Assembly (NCBI GenBank): GCA_031213475.1
Contig: JARUPZ010000027.1
Span: 2,293,001 to 2,357,000, forward strand
Source: Nereocystis luetkeana
Lineage: Eukaryota > Sar > Phaeophyceae > Laminariales > Laminariaceae
Reading direction: 5' to 3'
DNA length: 64,000 bases
The position numbers and the translations under genes were made by a program. Below, piece after piece: positions 1 through 64,000 of the stretch. How positions within the stretch are numbered: the stretch's first letter is position 1; each line of letters starts with the position of its first letter. Below the pieces are notes generated by a model. It was not told the origin of the DNA, ran no database searches, and saw only the letters and a program-made list of their open reading frames with translations.

Positions 1-347
1 CATCGCTTGAGGTTTGCTGTTTGTGTTCCGCAAAGATGCGGCGGGATCAAAATGAGGGAGAATAAATAATGGCCACTTTGTATATGGTAAGTTTTAACGG
101 CGACCCCGCCTGAGCCTTCCTGCGATTCTGCGCGCGCAAACTCACGCAACTCCTGCTGTACCCCTGTGTAGTGCTTGTACGAGTAGTGCAACAGGCAGCA
201 AACAGTCAAAGGACGACGCACCTCGATACGTGCTACCGCTGGAGTGTTTTCAGTTCGTATCTGGGGGCAAACCGCTCCATTTCTGTATTGCACGGCCACT
301 ATTACGAGTATGTTACTTCGTGCATAACGTACACACGTACAGCAGTG

Positions 348-415
348 TCTGCTGGTGCTGCTGGTGCTGCTTCTGCTGCTGCTGCTGTTGCATTGCTGCT
401 GATGCTGCTGCTGTG
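348..415. repeat. CTG/CAG microsatellite
   Basis: Imperfect run of CTG triplets with interruptions such as GTG, TTG and GATG. It makes spurious poly-Ala, poly-Gln and poly-Cys ORFs in several frames, so I do not read it as coding. Confidence 0.85.
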
Positions 416-1105
416 CTTGTTCTATGTTCTGCCCTGTAAAAAATACTGATGTGCCAGGTAGTCATCACGATGGTACAGTCTGTGCCACCTGTTTTACATA
501 AACAAAACATCGCTCGCGTATCCGTACAGGAATAGTAGAGTATCATATCGTTACAAGTAATCGTAGGATACATTAATCAGCAGCACCACGCACGTGTTCT
601 GGCTTCCTTGGGGTGATCAACCCACTGGGCGTAATCGTGATGAGTACGGCAGGATGCACTTCTGCTGTGGTAAGTTGTCGGGCGATGAACCCACAGGGCG
701 CAATCGTCGATGAGTACGCCAGTATGTACTTCTGTAGTCGTATGTGAGCATAACAACGATTGACTTCGACTGCGCCGTGGATAAGGGTCATGCTGTCATG
801 CCTGGTACATGCTACGTACGAGCTACCGGTATGTATATCTGAGACGATACAAAGGATTCACGCAGACCTTTCTACTAAACAAATATAGACGGCCGTGCTG
901 CAGTCTATTTGAAGTGCTGCAGCTGTTATGGTACAACTGTAAGAAATTTTAAGCAGTACCAGGCACGTGGTATGTATTAGCTCGTACCAGGTATTTTGTA
1001 TCAGGTCTCTTGGCGGTACCTGGTCCTACTACTCTACGTACCGATAGATCACCAGCACGCGCTTGCTGTACGAGTAATATACCCGCCAAACCTGTACGTA
1101 TACTG

Positions 1106-1199
1106 TTAACGCTAGAACCGCAGTCCCATTTTGGGGGCAAACTACTTGAAGTTTGAGTGGTTCGTCCCCAAAGCGAGACTGCGGTTCTCAAAGGGTTAA
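1106..1199. mobile_element. palindromic MITE-like element, family 1, copy 1
   Basis: A 94 bp near-perfect foldback. Both arms start TTAAC, contain AGAACCGCAGTC and then a TTTGGGG stretch, and meet around ACTACTTGAAGTTTGAGTGG. A second copy with the same arms and centre lies at 25236-25333. A weaker relative (TTTTGGGGAAAAACTACTTT) sits at about 1219-1245. There is no coding capacity. The terminal TTAA suggests insertion at TTAA sites, but I cannot define a target duplication. Confidence 0.75.
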
Positions 1200-2363
1200 G
1201 AGCAAAATTGCAACCGGGTTTTGGGGAAAAACTACTTTGAATTATTAGGCTGGGTCTTATGCCATTTTTTTTTAGTGATTGAAAAAGGCAGGAAGTCGGA
1301 TTTTCCACCGGCAAAAAGCCACACCAGATCGGTGCGCCATGTGCCGTCTTATCGTGATTTTGGTTTTATTTCATGGGAGAACTAAAAAAACAGAACACAA
1401 CCGACATTTTGAACTCCACGTGGACCACGACACGAACGAGAGTCGCTCACGCCGGGTTGGGCGATCAACCTTCACCACCAGCTCCTTGAAGGAAGCAAAG
1501 GAATGTGGAAGCCCCTGGGGAGCTGCGTAAGGGGTTTGCTAGTCGCTGGACCAGCAAGGAGCTCTCGCCTTCGCGGAGCATGAGCTGCTTGCGGCGGTCG
1601 TAGTCAGAAAAATACCGTTTGATTGTTTTGATACTGCTGCTGTAGTCTCGTCCTATTCGTTGCCAAAGTTGTTTCGCCTAGAACAGCTGCAGTTGGGCAG
1701 CCGCAAGGGACACGATGGTGGCCAAGGTACTGATGCCCTCCCTCTCCGTGGTGGCCGACGCACAAGTGTTGGAGCCCAGCTGTGTACAAGCGTAACCAAG
1801 CATGTAGCGTCGTGACCCGTCATGAACCCAGTCTATAACCTAGACAAAATTGTATAATGCCACCGAGGTCTAGTGCAAAGCCAAATTTTATCACTTTCAG
1901 AGTTGATCAGAAAAGGCTGGCAAAGAAAAACATTTCATGGAATTTCAGGAGTGATAAAATCTCGGAGGAACATTTTTTCCACCAAACAGGCCCCATAAGA
2001 CGTGATTTTGATAAAATTTGATCAGATATGGGACCAGATACCCCGAAGCCTCGGTAAACAGTCATATAATCACCTCAAAAAAAATTGCATAAGATCCGGC
2101 TTTACACAACAGCAGTATTATTATTAATAGAATGTTTTTGGAGTTGGAAAAGGGTTAAAATACTACCATCTGTTTATAGATTGCCGTATTTTCCTCGTCG
2201 ATCCATCTTCCTTGTCCATCCAGCCACTCCGCCTGTTCAACCACCTCGTCTCTCTACCTTCTCGCCTCGTCTACATAACCCCTCCATCACCTTCATCCAC
2301 CCAACCACCCTCGTGTAACCGACTACTGTAACTATTTGTATCCGTATCCCACCACCTCCGGCT

Positions 2364-2540
2364 GGCAGGTTTTGGCGGCGTCGGCAGCGAGGGCCAACTC
2401 GGAGTGCCCCGCCGTGCTGGTGTCGATCACGTTCGACGCCTCTACCGAAAGCTGTTCCTCCGATGCCTTGCTCTTCCTGGCGATCGAAGAACCCCCCCGG
2501 GACGTGAAGACGTATGGGGGGGCAAGCTCGGCGGCCTTGC
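2364..2540 (+). pseudogene. possible orphan exon of a secreted or adhesion-type protein
   Basis: One frame (stop-free over roughly 2336-2578) has ordinary protein composition, unlike the surrounding DNA. It includes an FDASTE motif followed by a SSDALLFLAI stretch. That spacing (FD-x-T-x-E, then D-x-L-x-F) resembles beta-sandwich CUB-like repeats, but the match is weak and from memory. A CAG precedes GTTTTGG near 2366 and could be a splice acceptor, but I found no clear donor. It could be an upstream exon of the gene starting at 3182, a gene relic, or chance. Confidence 0.25.
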
Positions 2541-3181
2541 ACGGTGCGCAACTTGCAACTTGCAAATTTCAACATTAATATTGCACCATAAATATCACTA
2601 TCAAAGATGTCTGCAGCAGTCATGAGGGTCAGTCACCAAAAAACGAGTACCGGTCACGGGCGTACGGGCGACGTCATCCACACTATAAGCTACCAGTAGT
2701 TAATCAGTACTTACGGTTATACTTCGAAGTAGCAGGCTTCCGTCCCGGTGTTTTTTTTCGCACAATGCAGTCCGCCACGCCTCTAACATGTGACGTGCGG
2801 TTTTTTAGAACGGGTGGGTAACTGTACCCCGGGTGTCCCCTGACGACCACAAGTCACTATTGCTGTACGTAGATATTGTCGGTCTGGCGGGCTTGCCGTT
2901 TGCCGTCCGTTCCCTTGTGCCATACGGCTGGTTGGATGTAATGCCTTCCACTGTCTTCTTTGTAGGAGTACGCTTTGCCGCAGACCCTTTTTTAGAGGCT
3001 ACTGGTATCGGTTAAGGGGTTCGCCCTTATTTTGTGGGGTGGGAGCGGATCAGAGCACGCCATCTGGCGACACAAAGACTGTTACATTTTCGAATTCTAC
3101 ACCCGAAGTAGCTGCAGTTGGGGCTCACGCCGGCAGAAATCCGAGTGCGGCTCTCCAAAAGCGCAACTAAAGTGACGTTTC

Positions 3182-3447
3182 GTGAAGAAAAGTAGTTGCC
3201 GTTCTGCCGCACGCCGTGTCAACCAGCATATTGGAACCCAAATCGCCTCATCGTTTTTGTTTGCCGCTCACGCTGGCTGCTTTCTACCACGTCACGTTGT
3301 TTCGGCAGGCAAGGATATTTACTGGACGTTCCCCGTGTTGACGGCTGAAGCCCCGCTAACCTTGGAATTCGTGATGGACCTCTGCGACTACTGCGACAAG
3401 TATAGCGAGAAGAGAAAGTTCAACCCCATCGACTCCTTCCATTTCAG
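3182..3447 (+). CDS. exon 1 of the membrane protein (start uncertain)
   Basis: The exon ends TTCAG|GTGAATGG, and the next exon starts after CCATACAG|CGAC, so the split serine codon joins in frame. From residue 43 on, the translation looks globular (GKDIYWTFPVL, then FVMDLCDYCDKY). The first 40 residues are basic and then mildly hydrophobic (IASSFLFAAHAGCFL), which could be a poor signal peptide or intron read-through. An alternative start to the exon is the CAG acceptor at about 3309. Confidence 0.5.
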
Positions 3448-6400
3448 GTGAATGGCTTGTTTGGACCTCTACATGTAGACCCTCCCGCTGCTGGCATTTA
3501 CAGCTTTCTCTACTCTTCCGCCTCCTGTTCCGTCTATTGATCTGTCAACTGTTTTCACAACTGCTATATCTACTGATCAACTTACTGCTCTACCTGATAC
3601 ATACTTTGGGACCCAAAATTTGGATAGCATTTATTCCTGCTTAGACGCAGAAGGTGTCACAAGCGCGTCATGCTCCTATGATTTTGCACTTGAGTTGTGA
3701 GAGTAACATGTCAATGGCGGACCGTGAAAATGCTTAAGTATCTCTGGCGCTGACCATGATTGAAGTCGTCGCAGCGGGCTATTGCGGGTATACGTCGTGT
3801 AGCGGTACCTGGCAGCGCTTAGGCAGCGCATGCACCACCTCACCCACCATCTTCCCTCCGCCCTTCTTGCCGTCGCCCCTTGATGTATCTCTTCCTCTTC
3901 ACTGTGACCCATACAGCGACAACGAAGGTAGCGTACCAAACAATCTCCAGGATGGTTACAAGCTGAAACTGCCCTGCGATGGCCTGGCGGGCGAAATCAC
4001 CGACTCCATTGTCGCGACCGCGGCACCCACCACGGCACCCACCACGGCACCCACCACGGCACCCACCACGGCACCCACCACGACACCCACCACGGCACCC
4101 ACCCCGGCACCCTCTACCTCGCGCTCGTCTCCGCTAATTTCTTCCTCACCGTTGTCGTCGTCGTCATCATCGTCCCCGAACTCGTCGTCGCCGAGCTCCT
4201 CGTCTGCAGAGAGGACATCTCAGGCTCCGAGTGCTTCCCCGACAGCGCCGACCGAGACAAGGGCAACCTCTTCCTTTGAACCTTCCGAGACGGCGCACCC
4301 AAGCACGTCGCCTATCATGATGGAACCGCCGACGTCTACGCCAACTGCGAAACGGACTCCTGTTCCGTCGGTATCTCCAACTTCTCTGGCTGTGCCGAAT
4401 CCGACGACAGGACCGGTCGAGAAGACAGTGGCTCCCTCCTCTGCATTTACGGAGACGTCGCAGCTGGACACGACACCGCCCACTCCGCCAGAAGATTTGA
4501 CCTTTGCACCGTCTCCCGAATGGTCTTCTCCTCCGTCAGTCTCGCGCACGTCTTCGCCTGTGGCGAAGCCGACGACGGCGCCGATTGAGACAACAGCCCA
4601 GCCGTCGACGGCACCGATCGGGGCGGCCCAACCAGGAACGCCATCGCCTACTTCAGCAGCAGACGCAACTACTGCGCCGTCCGCCCATCGGGCTTCTCCG
4701 TCGGTCTCGCCCACTTCCACGCCTGTGGTGATGTCGACGACAGCGCCTATGCCCTCCTCAGAACCGAATGAGGCGATGCACTTAGAAACATCACCCCCTG
4801 CTTCGGCGGAAGAGCCGACCACCGCACCGTCTATCGAACGGGCTTCTCCTCGGTCGGCGTCACCCACCTCCTCACCTTTGGCGAAGACGACGATAGCACC
4901 GACCAAAGAAACATCGACGCCATCAACGGCGCCGATCGAGACGACCCAACCAGTTGCGTCGACTACCTCGATTGAAGACTCGACTACTGCGCCGTCTGCC
5001 GAACGGGCTTCTCCGTCAGTCTCGCCCACTTCCTCGCCTGTGGCGAAGCCGACGACCGCACCAATCAAAATATCGACGCCGTCAACGGCGCCGATCGAGA
5101 CGAACCAACCAGTTGCGTCGACTACCTCGATAGAAGACTCGACCACTGCGCCGGCTCTTCCGTCGGTCTCACCCACTTCCTCGCCTGTAGCGAAGCCGTC
5201 AGCAGCACCGATCAAGAAGACAGTGGCTCCCTTCTCTGGACCCACCGAGGCAACCCAGCCAGGAACTACGCCATCACCTACGTCAGCAGAAGACTCGACC
5301 ACAGCACCCTCTGCTTCACAACAGAAACCTCTTCTATCGGTATCACCCACATCCTCGCCTGAAGCGAAGCAGACGACGGCGCCGATCAAGCCAACACCGA
5401 CGCCGTCGACGGCGCCGATCGAGGCGACCCAGTCAGGAACGTCTCCATCAACCTCGGCGGAAGACCCGACCAGTACACCGTCCGCCCAACGGACTTCTCC
5501 GTCGGTTTCGCCAACTCCTTCGCCTGTGGCACAGACGACGACGGCTCCGACCGAGAACACAGTGGAGCCGTCGACGGCACCGATTGAGGCGACGCAGCCA
5601 GGATCGACGGCTCCACCTACTTCAGTACAAGACCCGACCACTACACCGTCTGCTGCCGAACGGGAATCTCCTCCGTCTGTCGCGCGCACTTCGTCGCCTG
5701 TGATGGAGCCGACGACAGCACCTGCCGAGGAAGCGGTAACGCCCTCCTTTGGACCGACGACGACATCACCTACTACAGCAAAAGGCCCGACCACTGCGCC
5801 GTCTGCCCAACGAGAAATCCCTCCATCGGCCCCGCCTACTCTATCGCCTGTGGTAAAGGCGACGACGGCCCCAACCGAGAGAGCAGCAAGGCCGTCGACG
5901 GCACCGATCGGGGAGACACAGCCAGGAACGACGCCACCACCTACTTCAGCAGAAGACCCGACCGCTGCACCGTCTGCTGCCGAACGGGAATCTCGTCCGT
6001 CTGTCGCACCCACTTCGTCACCTGTGGTGGAGCCGACGACAGCACCTGCCGTGGAAGCGGCAACGCCCTCCTCTGGACCGACAGAGGTGGTGCAGCCAGG
6101 AATTACGCCACCACCTACTTCAGCAGAAGTCCCGACCACTGCGCCGTCTGCCCAACGAGAAATTCTCCCATCGGCCCCGCCCACTTTCTCGCCTGTGGCA
6201 GGGGCGACGACGGCCCCGACCAAGAAGACAGCGAAGCCGTCGATGTCACCGATCGGAGAGGCGCAGCCAGAATCAACGCCAACACCTAGTTCAGGACAAG
6301 ACTCGACCGCTGCACCGTCTGCTGCCGAACGGGAATCTCCTTCGTCTTTCGCGCCCAACTCGTCGCCTGTGGCGAAGTCGACGACGGCACCTGCCGAGGG

Positions 6401-9400
6401 AACAGTAGCGCCTTCTGAAGAACCCAAAGACACGACCCAGCCAGGGACGGCACCACCTGCTTCAGCAGGAGACCCGACCAATGCGCCATCTGCCCAAAAG
6501 CGGACTTCTTCTCCGTCGGCCCCGCACGAATCGGCACCCACGCCCTCGCCTGCCACCCCGCTTCCGGCGAAGTCTTCGGCTGCGCCAATTGCCCAGGTGG
6601 AAGGCACGACCGCACCCGCTGGTAGATCGGTGCCCGGGCAGCCAAGCACGCCACCAACATCAGTAGAAACCCCTACCTCCTTGCCTACGGTGGCGCCGGC
6701 GGCAGGCAGCGGAGGTGTGGTGACGACAGCATCACCGGGCGCCGCTGAGGACACCGAGTCCCCCTTCGTTCTCGACTCCGGTTCGGTTTCGGAGACAGAG
6801 ATCGAGGGCGTTACGCCGTCGCCGTCGAGCATGGGGAGAGGAATCAGTTCGCAGTTCGATTCTGAGGCTGCATCCGGATCGGAATCAGTGACGACGTACA
6901 GTGGTGGGTCCGGGTCTATGTCGGGATCGGAATCAACCACGGACTTGGGGGCTTCCCAGTCCGGAACCGAATCCTCGACATCGACCGATTTGGAAGGTTC
7001 CAAGTCAGGGTCCGGATATTCTTCCGAAGCTGGGTCCGAATCTTCGACGCAAATGAGAGAGGGAGAGGGGAGTGGTTCGTCGGGAGAATCTATTGGGGAG
7101 GGTGGGAGCAGCGTCGACGCCACCGACGCTGGTTCTTTGAGTGGTGACCGAGGTTTCAGTAGTGGAAAGGGGTATGCTACGGAGGTTCCGACGGAGGGTG
7201 CGTACGTGACTAGCGGGTTGGATTTCTTCACTGAGACTCCTACTTCCGCTCCCACCTCGTCTCCGACTTCTGCCCCCACCGCCGCTCCTACCACCGCTCC
7301 TACAAGTCAAGGTCAGTCCGCTAGAGCTTATATAGCCTTGCCAGTGTTTTTTTTTTATTATTATTTTTTTGCGCCCCGGAAACTTTTTTTTTTCGGTTCT
7401 CTCCAGGTTACGTAGTCAACTCGAGCTCAACATCGGCAACGTTTTTTAGGAACTCTACTACTGTAGGCCAGTCAGCTGCAGCTAAACGTTTGGTGTTGTT
7501 CTTCACTCGAGGCCGGTCAGCTGTTCATAGACAAAGCTGGGCTTTTCTTGTGTGTGTATTTTTTGTATATTCTGGTCGCTGCTGTGTGGTTGCGGGGATG
7601 ATAGCGCCGCCGACTGTGTGTATGACGCGTTTTTTCTGGCTGGAAGCAGATTGTAGATGATGGATGCAGTTGCAGTTTATCGCACTTCTTAGAACGGCAC
7701 CTCCATATGTCGGGAGATATACCAACTTGGTATGAGTGTTGGTTCATTGCTGCAGTAGAGTTGAAGTAAAAGGAGGAGACGGAGGAGGAGATAGGACGCG
7801 TGATGGTGGGTGTTACCTGCTACCATCACCATTACCGAAACGTTCATACCTCCCTGGCGATGAATTATTTGGTTTTGTTGTGTTCTACCGAGACCCCTAT
7901 TCTTTTTTTGTTTAGATAGATGTCACGCAGGGAGACAAGCTTCAGAGGAGACTGTCTTCTCCGCGAAGCAAGCGAGTATTGTCCCCTCCTTTTCTTGTGA
8001 AGGTTTCGTCAATACCAACTTCGTCTGATGAACTGATAAGCCAAATAATCGCGTGTGTCGCTCTGTCGCACAGGGAGGGGAATCTCCTCTTCGCAGGGCC
8101 TGACCATTGAAATTCGCTCGGTTTTCGAGGCGAGGAGGCGTGCTTTGAGCGCAGAGGGGGAGGAGGACCTTGACGGAGGTGAGACAAAAATAATGGAAAG
8201 CAACGGCGGTATGACGCTGGTTTGTTTGAAACGGCTCGCACAGACTGCATTTTGTGATAAGCTCGTTCGTATGAACGGAACTTTTTCACAGTTAGCTTCC
8301 GTCTCTAGGACGGGTGTTTTTGTGAGTCAAACGGGATGCTGCTACGTACGGGAAAAAGGAATGATGGTGTGAAGATAGGCTTCCTTGAATACATCTTTAG
8401 TGGTGATGCATTAGTGTTGGATATGTGGAGAGCAGCAGCAACAGCTACGAGGGAATTTTCTTGTGTACAGCTATTGGTGTGAGGATAATGCTTTGAGCAG
8501 AGCTCAGATAAAATTCGTTAAGTAGAGGTGTGTTGTACAAAAAAGTACTTACGCGTGATGTACGACACGACTCTTTTTAGCTGTGTACATATAGTACAAT
8601 AACAATCTAGTTGTGACTTTTAATGGAGGCGTTACTCGTAACGTGCCACAGATGCCGGTGATTCACTCAGTGCAGTGGATTGGTGTTCTAGTAGTAGAAG
8701 GCGGTTGTCGTATGGGGTGGGTCTCGACCGAGGGAGCGACAAGGAGCACGTGGTTTGAACATGCTTTTGGGAGGGGATGAGGGAGGCGGGTTGGTGCCGG
8801 GGTGGGGGGCGTTATCTTGCGGCGCTTGTAGAGGCTCGGCGGAATTCGCGACCTGAAAAGCATAGTGGGCATGGCGAATGGGAAGGAATTTTTTCTTGGA
8901 GTAGCAGGTCGGGGGGAAAAAATGGGGGGGGGGGCGAGGAAAAACAAGTGGATTTCTAAATACTAAAGTTGAACACGCCATCGATTCACGATGCATCGTG
9001 ATTTGGAGCATACGTTTATCACTCCGCTTTGTTTGACGCATCTCATTCCCATTCAGACGCCCTTTGCTGTCCAGTTGACCTCGCGTGAATGAACTGCGTT
9101 GTTGCGACGGCGTCGGCGACAGAGGGTGGAAGAGGCGGTTGTGAGGAGAATAAGCTAGCCCTTCCCATTCCTCGATCGTTCTTGCCCAATCGACGATCGC
9201 CTTTGTTTGCCCCCACCCGCACCTCAATTCTGTCCCTTTCCCCCTTCTCGTTGGTGTCGGAAGCTCTCTACAGCAGCACCGCTACGTACTAGAACCAACA
9301 ATGTTTTCAGTCACCATGTTTTTCTTTATTTTCACCTTTTCATTTTTACTATTAGTACCAGGTATACCGTAGTACGTAATACCAGGTACACCGTAGTACG

Positions 9401-12400
9401 TACTTCGTTCGACTTTTAAACATATTTTGTTCGTTTTTTCTTCGTTTTTGTTGCTGTCGTTGTTGTTGTTGTTGTTTTTTTTTGTTTTTTTAATCTCTCT
9501 TGTGTTTTCTTATTTATTTATTTTTTGTCACCCCCTCTCCCAACCCCCCCCGATCTGTCTCGCTGTTCGCCCCGCCTCTTCTTTATGTTTTGACGCAGTT
9601 CGACGAGCGTTGGCTATAGTTTACGAAGAAGACGCGGAGGAGTATGACCTTGCCATGCTCCACGTTTGCGCAAAGGTGCTTGCCATTCCCGAGGAGAACA
9701 TCAAGTCCGTCTCCACCGACTTTGGCCCGGACGGGGCGCTGTCGGACCCGGCCCGTAACTCTTTGGCAAGGTGGGCTTCTTTGCAGATACTTATATTGTG
9801 TTGTTTTTCATGATGGCGCCGTTTGGTTGACTATGTGTCAATCGAGCCTTTGTTCTGTGAGCTTCAGGCGCTATAATAATCGGCACCTTGTTTGTTTGGT
9901 TGGGGTGTGTTCGTGTTGTTTTGAACAGCGGTATGGGTGCAAGCAATGCTCTTATTTATGACAGGGCTAAGCTATTAATAATAGTTAAGAGCTGTTCCAC
10001 TCTCACTCGTAACTGCGACCATCTCCGGCATCAGCCGTGCGCGACCTTCGTTGCCTGTGTCTTCAACGCCCCTGGCTCACTACTTTGCCCGCCCTGGCCT
10101 GTCCTGTCGTGTCGTGTCCCGCCCCGTCCCGTCGTTTCGCTTATTTTGTTGTTCCTCCCATCGTTCGTTCGTTGTTTTGTCTGGTTGTTTTTAATGCTGT
10201 TGCTTTTTACCCTTTACCTCTTTGGTGGTATGGTTTTATTGATGTTTTTAGCTCAACCACCGCCGCTTCGGACAATCCCTCGGCCAGTTCTAACGGAGGC
10301 GGCAACATGTCGGCCTCCTACCTCACGCCCGTCACCACGTGTGAGGTACGTCGTCGGTTTTTCGCCTCGAAGGGTGGGGGGGGGGGCGCAGCATGTGAAA
10401 CTGTACTGGAACGTGTAAATGTTTCGTACTGGTACTATTACGGGGGACCATAGTAAATAGAACCTACGGTACAGACAAAAACCTGGTATATGTTTACCTA
10501 TTTTTACTGACAATATTTGGTCCTATTTACTATGGTCTCCCGTAATAGGTGTGCCTGGTATATTTTATCGTCTCTTTGGTAGGTTTTTGGGCACTTTTTG
10601 TGCTTAGAAAATACGTACCAGGTAGTACTGCTGTACATGAATCATTCTTGTCGTAGACAGCTTTGAGAACGGCTTGCCTTGTCCATAAGGCCGCTATTTT
10701 TCAAGGGTAAAATATACCAGGAGTTGCTTGAGCTGGGAAGTAAAAGCGATCACCATTTTGTTTTTAAGAAGTTCGCGAAATACGCACAGCATGATAGCTC
10801 CAGCTTAGGGACCGCCAAGAAAGAAGAAGGAACAGGGGGGGGAGGGACGACAGACCCACACCGATGGCGTGGGGATGGAGCTTGGATGCAGCTTAGGATT
10901 TAAGAACAGAACGTAATGAGAAGGAAGGAGCAAGGACAGAGAATGGAGTAGACAAGCCGAAAGTTGGCACAGAAGGGAGGGAGGTAGACTTGGTGCATGG
11001 GTTTCCTTTTGTTTCCGAGGTTTTCTTCTCTCTGGAAAGTGATGAGTGATCAATATAGAAGAGCATCCTGCACACTGTCGGATGACAGGGGAAATAATAA
11101 TAATAATATTTAATGGCATTGTGTGACTCGTGTGTACCAGCAGTAGTAGGTGAAAACTAGTCGATGTCTTGCAGATGTACTCAGGCTATGGTATTATTCA
11201 GCTGTCAGCGGGATGCACGCTTTTGTTTTTGGTCAAAAGTCACGTTTTGTGTGACTACTATTGTTGTGCGAGTACTCAACAAATATTGGCGAGTCACTTT
11301 CATACCAGGTACCAGGTATTAATATAATACCAGTAGTAAGTAAATACTCCTTAGGGTTAGTAAGTAAATACTCCGACAATTTGTGAGGTATTTCGTATCG
11401 ATTACTTGCAATCGTTTTTGGTGCGGGACAGGTTGATCTGAATGGTTCGAACGACACGAGGGCCATGACGGCGGCTGAAATGGTGGACCGTTTGCTGGAG
11501 CCGGAGAATTTCATCCTCATCCTCAATGAGAACGACTTCGGGCCTGTCAACGCCGTCGTTTCCTCGGTATGATATCATAGAGCATAGTACATCATATCAT
11601 ATTATATAATATCATATTATTACATCAGACAAATTGTTTCTCGGTATGATTTGGGTTATAGGATATCATATATATGATGCTAATGCATGTCATATCATAT
11701 CATATCGTAATGTATCGTTCGTTTTCTGGTCGTCATATCATTATTAATGATATCCTGTCAATTCACGTCATAGCATATCGTATCGTATCATACGAAGCAT
11801 TGTGATGATGGTGTACGAAGTGTATGTAAGTGTTGATGATATTATTTTATAAGCTTGGTCATCCGACAAAGTGTGTTATTGTACTGCCGTGAGGTCCAGG
11901 GTTGATTGATCAGTCAGAAACATCGCCGAGCGAATAAAACCAAGAGAAGGACGTACTGGAAGTATTCTACACACATAATGACTGCTGTATTGACGGCGGC
12001 GATAATGATAATGATGGGGATCATAATGGTCATGATGATGCTTGTGATAGATGATCATGAAGACAAATGTTAAGATTGTGATGATGATAGCGATCTGGCC
12101 ACAAACCAAACCTAGCCGAAATGAACTACGAGGAGGTACGATTAACTTCGTCGTTTCTGCTTTCACACTGTCGGCTTCCCTTGGTGGTTTTGTCCGTCTA
12201 TAAGCGCTCGTACAGTTGATGTCTGTTACAAACACCCACAACCGACAAATTTCAACCGAAATCTGACCTTCTATTTAAACGATCGAATGCGAGTTTCTAA
12301 GCTAACGTGCACGGCGAAAACAAGTAAGGAGCTCTTTCCGAGACCGCCGAGTCCTACTCCTAGAAGTAGGGAGAGGGGCCCTTTTCGAGCCCGCCGAGTC

Positions 12401-15400
12401 CCACTCCTAAAATCTCTTGACTTGTCTGTTTTTTTTTTGTTTTTATTAATAGGAGACAGCAGCATGCTGGCACACCGGCTCTTGCTTACATAGTTTTTTT
12501 TCACTGTCGCTCTTGTCCTGACTGTCGTTTCCGTGTTAAGGTTGCGTTCTGGCAAGACGAGTGCAAGGATAACACTTGCCCCGCTGGAGACGGCTCGTAC
12601 GCGTCCATCTTCCCCGTAGAGACCACTGCAACCGAAGACTCCCTCACGCCAGAGCTGGACGAGGGCGACGACAAACTGTTCTGGTTTGTCTTGATCACGG
12701 CGGCGATGTCCGTGCTGGTCTTGTCCTGCTGGCTTGCCTTCTGCTTCTGCTGCGGGGTGAGTTTTGTCCGATCCGATCTGTCGTAGGTATCCGATCCAAA
12801 TGTATCGCATCGGACCCGATATATAGTATCCGATCCGATTCCATCTGATCCGATCTGGCCCGATCCCATCTATCCTAGCCGATCAGCATTTCGAAGTACT
12901 TCGTATATCATGTCTTGTCCGATCTGTATTCTCTGATACCTGGTACCTGGTACAGCAGTGTATCGCATCCGATGCACCCGGTCCGATCCGATCCGATCCG
13001 ATCCGATATATCACACCCGATTTTAATTTATCCGATCGAGCCGATCTGATCGATCCGATCCGAGCGACAACTAGTTTTCGCCACGGGGTATGATGTTATT
13101 ATTGTTACTTTTTACTGGTAGTTGTTACGAACACTTCGTCTTCTTATTATTACAGCTTATACTCATTTCCCCTCCTCCGTTGTTCTTCTCTCAACTCTCG
13201 ATCCCTCATACCTGATACCTGGTATATCATACCTGGTAGATCATACCTGGTCCCAGGGTGTATCATACCTGGTATATCCCACCTGGTATATCATACCTGG
13301 TATACTACAGGAAGGAGAAAACAAGCGAATAAGATAAGGTATGTACAAGTGATACGAATATGTATGTTATCTCAACATTCGAAGTCCACTGCAGCAATAT
13401 TTGCGTTTTACATTGATCTTCCCCTCTTCCTCTTTTGTTGTTGCATGGCGACGTAGGCGAAGGCGAACAACGCGGTCCGCGCAAGGAGGGCTTCGAATAC
13501 AACCAGATCTCCGAAGGACAGGTCCCCGAAAAAGAAGCGATCTCCGTCTGCGGAAGAACGTTACAGCGTCAACCCTTTCAGCGGCAGCAGCAGTCGCAGC
13601 AACAGCAGCAGGGACAACAGCAACATCGTCAGCCGACACTCGACGATGTCCCCCCTAAAGGCGTTCTCATTAACTAGTGGGAGGCGTACCCCTCCCCCCC
13701 CCGTGAATACTGCGCATGGGAAGGGGGATGGACCTGTCGAGCCGGCCTCTCCGGGGGAAGCGGATTGGCGGCGCAAGTTCGGACTTGGCCCTTCGAGGTG
13801 GGTGCTCTCTAGGGATAGGGGTGTTGGGTCGGTTGGTATGCGGTAGGGGAGTGGGTGGGCGGGTTGGTTTTGGGGGAGGGGGGAGGCTGGCCGGGGGGGG
13901 GAGGAGGGAGCGTAGGGGGGTGGGGGCTGGGGGTGCTTGGTTGCTTGGTTGCTTGTCAGATTGGGTCGAGGGGTAGTGGTAGTAGTTGATGAGGGGTCGG
14001 CAGGGGGAGGTGGTGTCTTTCTGGTGTTTCGTTTCTTTCTCCTACCTTCCCTTCGTCTTTTCGACGATACTGCCACTCTTCCCCGCGGAGAAAACATGGA
14101 GCAACACGCCTGCGAGAGGAGTAAGTAAGACTTTAAATCGTTACCATTACTCTGTACGTACCAGTTACGTCGTTTTGCGCGACAGTGACCCTCCACCATT
14201 CACCGTCCTTCCCTCCCCCCCCCCCCCCCCTCCCTCCCTCCCTCCATCCCTCCCGCCATCCCTCCTTCCCTCCCTTCCTCCCTCTCTTCCTCCGTCCCTC
14301 CCTCCTGCCCTCCCTCCCTCCGTCCGTTCGGTCATATTTTTCTTCGCCTTAATCCTGCAGGGACTCGAGTTATCGCAGCGCTCCCATCTCCCCGAAGTTC
14401 TTGGACCCTTCCAGTTCCTCTGGATCTAGTCGGAGCCAACCCCCCCTTGGTGTGAGCCCGTTCTACACCACCGCCAAGACCTTCGACTACCAGGACCATG
14501 TGGTGGCCGCGGCGGACGGAAAGAGCAGCACTGGCAGCGGCAGCGGCAGCGGTTCTGGTGTTGGCGGAGGCCGTGGCCGCGGAAGGGGCCGGGGTGGGAG
14601 AGGAAGCCGGGGTCGGGGTCGTGGCGCACTCAGCAAGCTTAAGGGCCCGTCTCCGTCTAGCGAAGGTGGTGGTGAAGCCGCCATAGAGCTCCCGGTGGGT
14701 AATGCCAGCATTTATGTGTATTTGGCTGTGATTTGGTAAATAGCGGCGGCTTAGTGCATTGTATTGGTGTCATCTCAACAAAAACAAACGAATTCAATAG
14801 TATCATTCTGACCGGGAATATAATACCCGTTTTCAATCTACTATTGACATACCTGGTAAAGCGGTGTTTTTTTTCCGGTCAGATTGGTAATGTCTTGCAC
14901 TGCAGAAACAGCTGATTGAATTTTGCAACGCTGTACTACTTCAGTTTGCAGCATCGCTGTGCGTTTCGGTGTACCGAGAGCTAGGGGGGAACTAATAATA
15001 GTTTTGTGTGCTTGCTTTGTTTTTGTTTTACGACTCGTAGCCGGAAAATGTACCTTGTGCATGGTGGGTTGGCTCATCCTGCGAAGCGGACGGCCAATTT
15101 TCTTGCTTTCACGGTCAAAAACAACAATATTTGGCTGAGAAACACAACTCAAACCGTGGGTTGGCTCATCCTGCGAAGCGGACGGCCAATTTTCTTGCTT
15201 TCACGGTCAAAAACAACAATATTTGGCTGAGAAACACAACTCAAACCGACGTAAAAACAGCCTTAACAGGATAAAGTATGCATGAGTAAAATGAATAGGA
15301 TAAGCCCTCTCATTATATCCTATTGTTAGGTGGTAGGTCGTTGGTTGAGCTATGTATAGGTAGACACACCACACCAATCCCTGACCCCCCACGACACTAG

Positions 15401-18400
15401 TTCGACTCGCTTATTTTTTTTATTTGTTTTTCCCATCCTGTTGTAATTGTGTTTTTTATTTGTTAGTCTAAGTGGCAGGTGAGGGACGAGATTAACGCCA
15501 ACGTGCAGCACACCAACGATCCGGTGGTGCGAGAGTCTCTGGAGATAGCAGGCGAGGTGTCGCCAAGCACAGAGCCCATGATCAGCTCCCCTCGCAAGGT
15601 TAGCAAATTGCTTCTATTTTCCTGTTGTGTGCTTGTTTGTGGTCGTGCCAGTCGCAAACAACAACTTGGAGGGGCGATTTGGCACTTTTTTTTCGTCCTG
15701 TAAGGCCGACTGTTATGGGAAACGAATCCTGAAAAGGAGTTTTCAGCACCGTCGCAGGATTTTTCTCCCGGGGACGCTAAGAATATCCTTTGTCGTATCA
15801 GCGAGCCCTTGTTTAATTTTCCGGAGGAATCTAATGGTGTTGGCCGATTTTGCATGCTCGATATTCCAACAGATCTTCAACTCAGGCCAACTGGCCCAGT
15901 TTCGATTTTTTATCGGGACGAGGTTAAAAACAAAAAAAAGCAGGCCAGTTTAGTTTTTTTTAATCGAAACCGGGTGAACAATCGACACTCCAGTTGGCCA
16001 TCCGTTGGGATGTTGAGCCTGCGAAATCACCCAATATTACCAGATTCCTCTCGAAAAAAACCCTATGGCTCGTTGGGATAGCGGGGAACATTTTTGAGTA
16101 TCTTGTGGAGAAAAAGCCTGCGAAAATGTTGAAAACTCCTGTTCTGGATTCGTCACTCATAGTAGTCGTCCTAAGCTGCAGGCAGCAACTTTAAGGGGTG
16201 TCGCCGGGCACGGTCACTGCCCCTCGTCAGGTTTGCAAACCCTTTTTTCGTTTAGGGTTGTGGCGCTATTATCGCTCGCTAATTTTTTAAGGTGTTAGGT
16301 GCAGCAGCAACTTGAGGCGTGTTCGTGCCGTGATGGTACTGACTAGCACTGTTAGCAGGAGTACACATGTCTCAATGCGCATATCTGGTATATGGCAAGA
16401 GGTCGCCGATTACCGCGGTAAATGACGCTTGCTTACTCACGTCCTCTTTCCTGCCCCCTTATTTTCTGTTCTGTTCTGTCCTTCCTTTCCTGTCCTCTCG
16501 TTTCCTCTCATGCCCGACGGCTTCTTCTTGTTCATCCGGGGTTTCTCCCGCTCCCCTCCTTTCCTGGTCCATCGGTTGGCTAATTGAATCCAACCATTAC
16601 CTTTACATTTTATTCGAACCAACGGGAATTCGAATAAACTCAAACCAATCTCAGGAGCTCAACCGGCTCCGCGAAGCGCTCAACCAACCGTCAACGGCCG
16701 GGATCTTCGAACGGCACATGTCCAGCACATCCACCGCAACGGTGTCCAGCATGGGTCCCAGCTCCCGCGGCAACAACCCCGACAGTGAACCCGGCATAAG
16801 CCCGGCGACCCGTTACCTCCGCACCCACTTCGGCGGGCGTTCGGTCCTGAGCTCCCCGATCTACGAGATCGATCTAGAAGCGGACGCGGAGGATGCTATG
16901 GCCGGCCGCTCTGCCTCGGGAGGGGGGAAGGATGGGAGCGGTGCGTCACAGCGCGCGCATATGAGGGCGTGCTCCGCCAGCGGGAGTAAATTCCAGATGT
17001 CCCCGTGTGCTACGCCTGTGAGGTGTCCCACCCCTTGCGATAGGTCGGACATTTCTGCGTCGACATTCGAGAGCGGTGTGAATCGCGAGTCGGCCGTAGC
17101 GTATTCGACGGACGCGGTGACTATGTCGACCCTAGCGGCTGCGGCTGCGGTGGCGGCGGCGAACGTCGGTCTTCCGGAGACTGCGTACCGCCCTCTCAGT
17201 CCGCACTCCGCGAATAACTCTGCCCGTCGGAAGAGCGCCGGTAGCGTCCAGAGCGACGATAGTCGTGAGAGCGGCGCGCCTCCGAATATGCCCCCTCTTC
17301 CTTTCAACCAGAATCAGCTCAGCCAGCAGGCAAAGAACGGTGGTGGTGTTGGCGGCGGCGGCGGCGGCGGCAGTGGTGGTGGCGGTGGTGGTGGTGGCGG
17401 AGGTAGAGGTGAAGGTGGCGGTGGGACTCCTCCCAGAGTTTCAATTGTCACCGGTATCCGCCGCGATTCTAACGGCGGCGGTGGCGCGCACGGCTCGTCT
17501 GGAACTCCCCTGGAACTCCCGTCTTGGGGAGGCGTTCTTTCGGGCTTCGCTTGTCTGAGTTTGACGGACGACCCGTCTTCGGCGGCGGCGCAGGGGGAAA
17601 CAGCCGCGGGTTCGCGCGGGTCTTGGGTGACATCAGATTCGACCGGAGGGCAGTCCTCCAATTCGGCGTCGTCCTACCTGTCTGCGATGCCCGGAAGCCG
17701 CCTTCCTGAGGTTAACAGCGAGAGTGATGACGACGAGCCAGCTATTCCCGGGCGTGCCACCATCACGTCTGTGATGACTCGCCCCCCTGCACACCCTGCA
17801 ACCCGCGGTACCGGTGGCGCCGGTGGCGCCGGTGGTAGCGGTGGTGGCGCCGGCGATAAGCGCGGGAATTCGTCGTCGAGGCCGCTTTCTCTTGACAGGG
17901 CGATTACTTTGTCCCGCGGACGTACGATCACCCCGGACCTTACCCCAGTGGCGGAGGGCGTCGGAGAAGACGCGTTTTTCAGCGACTCGGACACGGACAG
18001 CGACATAAGCTCGCTAGCGTCGTCAGTGAGTGGTTCCGGCGCCGGGGGGAATGGCCGCCGATCTGCCCGCGATCCCGCTATGCTGTTAGCCGCGGCAGTG
18101 GCACGGGCTGGACAGGTGGAGTCGATCCCGGCCCCATCTGCCGGTAGTCCCGAACAGGCGGGGCGACGCCTGCCTCCGCTGGAGGAGGGGGTTCCGCTGT
18201 CCCGGGCGATGCTCTCACCGAGTTATGTCATGCCACCGCAGCAAGGCGTGGTGGGGCCGAGGCGAGGCGCGGGGGGATCGTTCGTGGAAATGGGAAGTGA
18301 GGAGGTTGTGGCGGCGGCAGCGGCAGCGGCAGCGGCGGCAGCGGGTGCGGCGGCGGCTGCGGCGCGTTCGGGATCGACGGTTGCGTCCATGACACCGCTG

Positions 18401-19797
18401 CCGGCGGTCCGACGTACCCCAGAGAAGGAAGAGGTGGACGCGATGGAGGAGGAGGAGGAGGAGGAGGAGGAGATTAAACAAGTTGGTCGGGAAAGGGCGG
18501 GGCAAGATCAAGTGTTGCCCTCGCCGAGGGGCGTCGGAGGGTTCGTTGCCAGTGAAATTGGGAGGCTGGAGGCTGAAGCAAGGCTTGCGCTTGGAGATGA
18601 GTTTGCGGAGTCGGAGCTCGAGGAGCTGGAGGAGAAGACCAACGTCTCGAGGGATGATGGATTGACTTTGGAGGATCTCGAGAGTGTCCACGATGAGCCT
18701 AAGTCAGTGAGGGATCAGACGCCGCCGCTATCGCTTGGAAGGTCTGCCGTGGATCAGGCGCCAACAGCAGCAGCAGCAGCAGAAGCTGCTCCGGAGAAAC
18801 CGTCTGGGTTCTCGCTCAGGAACGCGTTATCGATGTTCCTTGGAAAGAAAGGCAGTGGATCAGGGACTTACTCAGATTCTGCCGACAGGAAGGACGATTC
18901 TGCCGCAGGGTCGTCGTGCGGCGAAGCCATGGGAGACGCGCCAAACGCATTTAATAATAATAACAGAGGAGTACCTGATGTCCTGTCGGCGGACGAATAT
19001 CAGGCGGGCGGGGAGATGGAGGGCGGGGGGGGTGAGGGGGAGACGGTTTGTTCGCCGTTGGGATCGTCCTTGGATGGGATCCCTGGGTTGGTGCTGCCTA
19101 CTCCGGAAGATGGTGAGTGCTTGTTCTGACAGCGTGGGATTTCGTGATTTTTTTCGGCGTGTCGGATGCGACGACGTCGCGGCGGTGGAGTCTGTTAGAC
19201 TTGAGTCTATGCTGTATCCTGTTTATCGCGAGAGATCTCGCCTCGCCTTGCTTGCATGTAACTGTCTTTCCTAGGCTTGTCTAACTATGCCTCGACTCGC
19301 GTCGCCTTGCCCTACCTTGCCTCGCCTTTCCACCCCCCCAAACGCACAACCCAGGACTTTATCGAGGCCCGGGGGAGATGGCCTTCTCCCGCTCCGCGAT
19401 GAACCTCCAGAGTCCCGAGCCTCTATCGCCCGTACCCGAGCCGCCGGCCTCCCAAGCCGCCTTATCGGTGCCTCCCGTCTCCACAGCATCAGCATCAATG
19501 CCGCCATCCAACACCACTACCCTGGTTACCCCGGTCACGGCGCCCGCTACTGGCCGCGCGACCGAGAGCCCCATGTACGACCGGGTAGCGATAGCCAGGG
19601 CGATGGCTCTTGCGGCGGACGGGTCTGAGATTGGCGGGGACGGGGACAGTGATTTTATGGTGCCGACTGGGTCGGCGTGGCCGAGCGCGAGGCGGGATAT
19701 GATGGGGGCTATGAGTCCCATGAGCGATCTCACCAGCAGGAGCAGCAGCGACGGCATCGATGGTAATGGTAACGGGGACAACCGCGCCGACACGTAG
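3182..19797 (+). CDS. large single-pass membrane protein with mucin-like ectodomain, 11 exons
   Basis: Proposed exons: 3182-3447, 3917-7311, 9599-9770, 10252-10345, 11432-11566, 12541-12756, 13457-13797, 14361-14694, 15467-15598, 16655-19112 and 19355-19797 (TAG stop). Every junction is GT-AG and every phase matches, giving 7,986 bp or about 2,661 residues with no internal stop, which is strong support for the model. Order: a basic, weakly hydrophobic N-terminus (possible signal), a Cys-containing segment, about 950 residues of Pro/Thr/Ser-rich repeat, a Gly/Ser/Glu-rich stretch, a folded juxtamembrane region with several Cys, one TM helix ending in CFCCG, then a cytoplasmic part with SPKKKR-type basic, RG-rich, poly-Gly, poly-Ala and poly-Glu tracts. 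Likely a cell-surface or wall-contact protein; function unknown. The first exon is the least certain: the start could lie further upstream, with an acceptor at about 3309. I recognise no named family. Confidence 0.75.
3917..7311 (+). CDS. exon 2: Pro/Thr/Ser-rich mucin-like repeat exon
   Basis: A single 3.4 kb exon. After a short globular start it has about seven APTT units (12 bp period, 4021-4110), poly-Ser, and then roughly 30-residue degenerate repeats built on PSVSPTSSPVAKPTTAPIE and TSAEDSTTAPSA. It ends in a Ser/Gly/Glu-rich section (6780-7200) and a short SAPTSSPTSAPT tail. Such segments are normally extended, heavily O-glycosylated stalks. The DNA repeat leaves the antisense strand open for more than 3 kb, which is a by-product of the repeat. 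Donor CAAG|GTCAGT. Confidence 0.8.
7312..9598 (+). other. intron 2 of the membrane protein gene
   Basis: 2.3 kb, starting GTCAGT and ending GACGCAG. I see no gene on either strand; ORFs of up to 179 codons here are low-complexity or unsupported. It contains two TACCAGGTA sites (9356 and 9380) and a T-rich tract before the acceptor. Confidence 0.65.
9599..12756 (+). CDS. exons 3-6: folded juxtamembrane region and transmembrane helix
   Basis: Exons 9599-9770, 10252-10345, 11432-11566 and 12541-12756 encode a compact, low-repeat part. It starts with a helical segment (VRRALAIVYEEDAEEYD), then TPVTTCE, an acidic AAEMVDRLLEPENFILIL stretch, and FWQDECKDNTC with two Cys. A hydrophobic helix LFWFVLITAAMSVLVLSCWL follows and ends in a Cys cluster suited to palmitoylation. 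The size and position just outside the membrane recall SEA-type autoproteolytic modules, but I see no diagnostic GSxxx site, so that is only a suggestion. Intron 4 (10346-11431) carries a MITE and a LINE tail. Confidence 0.7.
10435..10548. mobile_element. palindromic MITE, family 2, copy 1 (in intron 4)
   Basis: 114 bp with long terminal inverted repeats reading CTATTACGGGGGACCATAGT inward on the left and the near-identical reverse complement on the right. The centre is AT-rich. A second copy lies at 34856-34965 with the same arms and a similar centre. Non-coding; no target duplication is obvious. Confidence 0.8.
10799..11112 (+). mobile_element. 5'-truncated LINE 3' end (in intron 4)
   Basis: Matches 34508-34843, the end of the LINE below: the final codons (CAGCTTAGGGAC, then a CGATGGCGTGGGGATGGAGC block), then a 3' UTR with GTGCATGGGTTTCC, TGATCAATAT, and TGTCGGATGACA before a short AATAAT tail. 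Truncation at the 5' end with the 3' end kept is the usual product of LINE target-primed reverse transcription. Confidence 0.75.
12757..13456 (+). repeat. intron 6 with two minisatellites
   Basis: The first half (about 12765-13075) is a degenerate run of CCGATCCGATC-type 5 bp units. The second (13205-13305) is built of TATACCTGGTA units with four exact TACCTGGTA sites. Both lie between the TM exon and exon 7 and are non-coding. Confidence 0.75.
13457..14694 (+). CDS. exons 7-8: basic and RG-rich cytoplasmic segment
   Basis: Exons 13457-13797 and 14361-14694. Just inside the membrane the chain is basic and Ser-rich (TRSPKDRSPKKKRSP), then Ser/Asn-rich. Exon 8 ends in a Gly/Ser run and an RGRGRGRGGRGSRGRGRG block typical of RNA-binding or methylated RGG tracts. 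Both introns flanking exon 8 keep the frame (phase 2, then 0). Confidence 0.7.
14209..14332. repeat. CCCT polypyrimidine repeat in intron 7
   Basis: Run of C followed by TCCC/TCCCT units with a few interruptions, just upstream of the exon 8 acceptor. It may act as an extended polypyrimidine tract; otherwise a simple repeat. Confidence 0.8.
15064..15247. repeat. exact 92 bp tandem duplication in intron 8
   Basis: Two adjacent 92 bp copies starting GTGGGTTGGCTCATCC (15064 and 15156) look identical by eye, which suggests a recent event. Confidence 0.9.
15722..16153. mobile_element. long imperfect foldback element in intron 9
   Basis: Two inverted arms of about 190 bp (15722-15915 and 15962-16153) separated by about 45 bp. 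Matching blocks include ACGAATCC / GGATTCGT at the ends, TCGCAGGATTTTTCTCC against its complement, a GAGGAATCT block, and GGCCAACTGG. The arms have diverged, so it is an old foldback MITE. The intron transcript could fold into a long hairpin. Confidence 0.7.
16655..19112 (+). CDS. exon 10: long low-complexity cytoplasmic exon
   Basis: Starts after AATCTCAG with ELNRLREALNQPSTAGIFERH, possibly a short helix. Ser-rich and acidic segments follow, then a 27-residue Gly-dominated run (17340-17425), a GGAGGAGG repeat (about 17810-17850), a poly-Ala tract (18311-18362), a poly-Glu tract (18445-18470), and a charged Leu-rich stretch near 18560-18640 that may form a coiled coil. It ends GAAGATG|GTGAGT. 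The upstream continuation to 16367 is probably intron. Confidence 0.75.
19355..19797 (+). CDS. exon 11: C-terminal exon and stop
   Basis: Acceptor CACAACCCAG, phase 1 as required. Encodes a Ser/Pro-rich tail ending DGIDGNGNGDNRADT before TAG. No domain recognised. The last 70 coding bases and the start of the 3' UTR are repeated at 19909-20020. Confidence 0.7.
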
Positions 19798-19908
19798 GGA
19801 AGAAAGAAGGGGTTTCGACGAGAAAAGGGACGGCTGGCAGGAGGAGGGGAGAAGAACGGGTGGAGATGGAGGGAGGGAGGGATTTATGAGACTCTGGAGT
19901 GCGTGCTC

Positions 19909-20020
19909 TCACCAGCAGGAGCTGTAGCAAATGGCATCGACGGCGATGGTGACGGCGACAACCATGCCGACACGTGAGGAAAAAGAAGGGGTTTTGATAA
20001 ATGAACGGAGGGCTAGCGGG
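19909..20020 (+). repeat. duplicated 3' end of the membrane protein gene
   Basis: About 112 bp starting CTCACCAGCAGGAGC match 19729-19842, covering the terminal codons, the stop and the AAGAAGGGGTTT block of the 3' UTR. The copy has diverged and is frameshifted, so it is not an alternative last exon. Confidence 0.75.
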
Positions 20021-22385
20021 GGGAGGGGGGAGGGGAAATGCCCTTCGGTTTGAATCACTACCCGCCCGGGTTATTTCTTTCTATGTAGAACATAAGTCAA
20101 GTCTATTTCCAAGTAGTTGTGTCCCCAAAGTGTGGGTGTACTTGGCAGTTGGGCCTTTGGGCGGAGTTTGCCACGTGCACCTGGAGCGGTTTCCTAGATG
20201 AGAGGATGGAGTGAAGGGGGGGGTCAGGGGGCGGGGGGGGGGATTAATCGAACATTTTTTTCTACCATCTGACCGCGCGCCTTTACATGTTTTTGTATCG
20301 TCGTTTTTTAAGTTTTTCCAGCTCGTCGATGGTGCAAATGCCATGTATGGATGGATGCATGGGTAGAATCAGAGCTGGTTGAATTTTTCATGTTTATTGC
20401 TGTAGGTGGCCTTCAAGTTTCCTCAATGAGAGTAAGCGGGCCTACCGCAGGAGGGGCGGGTGGGGGTGGTCTTTAAGCGAGTCGGTGATTTTTGATGTCA
20501 TCAGAAGGGGTAGACGGAGGGGGGTTGTTTTTTCCGTTCTTGCCGGGTCGGTTCGGGTTTTGGTTGTTCGGGTAGTAAATATTTTCAGCCGCAGATTTAG
20601 TTTTAAGCAGGAATCACGTTCGGGGTGAGTTACCGACCGACTGTGTTTCGGACGCAACACACGCGCGCATGCTATTACTAGATAAAACATCAGCAGCGTC
20701 ATCGCGCCCGCCTGTGGGTTCTGCTTTGGACCACCTGGCTAGGCATTTAAAGAAGGGTCAAAAAGTCACTTGAGCCCTGGGGCTTGTGCATGATAGGAGC
20801 AGGCCGGCCGGTGGGTCAGGTCGGGTACGTTTTGTTTCTTCTGGCATCTCCGGCTTGTGCCGAGTAAGGTTCGTACAAGGTACGGTTTGTCTCAGGTAAG
20901 GTTCGTACCGGGGATTGTACTCGTACCGGGTACGGTGTGTACGGGGATCGGGTACATTTTTTGTTGTCTTGTCTTCGATTTGAAGCAGTCACGGTTGGGC
21001 AGTGCGCCGAGAAGATATAGATGGGTAGGCGGGTGATCGCCGCCTACGTACATGGGCTCGGGGGGGAGCGGCTTGATACATCAAAAGCGCGTTCGAGTAC
21101 GAGTAACCCCTCCCCGTGGATCAGAAGGTTTCCTATATTGTGGTGAGGCGTTTCAGGAGGTCGGCCTTTTCTGTGGGGGGGTGTAGCGCGATTTCAATAT
21201 CGATGTAGCGCGATTTCAATATCGGGGGGGGGGGGGCGGGGGTTGAGCTAGGCGCGTCCTGTGGCGGTGCTGCCCTAGTCTTTCATGTGGGGGGAAATTA
21301 TTAGTATGCATTTCACTTCGCCGGGGGGTGGGAGAGGGCGTCGGCCTGTAAAATGCTGCGCGGTGAGATTTGATTGCCTGCGCGCTGCTCACAGAAGAAG
21401 AAGATTCCTTTGGCAGCAGGGGGGGGGCGGGGGGTATTGTCTGAGGGGTACGTATGCATGCATGCCTGGTACGTAGAGGTAGTGGTGGTCGTAGTGTAGT
21501 TTTTGTGACGTGTGCCCAGTCTGGTTAGCTCCGCTCTGATGGTTTGTGCTCAGCTCGTGCCGGGTATTTTTATTTCAGGGCGGCTTCTCTCTCCCTCTCT
21601 CTCTTTTGGCCCTCCCACGGGGGGGGGTGACTGGTGATGGATGATGAAGATGCTGAAGATGCTGAAGATGATGGCGTTCTAATTGTTTTTTTTTGTTGAT
21701 GGCGTGTGGTGTACGGTATAAGTAGTGATTGGCACCGTGATTTTGAAATGGTGGCGGGGATAATGAGACCAAGTACAACAAGGGCAAGGTTGGTGGACAA
21801 TGGGCGGACGGTAGGGGTAGGGTGGGTGGGTGTCTCTCACCTGGGAAAGTAAGAAGCGCATGCGTTTTTATGTTTCGTGACGGATCGAAAGATTTTTACT
21901 CTCGGCGCTGTTTTTGAGCTGATCCGTCTGTTGCCGCAATTTGTTTTGTTGTTGTTCCATGTATTTTGCTACCCATCTGGTGCTGTCGTGATGCGTCAGC
22001 AGCAGGCAGTGGTGGTCTAGGTTGGGTTGAACCAACACACAGGCACAAAAGGTGTAGTGTCGAGTGTATGAGGGGGGGGGGTGATCATAGGATTCAAGGG
22101 TGACTGTGGTCCTGAAAAAAAATCTGTTTGCTTTTCTACTGTAGTGTTAATAGCACTCGTCAAGCACTAACAAGCAGTACGTAGTTACAAGTAGAGAGAG
22201 AAGGACATTTCGTGCCCACAGTATGAATAGAAGTTGCACTACCAAGTGTTTTATTTTGGTCGTGTACTTCACGTGCTTGTTGGACACTCAGCTCACTTTT
22301 TTCCAACTACGTAGTATATACATACATTGCACCAGGTATGTGTTACGATATCTCATACCTGCCTGGTATCTTTATCAATAGATCA
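20021..22385. other. intergenic region, no gene seen
   Basis: G-rich, with several G-runs and a tandem 21 bp duplication of GTAGCGCGATTTCAATATCG at about 21184-21225. The ORFs here are low-complexity shadows. Confidence 0.6.
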
Positions 22386-22497
22386 AGTGCATAGGTTTCC
22401 TTTCTATCCGGGATTTCTTCTTTCAGATTTTTTTGATCGGTCAATGTTGAAGCTCATGCTGCATATTGTCGGATATCAAGGCTACTATTAATAATAG
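22386..22497 (+). mobile_element. LINE 3' UTR fragment
   Basis: Keeps only the LINE 3' terminus: GTGCATAGGTTTCCTTT, then CAATGTTGAAGCTCATGCTG, then TTGTCGGATATCAAGG and an AATAAT-type tail. Aligns with 10990-11110 and 34720-34843. Severely 5'-truncated. Confidence 0.65.
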
Positions 22498-22945
22498 ATC
22501 AATACTCGTGGTTTGTCTGAATACGTAAAATACTTTGATTTTCATGTTTTCATACATCGATCGATCGGTGTGTAAGTTATACCTGGTAGATGATAAATTA
22601 GTTTGTGTCGACAGGTGCTTCGGTATTTTGGCCGCCAAAATTCACAACATTTCTAACGTCAACAAGACAAACAGAAATGTCAGTTTCAATACTAACCATT
22701 CGAATTCAATATTATTAATATTTGATAATGATGGCTCTACTATTAATAGGCCCTACAGTAGCCTTTAAGGCAAGCCTGAAAAAATGCCTGAACTACTGCT
22801 TTCGTTCCTATTTTGCCCATCTTTTGCCAGGCACGCTTACAGGCATTGAGGCATAAGAAATAACGCCGTTAGTTTGGAACTCCCAAAATCAGGGGAAAGG
22901 GGATATATATTATATATATACATACCAGGTATATATATTGTCGCC

Positions 22946-23034
22946 GGTCGCCCCTGTGGCTCAAGTGGTTAACTTCGAATTCTTCTTGTGTTTGAGTCCT
23001 GGGTTCGAGCCCCAGGTGGGTCGGACTTTTGACT
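22946..23034 (+). ncRNA. tRNA-derived head of a SINE or tRNA pseudogene
   Basis: Has a pol III A-box-like TGGCTCAAGTGG (22957-22968) and a B box GGTTCGAGCCCC (23002-23013). The T-arm is perfect, CTGGG-TTCGAGC-CCCAG. The acceptor and anticodon parts do not fold into a normal tRNA, so I prefer a SINE head; an A-rich tract (AAAAATAAAAATAAAAA) follows at 23043. Confidence 0.55.
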
Positions 23035-23934
23035 TTATTTGCAAAAATAAAAATAAAAAGGATTCAATTGTTGAGAGCGCCTTGCAGCGTGGGTAGGCAC
23101 AATTCGATGCGAGTCGACCAGGGAAGAAAAGGCTGAAATATTTTCGCGATAAAAATGAAGGCACTTACCGTAGCGGGAAGGGGGTAGAAGAGCCTGCTAT
23201 GTGACCCCGGCTCTGAGTTACGAGTTGGAAGGAGAGAGAGAAGATGGGCGAAGATAATGAATGTGATGAGCAAATATGTATATTGTAGGGTCCCCGTAGC
23301 CATTAGGTAGCAGCCACACAGCGCATGCTCGTCGTGCTCACAGTCCCCCCTTGACCAACGTAGATTTCTTCATGGCGTTAGCTGTATGCTACAAGTTGTG
23401 TCTTCATAAACTACAGAGGGTAATTACGTAACGGCACATTATGTCATCTACGTTATAACAACCCAGCCAAATACCCTCGCACTATCTATCCTACTAAGGT
23501 TTTTTATTGTAGCAACTAACTGCTGTATTTGTAGTTATTGTTCGCTGCAGATTAAAGCACGTCTGACGTACAGGTATGGTGTATGTCGGCCTGTACCGTG
23601 TGGCGCAGCAGACGCAGGTACTGCAGGGAGGCCACTTCACACCTTACGATCATATCACATTATGCCAACACATGCAGAACCTTCGAAGTACCGACCATTT
23701 GGCTGAATTCGACGAGAAACCGGACAAGAAATCGACCGAGAAATGTTTAGTTTCGGTTCCGTTTTTTTCTTCAGTTTTTTTTTAAACCGACCGAAACCGA
23801 CCGATTTTTTCGGGAAAAACCCGAAAACCGACGGAGCCACTTTTCAATTTCGGTTCACAACCCTGTACGTACGTTTGCATGCATTCTTTCAGGCATTTCA
23901 CCTCTTGAAACGAAACTACTTGAATTTAGTATGG
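23035..23934. other. intergenic region with CCGAAA-rich repeat
   Basis: No gene seen. 23715-23855 is made of degenerate ACCGA / TCGGTTT units on both strands. The rest may be the body of the SINE-like element above. Confidence 0.5.
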
Positions 23935-24143
23935 GAATCTTCCTTGCAGCGCTGAACAGGTTTCAGGTATTTTACCGCTTGAACCGAAACTAGTTGAAAC
24001 TAGTGTAGGATTTGCGTTCGGGCGCGAAACGAGTTTCAGGCCTTTTTTCAGGCCTTTTGCCCATTCCTACTAGAATACTTGAAAACAGTACAGGGTTTTT
24101 CTCGGGGCGCCGAAAAGGTTTCAGGCACGTCGCAGGTAGCTAC
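23935..24143 (+). repeat. left direct repeat flanking the recombinase pseudogene
   Basis: About 209 bp starting GGAATCTTCCTTGC and ending near TTTCAGGCACGTCGCAGG; about 90% like 24996-25198. Internally it is made of degenerate 70-85 bp sub-units sharing GAACAGGTTTCAGG and ACTAGTTGAAACTAGT. Confidence 0.75.
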
Positions 24144-24300
24144 TTCGCTGGCGGAGCGTATCTCTCTGACGAGAGATATTGCCCTGTATGCACTGGCCTT
24201 TTTCTAGGTGCACAGGAGCTATTACCTCTTATTTACTCTGGGGTCGCACATTCTGAGGCTCCCAGAGTCTAGAGGCTAGATTTTTTTTTAATTTTCAGTC

Positions 24301-24870
24301 GGGTAAGACGCTCCGTGCTTCTAGCGAGGCGGTAGTAGTGCTGGCAGACCGGGTCTGCCCGGAGACGTGCGCGAGCCGGGCGGTTACGGCGTACATATCC
24401 GCCGCGCAGCGGATAGGGTGGGATTTAACCGCCGCGCATATTTTCCCCGTGGTTACGACGGGAGGGGGGCGGGGTTATCGGCCCCTCTCCGCAGCCCGTA
24501 TGACCGCTTCCCTGCAGGCCCATTTGCGAGAGGCGGGCCTGCCGGACCATTTCACGATACACTCCTTTTCGAGTGAGTGGCCCCCTCACCCGATCCCTGG
24601 CCGGGACGGCGGTGGACGAGATCACGAAAATCGGTGGCTATTAATAGAAGACGGAGGCAATAGCAAAGTACTATATCGGCGCTACTTCTAGTGGCCGTGT
24701 CCAGGGTGGCTAGAGAAAACGCGGCCAGCGCTACGCGGACGCTAGCCGGCTTCCTCGGTCGCCCGAGTTCGAGAAATATTTCGCAGTATGTGCGAGACAG
24801 GGTTGAGGCAAGCGTAAATAAGTTTGGGTGCGACAACTACGTATCCGACCAGTGGTCTTTTGAGAGAAAA
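24301..24870 (+). pseudogene. tyrosine recombinase (phage-integrase type) pseudogene
   Basis: The first frame (24301-24570) ends in PDHFTIHSF, the usual start of the H-x-x-R box. One extra T then shifts frame, and the next frame continues R-V-S-G-P-L-T-R-S-L-A-G-T-A-V-D-E-I and K-I-G-G-Y. Two stops lie where a Trp would be expected before KTEAIAKYYIGAT, which carries the C-terminal catalytic Tyr region. It reads on to about 24810 with another stop. Tyrosine recombinases of this type are found in DIRS, Ngaro and Crypton elements; no reverse transcriptase is adjacent, so the parent class is open. It lies between 200 bp direct repeats. Confidence 0.7.
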
Positions 24871-24995
24871 CACAACTAAATACTGTCCAACGACGCAACG
24901 AAGTATGGGCGAGACCACGGGTCGACGCAGGAGGCCTCATCCAAAAATCCAATACTTACATCAAATTATCCAGGGCATCGAGTCAGAATACTACA

Positions 24996-25198
24996 GGAAT
25001 CTTCCTTGCGGCGCTGAACAGGTTTCAGGCATTTTATCGCTTGAGCCGAAACTAGTTGAAACTAGTGTAGGAGTTGCGTTCGGGCGCTGAACAAGTTTCT
25101 GGCCTTTTTTCAGGCATTTTGCCCATTCCTACTAGAATACTTGAAAATAGTATAGGGTTTTCTCGGGGCGCCGAAAAGGTTTCAGGCACGTCTCAGGC
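24996..25198 (+). repeat. right direct repeat flanking the recombinase pseudogene
   Basis: Matches 23935-24143 in the same orientation (GAATCTTCCTTGCGGCGC through TTTCAGGCACGTCTCAGG). Together they could be split direct repeats of a tyrosine-recombinase element, or a repeat array that the gene entered. Confidence 0.75.
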
Positions 25199-25235
25199 AT
25201 TTTCCAAGGCGAATGCCTTAAATAGACAAGCACAT

Positions 25236-25333
25236 TTAACCCTTTTAGGACCGCAGTCCCGTTTTGGGGACAAACTACTTGGAATTTGATTGGTTTGTCC
25301 CCAAAAACGGGACTGCGGTTCTAAAAGTGTTAA
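25236..25333. mobile_element. palindromic MITE-like element, family 1, copy 2
   Basis: 98 bp, TTAACCCTTTTAGGACCGCA on the left and its near-perfect reverse complement on the right, with centre ACTACTTGGAATTTGATTGG. Same family as 1106-1199, but its arms are better matched, so it is likely younger. Confidence 0.8.
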
Positions 25334-25734
25334 GGAAAAATAAGAAATTAAGGCACGTCAGGCATATGCCTATCCTTTTGCCTATTTTTTTTTTTGCCTG
25401 CGGCGTGTCTATCTCCGTATACCTGAAAAAGGCCTACGCTTTACCGACATATGGGCTCTACTGACTTAAGGCTTTTATCCTGGTAAAAAGCAAGAAAAAC
25501 GGAAATAGGGGGTCGCTCGAGTATTTCGTGCTTGCTGTGCATAGATGCGCGTGCAGAGCAAAGGCGCACGAGCAGACGGGACGACACTGCCCGCTCCCGA
25601 CTGATAGACCTAGACTACGGCATCAGGTATACTGTTGTGGTATAACACATTAGAATAAGAAATTGGCAATGCATGGAAATACTGCTACAGTACTGTACAT
25701 ATTGTAGGGGATACATACACGCCAGGTACAAGGG
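25334..25734. other. intergenic, no gene seen
   Basis: Short repeats of AGGCATATGCCTATCC type; nothing coding. Confidence 0.5.
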
Positions 25735-26150
25735 GGAGTGGGGGCGGCGGGGGGAGCGGAGGGAGCGGAGGGGGCGAATGGACCGGGCGAAGCGGCGAGA
25801 AGAGATAGGGCGGCGCCCTCGCTAGCAGGTCGGGGGAAGAAGAGGAGGGCGGGGGGGATAAGAGAAGCGGGGGAAATGGGGGAAGCGGGAGGAGCGGAAG
25901 TAGAGGAGATAATAAGGCGGGCGGGGAGATCGGGGAGAGAGTGGGGAGCGGAGAGATCAAGGCGGACCGAGGGGTCGGGGGGGAAGGGGGGGACGGGAGG
26001 GGCGGGGACGGGTACAAGGAGCGAAGCTAGCGGAGAGGGGGGGGGGTATAGGAAGGGTAGAGGAGAAGCGGAAACCGGAGGAACGTGAACTAGAGGTGGA
26101 GAGGGGAGCGAAAGGAGAGGAGCGAGCCAGAGAAGTGGAGAGAGAGAGGA
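25735..26150 (+). repeat. purine-rich tract, probable LINE 5' UTR
   Basis: About 415 bp composed of GGGAGCGGAG-type units, almost free of T on the plus strand. It ends where the LINE coding frame begins. The Pro/Ser/Leu-rich antisense ORFs it produces are artefacts. Confidence 0.6.
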
Positions 26151-26156
26151 GCAGAG

Positions 26157-27910
26157 ATGAACGACAGGGGGCATCGGACACCAGACGGCAAGGTTACGGA
26201 AGGAGGATCTCCCAGGGCGCAGGGGAGGAGAACAGGGAACGGGACGCGCCCCCGTGCCTTCATTGACGACACCACAGGTGGAGTGACGTGTGGGGTCTGC
26301 GGTGAAATGCTTCAACTAGGGCACCGGGCGGTACGTTTTCCATGTGGGCAAGGGCGCCATGTGCTCCACGCTGGTTGCGAGAGGTCCCTGCGAGAGGTAC
26401 TGCACCGGCACCACTCCGCTGTCCAGCCGCCGACTCCGGAGCCCGGCATCCCAGACGGGACGCACTGGAGGCAGCGGTCCAAGCCGACCCGGTTCTTCGC
26501 AATCGGGCGACGCGGGTGGGAGGGGGGAACATAGGTCTCGAGGACCTACGCAGCCGGGGGTACGGATGGGACCAAAACAGCCTGGGCATAGGGCCGCCAC
26601 TCGATGCCGTTTCCTTGGAGAACCTGGGGCTAAGTTTCGCAACCGGGAGAACAGTGCAGCCGAAGCTGGCAGAAGCACATGCGCGCCTGAGCGTTCACGT
26701 CCTTGGCATCCTCAACCATGCTATGGGAGAGTACCGGCCGAACCGGGACTAGGCGACACCGAACTCGCTCCTGCGGGCGATAAAGTTATGGTACCTCATG
26801 CCAGCCCTGCTTCACTCACCGCACGGCCAGATACAGGGGCGCCAGAGGTTCGCGCTGGTGGAGAGCGGGGACATGGTGCTCCTACTCCCATGGCTGGTAG
26901 CGTACACCAGGAGAGAGTACTTGAGACAACGGGATACCGCCCAGGAAGCTTCGGAAGAGGCGAAGCTTGAACGAGCGTCGTCGGCGTGTCACGACGTGGG
27001 AGGGGTCAAAGCGGCAGCACGCAACCTTTTGGCAGAGCCATCGGGGAAAGAGGAGACGTGGAACACATTGGTGGCCAAGTTTCCGCCCGAAGACCACGCC
27101 GCCGTGTCCGCGGCAGCGGCGGCTGCAGTGCTGGCGAGCGCCACCGAGGTGGAAGATGGAAACGCCCCCTCGTAACGCCCTGGCGATGAGTATTCATCTG
27201 AGGTGCTTTTCGACGTCATCAGCTCCCGGAGCGCCCTCTCAGGCCCCGGAAACGACGGTCAACGATTAGCTCATCTAAAATACATGGTTCACACCGACAT
27301 CGGCAAAGAGGAGTTCGGAAGGGGTATGGCAGCCTCCTGGCGGAGAATCGTCGACGAGCCAGACAAGTTCCCGCCAGAGTTCTTCTTGCAGGTAAGCCTC
27401 ACTGCGTTGGGGGAAAAGTGCCGGCCGGTTTGCATGGGGATGACATGGAAGAGGCTCATCACCGCAGGGGCTATGCGACAGTGGCGACTTCGGTTGGAGG
27501 AGGTAAACCGAAAGGTGGGGCAGTTTGGGGTCGCCGTACCCGGTGGAGTGGAGCATGCAAGATCGAGGGCTAGGATGCTACACGAGACGGGCAACTGGCT
27601 CGTTCTCACGGACTGCTGCAACGCCTTCAACTCCGTAAAAAGGACGGCGGGGCTATAAGAGGTAGAAAACTGCGTGCCAGCGCTCACGGCTTTAGAGGCC
27701 AAGTGCTACGGCACAAGACCAGCCGACTTGTTTTTCCGGATGGACTCAGGGGAGACCAGGACGATCGCTTGCCCCAACGGTGTCCAGCAAGGGGACCCCA
27801 TGGGACCAGCAATGTTCTGCCCGGTATTGCGACCAGGGCTGAAACGATTCCGACAGGAATTCGAGAGAGAAGGAGTGGGATCCTTCGCGTACATGGACGA
27901 TGTTGTTCGA
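26157..27910 (+). pseudogene. LINE-type retrotransposon, 5' part: RING finger and reverse transcriptase
   Basis: Decayed ORF read in three frames. The first part has a RING-like finger (GVTCGVCGEMLQ, then FPCGQGRHVLHAGC), followed by a linker (LENLGLSFATG) and the frame 26798-27173. The reverse transcriptase starts near 27200: GPGNDGQRLAHLKYM, LTALGEKCRPVCMG, a catalytic D in LTDCCNAFNSVKR, QQGDPMGPAMF, and YMDDV at about 27893. There is a stop at 27656, where a Glu codon is expected, and at least two frameshifts. The ORF breaks right after YMDDV and resumes at about 32821. I recall similar RING-RT proteins from brown algae. Confidence 0.75.
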
Positions 27911-29040
27911 GTACAGGAGCTGTCGGACGCGTGCACGTGCTGCACGCGTGGTCTACACCATGATCGTCGAGGGAGAGAAAATAAGATACTCGTACAATAA
28001 ACCAAACACAACACACACAGGTTGGATCAACACCCTTCTGTTGGAGACCCCACCACATAAATCACACACATGAGGTAAGCCACCAAGATTGTCACCGGCT
28101 GCACCACTCACATATAGGCAGGCAGTATCGTTATCATCAAAGCCCAGGTCGTATCATTAACATCAGCGACTCTATCCGGACGAGCAGCCCCACCCCTCCA
28201 GCCACGACGCATACTAAATAATGCCCCGATACATAATACGAAACCCCACAATATATTAAACCCCCAATATCCGCAGACCTGTATCAAGCTACCGCATACC
28301 GCAAACAGCCCCCCTATTCGGTGCACGATAGGTCCCGAATATATTATCACCAATTGCCAGGTAAAACGGCAAGTCCCAAATTCCCTAAATAAATCATTGC
28401 CAAGGTAAATCGGCAACCCCGAATTCCATCCTTCATCGTTGCCAAGGTAAAACGGCAATCCCAAATTCCACCCTTCAGAATTGTCAATGTAAAACGGCAA
28501 TCCCGATACCAAATCTCTCAGTCTCGATTCCAGTATAGACCTCCTAAAATATATCAAGACAGTAACTATGGGAAGGGAAAAAATCCAACAAACGTAAGCA
28601 TGTTGGTAAAACCTTCAAACAAAATCAATAACACCGTCTTCACATAGATATCGTACCGCCCGATAGCATCGGCCCCCCTGTTGTGTACTCTGGAAGAGCA
28701 GAACAACAGAACGTCTCTTATGTAGGACATCTCAAAATCGAACTATAATAACCCCCCTGCTATTAATAGGTGTTCACTCCGGGAGTATGCAAATGTCAAC
28801 AACATACTGCATTTGAATTTAAAAGTACTATGGATACTAGTAATTTTGGGTCCCCTGTACGTTGTGCATACTTAATCAATAGCCAACGGGTACGGGACGA
28901 TTCAAGACCATCGTCATACCCTATTGGCGTGTTAACATTACTCAACGCATGATTACATCCCAATAATTTCTCCAATTCCCTAAAAATAACTCTTCTCCGT
29001 TATCATCACCCAATACCCCAAAATATCCGAAACCAATAAA
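27911..29040 (-). mobile_element. 3' end of the copia element, including probable 3' LTR
   Basis: Non-coding DNA between the copia RNase H end and the LINE junction. Read on the minus strand it would end CTCGAACA beside the LINE YMDD codons, agreeing with a CA-ending LTR. Because no 5' LTR is present, the LTR length cannot be set. It includes a short tandem array (28369-28510) and a CTATTAATAG site at 28760. Confidence 0.55.
28369..28510. repeat. 42-44 bp tandem repeat in the copia 3' region
   Basis: Four units beginning GCAA(G/C/T)CCC at 28369, 28413, 28455 and 28497, each ending in a GGTAAAACG-like block. A related GCCAAGGTAAAACGGCA block occurs at 57760. Confidence 0.75.
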
Positions 29041-29053
29041 TAAATGAAAGAAA

Positions 29054-32000
29054 TCACCACAAATTCATCACTAAGTTGCGATGAAAACGGAACGCTTCCG
29101 TGTGCAAAGGCTTCGTGGGGAAGTCAGCATGCTGCAATGCCGACGATGCGTGGACAATCTCGAACTCCCCATTAGCAACACGTTCCCGAAGGAAGTGATG
29201 ACGGACATCAATGTGCTTACTGTTCGGAGTGGTCACAGGGTTTTTCGCTAAATGTATCGCACCCTGGTTGTATTCCTTCACCATGGTACATCCAACATCG
29301 CGATCCGGAAAATAAAGCTCCAGAGATACCGCATGAAAATCGTCTAGCGGAAACCGGTGGCCATCGCCACATACTCTGCCTCCGTGGACGAAAGGGTAAT
29401 GGATTTCTGCGTCCTAGAGTAGAACGATACACAGGCACCAGCGCACATGATAACTCCACCAGAGATAGACCTCCGGTCATTGGCCTCGTGCGCGTAGTCC
29501 GCATCCACGTGCAACTTCAGCTGAACTCCATTACTCAGACCCCTCTGGAAAGTAATACCGTACGTACTTGTAGATTTGATGTACATAAGGATGTGCAACG
29601 CTGCTTGCCAATGCAATAACTTTGGTGCTGCAGAGTATCTTGCCACCGCCCGAACCGCGTTAAGGATGTCCGGGCGGGTCTGGTTCGCCAGCCACATCAA
29701 ACGCCCTACCAACGACCGAAAAGACTCATCAACGTCTGGTTCATCCTTGTCAAACACCTCAAGCTTTAGGTCAACCACCGCAGGAATGCACTTGCCGCGG
29801 GTGGCACCAAACTTCCCTACGGTGCTTTCAGCGAAAACCTGCTGCGATGTCGTCAATATCCCTGCATCCCAGTCTCGAGAGAATCTGCAACCTGCGTACC
29901 ACCGCAACTCCCTCAGGTTGTTGATAGGAACGAACTGGTTCAGGTCCTCACAGAACTGGTCTCACCTACTCTTAAGCCCCATCGCAAATATGTCATCCGC
30001 AAGCACTACTCCTACGATAAAAACGGCCCCCGCCTCCACCAAACGCATGACACACGCATCAGCCTCACACCGCTCAGAACCAAGACCCCTCATACCACAT
30101 ACCAAGGGATGATTCCATTGCCGCGACGCCTGCTTCAAATCGTACAGGCTGCGACATAACTTGACCACCTTGCCCGACATCGACCCGCATCCCTTGGGGA
30201 GGCGCATGGAGACGTCCTCGCTTATCTCTGACTGGACAAACGCCTGCTCGGCATCAAAATGGCATAAATCCAATCCCAACTTACATGCGATGGCAGCGAG
30301 CAAACGAATGCTCGCAACGGATGGGCACGGGGAATAAGTCTCGAAATAGTCAATTCCTGGACGCTGTCCAAAGCCCCTCGCCACCAACCTGGCCTTTGCC
30401 CGCACTACTCTGCCAAATTTGTTAACCTTCCAAGAATAAACCCACTTAGCAGAGATCCCGTTGGTTCCGTTTCGTTGCTACGTGCCTCTATCCTGCTCAT
30501 CCACCTCAGCACCTAACGTCTTCGCGCGGTACAGACCGCCAAACTCAGTGTCCATGGCGTGAAACCACACGTCTCCGTGTTCATCCTCGCACGCTTTATG
30601 AGTCGGGCGTTACCAACTCACTCGCAGGGCATGAAGGCAGTTTAGGGGTGGGCATGTGCGGTGGAGACTGGTCGGCGATGACCATGGCGATATTCTCCCG
30701 CGCAGCTAGCATCGAAACGAAGCCATGCTGCGTACCCAGGCCCCCCTGCTGCCGCGACGCCGACTGCGTCACCGCCGGCGACACCCGCGGTTACTGCTGC
30801 TGCTGCACCGGCTCCTCCGACACAGTGGGCAGAGGTGCGGGCGATGAGTCTGGCGACGCAAAGGTTGCGGGCGGCGCAGGGGGAAGGGACATGGGCAAGG
30901 AATCCGTCGGTGCAACGGTCGCTGTCGTCGGCTCCTGTTGCTGCGGTACGGACGACGCAGCAGGCAGGGGCGTGGGCGAAGACTCTGGCGTCACACCAGT
31001 CGATGGCGTCGACGGGTGGTACCACACCTCGAAGTCCCGCGGCGCTTGCGGTAGCTGAGCTGGGTCACCGACAGGCCCCCCCGTGGCCGGCGACGGGGAC
31101 CCGGCTATCGCGGTCCCTCCATCGGACGGCGCGCGCCGATAGCCCCACGCCACATCGGTCGAGGAGCTCGCGATGCCGGATGGCGACAACATGATCTTGC
31201 TGCAATCCGAGGCGTGGTCGTTGCCAGAGTTCAGGTAGAATCATGGCTCGCCCTTCGGCTCTGACTTAGCCGCCCGCTTGGCCTTGTGGCGTCCCGGCAT
31301 CACGTATGGAAGCACCGGGCCCCTGTAAGACCTCTCGTGGAACTTCTCGAACGAGCACATCATGTCGGGCTTTTCACCCACTCGCGCCATGAGGTTGAGC
31401 GCGTTGCACATCCACGCCCATGCTTCCGACCACGTGCGATCGTAGTTGAGCGCCTTGGCCGAAAACTCCACCCCATCGAACATGGTCTGGAATTCCAAGA
31501 ATGCGGCCTGACCTCCTTCGGCAACAAGACCTAGCTTCCGCTCCACCCGCCCGTTGCGCTTCGGACCGTTGACGGAGGTGAACTCGCGGCGGATGTTGTT
31601 TCCGGCCATCAGCCTTTGGAACTCGGTGCTGGTGAATTCAGACGCGTTGTCTGTGCGAAGGCATCCAGGTTTCCCGTAGGCATTTACGGCCGCCAGGAAA
31701 GTGCGGAAACCGAGGGTGACGGTGGCCGCGCTCTTGTCCGGCAGAAATACCGGCCAGCCCATGTTGGTGGCGTCGTCGACGACCATCAAACAGTACCGAG
31801 CGCCGCCCGATGACGTCGTCATGGGTCCTGCGAGGTCGGCGAACAGGCGCTGCATCTGCTTCTCAGCACGGGATGATGTGGATTTTGCGATGGCCTTGCG
31901 GATCCCCTTCCCCCCCGCGCACCCGTCGCAATACCCCAAACGTCCCGTCACCTTGATGCCTTTTTGACGAGCAATTTCACGTAAAACGGCATTGTGGGCG

Positions 32001-32817
32001 TGGCCAAGAGAACAGTGCAGTTCGTTGACGTCTATCCATCTCTGCCCACCAGGCCTCAACACTGCAGCAGCAAGTGCGGGGGGTTTCTCGTGCCTCGCTA
32101 GCCGAGTGGCCTCGACGTAGTTACCGAACTTCTCCTTGCGAAAAAACACGCGGCCGTTAAGCATGTGCGCCCCGTTGTGGTCAAGGGTAATTAGGTGTTC
32201 CTTTTGGATCACGTTGAACGAGCAAAGGTCGAAAGGGACCCCAGGCACATACGCCACATTCCTCAGAGTTACTGCTACGTCTTCAGCACAGTGCATCACT
32301 AGATCGACACAACCGAAACACTCTATCTCCATTTTCTTTCCATCGCCTATGATAAAAACTTCTCATCGGGGGTAGGGGGTCTCTTGTTGTACAAGAATGT
32401 ACAATCACCAGCGCAATGGATTGACGCAGCACTATCTCCAATCAGAACCATACTCCGAGGCCTTGTTGGCCTCACAAGACCACCACCAACAGAAAGAGCA
32501 TGCCACTTGCCTAAAGACGTCAAATGCGCCACGAAGAGAGTGGGCCACTTGACCTGCGGCTCGCTGCTGGACGTCGTTTGGCTTTGGATAGTCGAGGAAA
32601 GCGGTCCGCCTTCGTAATCTTCCCCGGCCACTCCACTTCCCGACACTGGCTGACCTTGCACTCCGCCGCCCACACCGCCCCCGTCCCAGTATGATACGCC
32701 TCCGCCCATACCGCCCCCATCCCAGTACGGTTCGCCACCGCCCACACCGCCCCCGCCCCATTTTGATTCGCCACCGCCCACACCGCCCACGTCCCATTGC
32801 TGTACTCTCTCGGCCAT
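29054..32817 (-). pseudogene. Ty1/copia retrotransposon pol, 5'-truncated
   Basis: Minus-strand domains in order. Protease-like LIGDSAASIHCAGD lies near 32440. After a frameshift near 32340 comes 31241-32332, with the GAG-pre-integrase zinc site (LHCSLGH, then CDGCAGGKG) and an integrase with D (FADLAGPM), D (LRTDNASEF) and E (NGRVERK). The RT is at 29962-30405 and upstream (KARLVARGFGQRPGIDYFET, LYDLKQASRQW, VLADDIF, so YVDD is LADD). RT end and RNase H are at 29344-29907 (VDADYAHEAN, LSSTEAEYVAMATG), and the RNase H tail at 29054-29284. Several stops and shifts make it inactive. gag and the 5' LTR are missing: the coding frame starts at the LINE junction. Confidence 0.8.
32667..32800 (-). 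repeat. 42 bp Gly/Trp-rich coding repeat in copia
   Basis: About three and a half units encoding WDGGGVGGG-type motifs, just upstream of the protease. Probably a flexible spacer grown by slippage. Confidence 0.7.
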
Positions 32818-32820
32818 ACG

Positions 32821-34843
32821 GGGATTACGGACAACACAGTTAGAGCATTCGCCTTCCCCCGGCGAGAGCTAGATGACATCGGTATTGAGGTCAACGCCAA
32901 CCAAGCAGTGGCACTACCACCCAAAGAGCACGCCCCGACGGCGAAGTAGATTTCCCTCCCTGAAAGCGTTGAGGCCCGCATCGCAGACGAAGGAGGGGTG
33001 ACGATGGTGGGTGTCCCGATTGGCACGGAATGGTACGTGCGGGGGCGAACAATAGAGGTAGTGAGGGGTGGGGGCGCGGGTCGCTTTGCGCGCTGTCTCG
33101 CTAGCATGCCCGACAAGCGAGCAGCGGCCCTCATCGCCGTCGAATCTCTAGGGCGACGGACGAGCTACCTCGGAAGGGCTCTGGTCCCGGGGCTGTCCCT
33201 CGAAGCATGTAAAAGGGCAGACAACGGGGCGCAGTGGGCGTACGTGGAAATCCTCGAGCTACGGGGAGCGGCGGAGGCGTCATCGTTCTTCCAGGAGGGG
33301 TGCCTGGATAGTCGGCTGACTCTCGAACCTTACCAGCAGGCCCAAGCACGCCTTTCTACGGGAGCGGGAGGGTTAGGGCTTTCGTCGACAGAAGTGAGGA
33401 GAATATCGGCATCGATCGGGAGCAGGGTGGGGACCTTGCCGGAGGTCCTAGCAGACCTGACAGAGTCGTTAGGCAATAAATTGAGGAGGGGTCTCCCAGA
33501 ATCCAACACCATTGCTCACCTTTAGCTGGGAGACAGCGTGCGGGAGATTAGGGACACATGGGGGGTATCAAAGGAAGCGATGGCGGGCATCGTCCCCGAA
33601 GCTTGGCTGGAATGGGGTCTAGGCGCTGAGGGGGACCTGGCCCCAAGATGCCCAGAGGGCGACATGCTGGCTGCGCATGACGCCGTAACCACTAATTCGC
33701 GCAAAGCTAAACAAAAACTGGGCAAGCTGGTCAATCAAGGTCGGCACGCCGCCCACACTGCTTCGTGTGAGGAGCTACCGGAGACAGCACGCCCCTCCGG
33801 GCGACCCGACGGGTGGGGCCGAGACCAAAGCCTTCGCCAAGGCTCGCTATAGGAGTCTGCAGGGAGCAGGAGCCACGGCATGCTTTCGGGCGAGATCAAC
33901 GGACTCACTCCGTGTCATACCCGCAGCAGAGCTCGTGGGCATGGGAAGGCGCTCCATGGGGATAGGGAAACACGTGTCAGTGAGGTGCCCCTGCTGCGAT
34001 GCAGTTCACGTCGACACCCGCCACGCGCGCATCTATCCCAGAGCAGGGGCGTAGGAATATCAGCACCAACCGCTTGTCCACGCGATGTCCCACACGTTGA
34101 AGCGGCTAGGACTCGACCCCAAGTGGAGAGCGGCAAACCGTTCACCGAAGACCGAAATCTGCGGATGGGCATTGATGTGACCCTCAAGCGCAGATACACC
34201 TGAGAGGATGCAGTGCTGATCACAATGGGCCAGTTGCCTCTACCTACGAGGCACGCAAGCACCAACACCACGCTCGGCCGGGGCATATGCCATTTGACGA
34301 ACGGAGTCACAAACTTACCACTTTAGTAGTGGAAAGCTCTGGGCGTCTCGGGGTAGAAGGCAGTAAGTTCATCGACCAGCTGGCAGCTAGTGTCGTGGGC
34401 AGGAGGGGTGGTGGGTCGATTAGAAGGAAAGGAGTGGTGAAGGAACGCCTGCTTTAAGTCGTCTCGGTGACTACACACGTCGCTATTTCGAGGAGGGTGC
34501 CGCGCTTCAAACTCCAGCTTAGGGATCGCCAGGAAACGAGGAGGAGCAGGGGGGGGGGGAGGTGACAGACCGACACCGATGGCGTGGGGATGGAGCTTGG
34601 ATGTGGCATAGAATAAAAAAATATATCGTAAAGAGCACATATCGAGATGGAGGAGGGAGCAAGTACACTAAATGGAGTATCGTAGATAAAGCATGAAGGG
34701 AGATAGACATAGGTAGCTAGACCTTGTGCATAAGTTTCCTTTGTTTCCGGGGATTTTTTCTTCAGGAACGTTTTGAGTGATCAATATTGAAGCTCATGCT
34801 GCACATTGTCGGATGGCAAGCATGATAATAATGATAATCCTGG
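32821..34843 (+). pseudogene. LINE-type retrotransposon, 3' part: RT C-terminus, zinc motif, 3' UTR
   Basis: Resumes the frame broken at 27910: I-T-D-N-T-V-R-A, then RRELDDIGIEVNAN, a stop at 32935, and an intact stretch 32998-33522 (VGVPIGTEWYVRG, LSTGAGGLGLSS). Further frames give a CPCCDAVHVDTRHARI zinc-like motif (about 33990-34035) and, from 34322, V-E-S-S-G-R-L-G-V and FIDQLAASVV. The last codons around 34590 (HRWRGDGAW) are followed by a 3' UTR with TGATCAATATTGAAGC and TTGTCGGATGGCAAGC, then an ATAATAATGATAAT tail ending near 34843. Two further 3' ends of this family lie at 10799 and 22386. Confidence 0.75.
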
Positions 34844-34855
34844 TTTAATTCTTCC

Positions 34856-34965
34856 TACTACGGGGGACCATAGTTAATAGGACCTGTGGTATACATAAAA
34901 AAACTATATACTTAAACATTTCTACTAACTATATTTGGTCCTATTAACTATGGCCCTCTGTAATA
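34856..34965. mobile_element. palindromic MITE, family 2, copy 2
   Basis: 110 bp, arms TACTACGGGGGACCATAGTT and the reverse complement of TATTACAGAGGGCCATAGTT. Matches 10435-10548. Lies 12 bp after the LINE tail. Confidence 0.8.
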
Positions 34966-35590
34966 CTGTGGATGTATACATACAAGCAAGCTATAGTATA
35001 AGGCGGTCGGTACGACTGGGCTAGCTTTTAGGTGCGACTAGCCTAACCTTGGCGCCAGAAGCTGTCAGAGACGATGTGCGCGAAACGACTAGCCCAAGGT
35101 GGATAGCTTCAAAACCTTTTAGAGACAGACGTCAGCAGCCGACGTACGCAACGACGACTAGTCCGAGGATCTGACAGCATACGACAGAACACATACGACG
35201 GGCATGTCAGCAACCCGTCAGCTGACAGCATAGACGACCCCCACCAAGCTTCTTCTTGTGGTATTCTTGCCTTTGCTTGCAGTTGTTTGTCACACACGGG
35301 AAAACCCCGGCGATCGCATACATACACCTTTCTTTCGTGCAATAGCTACCTACCCTTCTGTTGCTGGGTTCTGTCTGCCCGCCGCTTGAGGTTTGTGGTC
35401 GTCGGCTTCGAGAAAAGCAAAGTAGACAACTTCAGCTAGACGTTCCACCGATGTTCAGTTGTAATGTATTTCTCGTTGCGGGTAGATTGACTTTGCTGAA
35501 GTATGTTTCGGTGGCCGAAATATCTACCAAAGTACTTAATATTTCCGATCAAACTCGTATTTATTGGTTCATACCAAAAGAGTAGGTTTT
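34966..35590. other. intergenic, no gene seen
   Basis: Contains scattered ACTAGCC and CAGACGTCAG-like short repeats. The 60-77 codon ORFs do not look like proteins. Confidence 0.55.
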
Positions 35591-35593
35591 AAA

Positions 35594-35856
35594 ATCTGTG
35601 AGCTCGGGTCTTTAGAGGTGTTTTTTACTTGAAAATTGCGTAGCGCGGTCTGCACTTCGGAATGGTCGTCCGCACTTGAGAATTTTTCTGGTTCGATGCA
35701 AACGCACAGCCGCGTTTATGGTTTGGCCCGTTGTGGCTGCGGTTTGGGGTTAGAGTTAGGGTTAGGGGTTAGGTGGGGCTTTCGCCCGTACCTTGATCCC
35801 AACAGGAACCAAAATTCCTGAACAGCCTACCAACCTCAAGATCCGAGCTCACAGAT
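35594..35856. mobile_element. small terminal-inverted-repeat element with telomere-like repeats
   Basis: About 263 bp. The left end ATCTGTGAGCTCGGGTCTT pairs with the right end AAGATCCGAGCTCACAGAT. Inside, 35745-35780 reads as degenerate TTAGGG repeats (GTTAGGGTTAGGGGTTAGG). It ends 4 bp before the Ty3 LTR. Confidence 0.6.
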
Positions 35857-35859
35857 CAT

Positions 35860-36134
35860 TGTTATTTGCTGCAAGTATTTTTTACTCAGACAAAATCGCT
35901 ATTTAGATGGACCTTTTTAGGAGGGCAAATCAAATTTGTATACGTATCTTAGGTGGAAAACCAGGGGTTTTCCAGAGAGGCACGAGCGTGGTCTCAGTCT
36001 CCGTCGTGACGAAAGGAATAAAACTGCTCTTCTTCTATCTCTAAGCGAACAACAACGTGAGTACCAACGAGTACCGACTAAATAAGCAGACCTGCCCAGG
36101 GATACAAAGTCTCCCGCTGTCCGTGATCTTAACA
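35860..36134 (+). repeat. 5' LTR of Ty3/Gypsy element 1
   Basis: 275 bp starting TGTTAT and ending ATCTTAACA, same family and length as the LTRs at 51334, 51871 and 55083. The last 200 bp align well (CGTATCTTAGGTGGAAAACC onward); the first 70 bp are diverged. Directly followed by AGTGGCGTCGACGGCAGGAC, the probable primer-binding site. Confidence 0.7.
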
Positions 36135-38280
36135 AGTGGCGTCGACGGCAGGACCAAGCGTACCGGGAACCTGGATCTCTTCCAGGGGAGTGTCGCCTGG
36201 ATGGCCGCCGAACCCAACTCGTGCTTCCCCCTTGAGGCGGCAGCGAGGGTGGTCTCTGCCGCTCGCCGACTCCCACGCGACATGCCCGCAGACGACCTCT
36301 CCGTCCACGACGCTTGGCTCGACATGGCGGACGGCTCCTGGAAGGCCCAGCAACGCCGGGAGCAAACAATGGTTCTGGTCATTAGCCTGCGGCAGGCGCA
36401 CGACTTGTCCCCCTCCACCGTTCTCTGGCCTACTCCGACCGAGTATGGGCGTCAATGCAAGCGCCAGGTCGACTCCGGCGACCAGGGACACCGGCTCCCG
36501 GACGTCGGACAGGGCTCGAGACAGGCCTACGCCCCCTCCAACACCCTCTCGGACGACCGGGCCACCGACCCCCGGGGCACCAACACCCGGGAGTCCCCGA
36601 TAGCTCTGGGGCCCGCGACAGCTCCCACCGCCGTGATGACGACCGGGATCGTCGGCGCCCAAGCATGGGAGGAGCCTTGGCCGGCCATGACGACAGGATC
36701 CGCCGCGGACAGGGTTCAGATCACGGCTGGAGCACATTTCGGCGAAACGGGGCTGGACGTCGGCGAAACCGGGGCCAGGGGAAGGACAGCTCGAGCTACG
36801 GGCGAAATTGGAGCTACCGCCCGCGGGGAGACGCTTCTTAGGCCAACTCTTCGAGGTCCTCCACGGACGGCAGCGGCGAAAGCCCCGTTACCGAGATCAC
36901 CACCGGCTCCAAGAGGCAAGTGGTTCCCTCACTGGCGGAAGTTGCTTCCTCCGCCGCGCTTCTTGGTCGCTTGACCATGTCCGATGACCGCGCCATGCCC
37001 GTGTCGTCTAACCTTGCCCACGCTCGCACGACGGCGATCGGCTCTGCCGCCGCCGCGAAAAAGCACACTGTAGATGCCCAACGGGCGTACAAACACCTGA
37101 GACTGAAAAACATCTCTTGCATTTCTGTTCTACCTTTTTCCTCCTCGATCAACCCTTCTGATGCCGCGCAGCAACTCACGCGTTCGGTTAAGGCCTCCAC
37201 GTCTGATATTCTCATGATGTGCAACGATGGCAGCCATGCAGGCCTTAGTTCTACCGATAGGATCCCCGGTTGGGAGTACCACCTCAAGAAATCCTTCGCG
37301 CGCGCCATCGCACCTGACAAGCCCACGACCGCCTCCCTCACTACCTAGATGGAGTTTTTTGGGCAGGTGTCACGCGCCCTCGCAGCCGGATTGCCGGACC
37401 GGAAGCGTTCACGCTCCTCCTGAGGTTGCTGAGCAACCACTTCGACCGCACCGACACGGGGGTCAGCTACACCAAGTTGCGTGATATTGGCGTACCTAAC
37501 GGGACCCCGTTTTGCGATTTTAGCTGTGCTTTTCGAGGGGTGGTGTCGGCAGCGACGGGGACTGAGAGTGTTTTGGCACCGGGGGTGGAGGTAATTTTGG
37601 AGGTTGTTCGGATGGCAGTGAACGAGCAGTTCCCCAGCTTGATGCCCACGCTGTATACGAAAGTTTTGGCTACGGTGTCGAGGCCGTTTGGTACTTTGGA
37701 CGCCATGTGGTTGGCTTTTGAGACTCTCGCGAATAATAAGACACCTACCATCAACGGCGAAAAATATTTTTCTTTGCCTGCCTCTTCGGCGGGTGTGCGA
37801 TCATCCGCTCCGTCGGGGCTCCGGCCCGCCAGTAATGGTCACGGCCAGGGCAGGACGCTTCCCCAGTTGCCTGTTTGGCAGACGGGGTCGCGCAATAATC
37901 CGCTAGTGATGAACGTCCACAAATCCATCCCTGACTGCCTCGACCCATGGCTTGACACCGCTTCCAACTGCTGGCCCCTAGAAGAACACCACAATGTTGA
38001 AGTTCACGCTGTTAGCATGTCCATCCAGACCGAGGGCCCTCCCCTCCGGAGTGGTCTACTTTTATCGTCCGCCCGCGTGGCCGCCTTCAGCGAAAACCGA
38101 CGCCGCTGTTTGAACTGCCGCGAGGACTCACACTCCCTCAGACAGTGTTGGCACCCCTTTCAAAACCTTAGCGATAATCTAAACCCCGACCTCGGAACGG
38201 CTCGGCGACGATGGCGCGGCGTTCCGTCGTTGGCAAGAACGCATGACCCGACACAGCCGCGAAAATAACTCGCGGCCGAA
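36135..38280 (+). pseudogene. Ty3/Gypsy element 1 gag
   Basis: Read in several frames: 36135-36974, 36920-37348 (AAAAKKHTVDAQRAYKHLRL) and 37426-38268. The third frame has a capsid-like helical segment and a classic zinc knuckle, CLNCREDSHSLRQC (C-x2-C-x4-H-x4-C) at about 38108-38149. A stop at 37346 and at least two frameshifts disable it. Confidence 0.65.
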
Positions 38281-39596
38281 CAAGCACAAACACAAAAAAA
38301 CAGGCGTCGTTCCGGCCATTCGCGGGGGCAGCATCACGGCCAGGGTAAACATAACAGACAAGGTGGCGGCTACAACACACACGCGGAAGGAGGGCACCAA
38401 CAGTCTAACTCCAGCTATCACGGTGGTGGTTCGACCACCCCTGGCTTTTCCGCCCCGGCGTCCGCTTCGGGAGTTTGCTGCGGTGCCTCGCATAATTCGG
38501 ACAGTAACCCCAACGGACGCCAGCCAGACACCTTCCGAGCCGGTAACTGGCAGGCCGATGGCGGTTCGGCTCCTCCTGCCCGCCCGCCGCAAGCATTGCC
38601 GGGAGAAAGTATATTGATTTCACAAGATGCTCGCGTCCCAGGCTCGCTCAGCGCTCAGCACCGACCTGCGCCGCTCCCCCCCCGCGCTTGCTCTGTACTT
38701 CGGACCGAGGCAGCGACTCAGCTCCACCGGTTTTACCGGGGAGCCCCCGGGCGTCTTTTCCGACGTCGGGAGCCCGCGCCTCGAACACCGCTCCCCTCAC
38801 ACTGGGCACGAGAGCAGGTGCGATAACCGCCGCTCTTCCGAACCACGCACCGCGCGGCACCACGCATTTCGCGCCGTCGCGTCGTTCTTTTCAGCGAGGG
38901 TGTCCCTCTCCTTCACCTCCCGGCCATGCGGTGGCGGTCGGTTTGAGGTGCGGGGAAGCAAACACCGAAACCCCGAGATCTCGGTTGAAGCTTGACTCGG
39001 CGTTTCCTCGCAATATCGGTGGCGGCTCCCCCCTTTTTCCTATCAAGGAAGAGTCAAAATTAGCTACCTTGTCCCCCTTCCCCACCAGGTCTACAGGACG
39101 GAAGCCCTCTCCGATGGGCCCTTTGTTTCCCCCCACCGGAGCACCGTTCTCGAAGTCGTCTACAGGGTCTGCAGGCCCTCTTTCGTGTTCGCGCACGCCG
39201 CTCCACGTGCGCCGCGCTCCTTCGGCTCCTGTAGAACAGGAAGAAACTGATACTGCCCGTCGAGCCGGTGGTGACTCCACAGCCTCCGGTCAGATCAACC
39301 GGACAGCATACCCGTTAAATTCGGAAGAATCGCAGCTCTCGTCAAGCAGAACGAGCTCAGAGCCCCCTGCCCCCTTTGATCCAGGACAGAGATCATCCGG
39401 CGCAGTAAGAGAACCTTCTGGCGATTTTTTTCCTGCGGGCAATGGTGACACCGAGCCAGTATACGTGAAACCGGACTCGCCTCGTGCACCAGGGGCTCAG
39501 TGTTCTCAGAGAAGCACACCCCCCCGCCCACACGCCGCAACGGCGGCCACCGACGATTCGACATCTTCGGTCTTTGACCCTACTCTCGAGTATCCA
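38281..39596 (+). pseudogene. Ty3/Gypsy element 1 spacer between gag and NADAR domain
   Basis: One long open frame, 38688-39618, rich in Pro, Ser, Thr and Arg, with no recognised domain, leads straight into the NADAR-like domain. It behaves like a disordered linker of the polyprotein. Confidence 0.5.
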
Positions 39597-40065
39597 ACGG
39601 AGCGGGTGGTACTTTTCTAGCAGAGCCCCCTTCCTATTTTTCGCAGTGGTCCCCCTCGGTTTTTGTCGTTGACGGTGTGCCATATTCGCGCGCGGAGCAG
39701 TATATGATGGCTGGAAAGGCTTGCCTTTTCTGGACCACAACACAGCGGAGCGGATTATGGCCTCGCCAGACCCTAGCGAGCACAAACGCCTCGGTCGGGG
39801 CGTGCATAACTTGGACTGCGCTACCTGGGACCGCGTTCGGGAAGACGCCGTCCTTGCTGGTTATTTTGCCAAATTCACGGAGAACCCGGTCATGACGCAG
39901 CACCTATTGAGCACTGGCAACAAAGTTTTGGCTGAAGCCAGCCCTTTAGACCCCGTGTGGGGCATCGGTCTCCGGGCAGACGACCCCGAGGCTCAAAACC
40001 CCTCTCGGTGGCGTGCGAAAAATTCCTCGGGAAAGTTATTTCCGCCGTTCGCGACACCCTCCGCT
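39597..40065 (+). pseudogene. NADAR (YbiA-like) domain in Ty3/Gypsy element 1
   Basis: NADAR domains act on ADP-ribose or riboflavin-precursor N-glycosidic bonds; members include bacterial YbiA. The fold signature is spread over three frames. The first has YFSQWSPSVFVVDG, then YSRAEQYMMAGKACLF (39685-39732). After a shift at about 39733 the second has DHNTAERIMASPDP, KRLGRGVHN, FAKFTENPVMTQHLLSTG and EASPLDPVWGIGLRADDP (39730-39990). A second shift near 40020 leads to FLGKVISAVRDTLR. The total of about 155 residues is the usual length. The frameshifts mean this copy is dead. It lies between the linker and the protease; element 2 has the same domain at the same place. Confidence 0.8.
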
Positions 40066-40309
40066 CAAGTGACGGGTTGGCACCCCCCGCCTCCTCTCAT
40101 CAATTTTGCACTCCACCCACGACTGACAGAATTCACTAGCTTTCACCGGCGCCGCCCCGCCCTTTGGCCGTGGCCCGCGCTTGCCCAGGTCCTCTCTTGG
40201 AGTTTTCGACCTATTTTTCTGACGCGCCGGCTGATCACAGCCCCGAGGTTTTGGCTGTCGCACCTAGTGTCGACCCTCCCTCGCGCTGCCAGAACACGGC
40301 CCCTGCTTC

Positions 40310-41040
40310 GTCGAGGGCACCAATACCCTCGATGACGCCTCTTCTACTGCCAAAATCGCGATTCACAGCGGAGCTGGCGTTCTTGCGCCTTTTGGTTGCG
40401 TGGTGTTTCTTGACACTGGCTCCCCACAGACTTTCATTCGGCCCGATGTTTTGGATCGCATGCTCGCGGTTGGTGTGGCATCCATCGCATGCGAGCAGAA
40501 ACGCACCCCTCGTTCCTGGGGGGGGTTTGGCGAATCAACCCCTCTGAAGACATCGACGAGTATGCGCCTGAGCGTCCAATTCTTTCGAGAAAATGAGCCT
40601 GTGTGCCCCCTCGCAGTTTGGGCCTGCGTGGTCCCCCCCTCAGTGATGCAGCATGCAGTACTGCTGGGACGTGACAGCTGGACGCGTTTTAATAGCTGCT
40701 CCTACCGCTCTCTGCCACCTCGCCCGTCAGACCAACGCGTTTTTGGTGAGCTGGAGTTACTTCACCACGCCCCGACAGGCCTGCCCGTGTACGCCATCGA
40801 CCCCGCCGCTTCGGGTGGAGGCTTCCATCTCCGCTACGAGGGCGCGGCAGGCGTCACCCTGTCCGACGATCCTCAACTACTTGCGGTTAATTTGGTTCGA
40901 AGCGATGGCTCCCCGGCACTCCCTGGACTCTACTTGGTCGACACGATGTCCCAGTCCGACCTGCCCTCGGTTGAGGAGCACTTCGTCGCTTCCGGGCGAC
41001 AGGTTCTTCCCTCGTTGGAGTGGCGGCCCTCGAGCCAGGA
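40310..41040 (+). pseudogene. Ty3/Gypsy element 1 aspartic protease
   Basis: Retropepsin with the catalytic VVFLDTGSPQTFIRPDVLD (about 40400-40455) and an ILGRD-like LLGRDSWTRF (about 40661-40690) as second half. The frame 40400-41218 is open throughout. A spacer of unknown fold leads into the RT. Confidence 0.75.
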
Positions 41041-43537
41041 GATATCCTCGACGTCGCCCACGCCCCACTGCTCAGCGTCCCGCTCGATGTTTTGCGGCAG
41101 GACAACCGAGCCACCAGCCCTCCTTCAGGACTGTCTGAGGTGTCCCCGGTCTCAGCAGTTACAGCTTCCCCCCTCGCAGCTCCAGCCTCGCCCTCGCCTG
41201 CACTGCTTGAGCGTTTGAGCCCAGAACAGCGCGTTTCGTTCCTGCGCGTCTGGGCACGTTTGCAAGTGCATCTGCGGGAGGTAGATTGTGAACTTCACGG
41301 CACGGACTGGACCCGTGCAGCCGTTGAACAGCTGGGGGATATTCTCTGCGAATTTCCGGACGTTTTCTCGAAGTCCAAATCTGATTTTGGTTCCTGTTCG
41401 TTGACGCCTTTCGTGATTTCGGTCCTGGAAGGAAGCGCTCCTGTCACGTCCAGGCCGCACTGCATCCATCCCATCCTGGCCAAGGAAGTGGAGGACACCT
41501 TGGATCAGTATCTAGCGGCAGGTCTGATCCAGCACTCGACCGCTCCGTACTCGAGCCCGCTGGTGGTCATCCCGCAGAGGTCTGGAGGCGTTCGGAGCAC
41601 CGTAAACTATAAGAAACTCAACAAGATCAGCAACGTCAGCGAGCTACCTATTCCTCGCGTGGATCAAGTCTTCGACTCCCTGGGGGAGGGACGGGTGTTT
41701 TCTCTCTTGGATTTGGTCTCCTCGTTCCACCAGATTACCGCGCACAAGAAAACCGTCCCTCTCACGGCGTTTTGCACTCCTACGGGACTCTACGAGTGGC
41801 TCGTCATGTCCCAAAGCAGCAGTGCTTCGCCCGGCTGGTTCGTCAAAGTAATGAACGAAGTCATCAAAGGTCTGACACAGGTGGCGGCCTACCTAGATGA
41901 TGTGATCGTCTTCGACTCTGATCCGACGGCCCACGTCAAGACGATACGAGCCCTCTTCGAATGCCTGCGCGAACACAACCGCAAGCTCTCCCCCTCGAAG
42001 GCTCGCCTCGGCGCCACGGATGCTAATCTTCTGGGCCACTCCATTTCGTCCACGGGTATACGCAGAAACAGTTTCGGCTTTGATGTATATGCCCATGCCC
42101 AACAACCTCAAGCAGGTCCGTGCGTTGATGGGCGGCGTGGGATATTATCGCAAATTCCTGCCCAACCTGTCTAAAAGGATCCGTCCTCTCACTGCCCTCC
42201 TGCGAAAGAGGGTTAAGTACGTCTTTACGCCGGTCATGGAAGCTATCGTTCGCCATATCCTCGCCGAGCTCACTGCCCCGCCAATTTCGGCCTTCCCGGA
42301 CTGGGACTCTGTAGCCGACGGCTCCCGCCCCTTTCGCGTGTACTGTGACGCCTGCATCGACGGTTTTGGTGCCTCGCTTGAACAAGGACAACTGGACGGC
42401 GCGATACGGCCCATTGCTTATATCAGCCGCGCTACCCTCGATTCCGAGAGGCACTGGATCCCGTTGGACCTGGAAGCTGGCAGCATAGTCCGGGCTATCA
42501 AGTGACTCCGAGGCTACCCATGGGGGACAAAGTTTCGCATATTTTCGGACCACAAAGCACTTGGGAGCATCGGCAAAGTAGGGGATCACAACGCGCGAGT
42601 CCAGCGGTGGCTCGAGTTCCTCACTGCGTTCGACTACACCCTCGAGTACCGCAAGGGCAGCGCCAACGGAAACGCTGATTTTCTCTCCCGTTTGCCAGAA
42701 CCCGCCACAGAACACGACCGCAGTGGGTCTAGCAGCCTCACCCTCGTCGAGGACCGGGGTATCTTCCTCATCCGAGCCTGCGGGCTTCGCACTCGCTCTT
42801 CCCCGACCCCCGGTGTAGGTTTGGGTGGGCTGGTGCCCCGCACCGAAAGTGCCGTCTTTGGTGGGCTGCCTTTCACCGAGCCCGTCACAGAACACGACCG
42901 CAGTGGGTCTAGCAGCCTCACCCTCGTCGAGGACCGGGGTATCTTCCTCATCCGAGCCTGCGGGCTTCGCACTCGCTCTTCCCCGACCCCCGGTGTAGGT
43001 TTGGGTGGGCTGGTGCCCCGCACCGAAAGTGCCGTCTTTGGTGGGCTGCCTTTCACCTCTTCGGATTTTTGCGATTTTCGCGCACACGGGCGACGTATGA
43101 GGATTGACGACGTCTCTGCTCCTCTGGGGAGATTCGCCGCTCGTGTGTCTGCTTCCGTCACCACCGTCGAGCGCCGTCCTGGTCTGCGGTGTTTTTCACC
43201 CGTCGCCGACGCCGCTTTCGCATCGGTTTTTGTCGTACCCCCCGGGGGTGACCAGGGCTCTGCAGAAGCCCCCGCTGCAGCGATGATTGTCGCCCAGCGT
43301 GTTCCTCTCCCGACGAGCACTTTACAGGGAGAAGATTCCGCCACGAGCACTGCTCCGGCCGCGTCTTCCCCTTCAGGCCAGGGCTCTGCAGCCGTCCCCG
43401 CTGCGGCGACGAATGTGGTCGCCCAGCGCTCTCCTCCCCCGACGAGCACTTTACAGGGAGAAGATTACGCCGTGATCGCTTATCCCGCCGCGTCTGCCCC
43501 ATCACTGCCTGGCTACCTGGCGCCTCTGAGAACTTAG
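41020..43537 (+). pseudogene. Ty3/Gypsy element 1 reverse transcriptase and RNase H
   Basis: RT frame 41020-42060: PHCIHPILAKEVEDTLDQYL, SSPLVVIPQRSGG, LPIPRVDQVFDSLG, FSLLDLVSSFHQI, TAFCTPTGLYEWLVM and an intact YLDDVIVF. A frameshift near 42060 leads to the RNase H (42080-42690): YYRKFLPNLSKRIRPLTALL, VYCDACIDGFGASLEQ, AYISRATLDSER and FSDHKALGS, with a TGA at 42503 where Arg is expected. The tail is Pro/Ser-rich, duplicated at 42699-43057, and open to 43537. No integrase follows; the element seems to stop near 43800. Confidence 0.8.
42699..43057 (+). repeat. 180 bp in-frame tandem duplication
   Basis: Two adjacent units with an exact 180 bp period (60 codons) across the RNase H tail of element 1: 42721 and 42901 start identical lines of sequence. 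Only about two differences are seen near the left edge (CCCGCCACAG against CCCGTCACAG), so it is recent and keeps the frame. Confidence 0.9.
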
Positions 43538-45359
43538 CCACCTTCAGGCCGCATCTCTACGCGGGCACGCCGGCGAACAGCCGGCGCGGCTGGCTCCGCG
43601 CCGCCTGCTGTTGACTATGACTTCGGGCCCGGCGGGGCCCCTAGACCATCAGCCCGGCGTGCTATCACCCCGCCGCGAGACCCACGGCCGCGACCTTCCG
43701 CACCAGTCGTTTTGGCCCCGGCTCCTGCCGTTGGTTCCGACGGTACCCATCCCGTCCGAACGCGACCACTTCGAGCCCGTGGGAACCCCTATTTTATGCC
43801 GTGCGAACGACATATTTACACAACAGCACCACCTCTATTTTCGCCTCGACTAGCCAGCTCCGCGCGCGCAAAAACTTTACGTGCTCAAGGTGAACTCTGC
43901 CTCAGCTGTAGCAGCCTAGACTGCAGCATGAAGGCCTGTAGGCAACATTGTTTTGGGCAACGTAGGACAAGTCTGACGATGGACAGCAGCTACCGCAACG
44001 GCAGACGTAATACCAGCGGCAGTGTGGGCGGCCGATCACGACTTCGGCTGCACTACTTTCGACGCTGCACGCTTGTTGCCGACACCGCACCTACAGCGAA
44101 ACGGTATTTCTTCGAGGCCAAGGACCAGCTTCGCCTTTATCAGGATGAGGTTCCTCCTCCTTCTCCTCCAATGGCGCCAGTACGTTCGACGCTGCATGCT
44201 TGCTACCGACACCGCACCGAAAGCGAAACGGTATTTCTTCGGGGCCCAGGACCAGTTTCGCCCTTGTCGGGATGAGCTTATTCCTCCTTCCCCGCCAATA
44301 ACACCACCCCCCCTTCTCACCCATTCCAACAGTAGTAATCACTTGACCAAGTATTGATCCCCTTGTTTAAGTGAATCATCTTGAGGTGTGGGTGGGAGGA
44401 GGTTCAAACGTCGAGCCTTACAAGGACGCTCGCCTCGACGTCTCTTCTCGATGAGCAACGCTCGAACTTGCCACCCATTGCCGAGTGTCCCGCAGGAGTA
44501 ATTGACCTGCTCGACGCCTCGACGATCTTGGCTGCCAGCGGTTCCGGTACCGTACACGGCCCAGCCACCTCTTCAACCGGACCATCGATCGAGCTGGCTT
44601 TCAGCCATTTGGGCCACTCTGCTTGCGCTACGTTCACGAGCGCCGTGGCAGCTTCTGCTGGATCTCAGAATGCAATTAGCACCGGAACCTCCGCTGAGCG
44701 CCAGGTGCTGACAACACCACTACCCCTAGGCCTAGGGGGTAGCCCCGCCCTTTGAAAGGTGGGAGACTCACGACCATCGTTGACCAGGAAATCCGTAGAT
44801 CCACCTGTCCCGCCATCCTTCTCGGTGCCGTGCAATATGATACAACACCGCAGGACCCGGATACCATGAATCGTTTCTCCTAGCGAGTGTGGGCCCCAGC
44901 TTCCCAGTCGAAGACCGACCCAAGCAGGGACCCCCAGGGTATTTCCGGCTATGCTTGAGACCCTCCGGGAAACTCGGCGATGCCGACAATTCCCCCCGCG
45001 AACGCCGGGAGCGCAGCCGGGCCTCTTGCCCCGGCTTCCCTCACGAAGACGCCACATAGCAATGGCTCCCACGGTATCTCCGGCTTCACCCGAGACCCTC
45101 CTACAGGTTCGGCTATACCGACCATTTCACCCGTGAACACAGGGAGCGAAATCGGGCATCTTGACCCGGTTTTCCTCCCGTGAACGCCATTTAAGGGTAT
45201 CTCCGGCTACGCCCGAGACCCTTCTAAAGATTCGGCAAGGCCGACCATTTCCTCCGCGAACACTTGGAGCGCAGCTGGACTTTCGGATCCGGCTCCCCTC
45301 CCAACGACATCATGCGACAGTCTTCGTGACAGCCGCTCATCACCACAGCCGGACCAACC
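43538..45359. other. degenerate Ty3 spacer and tandem repeats
   Basis: 43600-43800 still resembles the spacer before the integrase of element 2 (ACTATGACTTCGGGCC against ACTATGGTTTCGGCCG). 44058-44311 is a tandem pair with a 127 bp period. 44939-45310 holds three units of about 120-135 bp starting GTAT(C/T)TCCGGCT. The ORF 44381-44755 is unrecognised and may be a relic of the gag or linker of element 2. Confidence 0.5.
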
Positions 45360-45605
45360 TGCACACACCCGGAGCCATACGCCTAACCAACTTTACCTGT
45401 TCTGGCAAGGTGACTCCGCCCTTTTACAGTGACACATCTTGGACTTTGTACACGAAGGTACCGTGTTCACCTACGCCGACCAGTTCATCATGGCGCGAAA
45501 TGCCGCACTTTTTGGCGACACTACACGCCACCATCAAATCATGGCCTCGTCCGACCCGGCTCAGCAGAAAGCCCTCGGACGCACCGTGTTCGGTTTCGAC
45601 GACGA
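45360..45605 (+). pseudogene. NADAR-like domain in Ty3/Gypsy element 2, 3'-deleted
   Basis: Same domain as in element 1 but clearly diverged. A TGA at 45430 replaces the Trp expected in Q-W-H. The chain continues DFVHEGTVFTYADQFIMARN, ALFGDTTRHHQIMASSDP and KALGRTVFGFDDDV. The frame then jumps into the middle of the protease, so the second half of NADAR and the catalytic protease Asp have been lost by deletion. That it shares position and motifs with element 1 shows the domain was in the common ancestor. Confidence 0.7.
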
Positions 45606-46020
45606 CGTACGGCTTCGGCACCTCCGCCCCCCTCACTACCTCCGACTCCATCCGCCTCAGCGTACAGTTCCTGAGAGGAACCCCTCCCACAGCCACCCTT
45701 GTCGTGTGGGCGTGTATTATCCCTCCGGGCACTATGCAGCACCCTATCCTTCTTGGGCGGGACAGCTGAATGCGCTGCGAGCAACGCTCGTATACCACGC
45801 TTCCCCACCAGCCAGTCGGACCACTCCTCGGCGAGCTTTCCCTTCTCCACCACGACCCCAACCGAGCCGCCGCGTTCATTCCGGACGACCGTTCCACAAA
45901 CGATGTTTACCACCTCCGATACGCCGGCACCCGAACAATCACATTTTCGACCACTCCAGCCCTCGCCGTGTTCAACCTGGTGCGCCAGTCCGGCGCTCCA
46001 GCGTTCACCGGGAACTAGTT
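45606..46020 (+). pseudogene. Ty3/Gypsy element 2 protease remnant
   Basis: FGTSAPLTTSDSIRLSVQFL, VVWACIIPPGTMQHPILLGR and SLLHHDPNRAAAFI align with element 1 after its DTGS motif. The catalytic half is deleted, so no activity is possible. Confidence 0.7.
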
Positions 46021-46309
46021 GGTCGATATGTTTCCCCGCGATGATCCCCTTTCGGACACGGCGATTTCGTCTTCGATGGGCACCAGACGATACCGCTCTC
46101 CGGCTCCACCGAGCTTGAACCGGGGAACCTCCTTGGGACCTCCTTTGCTCCATTGGTGCAAGTTCCAATTTCCACCCTGTCCTACCCTTCCCTGGAGCCC
46201 CCTCCGCCCCTCCCCGCCCCCGACGTACATGCCCTCCACCACAGCATTCCAGTGGCTAACGAGGGCCCAACCTCAGCGGACCCCCCACACCGCCGAAGAC
46301 GCCGTGCCC

Positions 46310-48271
46310 TGACGTCCTTGCACGCCTTCACGCCGATCAACAAGCGAGTTTCCTACGCCTTTGGGACCGTCTGCCACAACACCTTCGCGACATCTCCTTC
46401 GACCTCCGCGGCCCCGGCTGGTCACCATCGACCATCGACTATTTAGGCGACGTTCTGCGCGAATACCAGGACGTCTTCTCCACATCCAAGACCGACTTCG
46501 GTTCGCATTCCCTGATTCCTATCAAGATTACCGTGCCTCCTGACAGCGCCCCGGTCACCTCCCGCCCAGATACCGGATGAACCCGATCATTGCCAAGAAG
46601 GCCGATGCCATCATCGACCAATATCTCGCGGCCGGGCTCATCCAGCACTCCACCTCGCCGTACTCCGGCCCCATGGTAGCTATTCCTAAGAAAGACGAAG
46701 GCATTCGCATCACGATCAACTACAAGAAGCTCAACGCCACCAGCTCCCTCGAACAACTCCCCATTCCCCGCGTCGGCGAGATCCTGGACTCTTTGGGCAA
46801 AGGATGCATCTTCTCCCTGTTCGATTTCGTCTCCTCCTTCCACCAAATCACCATCGATAAGGACACGATTCCCCTCACGGCTTTCTGCACGCCCGATAAG
46901 CTATTCGAGTAGCTCGTCATGCCGCAGGGCAGCAGCGCCGCCCCCGGTTGTTTCGTCAAGGTCATCAACGAGTTCATCAAAGACCTGGAACGCGTCGCCG
47001 CCTACCTTGACGGCATCATCGTCTACGATACGAACCCCACCGCCCACACCGCCAACATCCGAGCCCTCTTCCAACGCCTTCGTCTCCACTACCTCGAGCT
47101 CTCCGCCGCCAAGGCCAGAATTGGCGCCACCAAGGCTGACTTCCTGGGACATACGATCTCCCCCGCCGGCGTTAGCCCTAACGCCGACAAGGTCGCTGCC
47201 TTGACCAAGATGCCGATACCGCCGAACGTAATTCAAACCCGCGCGCTCATTAGTGGAATTGGTTACCACCGCAAATTCCTACGCCTGCGCCCCATCACGG
47301 CCCTCCTGCTCAAGCAAGGGGCCAGATTCCTTTTCACCCCGACCATGGAAGCGACCGTCCGCGAGATTCTACGCGAGCTCGCCGCCCCTCCGATGCTGGT
47401 TTTCCCGGACTACGACTCTGTCGCCGACAACTCCCGCCCTTTCCACTTGTACTGTGACGCCAGCCGCGACGGCTTCGGCGCCACCCTCAAGCAGGAACAA
47501 CCAGACGGCTCCGTCCGACCCATCCTGTTCATCAGCCGCGCCACCTTGGACTCGGAACGTTCTTGGACCCCCCTCGACCTTGAAGCCGGTAGGATCGTTT
47601 GAGCTATCAAGCGGCTACGCGGCCACCTTTGGTCCACCAAATTCGTCATCTACTCCGACCACAAGGCCCTCGAGAATATCGCCAAAGTAGGCGAGCACAA
47701 CGCCCGCGTGCAGCGCCGGTTGGAGGTCTTCTCCGCCTACACACACACGCTGGAGTACCGGAAAGGTACGGCCAATGGCAACGCCGACTTCCTCTCCCGC
47801 CTCTCCCAGCCAGCCAACGACGCCGACCGCACTGGACCCAACCACCTGACCAGCCCCGATACCGTGGGCATCTCCCTCATCCGTCCCTGCGAACCCTCCA
47901 TGCCGGACATCGGCTTGGGTGGGCTCGTACCAACTCCCTCCCTTCCCATCCCGGTCATCCGACCAATACTCTTCACTGACGACGACTACGGCGACTTCCG
48001 CCGCCTTGGACCCTCCATGGGTTCCTCCGGACCTTCCTCGGTCCCCAAAACCTTCGTCGGGCCTATTTCGACCCACGACAACGCCGTCGGGTCTCTCGCC
48101 AGATCCGCGAACTGCGCCGTGGACGCTGGCGCTCCTCCTGGCTCGGCTTTCAGGCCGCCCTTCATCTCTCCACCGCCCTTCGTCTCTCCACCCCAACCCT
48201 ACGGACCTGATCTCTTCACGGACCCGCTATCGCGCCGCCGCCGCCGCTGGCATTCTCCGCGCCACTGCTGA
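46310..48271 (+). pseudogene. Ty3/Gypsy element 2 reverse transcriptase and RNase H
   Basis: RT: DAIIDQYLAAGLIQHSTSPY, INYKKLNATSS, FSLFDFVSSFHQI, TAFCTP. A TAG at 46910 replaces the conserved Trp before LVMPQGSS. The active site reads YLDGII, so the second catalytic Asp is Gly. RNase H: LYCDASRDGFGATLKQ, FISRATLDSER; TGA at 47600 where Trp is expected; then YSDHKALENIAK. A Pro-rich spacer follows to 48271. About 70% like element 1. Confidence 0.8.
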
Positions 48272-50424
48272 CTATGGTTTCGGCCGCCGAGTAACGGTGG
48301 CTGTACCTCCAAGGTCAGCGCCTTCCCGCCCCCGCGCACCCGCGCCCACGGACAAGGGACCACCGCGTCCTTCCGAACCAACAACCTCCCAGGACGTGCC
48401 GCCCGCGCAACCAGCGCAGCCCGCGCTGCGAGCGACCATGGGCTCAAGATCGCCTCCGGCACTGTCTTCTTCCCTACTTAGGCCCCACGCCTCCGAGCCT
48501 GCCGTCGCGCCCAACAACGGTCTTCCACGACTGGCTTCAGCGCGACCTCTTCCACGATCTCCGGTGTCGCCATCGCTTCTCCTGCCGGGGTTTGCAGACG
48601 ACGACACCCACCTTCTCTCCTGTGTGGAGCACTTCACACACACGGACTGGGCGCGCGACCAAAGCGCCGAGCCCCTCTGCGCCGCTGCCATACACTATCT
48701 TTCCTTGCACTCCCCGGCCCCCCCGCCGCCCGACCTCCTGGGTTCATTCCAGCCGTCCCGGCGCCCGTCGCTTCCAGACGTGCTTGCCCTCGCAGGAAAA
48801 AGCCAACTTCACCGCACCGACGACAACACCGTTCTCCTGGTTCGACAACCACTTAAGCCTCACCGCACGGGAACCCGCTGCACATCCTCCACCACACCAC
48901 CCCCGCGCATCTACGTACCGATGTTGATGCGTCCTTGGGTGCTGCACACCTGCCACGCCGCCGCTTCCTGCCACTTGGGAGTCTCCCGCACGGTCAGCAT
49001 GCTCACGCGCTTTTTCTGGTGGATCGGCAAGGACATCTTCGCCCGCTGGTGGATCCGGCGCTGCCTCAAGTGCCAGGCGCGTAAGACCTCGCGCCAAACC
49101 ATCCGCGGGCCCACCCTTTCCCTGCCCCTACCTAACGGCCCCGGTATCACCGTCAGCGTCGACTACTTCGGCCCGCTGCCCCTTACCCCACGCGGCAACT
49201 CCTGCATCCTCCTCTTCACCGACCGCTTCAGCCGACGTGCAGACATGTACGCAGTGGCAGCAGCCCAGTTCACCGCCGTCGCTACTGCCGATATCCTAAT
49301 CGACCAGTGCATCCCTCTGTGGGGGTGCCCCGTCACCCTCATCTCCGACAACGCGCTGCACTTCACCTCGAAGCTCTTCAACGCCATCTACGAACGCCTT
49401 AGCACCAACAAGATCAACACCAGCTCGTACCACCCCTGCACCAATGGCGGTGCCAAGCGCGTCAACCACACCATGGCCCAAATGCTCTCTACGGGGAGCA
49501 ACGAGCGACAAGACAACTGGGACGAGCTGCTTCCGCACGTCGAATCCGCCTACAACAACTCGGTCAACGCCTCCACTGGGCTCGCGCCTAGCGAAGTCCA
49601 CATAGGCCGCCTTTCGCGTCTGCCCCTTTCGGTCTTGGACTCCCCCAATATTGGCGGCCACCAGAGCCTGGACCGAGACCACCTGGCCTACTGCAACCTC
49701 GCCATCGAGCGCCAGCAACACGCCTACCTCCTCGTCTGCGAAAACCACGCCGTCACCGCTTCACGTCTGGCCCGCCGCAACAAACCCATTATAATCGCCC
49801 TTTGCCTTGCACCCCCGTACACCGTGGGCGGCTGGGCATGGGTCTACAACTCCGCGGCCACTATCCGCCAAGGTGCCGATAAAGACACCAACACCACCGT
49901 GCTCAAGACCAATCTTTCCCTCAACTGGATTGGACCGTTCAAGGTTCTCGCCGTGGGCCCAGCGCCGACCTCCGACATCCCCGACAACCGTCCCCTCTAC
50001 GACAAACTTCTCTTCCTCGACCTACCCTCCGATCAACCTGGACGGGACTCCAAACACCGCGTCTCCGTCGAGCGCTGCAAGCCATGCCGGAGCCCCGACG
50101 ACACCAACGACATGCCCAAGTACCTACCAGCAGACCTCACCAAGTACGTGCTCAACTCCTTCACCAGCAAATCCCCTCCCTTCCACGTCACCTTCGACGA
50201 CGTCTCATCACCCCCGGAACGCGTTCGAAGTCGAGCAGATCACGGGCCACCTACTCGTTCGCGGCCGTGGCGGGGTTATCGCGGTCCTATACGAGACTCA
50301 TTGGGTCGGACTGCTTAGCCCTTCCTGGGAGCGGGAACTCGGCCTACAATACTTCAGACGCCACATCCTCCTCTACTGGTCCGGCACCCCAACAGAGGCA
50401 TTCTACGGTAGAGATTCACCCTAA
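48272..50424 (+). pseudogene. Ty3/Gypsy element 2 integrase with chromodomain-like end
   Basis: The frame is open from 47919 to 50318. It contains an H-H-C-C zinc site (VLHTCHAAASCH, CLKCQARKT), the catalytic core with D (VDYFGPLPL) and D (LISDNALHFTS), and TNGGAKRVNH where the catalytic Glu is expected, so it is Lys here. At about 50215 a frameshift leads to 50220-50424, with FEVEQITGHLLVRGRGGVIA, YETHWVGLLSPSWERE and RRHILLYWSG: a chromodomain-like module as in chromoviruses, which guides insertion to chromatin. Confidence 0.8.
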
Positions 50425-50635
50425 TATTTCTGAGGCTCCTCACTGAAGGAGCTCCATACCTCACCCGAAAACTGACTTCAGCAAAAATCAAATTGCATCC
50501 CGAAGAATAATCTCATGTCCCAAGTATACAAAAAACGTTTATTTTCGAAACAAGATTGGCATCCCGACGATTTTGGGTCAAGGAACCCCGTCATTCAGAA
50601 AACATTTTTGCGGAAATGTGCTACCTCTATCGTAG
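50403..50635. mobile_element. MITE family 3, copy 1, inside Ty3/Gypsy element 2
   Basis: 233 bp with ends CTACGGTAGAG and the reverse complement of CTACGATAGAG. It aligns with 57839-58054 over most of its length (CACCCRAAA, then CCCCGTCATTSAGAAA). It separates the chromodomain-like end from the next coding block, so it entered after the Ty3 element. Confidence 0.65.
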
Positions 50636-51064
50636 GACGTGACAACACAACACCGCCAGGCCAACCGCCTTTACCGACAGATGAGCATCGGTGCCGCGCA
50701 ACGCGAGCTATCACGGCCTAAAGGCCAAATCTTCCTCGCCTCCGGCTACACCCTCGTTCCCCGCAATCTCTGGCTACGCTCCTTCAGCTCCACCGTACTT
50801 CCACCGGGAGCACACCTTTGGTACAAGGCTCGCGATGGCCTATGGTGGCTGGCAAGATTGCCAATCCGTTCCCTCGGACTCTCCTTCGGACAAAACCTAC
50901 ATCATCCAGTTCCTCGACGACCCTGGACCGGGGGTCAAGATCAACCTCCGGCCGGCGAACTACACAAACCTCCAGCGTCGCCATCTACGGATCGTGGTGT
51001 TTACAACGCCATGAGACTGGGAGCCTTGCTCGCGGGGTATAACGCAGTTCTGACGGGCCCAGTG
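50636..51064 (+). pseudogene. Ty3/Gypsy element 2 C-terminal WW-rich (Tudor/SH3-like) tail
   Basis: Continues after the MITE: ANRLYRQMSIGAAQRELSR, GAHLWYKARDGLWWLAR, then in other frames TYIIQFLDDPGPG and YGSWCLQRHETGSL. I recall this tail from brown-algal Ty3 elements; its small beta-barrel look is inference. Two frameshifts. Confidence 0.55.
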
Positions 51065-51333
51065 GGCCTCTGACTGCCCCGCTTGGCCCCCATGAGTAGC
51101 CTCCTTTAGCATTGAGTAGTTCTTCGGATCGCTTGGGTGCGTTCACTTTCGTTTTGCAACCCTAGCACGCCGCCCCTTTTTTAGGTTTAGTTTTCAGCTG
51201 ACTCAGGCCTAGCCCTACGTGTGTTTTTTTACTGCGATCCTTCTACTTCAAAGTGTATTGCATTGCTCCTTCCATCTGACCACCGCCAGTTCCGCTCGCC
51301 TCTTTAAATAAAGCCGCCGAACTGTCGCGGTAT
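51065..51333. other. non-coding, start of tandem array
   Basis: Probably the 3' untranslated part of element 2. 51265-51333 belongs to the 95 bp tandem units that go on after the LTR insertion at 52147. Confidence 0.5.
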
Positions 51334-52146
51334 TGTTAAGATCACGGTGAGCGGAACACTTTGTATCCCTGGACAGGTCTGCCTATTAAGCCGGCACTCG
51401 TTGGTACTCACATTGATGTTCGCTTAGAGATAGAAGAGCCACTTTATTCCTTTCGTGCACGACGGAGACTGGGGCCACGCTCGTGCCTCTCTGGAAAACC
51501 CCTGGTTCTCCACCTAAGATACGCCTTCCAAGTACTACAAATACGATCCCAGTGCCAGAACCCAGGTAATTACCGGGCTTTCAACCTCATACAAAGCAGT
51601 ATCATAACACTAGCCCACTATGATGAGCTGTATATGCAGAATTATGGGAAATTCATGGAAACCCCGATTCCACAACTAGAACATGAGTCGAAGATGCGGC
51701 TCCTCAAAACCCACTCCCACACCTCTGAACGGCAAGGCAACGAAGCCGGCAAAGTACGTAAAAAATAATGAAAGGAAGCGTAGCCTCAAGGGGCAGGAAG
51801 AAATCGTCAACGAGTGAAAAAAAACTTGTACCGGCAAAAAGGCAAAAAGTCCTAAGCCGACGACGCCACTTGTTAAGATCACGGTGAGCGGAACACTTTG
51901 TATCCCTGGACAGGTTTGCCTATTAAGCCGGCACTCGTTGGTACTCACGTTGATGTTCGCTTAGAGATAGAAGAGCCACTTTATTCCTTTCGTGCACGAC
52001 GGAGACTGGGACCACGCTCGTGCCTCTCTGGAAAACCCCTGGTTCTCCACCTAAGATACGCCTTCCAAGTACAACAAATACGATCCCAGTGCCAGAACCC
52101 AGGTAATTACCGGGCTTTCAACCTCATACAAAGCAGTATCATAACA
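51334..52146 (-). mobile_element. non-autonomous miniature LTR retrotransposon (TRIM-like), element A
   Basis: LTRs at 51334-51609 and 51871-52146 (276 bp each) differ at about four positions, so insertion was recent. Both have TGTT...AACA ends. A 4 bp GTAT flanks both sides (51330-51333 and 52147-52150), a clean target duplication. On the minus strand the right LTR is followed by AGTGGCGTCGTCGGC, the same primer-binding site as Ty3 element 1, but the 261 bp inside have no domain. The LTRs belong to the family of element 1, which probably supplied the proteins. Confidence 0.9.
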
Positions 52147-52780
52147 GTATTGTACGTTCGGACGTATTGGTTTGTTTATTTGATCTACTTTTTGGTGTTG
52201 GGATATTTCTTCACAGAATAGTGTTGTACTTTCGGAAGTGTTGGTCTGCGGTTTTCAATCTATCACTCCCGGTTTCTTTCGCTTTCTCTAACGAAGGCAG
52301 CCGAACTGTCGCAGCATTCTCTTTTCGGGTGTGTTGGTCTGCTATTTCCAATCAATCACTGCCGGTTCCGTTCGCTTTCTTTAGCGAAGGCAGCCGAACA
52401 GTCGTGGTATTGTCTTTTCGGGTGTGCGGGTCTGCTGTTTTCATGCTACCGCTACCGGTTCCGTTCGCTTTTTATCAGCGACAGTGACCGAAATGTCGTG
52501 GTATTGTACCTTCGGTTATTCGCTGGGTCTCCGGTTATTCACTCTTCCACTGCCAGTTCCGCTTGCCTCTTCCATCAAAGGCCGCCGAACTTTCTTGGTA
52601 TCGTCCCTTTGGGATTGTTTGCGATTGGGGGATTTTTCCTATTTTCTGCTACGCATACCACTAAAAAATCGTAGTATTCTAAAACGGACGTTTTCGCGTT
52701 CTTTCGTCAATTTTCTGCCACCGTTTCCACCGGCCTGCTCTTCGTGAAGGCCGCCGAACCGTGGTGCTACAGTATTTCTA
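52147..52780. repeat. about 95 bp tandem repeat array
   Basis: Five to six diverged units, each with TTTCGGGTGTGTTGGTCTGC, CCGGTTCCGTTCGCTTTCT and GGC(A/C)GCCGAAC, also before the LTR element at 51265. Likely derived from the LTR or 3' part of a Ty3 element. Confidence 0.7.
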
Positions 52781-54415
52781 CCATGGCTCTTTTGCCGATT
52801 TATTTTCCTACCCTTTCTCCTTTTCTTATCCTGCGTATCGGATATAAAAGTGTTTTCTACCGCCTGGTTTGTTTTAGGCGTACGAGACCAGCTTTAGATT
52901 CCCTGCTTCTGTTGAAGTTTCCAGGTGTTTCCTTCGGCCCCCGTTTACCGGCATGCCTGTTTTGCCGCGACTAGCCTTACTACGACCTACATTTTCTGCT
53001 CACGTTGTAGTATATGAGGCATTCCTTAATGCCCTCGTTTTCTTTAGTGTATGCCCTTGCGGACGAAAGACCCTATCTCTTTCCAGTTTGTTCTAGTGTG
53101 TTTACCAGCTGGCCGTCCCGGGTCCCACGTCTTGGTCCCTTGGCTCTACGTTCTCGTCAGTCTCGAGTCCCCACGTTGTAGACCTCCGATGTATTTTATG
53201 TTTTCTCTTTCAAGCTTTGCGGCGTATTTCCCGCTACCGTATTTCGCGTTCGTTTTTCTTCGCGCCCGTGCGCCTTGTCTGGGTTCCTGCGTTTTGTTTT
53301 TATTCTCTCCTTCTGGATAGTCGCTTACCGGGTTTTCTTGAGTGAGGCGTCGAAGCCTCACTACGAGGTGTGGGGTAGATCTATCACCTCATTTCTGTGT
53401 TGAATAGCCGCATCTTCGATCTCTCCTCCGTATTTTTGGGATGATATGGTCATCATCTTTTTTATCGTCGTGTGATCTGCATCTACGACTATTCAGGGTG
53501 GACCAATGTGATGGAGTAGCAAATATATCATATAGGAACGTACATTTCCCATTTGCGAATCTTATACGGTTAAGCGGAGCGATTTGGGAACATACCCGTT
53601 TGCGAATCTTATACGGTTTCGCGTAGCATTTTGGGAGCATTCCCGTATGCGAGTATTGTATGACTACACGTACGTAGCGCTTTGGGAATCTTCTGTATGG
53701 GAATAGTCATACCTGCATACCAGGCCAGTTTTGGTTGACATCTGGGCTGAGTTGTGTTCCTGGCGAAGCCCCCAACCGCTCACTCGAGCTCTCCCCCTTT
53801 GTCTCAACTCACTTGAGGAGCAATAATAAGAAGTTCGTGAGCTACAAGCAGCGTGCTCTACTCAGCACCGACATCCCTGTGCCCCTTACCAGTTTTTATG
53901 TATCGGTGCCCCCCTCTTCACATAAGTCTGTATGTATAATATTAATGGAATTATTAGAGATCGGGAACCGATATTGTAATAATCTGCAGGTTGTTGTTGT
54001 AGAGAGAATTAGGCGTTATGGTTCACATTCTTTGGCTGAGTACGTATCTGTAGTACGTAGCTTACTTCGACAGCAGCAGCGGGTACATTGGATGTGGAGC
54101 GGAGGTGGAAGTACCAAGTGGATACCGCACGGAACGGTGCTAGCAGACTGGTAGAACACGCGAACAGACAGGGCCCGTGGCTTGCACCTGGACAGCGGGT
54201 CGCCCCCTCGGTCAGGTATTCGTGATTTCTTGATCAGGTATTTCGTGAAATCTGATGCAACATTGGATGTGGAGCGGAGGTGGAGCGCTTTATGCGTGGC
54301 ACAGGCAGCGTGCGAGCGCGGAAGCGTGGGCACAGTGCATCGCATCGACCGGTATTATGTGCAGAGACGGGTGGTTATCTGTATCCTTAACCCCGACGCA
54401 TACGGGCCGAGGGCG
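52781..54415. other. intergenic, no gene seen
   Basis: 53540-53700 has three tandem units of about 52 bp around TTGCGAATCTTATACGG and TTTGGGA(G)CAT. A 24 bp block ACATTGGATGTGGAGCGGAG occurs at 54087 and 54260. Nothing protein-like. Confidence 0.55.
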
Positions 54416-54740
54416 TGTGTGCGTGTACCTGGTATATTATTTTATGTATGTACCTGGTATATGTATGTATGCACATATATACCTGGTATGTATGTATGCA
54501 GGTATGTATGTATGTATATGTATGTATGTATGCATGTATGCATGTGTGTATGCATGTATGTTTGTATTATGTGAGTATGTGTATAAATATGTATATACCA
54601 GGGTATGTATCAATGTATGTATCAATGTATGTATCAATGTATGTATACAGGTACACATACATGTATTTATGTATGTATGTGTATGTACGTATGCATGTAT
54701 GAACGTGTGCATGTATGTATATATGTATATCCATACATGT
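54416..54740. repeat. ATGT/TATG microsatellite with TACCTGGTA sites
   Basis: More than 300 bp of ATGT-type units and variants, containing three exact TACCTGGTA sites (54426, 54451, 54480). Open frames on both strands are repeat artefacts. Confidence 0.9.
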
Positions 54741-54748
54741 GCCTGGTA

Positions 54749-55082
54749 TGTTACAAAACCTGGGCTGGCTAATCGAGCAATCTTTACCCCTGTAGCTCAC
54801 TATTAATAGGTATCACCTTCACATTTGGCGTCGTCGGCAGGACACAAACTCAAATCTCACTTCGAACGTTTCTTTTATAGAAACGCTTGCGCGTGCGGTC
54901 CTTATAAACATATCTGCCTGGTTCCGCAGGTATCAAAAACGAAGCGGGGGGGTCAGAGTACGGCCGTCTACGGTATACCGACGCCCCAAATATCCCGCCG
55001 TTTAGAGGGGGGGAAAGTGTTGAAAAGATTACCCTGGGCTGGGTAATCGGTCGATCTTTTACCCCCATAGTTCCGTAGGTAA
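54749..55082 (+). mobile_element. miniature LTR element (TRIM), element B, 3' LTR interrupted
   Basis: Left LTR 54749-54823 (TGTTACAAAACC to TTCACA), primer-binding-like TTTGGCGTCGTCGGCAGGAC at 54824, a 195 bp interior, a polypurine tract AGAGGGGGGGAAAG, and a right LTR from 55018 (TGTTGAAAAG) broken by the next LTR at 55083. The LTRs are about 70% alike. The left LTR has an extra TATTAA inside a CTATTAATAG palindrome. Confidence 0.7.
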
Positions 55083-55354
55083 TGTTATGATACTGCTTTA
55101 TATGAGGTTGAAAGCCCGGTAATTACCTGGGTTCAGGTACTGGGATCGCATTGGTAGTGCTTGGAAGGCGTATCTTAGGTGGAAAACCAGGGGTTTTCCA
55201 GAGAAGCACGAGCTTGGTCTCAGTCTCCGTCGTTCATGAAAGGAATAAAGCTGCTCTTCTTATATCTCTAACAGACGTCAGTAACAACGAGTACCGACTT
55301 AATAGGCAGACCTGTCCAGGGATACAAAGTGTCCCGCATGCTCTGATCTTAACA
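55083..55354 (+). repeat. LTR of the Ty3 element 1 family (element C)
   Basis: 272 bp, TGTTATGATACTGC to ATCTTAACA. It is followed by AGTGGCGTCGTCGGCAGGAC and an interior that starts with a T-arm-like hairpin (GTGAG-TTCGAAT-CTCAC, 55389-55405) and an ATG. No matching 3' LTR is found nearby, so the element is truncated or broken by the one at 55742. Confidence 0.75.
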
Positions 55355-55741
55355 AGTGGCGTCGTCGGCAGGACATGGGTCGTTGGTCGTGAGTTCGAAT
55401 CTCACGTCCACCATGAAATCGCTTTCTAAAGAGAGAAAACGAAAGAAAACAAAGAAAAACAAGAACAAAGAAACAAAACAAAAGCGGATTAGAAAATGTA
55501 TATTATTATTATGCTTGCCTTCCGACAATATAGCGTAGATGACATCCCAATATAATCCGAATATCCTTCCGTAAATCAGCAGTATACGCAGAAGAAAAAA
55601 ATGTCGTGCCTCCCCGCAGGGGATGTGGCAAGCACTTATAAAGAAGGAGCTGGTGAAAAAAAAGAAAGAAAAAAACACCACTACCTATAAACAGAGTAGG
55701 ACTAAGAACCGAGCGAAAATAAGAGGCAACCGAAGCACAAA
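55355..55741 (+). mobile_element. interior of LTR element C, no coding domain
   Basis: Primer-binding site, T-arm-like hairpin and ATGAAATCGC, then A-rich sequence. The short ORFs do not resemble gag or pol. Confidence 0.5.
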
Positions 55742-56087
55742 TGTTAAGGTCTTAGTCCTTTGGGCTAAAAGTACAAGGTTAACCAATCGCCTACCCAATC
55801 TAAGCCTCATAACACTCTCCCCCCCCTGGAACGGACCGGATATACGGCTCGACGCGTAACACCAACACGCGGTTCCAATTTTTGGGGATCCAGAAGTATT
55901 TTTCAGATTCTTGACATGAGGAGATTCAATTTTCTTTAAAAAGCGATTGCATGGTGGACGTGCGATTCGGACGCACAACCAACAACCCATGCCCTGCCGT
56001 CGACGCCATTTGTTAAGGTCTTAGTCCGTTGGGCTAAAGGTAAAAGGTTAACCAACCGCCTACCCAATTTAAGCCTCATAATACACA
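55742..56087 (-). mobile_element. miniature LTR element (TRIM), element D
   Basis: About 346 bp. LTRs at 55742-55814 (73 bp) and 56011-56087 (about 77 bp), ends TGTTAAGG and CATAACA in plus orientation. On the minus strand: LTR, AATGGCGTCGACGGCAGGGC primer site, a T-arm-like hairpin (GTGCG-TCCGAAT-CGCAC) followed by CACGTCCACCATG, about 150 bp, a polypurine tract CCAGGGGGGGGAGAG, and LTR. This is the full minimal set of a TRIM with no gene. Confidence 0.8.
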
Positions 56088-56106
56088 GCACCCTCCAGGT
56101 AGCCGC

Positions 56107-56510
56107 AGCAGTTTGTGGTACGAGTAGCATAGTCAGGTTCTCCCTACTAGTCCGCCTGGTACGTTGCTACCCTGTCTCCTGTCTCCGTCCTGCGTTCGTC
56201 AACTATGCCCCGCCCCTCGGCGTCAGACAATACGAAACAAGCAATGCAGGCTCGTCATATACCCACGCCACTTGACTCCTTTCATAAGGCTTATTAATAG
56301 AAGGAAGGAAGATGAAACAATGCTTCGAAGTACCTTAAAACCAGGGAGGATCAAGCGCCAAAGAGAAAAAAAGAAAAGAAAAAAAGACAAAGGAAGACCA
56401 CGTTCGAACCAGCTGCACCAGTTGGCGGCACGAGTAGCATAGACGTGTTCTACTTCCTAGTCGGCCTGGTGCCTCGCTACCCGTCTGCCATCTCCTTCGT
56501 ACTTTCGTCC
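56107..56510. repeat. direct repeats of about 100 bp
   Basis: 56107-56205 and 56408-56510 share ACGAGTAGCATAG, CTAGTC(C/G)GCCTGGT and GCTACCC. They are about 300 bp apart. They might be LTRs of another very small element, but the ends are not TG/CA. Confidence 0.5.
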
Positions 56511-57838
56511 ACCGCGGTTTTCCTTCTCCTTCTGTTCCCCCCCTACCCGCATTCCCTTCGCCGGGTTTTCTTCCATTCCTCCTGTTGGTCGGGGCATCGA
56601 TATTGCATCATGCAATTCCGGACATCCCAATAGCACTCTACCCAACAAATCAACATTGATAGATATTCATAATCTACGTGGCGTCGGTATCTTACCACAG
56701 TAAGAAATCAATATATTCCCTGCGATGTGCTCGATACGACGAAATATCTTGTCACCCTGCGTATGTCCTAAATACAACGCGTCTGTCTGTGCAAGGTAAA
56801 CGGGATGGCCATGAAGCATACCAGGTACCAGGTACCTGGTTGCAATGAGTGCCGGTCCTAACGACGAAAAAAAAAAAACGAAAACGAACACACTTCACCC
56901 TTTCGTCAAAAACAGCACTTTGAGTCCAGTCGAGGAAAAACACACGAAATAACCCCGGCAATAACACAACAAGCCGAGTCGATTTTTTACGCGGTGCAAT
57001 TTTTCAGAATGACTCAACCGCTACAGCAGGTGATTCCCGGCGATAGCACTCAATAATGTCGGCGGGGCTCTACAAGTTGCGTCTCAGCCATTGCTGTTCG
57101 ATGGCAGAAGTATTAATGTTGAGTGGCACTCATGTCGAACAATGTACCACCCACCGCCACTTCCTGATACCCCGACTTCTTTCGAGGGCATCCCTTGGTC
57201 ATACCCTACCCGCATATTGTCGCGGTAAGCGCAGTAAGCAGACAAGAACGTGACAGCCACATACATGCACTACCACGACCATCATGCGATAACTGCCTCA
57301 CCGCCACGCAAGCGAGCAGCAAAATGCGCTGAATGCAAGCCGATTGTAGAAACATCATCGGAAGTTAATACCAACGTTCCGAGCTCCTTCTATGTCCCTC
57401 TTCGCCCCTGGGTAGCCCACATTTCGTCTATTTCACACCCATTTTGTCATATGTAAGAGCTCGGAGACTTGAAAAAAACGAAACGTGAAAACGGAGGGAT
57501 CTCTACTTCTATTTTTATTATTTGACCAATAAAACTCACGTGCTCTTTAGTTATGCTCTTCGTTATTATTTCGTTTTTTTCCCCTCGTTAAGACCCACCC
57601 TATTAATAGCATGATCACTTCGAAACGACTTCGAAAACCAACCCCCAGGTTCCATAACTCTCACGTCCGAAATTCCAATATCCTTTGTCGAGGAAAAACG
57701 GCATCCTTCAATATGAAACCTATTTAAAAGCGTGTTTCCAACTCACGTCCGAAATCCCAATATTTTTTGCCAAGGTAAAACGGCACCCTTCAATAAGAAA
57801 CCTATTTAAAAGCGTCTTTCCAACTCTTAAAACGCATG
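56511..57838. other. intergenic, no gene seen
   Basis: 57657-57826 is a tandem pair with units of about 75-90 bp, sharing CGTCCGAAAT, CAATA and AACCTATTTAAAAGCGT. Two TACCAGGTA sites at 56819 and 56826 overlap. One CTATTAATAG at 57600. Confidence 0.55.
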
Positions 57839-58054
57839 CTACGGTAGAGGTGCACCGGTTGTTTTTCCGAGTCTCCTCACATGGGGAGCTTTACGCTTCA
57901 CCCAAAATCTGATTTTGGACAAACACAAGTGGTACCCCATGAACTATCCCATGGCCTAAGCATACCACGAAAAATGCTGCAACACAAAAAAAAATTTGAG
58001 GCGATTTGAGGTCAAGGAGCCCCGTCATTGAGAAACTTTTTCGGCCTATCATAG
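57839..58054. mobile_element. MITE family 3, copy 2
   Basis: 216 bp from CTACGGTAGAGGTGCACC to CCTATCATAG; same family as 50403-50635, about 70% alike with small indels. Confidence 0.6.
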
Positions 58055-58857
58055 CACGCGTCAAAATCATATCAAAAACGTTCACTGATCATACTCGAAA
58101 TTCGTGATACGCTAACTGCTTACACCCAGACCTTACCCAGGCCTACCTCAACCAGGGTACATGACACTCCTATCGCAGGCAGGCAACCAGCCTACTTATC
58201 ATCTTCATGCCCTCAGGTACACAATCAACACTCCCCTGTGTAATGAACAAGGGATAGAGTATTGCAGTAGTACCACACTGACTCATGAACATTCCGAATA
58301 CCTCAAACCAACATTAACTCCTGAAACCCCGATACAAAACCTCAAATTTCGAACCCGCTTCAAGTCGATGTGCCTGGTACTATATACCAACCAGGAACAT
58401 ACCCAATGAATATTTAATCAACAGGATCAGTGGCCGGAACCGGCACGCCAACCGGTGCCGGACGACTGTTAATAGCTGGGGTTGGAAACTCGACTACTTC
58501 TTAATGTACAGTGCAGTGCTCGAACAACCGACAAATTCATACAGATAAAAACGCAATATATTGAGCCTCACCTGACAGCAAGGAACCAAGGTACAGTGCG
58601 CCCTCTTGAGCAGATGGTAGTTGGTTCAGATGCGCTGCGATCCTCTGGTCGGTTTCGTCGATATTTGATACCGACCGTGTGCGGTGGGTAGTCGAGGTAC
58701 CAAACTGCTGCCATCGAAAAGAGCTGTTATGCGAATACGCGAAGAGAGAGGTAGGAGGGGCATCGAGAGTCGAAGGAACAATGTCAGCGTCCGGGCATAA
58801 GCAACGTAACCAGTACCGTACAATCATCATACAGCCCAATGCCAGCGCTGCCGTGGC
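58055..58857. other. intergenic, with degenerate start of the satellite
   Basis: No gene seen. From about 58560 fragments of the satellite monomer appear (CACCTGACAGCAAGGAACC, GAGCAGATGGTAGTTGG), interrupted by unrelated sequence. Confidence 0.5.
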
Positions 58858-61375
58858 CCTGCGAAGCAAAGCCCCCCACCAACACCAACTGTGGTGGGAG
58901 TCCAGGAAGGAGTCGAGGTAGACGACTAGCCGTTGACCCAGTAGTCAAAAGCACCTCGCTGGGTGGTCCAGGCTGGAGTCCCTTCCCGAGTACCCCAACC
59001 CAGTGGTGGCCGTGACGCCGTTTTCCACTTTGACCATCAACAGTGACTATGCAGACCGCACTTCGCGAGACGAACCTAGCCTAGCCTTCGTACCGGTTGG
59101 GAAGTAGACTACAAACCAGCGGTAGAGGGTTTGGCCAACCGGTAGAAGCAAACCGAACAAAAAACATGATTTCACATATCACCTGAATGGAGCGAGTCCA
59201 GGTAGAACGCCCCCTTCAAGACGTAACCCACGAACACTATAGCTGCGCGGGAGTCCAGGGAAACGTCGATGTCGAGACCTGGTAGGTGACCCAGTCGTTA
59301 TACGCAGGTCGCTGAGTAGTCCAGGTTGACGTGGCTTCCCCAGTGATGAACCCAGTGACGGCCGTGACGCCGTTTCCCACTTTTACGATCAGCAGTGAGC
59401 GTACAGACACACATTTCGCGAGCCTCAGCTAGCCTATCCTTCGTATACCGGTTGGGAAGTAGACTTCAAACCAGCGGTAATGGCATGGCCAACCGGTAGA
59501 AGCAAAGAGAAAACGAAAGATTTTACATCTCACCTGAAAGGAAGGAGAACATGTAGAACGCCCCCTCTTCAGCAAATGGCGATTGGTTCAGCGTCGAAAG
59601 AAGTCCCGCACTAACACTAAGTGCGGCGGAAGTCCTAGGAAACGTCGGGTTAGAGACCTAGCAGGTGGCCCAGTAGTCATGCATAGCTTCCTGAGTGGTC
59701 CAGGCTGGCGTGGCTTCCCCAGTGACGAACCCAGTGACGGCTGTGACGCCGTTTCCCACTTTGACGATCAACAGTGAGCGTAAAGACCACATTTGGCGAG
59801 ACCAACCCAGCCAAGCCTTTGTATACCGGTTGGGATATAGACTACGAACCAGTGGTAAAGGGTTTGGCCAACCGGTAGAATCAAACAGACGGAAGGCATA
59901 ATTTCACATGTAACCTGAAAGGAGGGAGTCCAGGTCGAACGCCCCCCCTGCAGCAGATGATAGTTGGGGGAGCGTTGGAAAAAATCCCCCTCTAACACTA
60001 AATGTTGCGAGAGTCCAGGGAAACGTCGACGTCGAGACCTGGCAGGTCACCCAGTAGTCATGCACAGCTCGCTGGGTGGTCCAGGCTGGAGTCCCTTCCC
60101 GAGTACCCAACCCAGTGGTGGCCGTGACGCCGTTTTCCACCTTGACGATCGACAGTGAGCATACAGAACGCATTTCGATAGACTAACCTAGCCTAGCCTT
60201 CGTACCGGTTGGGAAGTAGACTACAAACCAGCGGAAAAGGTTTTGGCCAGCCAGTAGGAGAAGACAGAACGAAGCGTGTGATCTCACATATCACCAGAAT
60301 GGAGCGAATCCAGGTAGAACGTCCCCTCTGCAGCATATGGTGATTGGTTGAACGTTGGAAAGCGTAACCCACCAACACTAGCTGCGCGGGAGTCCAGGGA
60401 AACGTCGATGTCGAGACCTGGTAGGCGACCCAGTCGTTACACGCAGGGCGCCTGATGGTCCAGGCTGGCGTGGCTTCCCCAGTGATGAACCCAGTGACGG
60501 CCGTGACGCCGTTTCCCACTTTTACGATCAGCAGTCAGCGTACAGACACACATTTCACGAGACTTACCCAGCCTAGCCTTCGTATACCGGTTGGGAAGTA
60601 GACTACAAACCAGCGGTAACTGGCATGGCCAATCGGTAGGAGCGAGAAATGCAGGATTTTACATCTCACCTGAAAGGAGGGAGAACATGTAGAACGCCCC
60701 CTCTTCAGCAAATGGTGATTGGTTCAGCGTCGAAAGAAGTCCCAGACTAACACAAACTGCTGCGGAAGTCCTAGGAAACTTCGGGGTAGAGACCTGGCAG
60801 TTAGCTGAGTGATTGAGGCTGGCGTGGGTTCCCCAGTGTCGAACCCAGTGACGGCTGTGACGTCGTTTCCCACTTTGACGATCAACAGTGGGCGTAAAGG
60901 CCACATTTGGCGAGACTAACCTAGCCAAGCTCTTGTACACGGGTTGGGAAATAGACTATGAACCAGCGGTAAAGGGTTCGGCCAACCGGTAGAAGCAAAC
61001 AGGTGGAAGGCATGATTTCGCATCTCACCTGAAAGGAGAGAGTCCGGGCAGAACGCCCCCCCTGCAGTAGATGATAGTTGGGTGAGCGTTGAAAAAAATC
61101 TCACACTAATACTAACTGTTGTGAGAGTCCAGGGAAACGCCGACGTCGAGACCTGGCAGGTTACCCAGTAGTCATGCACAGCTCGCTGGGGGCTTCAGGC
61201 TGGAGTAGCTTCTCGAGTACCGAGCCTAGTGGTGACCATGACACTGTTTTCCACTTTGACGATCAACAGTGAGCGTACAGCCACACATTTGGCGAGACTA
61301 ACCTATCCAAGACTTCGTACCGGTTGGGAAGTAGACTACAAACCAGCGGCAAAGATTTTGGCCAACCGGTAGGAG
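58858..61375. repeat. satellite with three-monomer higher-order repeat
   Basis: Seven monomers of 353-382 bp. The landmark AACCCAGTG(A/G)(C/T)GGC(C/T)GTGAC recurs at about 58997, 59350, 59728, 60107, 60488, 60841 and 61223. Monomers fall in three types: A (CGAGTACC before the landmark), B (CCAGTGATG; ACACACATTTC downstream) and C (CCAGTG(A/T)CG; GGCTGTGACG). The order is A-B-C-A-B-C-A, giving a higher-order period of about 1,110-1,140 bp. On the minus strand each unit has an open piece ending in a L-L-S-G-E-M-like motif, but frames differ between units, so coding is doubtful. Confidence 0.85.
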
Positions 61376-61439
61376 CAAGCGTCGCGGCACCGCATGGGCG
61401 AGCTGGCGAAGTGACCCAATAACGTCGCGAAGGGAATCC

Positions 61440-62680
61440 GAAGCTCCCATGCACGGAATGCGCTTTGAGCTGTTTCGACGCTGCTCAGGGTCCCGTTCGA
61501 GGATGTTTTTAGCATGGATGTGCGGGACTGGGCGGAGGAGGAGGTGACCTGATATGTGCTGCTAATGCAGCAGCCGCGTGAGTGTTTCTGTCCCGATCCG
61601 GGCGCCGTGGGTCTGATGCCCCTGCTAACGTTCTTACAGGCCCGCGGATGGCTCACGGTAGCGCCCACACAGCTAGTTAGCGTGGGATGGTTCAGCACGA
61701 CGGATGGCGAGAAAAAGAGACGGAGTAGGTTGAAGATTTTTGCGGAGGAGTACAACACAGGCTGGGGGGGGTGATCAAGGAGCGGTGGGGGGTGATAGAC
61801 GAGCGCGCCTGATCCAAACACGACGAGCTGGGTCGGTGCCTACACGAGCTCATGAAGGGGTTGCCGTACAGGTTGGAGGGCGACAACAGATATAGAAACA
61901 CGAAATGCGTCTATCTGCCGCTGTCAAACGAGAACCGTCGGGACGCAGGGAGCTGAAAGGATATGAGGAAGAGCGCGAGAGCAGAAACCAGCAGCTGACT
62001 ATATGGGGGCACGGGCTCCGTGGCGCGGCGGAGCCAACTACTCGAGCAGGAAAAAATATCACCAAAACATCGAAGGCCAGGGCCCGGACAGGGGCTCCGG
62101 GGAGACGCTTCGGGGTAATCGCTGAGCCACAAGCGGGGACTCACTTCGGGGTCGGTGACGCTGACAGCGCCGGGTATGACAACCTTACTACGCGTAGAGA
62201 AGGATCAGCTGCGTTGGCGAGTAGAGCAGGGGTTGTCGGGCAAGGTCATGGGGGATTCAGCACGTATCAAATGGCTGATTCCATTGAGGCCCTCACCACA
62301 ACCAAGGGTAGAATTTGGTCAAAAAAAAATAGGCGGGGAGAAAACAAGAGGGGCAGGAGTGTCTCGCCACAATCGAAAAACTGAGAGACGTCGAGGTAAG
62401 CGTTGGTTCTCGTAAACTGGAGGGTGGCAGGGGCGTAAGGAAGGTAGTGCAATGGCTGGGAGGGTCGTTGGCCGCGCACCGCGCACCCCAGAGGAATTTA
62501 GACCACGTGAAAGCGTTCTTAGGCGACAAGCACCGCACTAAGGGATGAAGAAGTTAAAGTACATCGTGTGCATCCAAGTACCGGTAGACGTACAGCTGGG
62601 GGCGCGGATGATGCCGTTTTCGTACGCGTGCGAGGAAAATTAGCGACGCGGTAGGGAAAAAGGAGGTCCCAGACGCGGCG
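61440..62680 (+). pseudogene. degraded ORF of unknown family
   Basis: Coding-like segments in shifting plus-strand frames: VLLMQQPRECFCPDPGA, PLLTFLQARGWLTVAPTQL (61556-61774), HELMKGLPYRLEGDNRYRNT (about 61842-61901), then VEVSVGSRKLEGGRGVRKVV and HVKAFLGDKHRTKG (62390-62545). Stops and frameshifts separate them. I do not recognise the family; a transposon ORF is likely given the setting. Confidence 0.4.
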
Positions 62681-64000
62681 CATGGATGAACGATTGTTTT
62701 TCCCAAGGAACAGGAGGCACAGGTACCGGGGCTGCGAGTGTCGCCTGCGAGGGTAATGTAAAGCCCGCGAAAACGAGTACATCATTCAAGACAGGCTTTC
62801 GAGCACAGGTAAGGGCACTGGGGGGGGGGGGTACTCATATCATGGATGGCCGTAGTGGTGCGATAATGGAACCTCGTATCTCTACAATGCCGACACGGAG
62901 CACGTCGGGTTTTCACCTACCAGGCAGACATTTTCTTGCACCTAGGGCGAAGCGCCGTGAGGTGCAAGGCGAGTCGCATGAAGGGTGACTGTATCCTACT
63001 CAGAGCCGCTTGTGAGGCGGACTTGCAATGGATGACAGCTTCGAATCAATGGAGTTGTCTTAAGGTGAGGCCACTTCAAGAGATAGCAATGGGCATACTA
63101 TATATCTTCCTCGTGAGTGCCTTACCAAAACACGCACTACGTGATACGATCATTCCTCTGGTGCGAAGTCAAGTTTTTCTACCCCGCACCAATTACCTAA
63201 CACGACCGCCAGCCGTGGTGACTGCCAAACAAACAAACAAAAAAACGGTACCCTGGTCGTCTAGCTCACGCCGTGGGAGGCACGTTTTACAGTGTCGTCG
63301 TCAACAGACGCCAACCTATAATACAAGCGCTAAAATCGGCACGCTTCGCGCGCTTTGTTGTTTCTTATTGGGTGCGCCAAGCTAAAATTGTAGGTGGTGA
63401 TCCATGTGGAAAGTACAACCACTTCAAAATGAACGACAGGTCTATTAGATCGGGGTTAACGAATTTGCATATCGTAATCTTCCTGCTCCGATTATTGGTG
63501 AGGGCCGCCGGCTTCATGTGTTCTATCGTAGCCTCGGACGACCAAGCTCACCTCGAGGCCAGCATATAGCTGTGCCACTCGAGCGAGTCAGCCACCCTGG
63601 ACACAAATTAATAGGTGTGAATTACTACCGAGAAGAAAAGACAGACTGCCATGTGTGATGTTTCGGCCAAAGAAGCAGTTCCGTTTTACACCCTACACAA
63701 TCTGCATACACTCAAAACCCGGGGATATATCCCAAATATCCCGGAGATATATTCCAAATATCCCCTGTAGACCACATCCGTTTTACCATCCGCATAATCC
63801 ATTTCGCCTATGATCCCCGGGAATGCGCCCAGGATGTCCCCTGATGACCACGGTTCGTAACTCCAGGCCGCAAATGGCGTACCCGGAGCTGGGTTTTCCA
63901 CACTGTGCGGGGCGGTATCGACCCGGGAAATCTCCGCTGTAATTCCCGGTTTGTTGGAGTTATAGATAGATGGAAGGGTTTCTGATCCAGAATGGGGCCT
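62681..64000. other. intergenic, no gene seen
   Basis: Short plus-strand ORFs (62686-62988, 62936-63385, 63273-63569) have ordinary composition but no recognised motif and no supporting splice structure. 63722-63770 has a 21 bp tandem pair around ATATATCCCAAATATCCC. Confidence 0.45.

What the first reader, a model, noticed from the sequence alone, without database searches (positions are those of the whole stretch)
39597..45605. NADAR (YbiA-like) domain built into a Ty3/Gypsy retrotransposon family
Both Ty3/Gypsy elements carry a NADAR-like domain at the same place, between the gag-side linker and the protease. Element 1 has all landmarks (WSPSVFVVDG, AEQYMMAGKA, LGRGVHN, EASPLDPVWGIGL and a terminal LGKVISAVRDTL). 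Element 2 keeps the N-terminal half (FTYADQFIMARNAALFGD, IMASSDP, LGRTVFGFDDD). The two are quite diverged, so the domain was inherited by the family and not captured once by a single copy. NADAR proteins handle ADP-ribose or riboflavin-precursor glycosidic bonds, and some reverse ADP-ribosylation. A retroelement could use this to counter a host ADP-ribosylation defence or to act on nucleic-acid adducts. I know of no standard Ty3 with this domain; novelty is my inference.
Basis: partly seen in the sequence, partly recalled or inferred. Interest (0 to 1): 0.87.

Follow-up and report, generated by a model that had tools for sequence, protein, structure and literature searches.

The report
NADAR-carrying Ty3/Gypsy retrotransposon family
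A jumping-gene family in this genome carries a built-in domain of a kind that removes ADP-ribose tags, kept in several diverged branches of the family; the same combination was reported in a brown alga in 2025, so the finding is real but not new in kind.

Summary
Confirmed. Pfam NADAR matches both elements: element 1 in two pieces (E 1.4e-6 and 1.3e-27), element 2 its N-terminal half (1.1e-7, below Pfam's cut-off). Both window copies are dead: element 1's domain is split over three frames; element 2 lost the second NADAR half and the front of the protease in one deletion of about 0.7 kb.

Elsewhere in this 465-Mb genome the family is large: 778 candidates, 150 scored, 150 of 150 over the cut-off, 48 of them in open frames of at least 2000 aa. 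Of 30 copies found by the protease alone, 29 have NADAR upstream. Five lineages, 47-59% identical, keep the catalytic residues, with dN/dS 0.20-0.39 where computable. One copy has 488-bp LTRs differing at two positions.

The architecture is already in print: PMC12477816 (September 2025) reports a YbiA-family NADAR at the Pol N-terminus in one Ectocarpus Gypsy lineage. So: new member of a known kind; added here are constraint, family-wide presence and recent insertion. Function is untested; I favour an ADP-ribosyl hydrolase acting on the element's nucleic acids. The host was not identified.

The parts
36137..36154 (+). Likely primer binding site of element 1 (the name is an inference)
   Evidence: Same 18 bases directly follow the 5' LTR of a complete own-genome copy
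38943..39617 (+). Element 1, linker before NADAR (frame 3), ended by a stop at 39618
   Evidence: tblastn with P0035, 65% over 248 aa; sequence
39617..39730 (+). Element 1, NADAR N-terminal piece (frame 2) with the Glu and Lys of AEQYMMAGKA
   Evidence: PF08719 E 1.4e-6; tblastn
39727..40035 (+). Element 1, NADAR main piece (frame 1)
   Evidence: PF08719 E 1.3e-27; tblastn with P0012, 75% over 103 aa
40023..40073 (+). Element 1, NADAR C-terminal end (frame 3), LGKVISAVRDTL
   Evidence: tblastn; sequence
40274..40600 (+). Element 1, aspartic protease (frame 2), DTGSPQTF
   Evidence: tblastn with P0012 (40274-40588, 78% over 105 aa) and P0112 (40283-40600); no Pfam match for this piece
41569..42042 (+). 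Element 1, reverse transcriptase
   Evidence: PF00078 E 1.3e-20 in window:40975-42171
42314..42502 (+). Element 1, RNase H (start)
   Evidence: PF17919 E 1.5e-12, PF17917 E 1.1e-11 in window:41906-42502
45376..45621 (+). Element 2, N-terminal half of NADAR; catalytic Glu and Lys replaced
   Evidence: PF08719 E 1.1e-7, below cut-off; tblastn with P0051
45610..45625 (+). Element 2, join of the deletion of about 0.7 kb relative to L051
   Evidence: blastn of L051 to the window; P0121 has the same junction
45611..46045 (+). Element 2, C-terminal part of the protease region
   Evidence: 47% over 146 aa to element 1
46682..47158 (+). Element 2, reverse transcriptase in two pieces
   Evidence: PF00078 E 7.6e-6 and 9.2e-12
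47333..47593 (+). Element 2, RNase H
   Evidence: PF17919 E 8.7e-16
48915..49424 (+). Element 2, integrase zinc-binding and core domains
   Evidence: PF17921 E 6.3e-11; PF00665 E 5.4e-5, below cut-off

Best explanation
A Ty3/Gypsy LTR retrotransposon family whose polyprotein has the order linker - NADAR - aspartic protease - reverse transcriptase - RNase H - integrase. The NADAR is of the YbiA type and in intact copies keeps the residues that bind and cleave ADP-ribose. Proposed working (inference): NADAR is made as part of the polyprotein, enters the virus-like particle, may be cut free by the protease next to it, and removes ADP-ribose, most likely from guanine bases of the element's RNA or cDNA, so that such adducts do not block reverse transcription or integration. 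Shown: domain, order, family-wide inheritance, residue conservation, constraint, recent insertion. Inferred: enzymatic activity, packaging, substrate, benefit.
For: Pfam, PDB sequence and fold matches are all NADAR. 29 of 30 own-genome copies found by protease alone have NADAR upstream, and 10 of 10 public proteins that reach at least 100 aa upstream of the protease. Among 51 distinct own-genome domains Glu43 is kept in 50, Lys50 in 51, Trp89 in 51, Trp133 in 51, Asp130 in 50, the YbiA-type Glu in 47. dN/dS 0.20-0.39 for the four lineage pairs where it can be computed. Guanine-ADP-ribose hydrolysis is reported for oomycete, bacterial and phage NADARs (passages of PMC11543638 and PMC11125620). 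One copy with near-identical LTRs and 48 of 150 matches in frames of at least 2000 aa show that the NADAR form has spread recently.
Against: No activity, packaging or substrate was shown. The scored copies are the best 150 of 778 candidates, and my 70 are a chosen part of those, so conservation is overestimated. In the public set the catalytic columns are only a little above the median column (0.855), and the protease is more conserved than NADAR in 7 of 10 proteins compared. The ligand residue Asp86 is not kept and Tyr84 is Phe. A form with half a NADAR exists in more than one sequence, so the domain can be lost, at least in dead or helped copies.
Confidence: 0.45

Rival explanations
1. NADAR serves RNA processing or repair: it cleans ADP-ribose derivatives made during RNA repair or on RNA ends of the transposition intermediate, with no host defence involved.
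For: Suggested for these elements in PMC12477816 and for viral NADARs in PMC9503650 (passages).
Against: No RNA ligase or phosphotransferase domain appeared in the element pieces scanned with Pfam; the scan did not cover every part of the element.
Confidence: 0.2
2. NADAR is kept for binding or structure (RNA binding, particle assembly, spacing of the protease) and catalysis is not the point.
For: It lies next to the protease in the polyprotein; a scaffold role would also give constraint.
Against: Glu43 and Lys50, reported as needed for activity in E. coli C7 NADAR, are kept in 50 and 51 of 51, and 10 of 13 listed ligand or catalytic positions are invariant over five lineages against 48 of 148 columns (p 8e-4).
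Confidence: 0.2
3. A passenger: a NADAR captured once and carried along neutrally.
For: Both window copies are decayed, and a half-domain form exists in more than one sequence.
Against: Five lineages at 47-59% identity with complete NADAR, dN/dS 0.20-0.39 between lineages where computable, and 48 of 150 matches in open frames of at least 2000 aa.
Confidence: 0.05

Closest known systems
NADAR-carrying Gypsy lineage of Ectocarpus, e.g. Gypsy-12_Ec32 (PMC12477816)
   Different: A 465-Mb assembly here against about 200 Mb there; putative C-terminal chromodomain reported there, none found here by Pfam; the sequences themselves were not compared
Tx1 LINE ORF1 proteins of Crassostrea gigas with NADAR (PMC12477816)
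   Same: NADAR inside a retrotransposon protein
   Different: Non-LTR element, other protein; not compared here
NADAR of Phytophthora nicotianae, PDB 8bau, and E. coli YbiA, PDB 2b3w
   Same: Best two PDB matches by sequence and by fold; catalytic Glu and Lys shared
   Different: Not parts of a retroelement polyprotein; Tyr84 is Phe and Asp86 not kept in the elements
Phage YbiA-like proteins (e.g. Xanthomonas phage Mallos)
   Same: 50-52% identical over 97-98% of the domain in the eight rows listed of 680 records
   Different: Phage genes, not part of a retroelement
NADARs embedded in polyproteins of animal positive-strand RNA viruses (PMC9503650, passages)
   Same: Domain built into a replication polyprotein; proposed to counter host ADP-ribosylation
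   Different: RNA viruses; no sequence comparison made here

Membership tests
NADAR (PF08719), YbiA type | Profile match over the curated cut-off | tested here: met
   Element 1 main piece 97.4 bits against 35.1; 150 of 150 scored own-genome matches. Element 2 alone: 32.7 bits, not met
NADAR (PF08719), YbiA type | Catalytic Glu and Lys (Glu43, Lys50 of the oomycete enzyme) | tested here: met
   50 and 51 of 51 own-genome domains; present in element 1, replaced in element 2
NADAR (PF08719), YbiA type | YbiA-type conserved Glu in the last strand | tested here: met
   47 of 51; its equivalence to the residue in the papers is my alignment-based inference
NADAR (PF08719), YbiA type | YbiA fold | tested here: met
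   8bau E 1.7e-5, 2b3w E 1.7e-3, nothing else below E 1, from a model confident only in the N-terminal half of the domain
NADAR (PF08719), YbiA type | ADP-ribosyl hydrolase activity | not testable with these tools
   Needs protein
DarT1-linked NADAR antitoxin (BC4488 type) | Catalytic Asp in place of the Glu, and a neighbouring DarT toxin | tested here: not met
   Glu present in 47 of 51; domain lies inside a retroelement polyprotein. The neighbouring DNA was not searched for a transferase
Ty3/Gypsy LTR retrotransposon | Protease - RT - RNase H - integrase order | tested here: met
   L019/L075 and L028/L077 pieces; element 2 RT - RNase H - integrase. In element 1 no stretch like element 2's integrase was found from 36000-44400
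Ty3/Gypsy LTR retrotransposon | Two LTRs, TG...CA ends, short target duplication | tested here: met
   C5:4552495-4562632, 488 bp, 2 mismatches, CCTT on both flanks. Not shown for the two window elements
Ty3/Gypsy LTR retrotransposon | RT phylogeny inside Ty3/Gypsy | not tested
   No RT tree was built
[quoted passage not shown]
Ectocarpus NADAR-Gypsy lineage | C-terminal chromodomain after integrase | tested here: inconclusive
   No Pfam match up to E 10 in L077:2817-4244 or window:49425-50315; the paper calls the domain putative

The most novel reading that the evidence does not exclude
The retrotransposon carries its own anti-ADP-ribosylation enzyme: NADAR, packed with reverse transcriptase, strips ADP-ribose that host transferases put on guanines of the element's RNA or cDNA, so that nucleic-acid ADP-ribosylation is a genome defence in this lineage.
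Probability: 0.25. Interest if true: 0.82.

Novelty: new member of a known kind. Interest (0 to 1): 0.45.

Why it matters
NADARs are known as antitoxins and as phage and virus proteins; PMC11125620 calls their role across eukaryotes unclear (passage). A retroelement family that has kept an apparently intact NADAR in at least five diverged lineages and has inserted recently is a natural case in which the substrate could be found. If that substrate is the element's own nucleic acid, it would point to nucleic-acid ADP-ribosylation as a eukaryotic defence against transposons.

Tried and rejected
Chance match: rejected. Single-copy capture: rejected. Neutral passenger: judged unlikely. Programmed frameshift near the NADAR C-terminus: considered because many public proteins change frame there, rejected because in 19 of 30 own-genome loci NADAR and the protease motif share one frame. 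DarT1-type antitoxin: not met. Origin: phage YbiA-like proteins are 50-52% identical in the rows listed and three IMG/VR contigs 43-45%; this does not decide between donors, and no tree was built.

Led nowhere: viral-contig scan with the single protein and genome-contig scan with alignment A1 found no relative. AlphaFold of P0112 was poor (mean pLDDT 51.9); that of P0035 was confident only in part (mean 53.0).

Literature: searches returned PMC12477816 alone; others (20 of 104 listed; 5 of 5; 10 of 80 listed) list it too, and no other listed title is about NADAR in a transposon; judged from listings only. 'nadar' as a word start also matches unrelated words. One search (retrotransposon with ADP-ribosylation terms, 8 of 30 listed) gave nothing of use. 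Read: PMC12477816 section 5 part 1 and passages; passages only of PMC11543638, PMC11125620 and PMC9503650. The library holds open-licence papers only, no bioRxiv preprints.

Not run: RT phylogeny; likelihood codon models; host identification (a search for PF19114, which I recall as a family expanded in brown algae, did not complete).
Full report
What was claimed.

The domain is there. Pfam NADAR (PF08719) matches element 1 in two overlapping pieces in different frames (39578-39892, E 1.4e-6; 39673-40332, E 1.3e-27, 97.4 bits against a cut-off of 35.1) and element 2 over profile positions 32-83 (45433-46041, E 1.1e-7, 32.7 bits, below the cut-off). A PDB sequence search with element 1's larger piece gives two chains up to E 1, both NADARs: 8bau (E 2e-9) and YbiA 2b3w (E 0.0092). 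A structure model of a public relative, P0035, is confident only in the N-terminal half of the domain (mean pLDDT 53.0); its two best PDB matches are again 8bau (E 1.7e-5) and 2b3w (E 1.7e-3), the next being at E 3.1.

Both window copies are dead. In element 1 the linker (frame 3) ends at a stop at 39618, NADAR runs through frames 2, 1 and 3, and the protease is in frame 2. Element 2 keeps the first half of NADAR (45376-45621) joined directly to the C-terminal part of the protease region. The full-length relative L051 aligns up to its base 860 with 45625 and resumes at its base 1570 with 45610: a loss of about 0.7 kb with a short overlap at the join. Element 2 also has Asp and Asn where L051 has the catalytic Glu and Lys. 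A public protein, P0121, shows the same junction (88% identity over 69% of the region searched), so the truncated form is found in more than one sequence. The two window elements are related but diverged: RT 57% over 231 aa, RNase H region 64% over 148 aa.

The window lies in an unnamed assembly of 465,085,209 bases and 1987 contigs. I did not identify the host; 'brown alga' is plausible from the literature below but untested.

It is a family trait. A search of the own genome with the NADAR profile gave 778 candidates; 150 were scored and all 150 exceed the curated cut-off. Of these 150, 48 lie in open frames of at least 2000 aa and 15 of at least 2370 aa (lengths copied; one of the 48, at 2369 aa, is listed with a stop inside the match). 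To avoid looking only where NADAR is, I searched with the protease piece alone: 858 candidates, 150 scored. The 30 best were given as loci with about 1500 bases upstream, and 29 of 30 have NADAR there. Of these 30, one is the window copy itself, three are exact duplicates of others and more may be duplicates on the other strand, one of the 29 keeps only 23 aa of the domain, and L082 is the miss. In the public protein set the same protease-only search (120 of 192 hits listed) gave 105 of 120 with the protease stretch used; 10 of these extend at least 100 aa upstream, and 10 of 10 carry NADAR.

Order of domains. In 19 of 30 loci (L004-L033) the DTG protease motif lies in the same open frame downstream of NADAR, and in 25 of 30 in some frame. 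Two long-frame copies were described in pieces. Pfam gives NADAR in L019 (E 3.8e-48) and after it a weak Asp_protease_2 match (E 0.061, below cut-off), then RT, RNase H, integrase H2C2 and core in L075 and in L077, the core matches being below the cut-off. The pieces scanned N-terminal to the main frame had no Pfam match, so gag is not identified by profile. No chromodomain was found. One copy, C5:4552495-4562632, has two 488-bp LTRs that differ at 2 positions (99.59%), TG...CA ends and CCTT on both flanks, and after its 5' LTR stand the same 18 bases as in the window at 36137-36154. So a member of the family has inserted recently. LTRs were looked for in two copies and shown in one; for the other the stretches fetched showed no repeat.

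It is under constraint. I took 70 own-genome loci: the 30 and 40 that I chose from the other 120 listed. All 70 have a near-full domain; 14 with stops and 5 identical repeats were dropped, leaving 51. They fall into five lineages, A and B by best match and C, D and E split off by me by eye: A (21, element 1 type), B (23), C (L051, element 2 type), D (5), E (L063). Representatives are 47-59% identical. Residues described for the oomycete and E. coli C7 enzymes in PMC11543638 (passages) are kept: Glu43 in 50 of 51, Lys50 51, Lys75 46, Arg79 49, Trp89 51, Arg93 50, Asp130 50, Trp133 51, and the YbiA-type Glu (my position 125, an inference) 47 of 51. Over the five representatives 10 of 13 listed positions are invariant against 48 of 148 columns overall (p 8e-4); Arg79, Val81 and Asp86 vary, and Tyr84 is Phe in all five. 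A first count that left out Val81, Tyr84 and Asp86 gave 9 of 10 (p 1.7e-4). Nei-Gojobori dN/dS of medians is 0.29 (A-C), 0.39 (B-C), 0.20 (B-E) and 0.25 (C-E); the six other between-lineage pairs are saturated, B-C (dS 0.92) is the most reliable, and C and E rest on one copy each. Within lineages it is 0.43 (A), 0.36 (B) and 0.62 (D), as expected if dead copies add neutral changes.

Against this reading: in the public proteins (120 of 211 hits listed) the catalytic Lys is kept in 79 of 85 and Glu in 9 of 11 that reach it, but the median column is also conserved to 0.855, so that set alone shows no special constraint. NADAR and protease diverge to a similar degree between public lineages, with the protease more conserved in 7 of 10 proteins compared. 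The scored own-genome copies are the best of 778 candidates, and mine a chosen part of those.

What it is like. The eight phage rows listed (of 680 records) are 50-52% identical over 97-98% of the domain and are annotated YbiA-like or GTP cyclohydrolase II, or not at all: as close as the retroelement lineages are to each other. The domain is of the YbiA type and not the DarT1-linked BC4488 type. PMC11543638 and PMC11125620 report guanine-ADP-ribose hydrolysis by oomycete, bacterial and phage NADARs (passages). PMC9503650 describes NADARs inside polyproteins of eukaryotic RNA viruses and proposes that they act on host ADP-ribosylation or in RNA repair (passages).

What is already known. [quoted passage not shown] No other paper on NADAR in a transposon was seen in the listings, of which 6 and 88 show only part of their hits. 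This report adds another genome, copy numbers, a test of family-wide presence that does not use NADAR, site and codon constraint, and evidence of recent insertion. Whether these elements are the very lineage of Gypsy-12_Ec32 was not tested.

Mechanism. Shown: domain, place, inheritance, conserved active site, constraint, recent insertion. Inferred: that the enzyme works, that it is packaged, and what it acts on. I favour removal of ADP-ribose from guanine in the element's RNA or cDNA (0.45 for an active hydrolase serving the element's nucleic acids; 0.25 for the narrower counter-defence reading).

Noticed in passing
L001:6277-8839 (IMGVR_UViG_3300010885_031430): A viral contig has a row of three genes: nicotinamide phosphoribosyltransferase, NADAR and a Macro-domain protein, an NAD and ADP-ribose cassette.
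   Followed up: partly
window 42691-43050, 43269-43504, 44046-44299, 44893-45271: Several short tandem duplications (about 107 to 257 bases) lie between the end of element 1's RNase H and the start of element 2.
   Followed up: no
window 35943-36154, 51333-51612, 51870-52149, 55080-55374: LTR-like repeats of one family in both orientations; those at 36154 and 55374 both end in a primer-site-like sequence, so further related insertions may lie at the edges of this stretch.
   Followed up: no
P0121 (public protein) and window 45376-45688: The truncated NADAR-protease junction of element 2 recurs in a public protein: a deleted form that was copied, or one insertion seen in two strains or species.
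   Followed up: partly
phage records OP752703.1, KU204984.2, OP380269.1: Phage NADARs annotated as GTP cyclohydrolase II, which is probably a misnomer.
   Followed up: no
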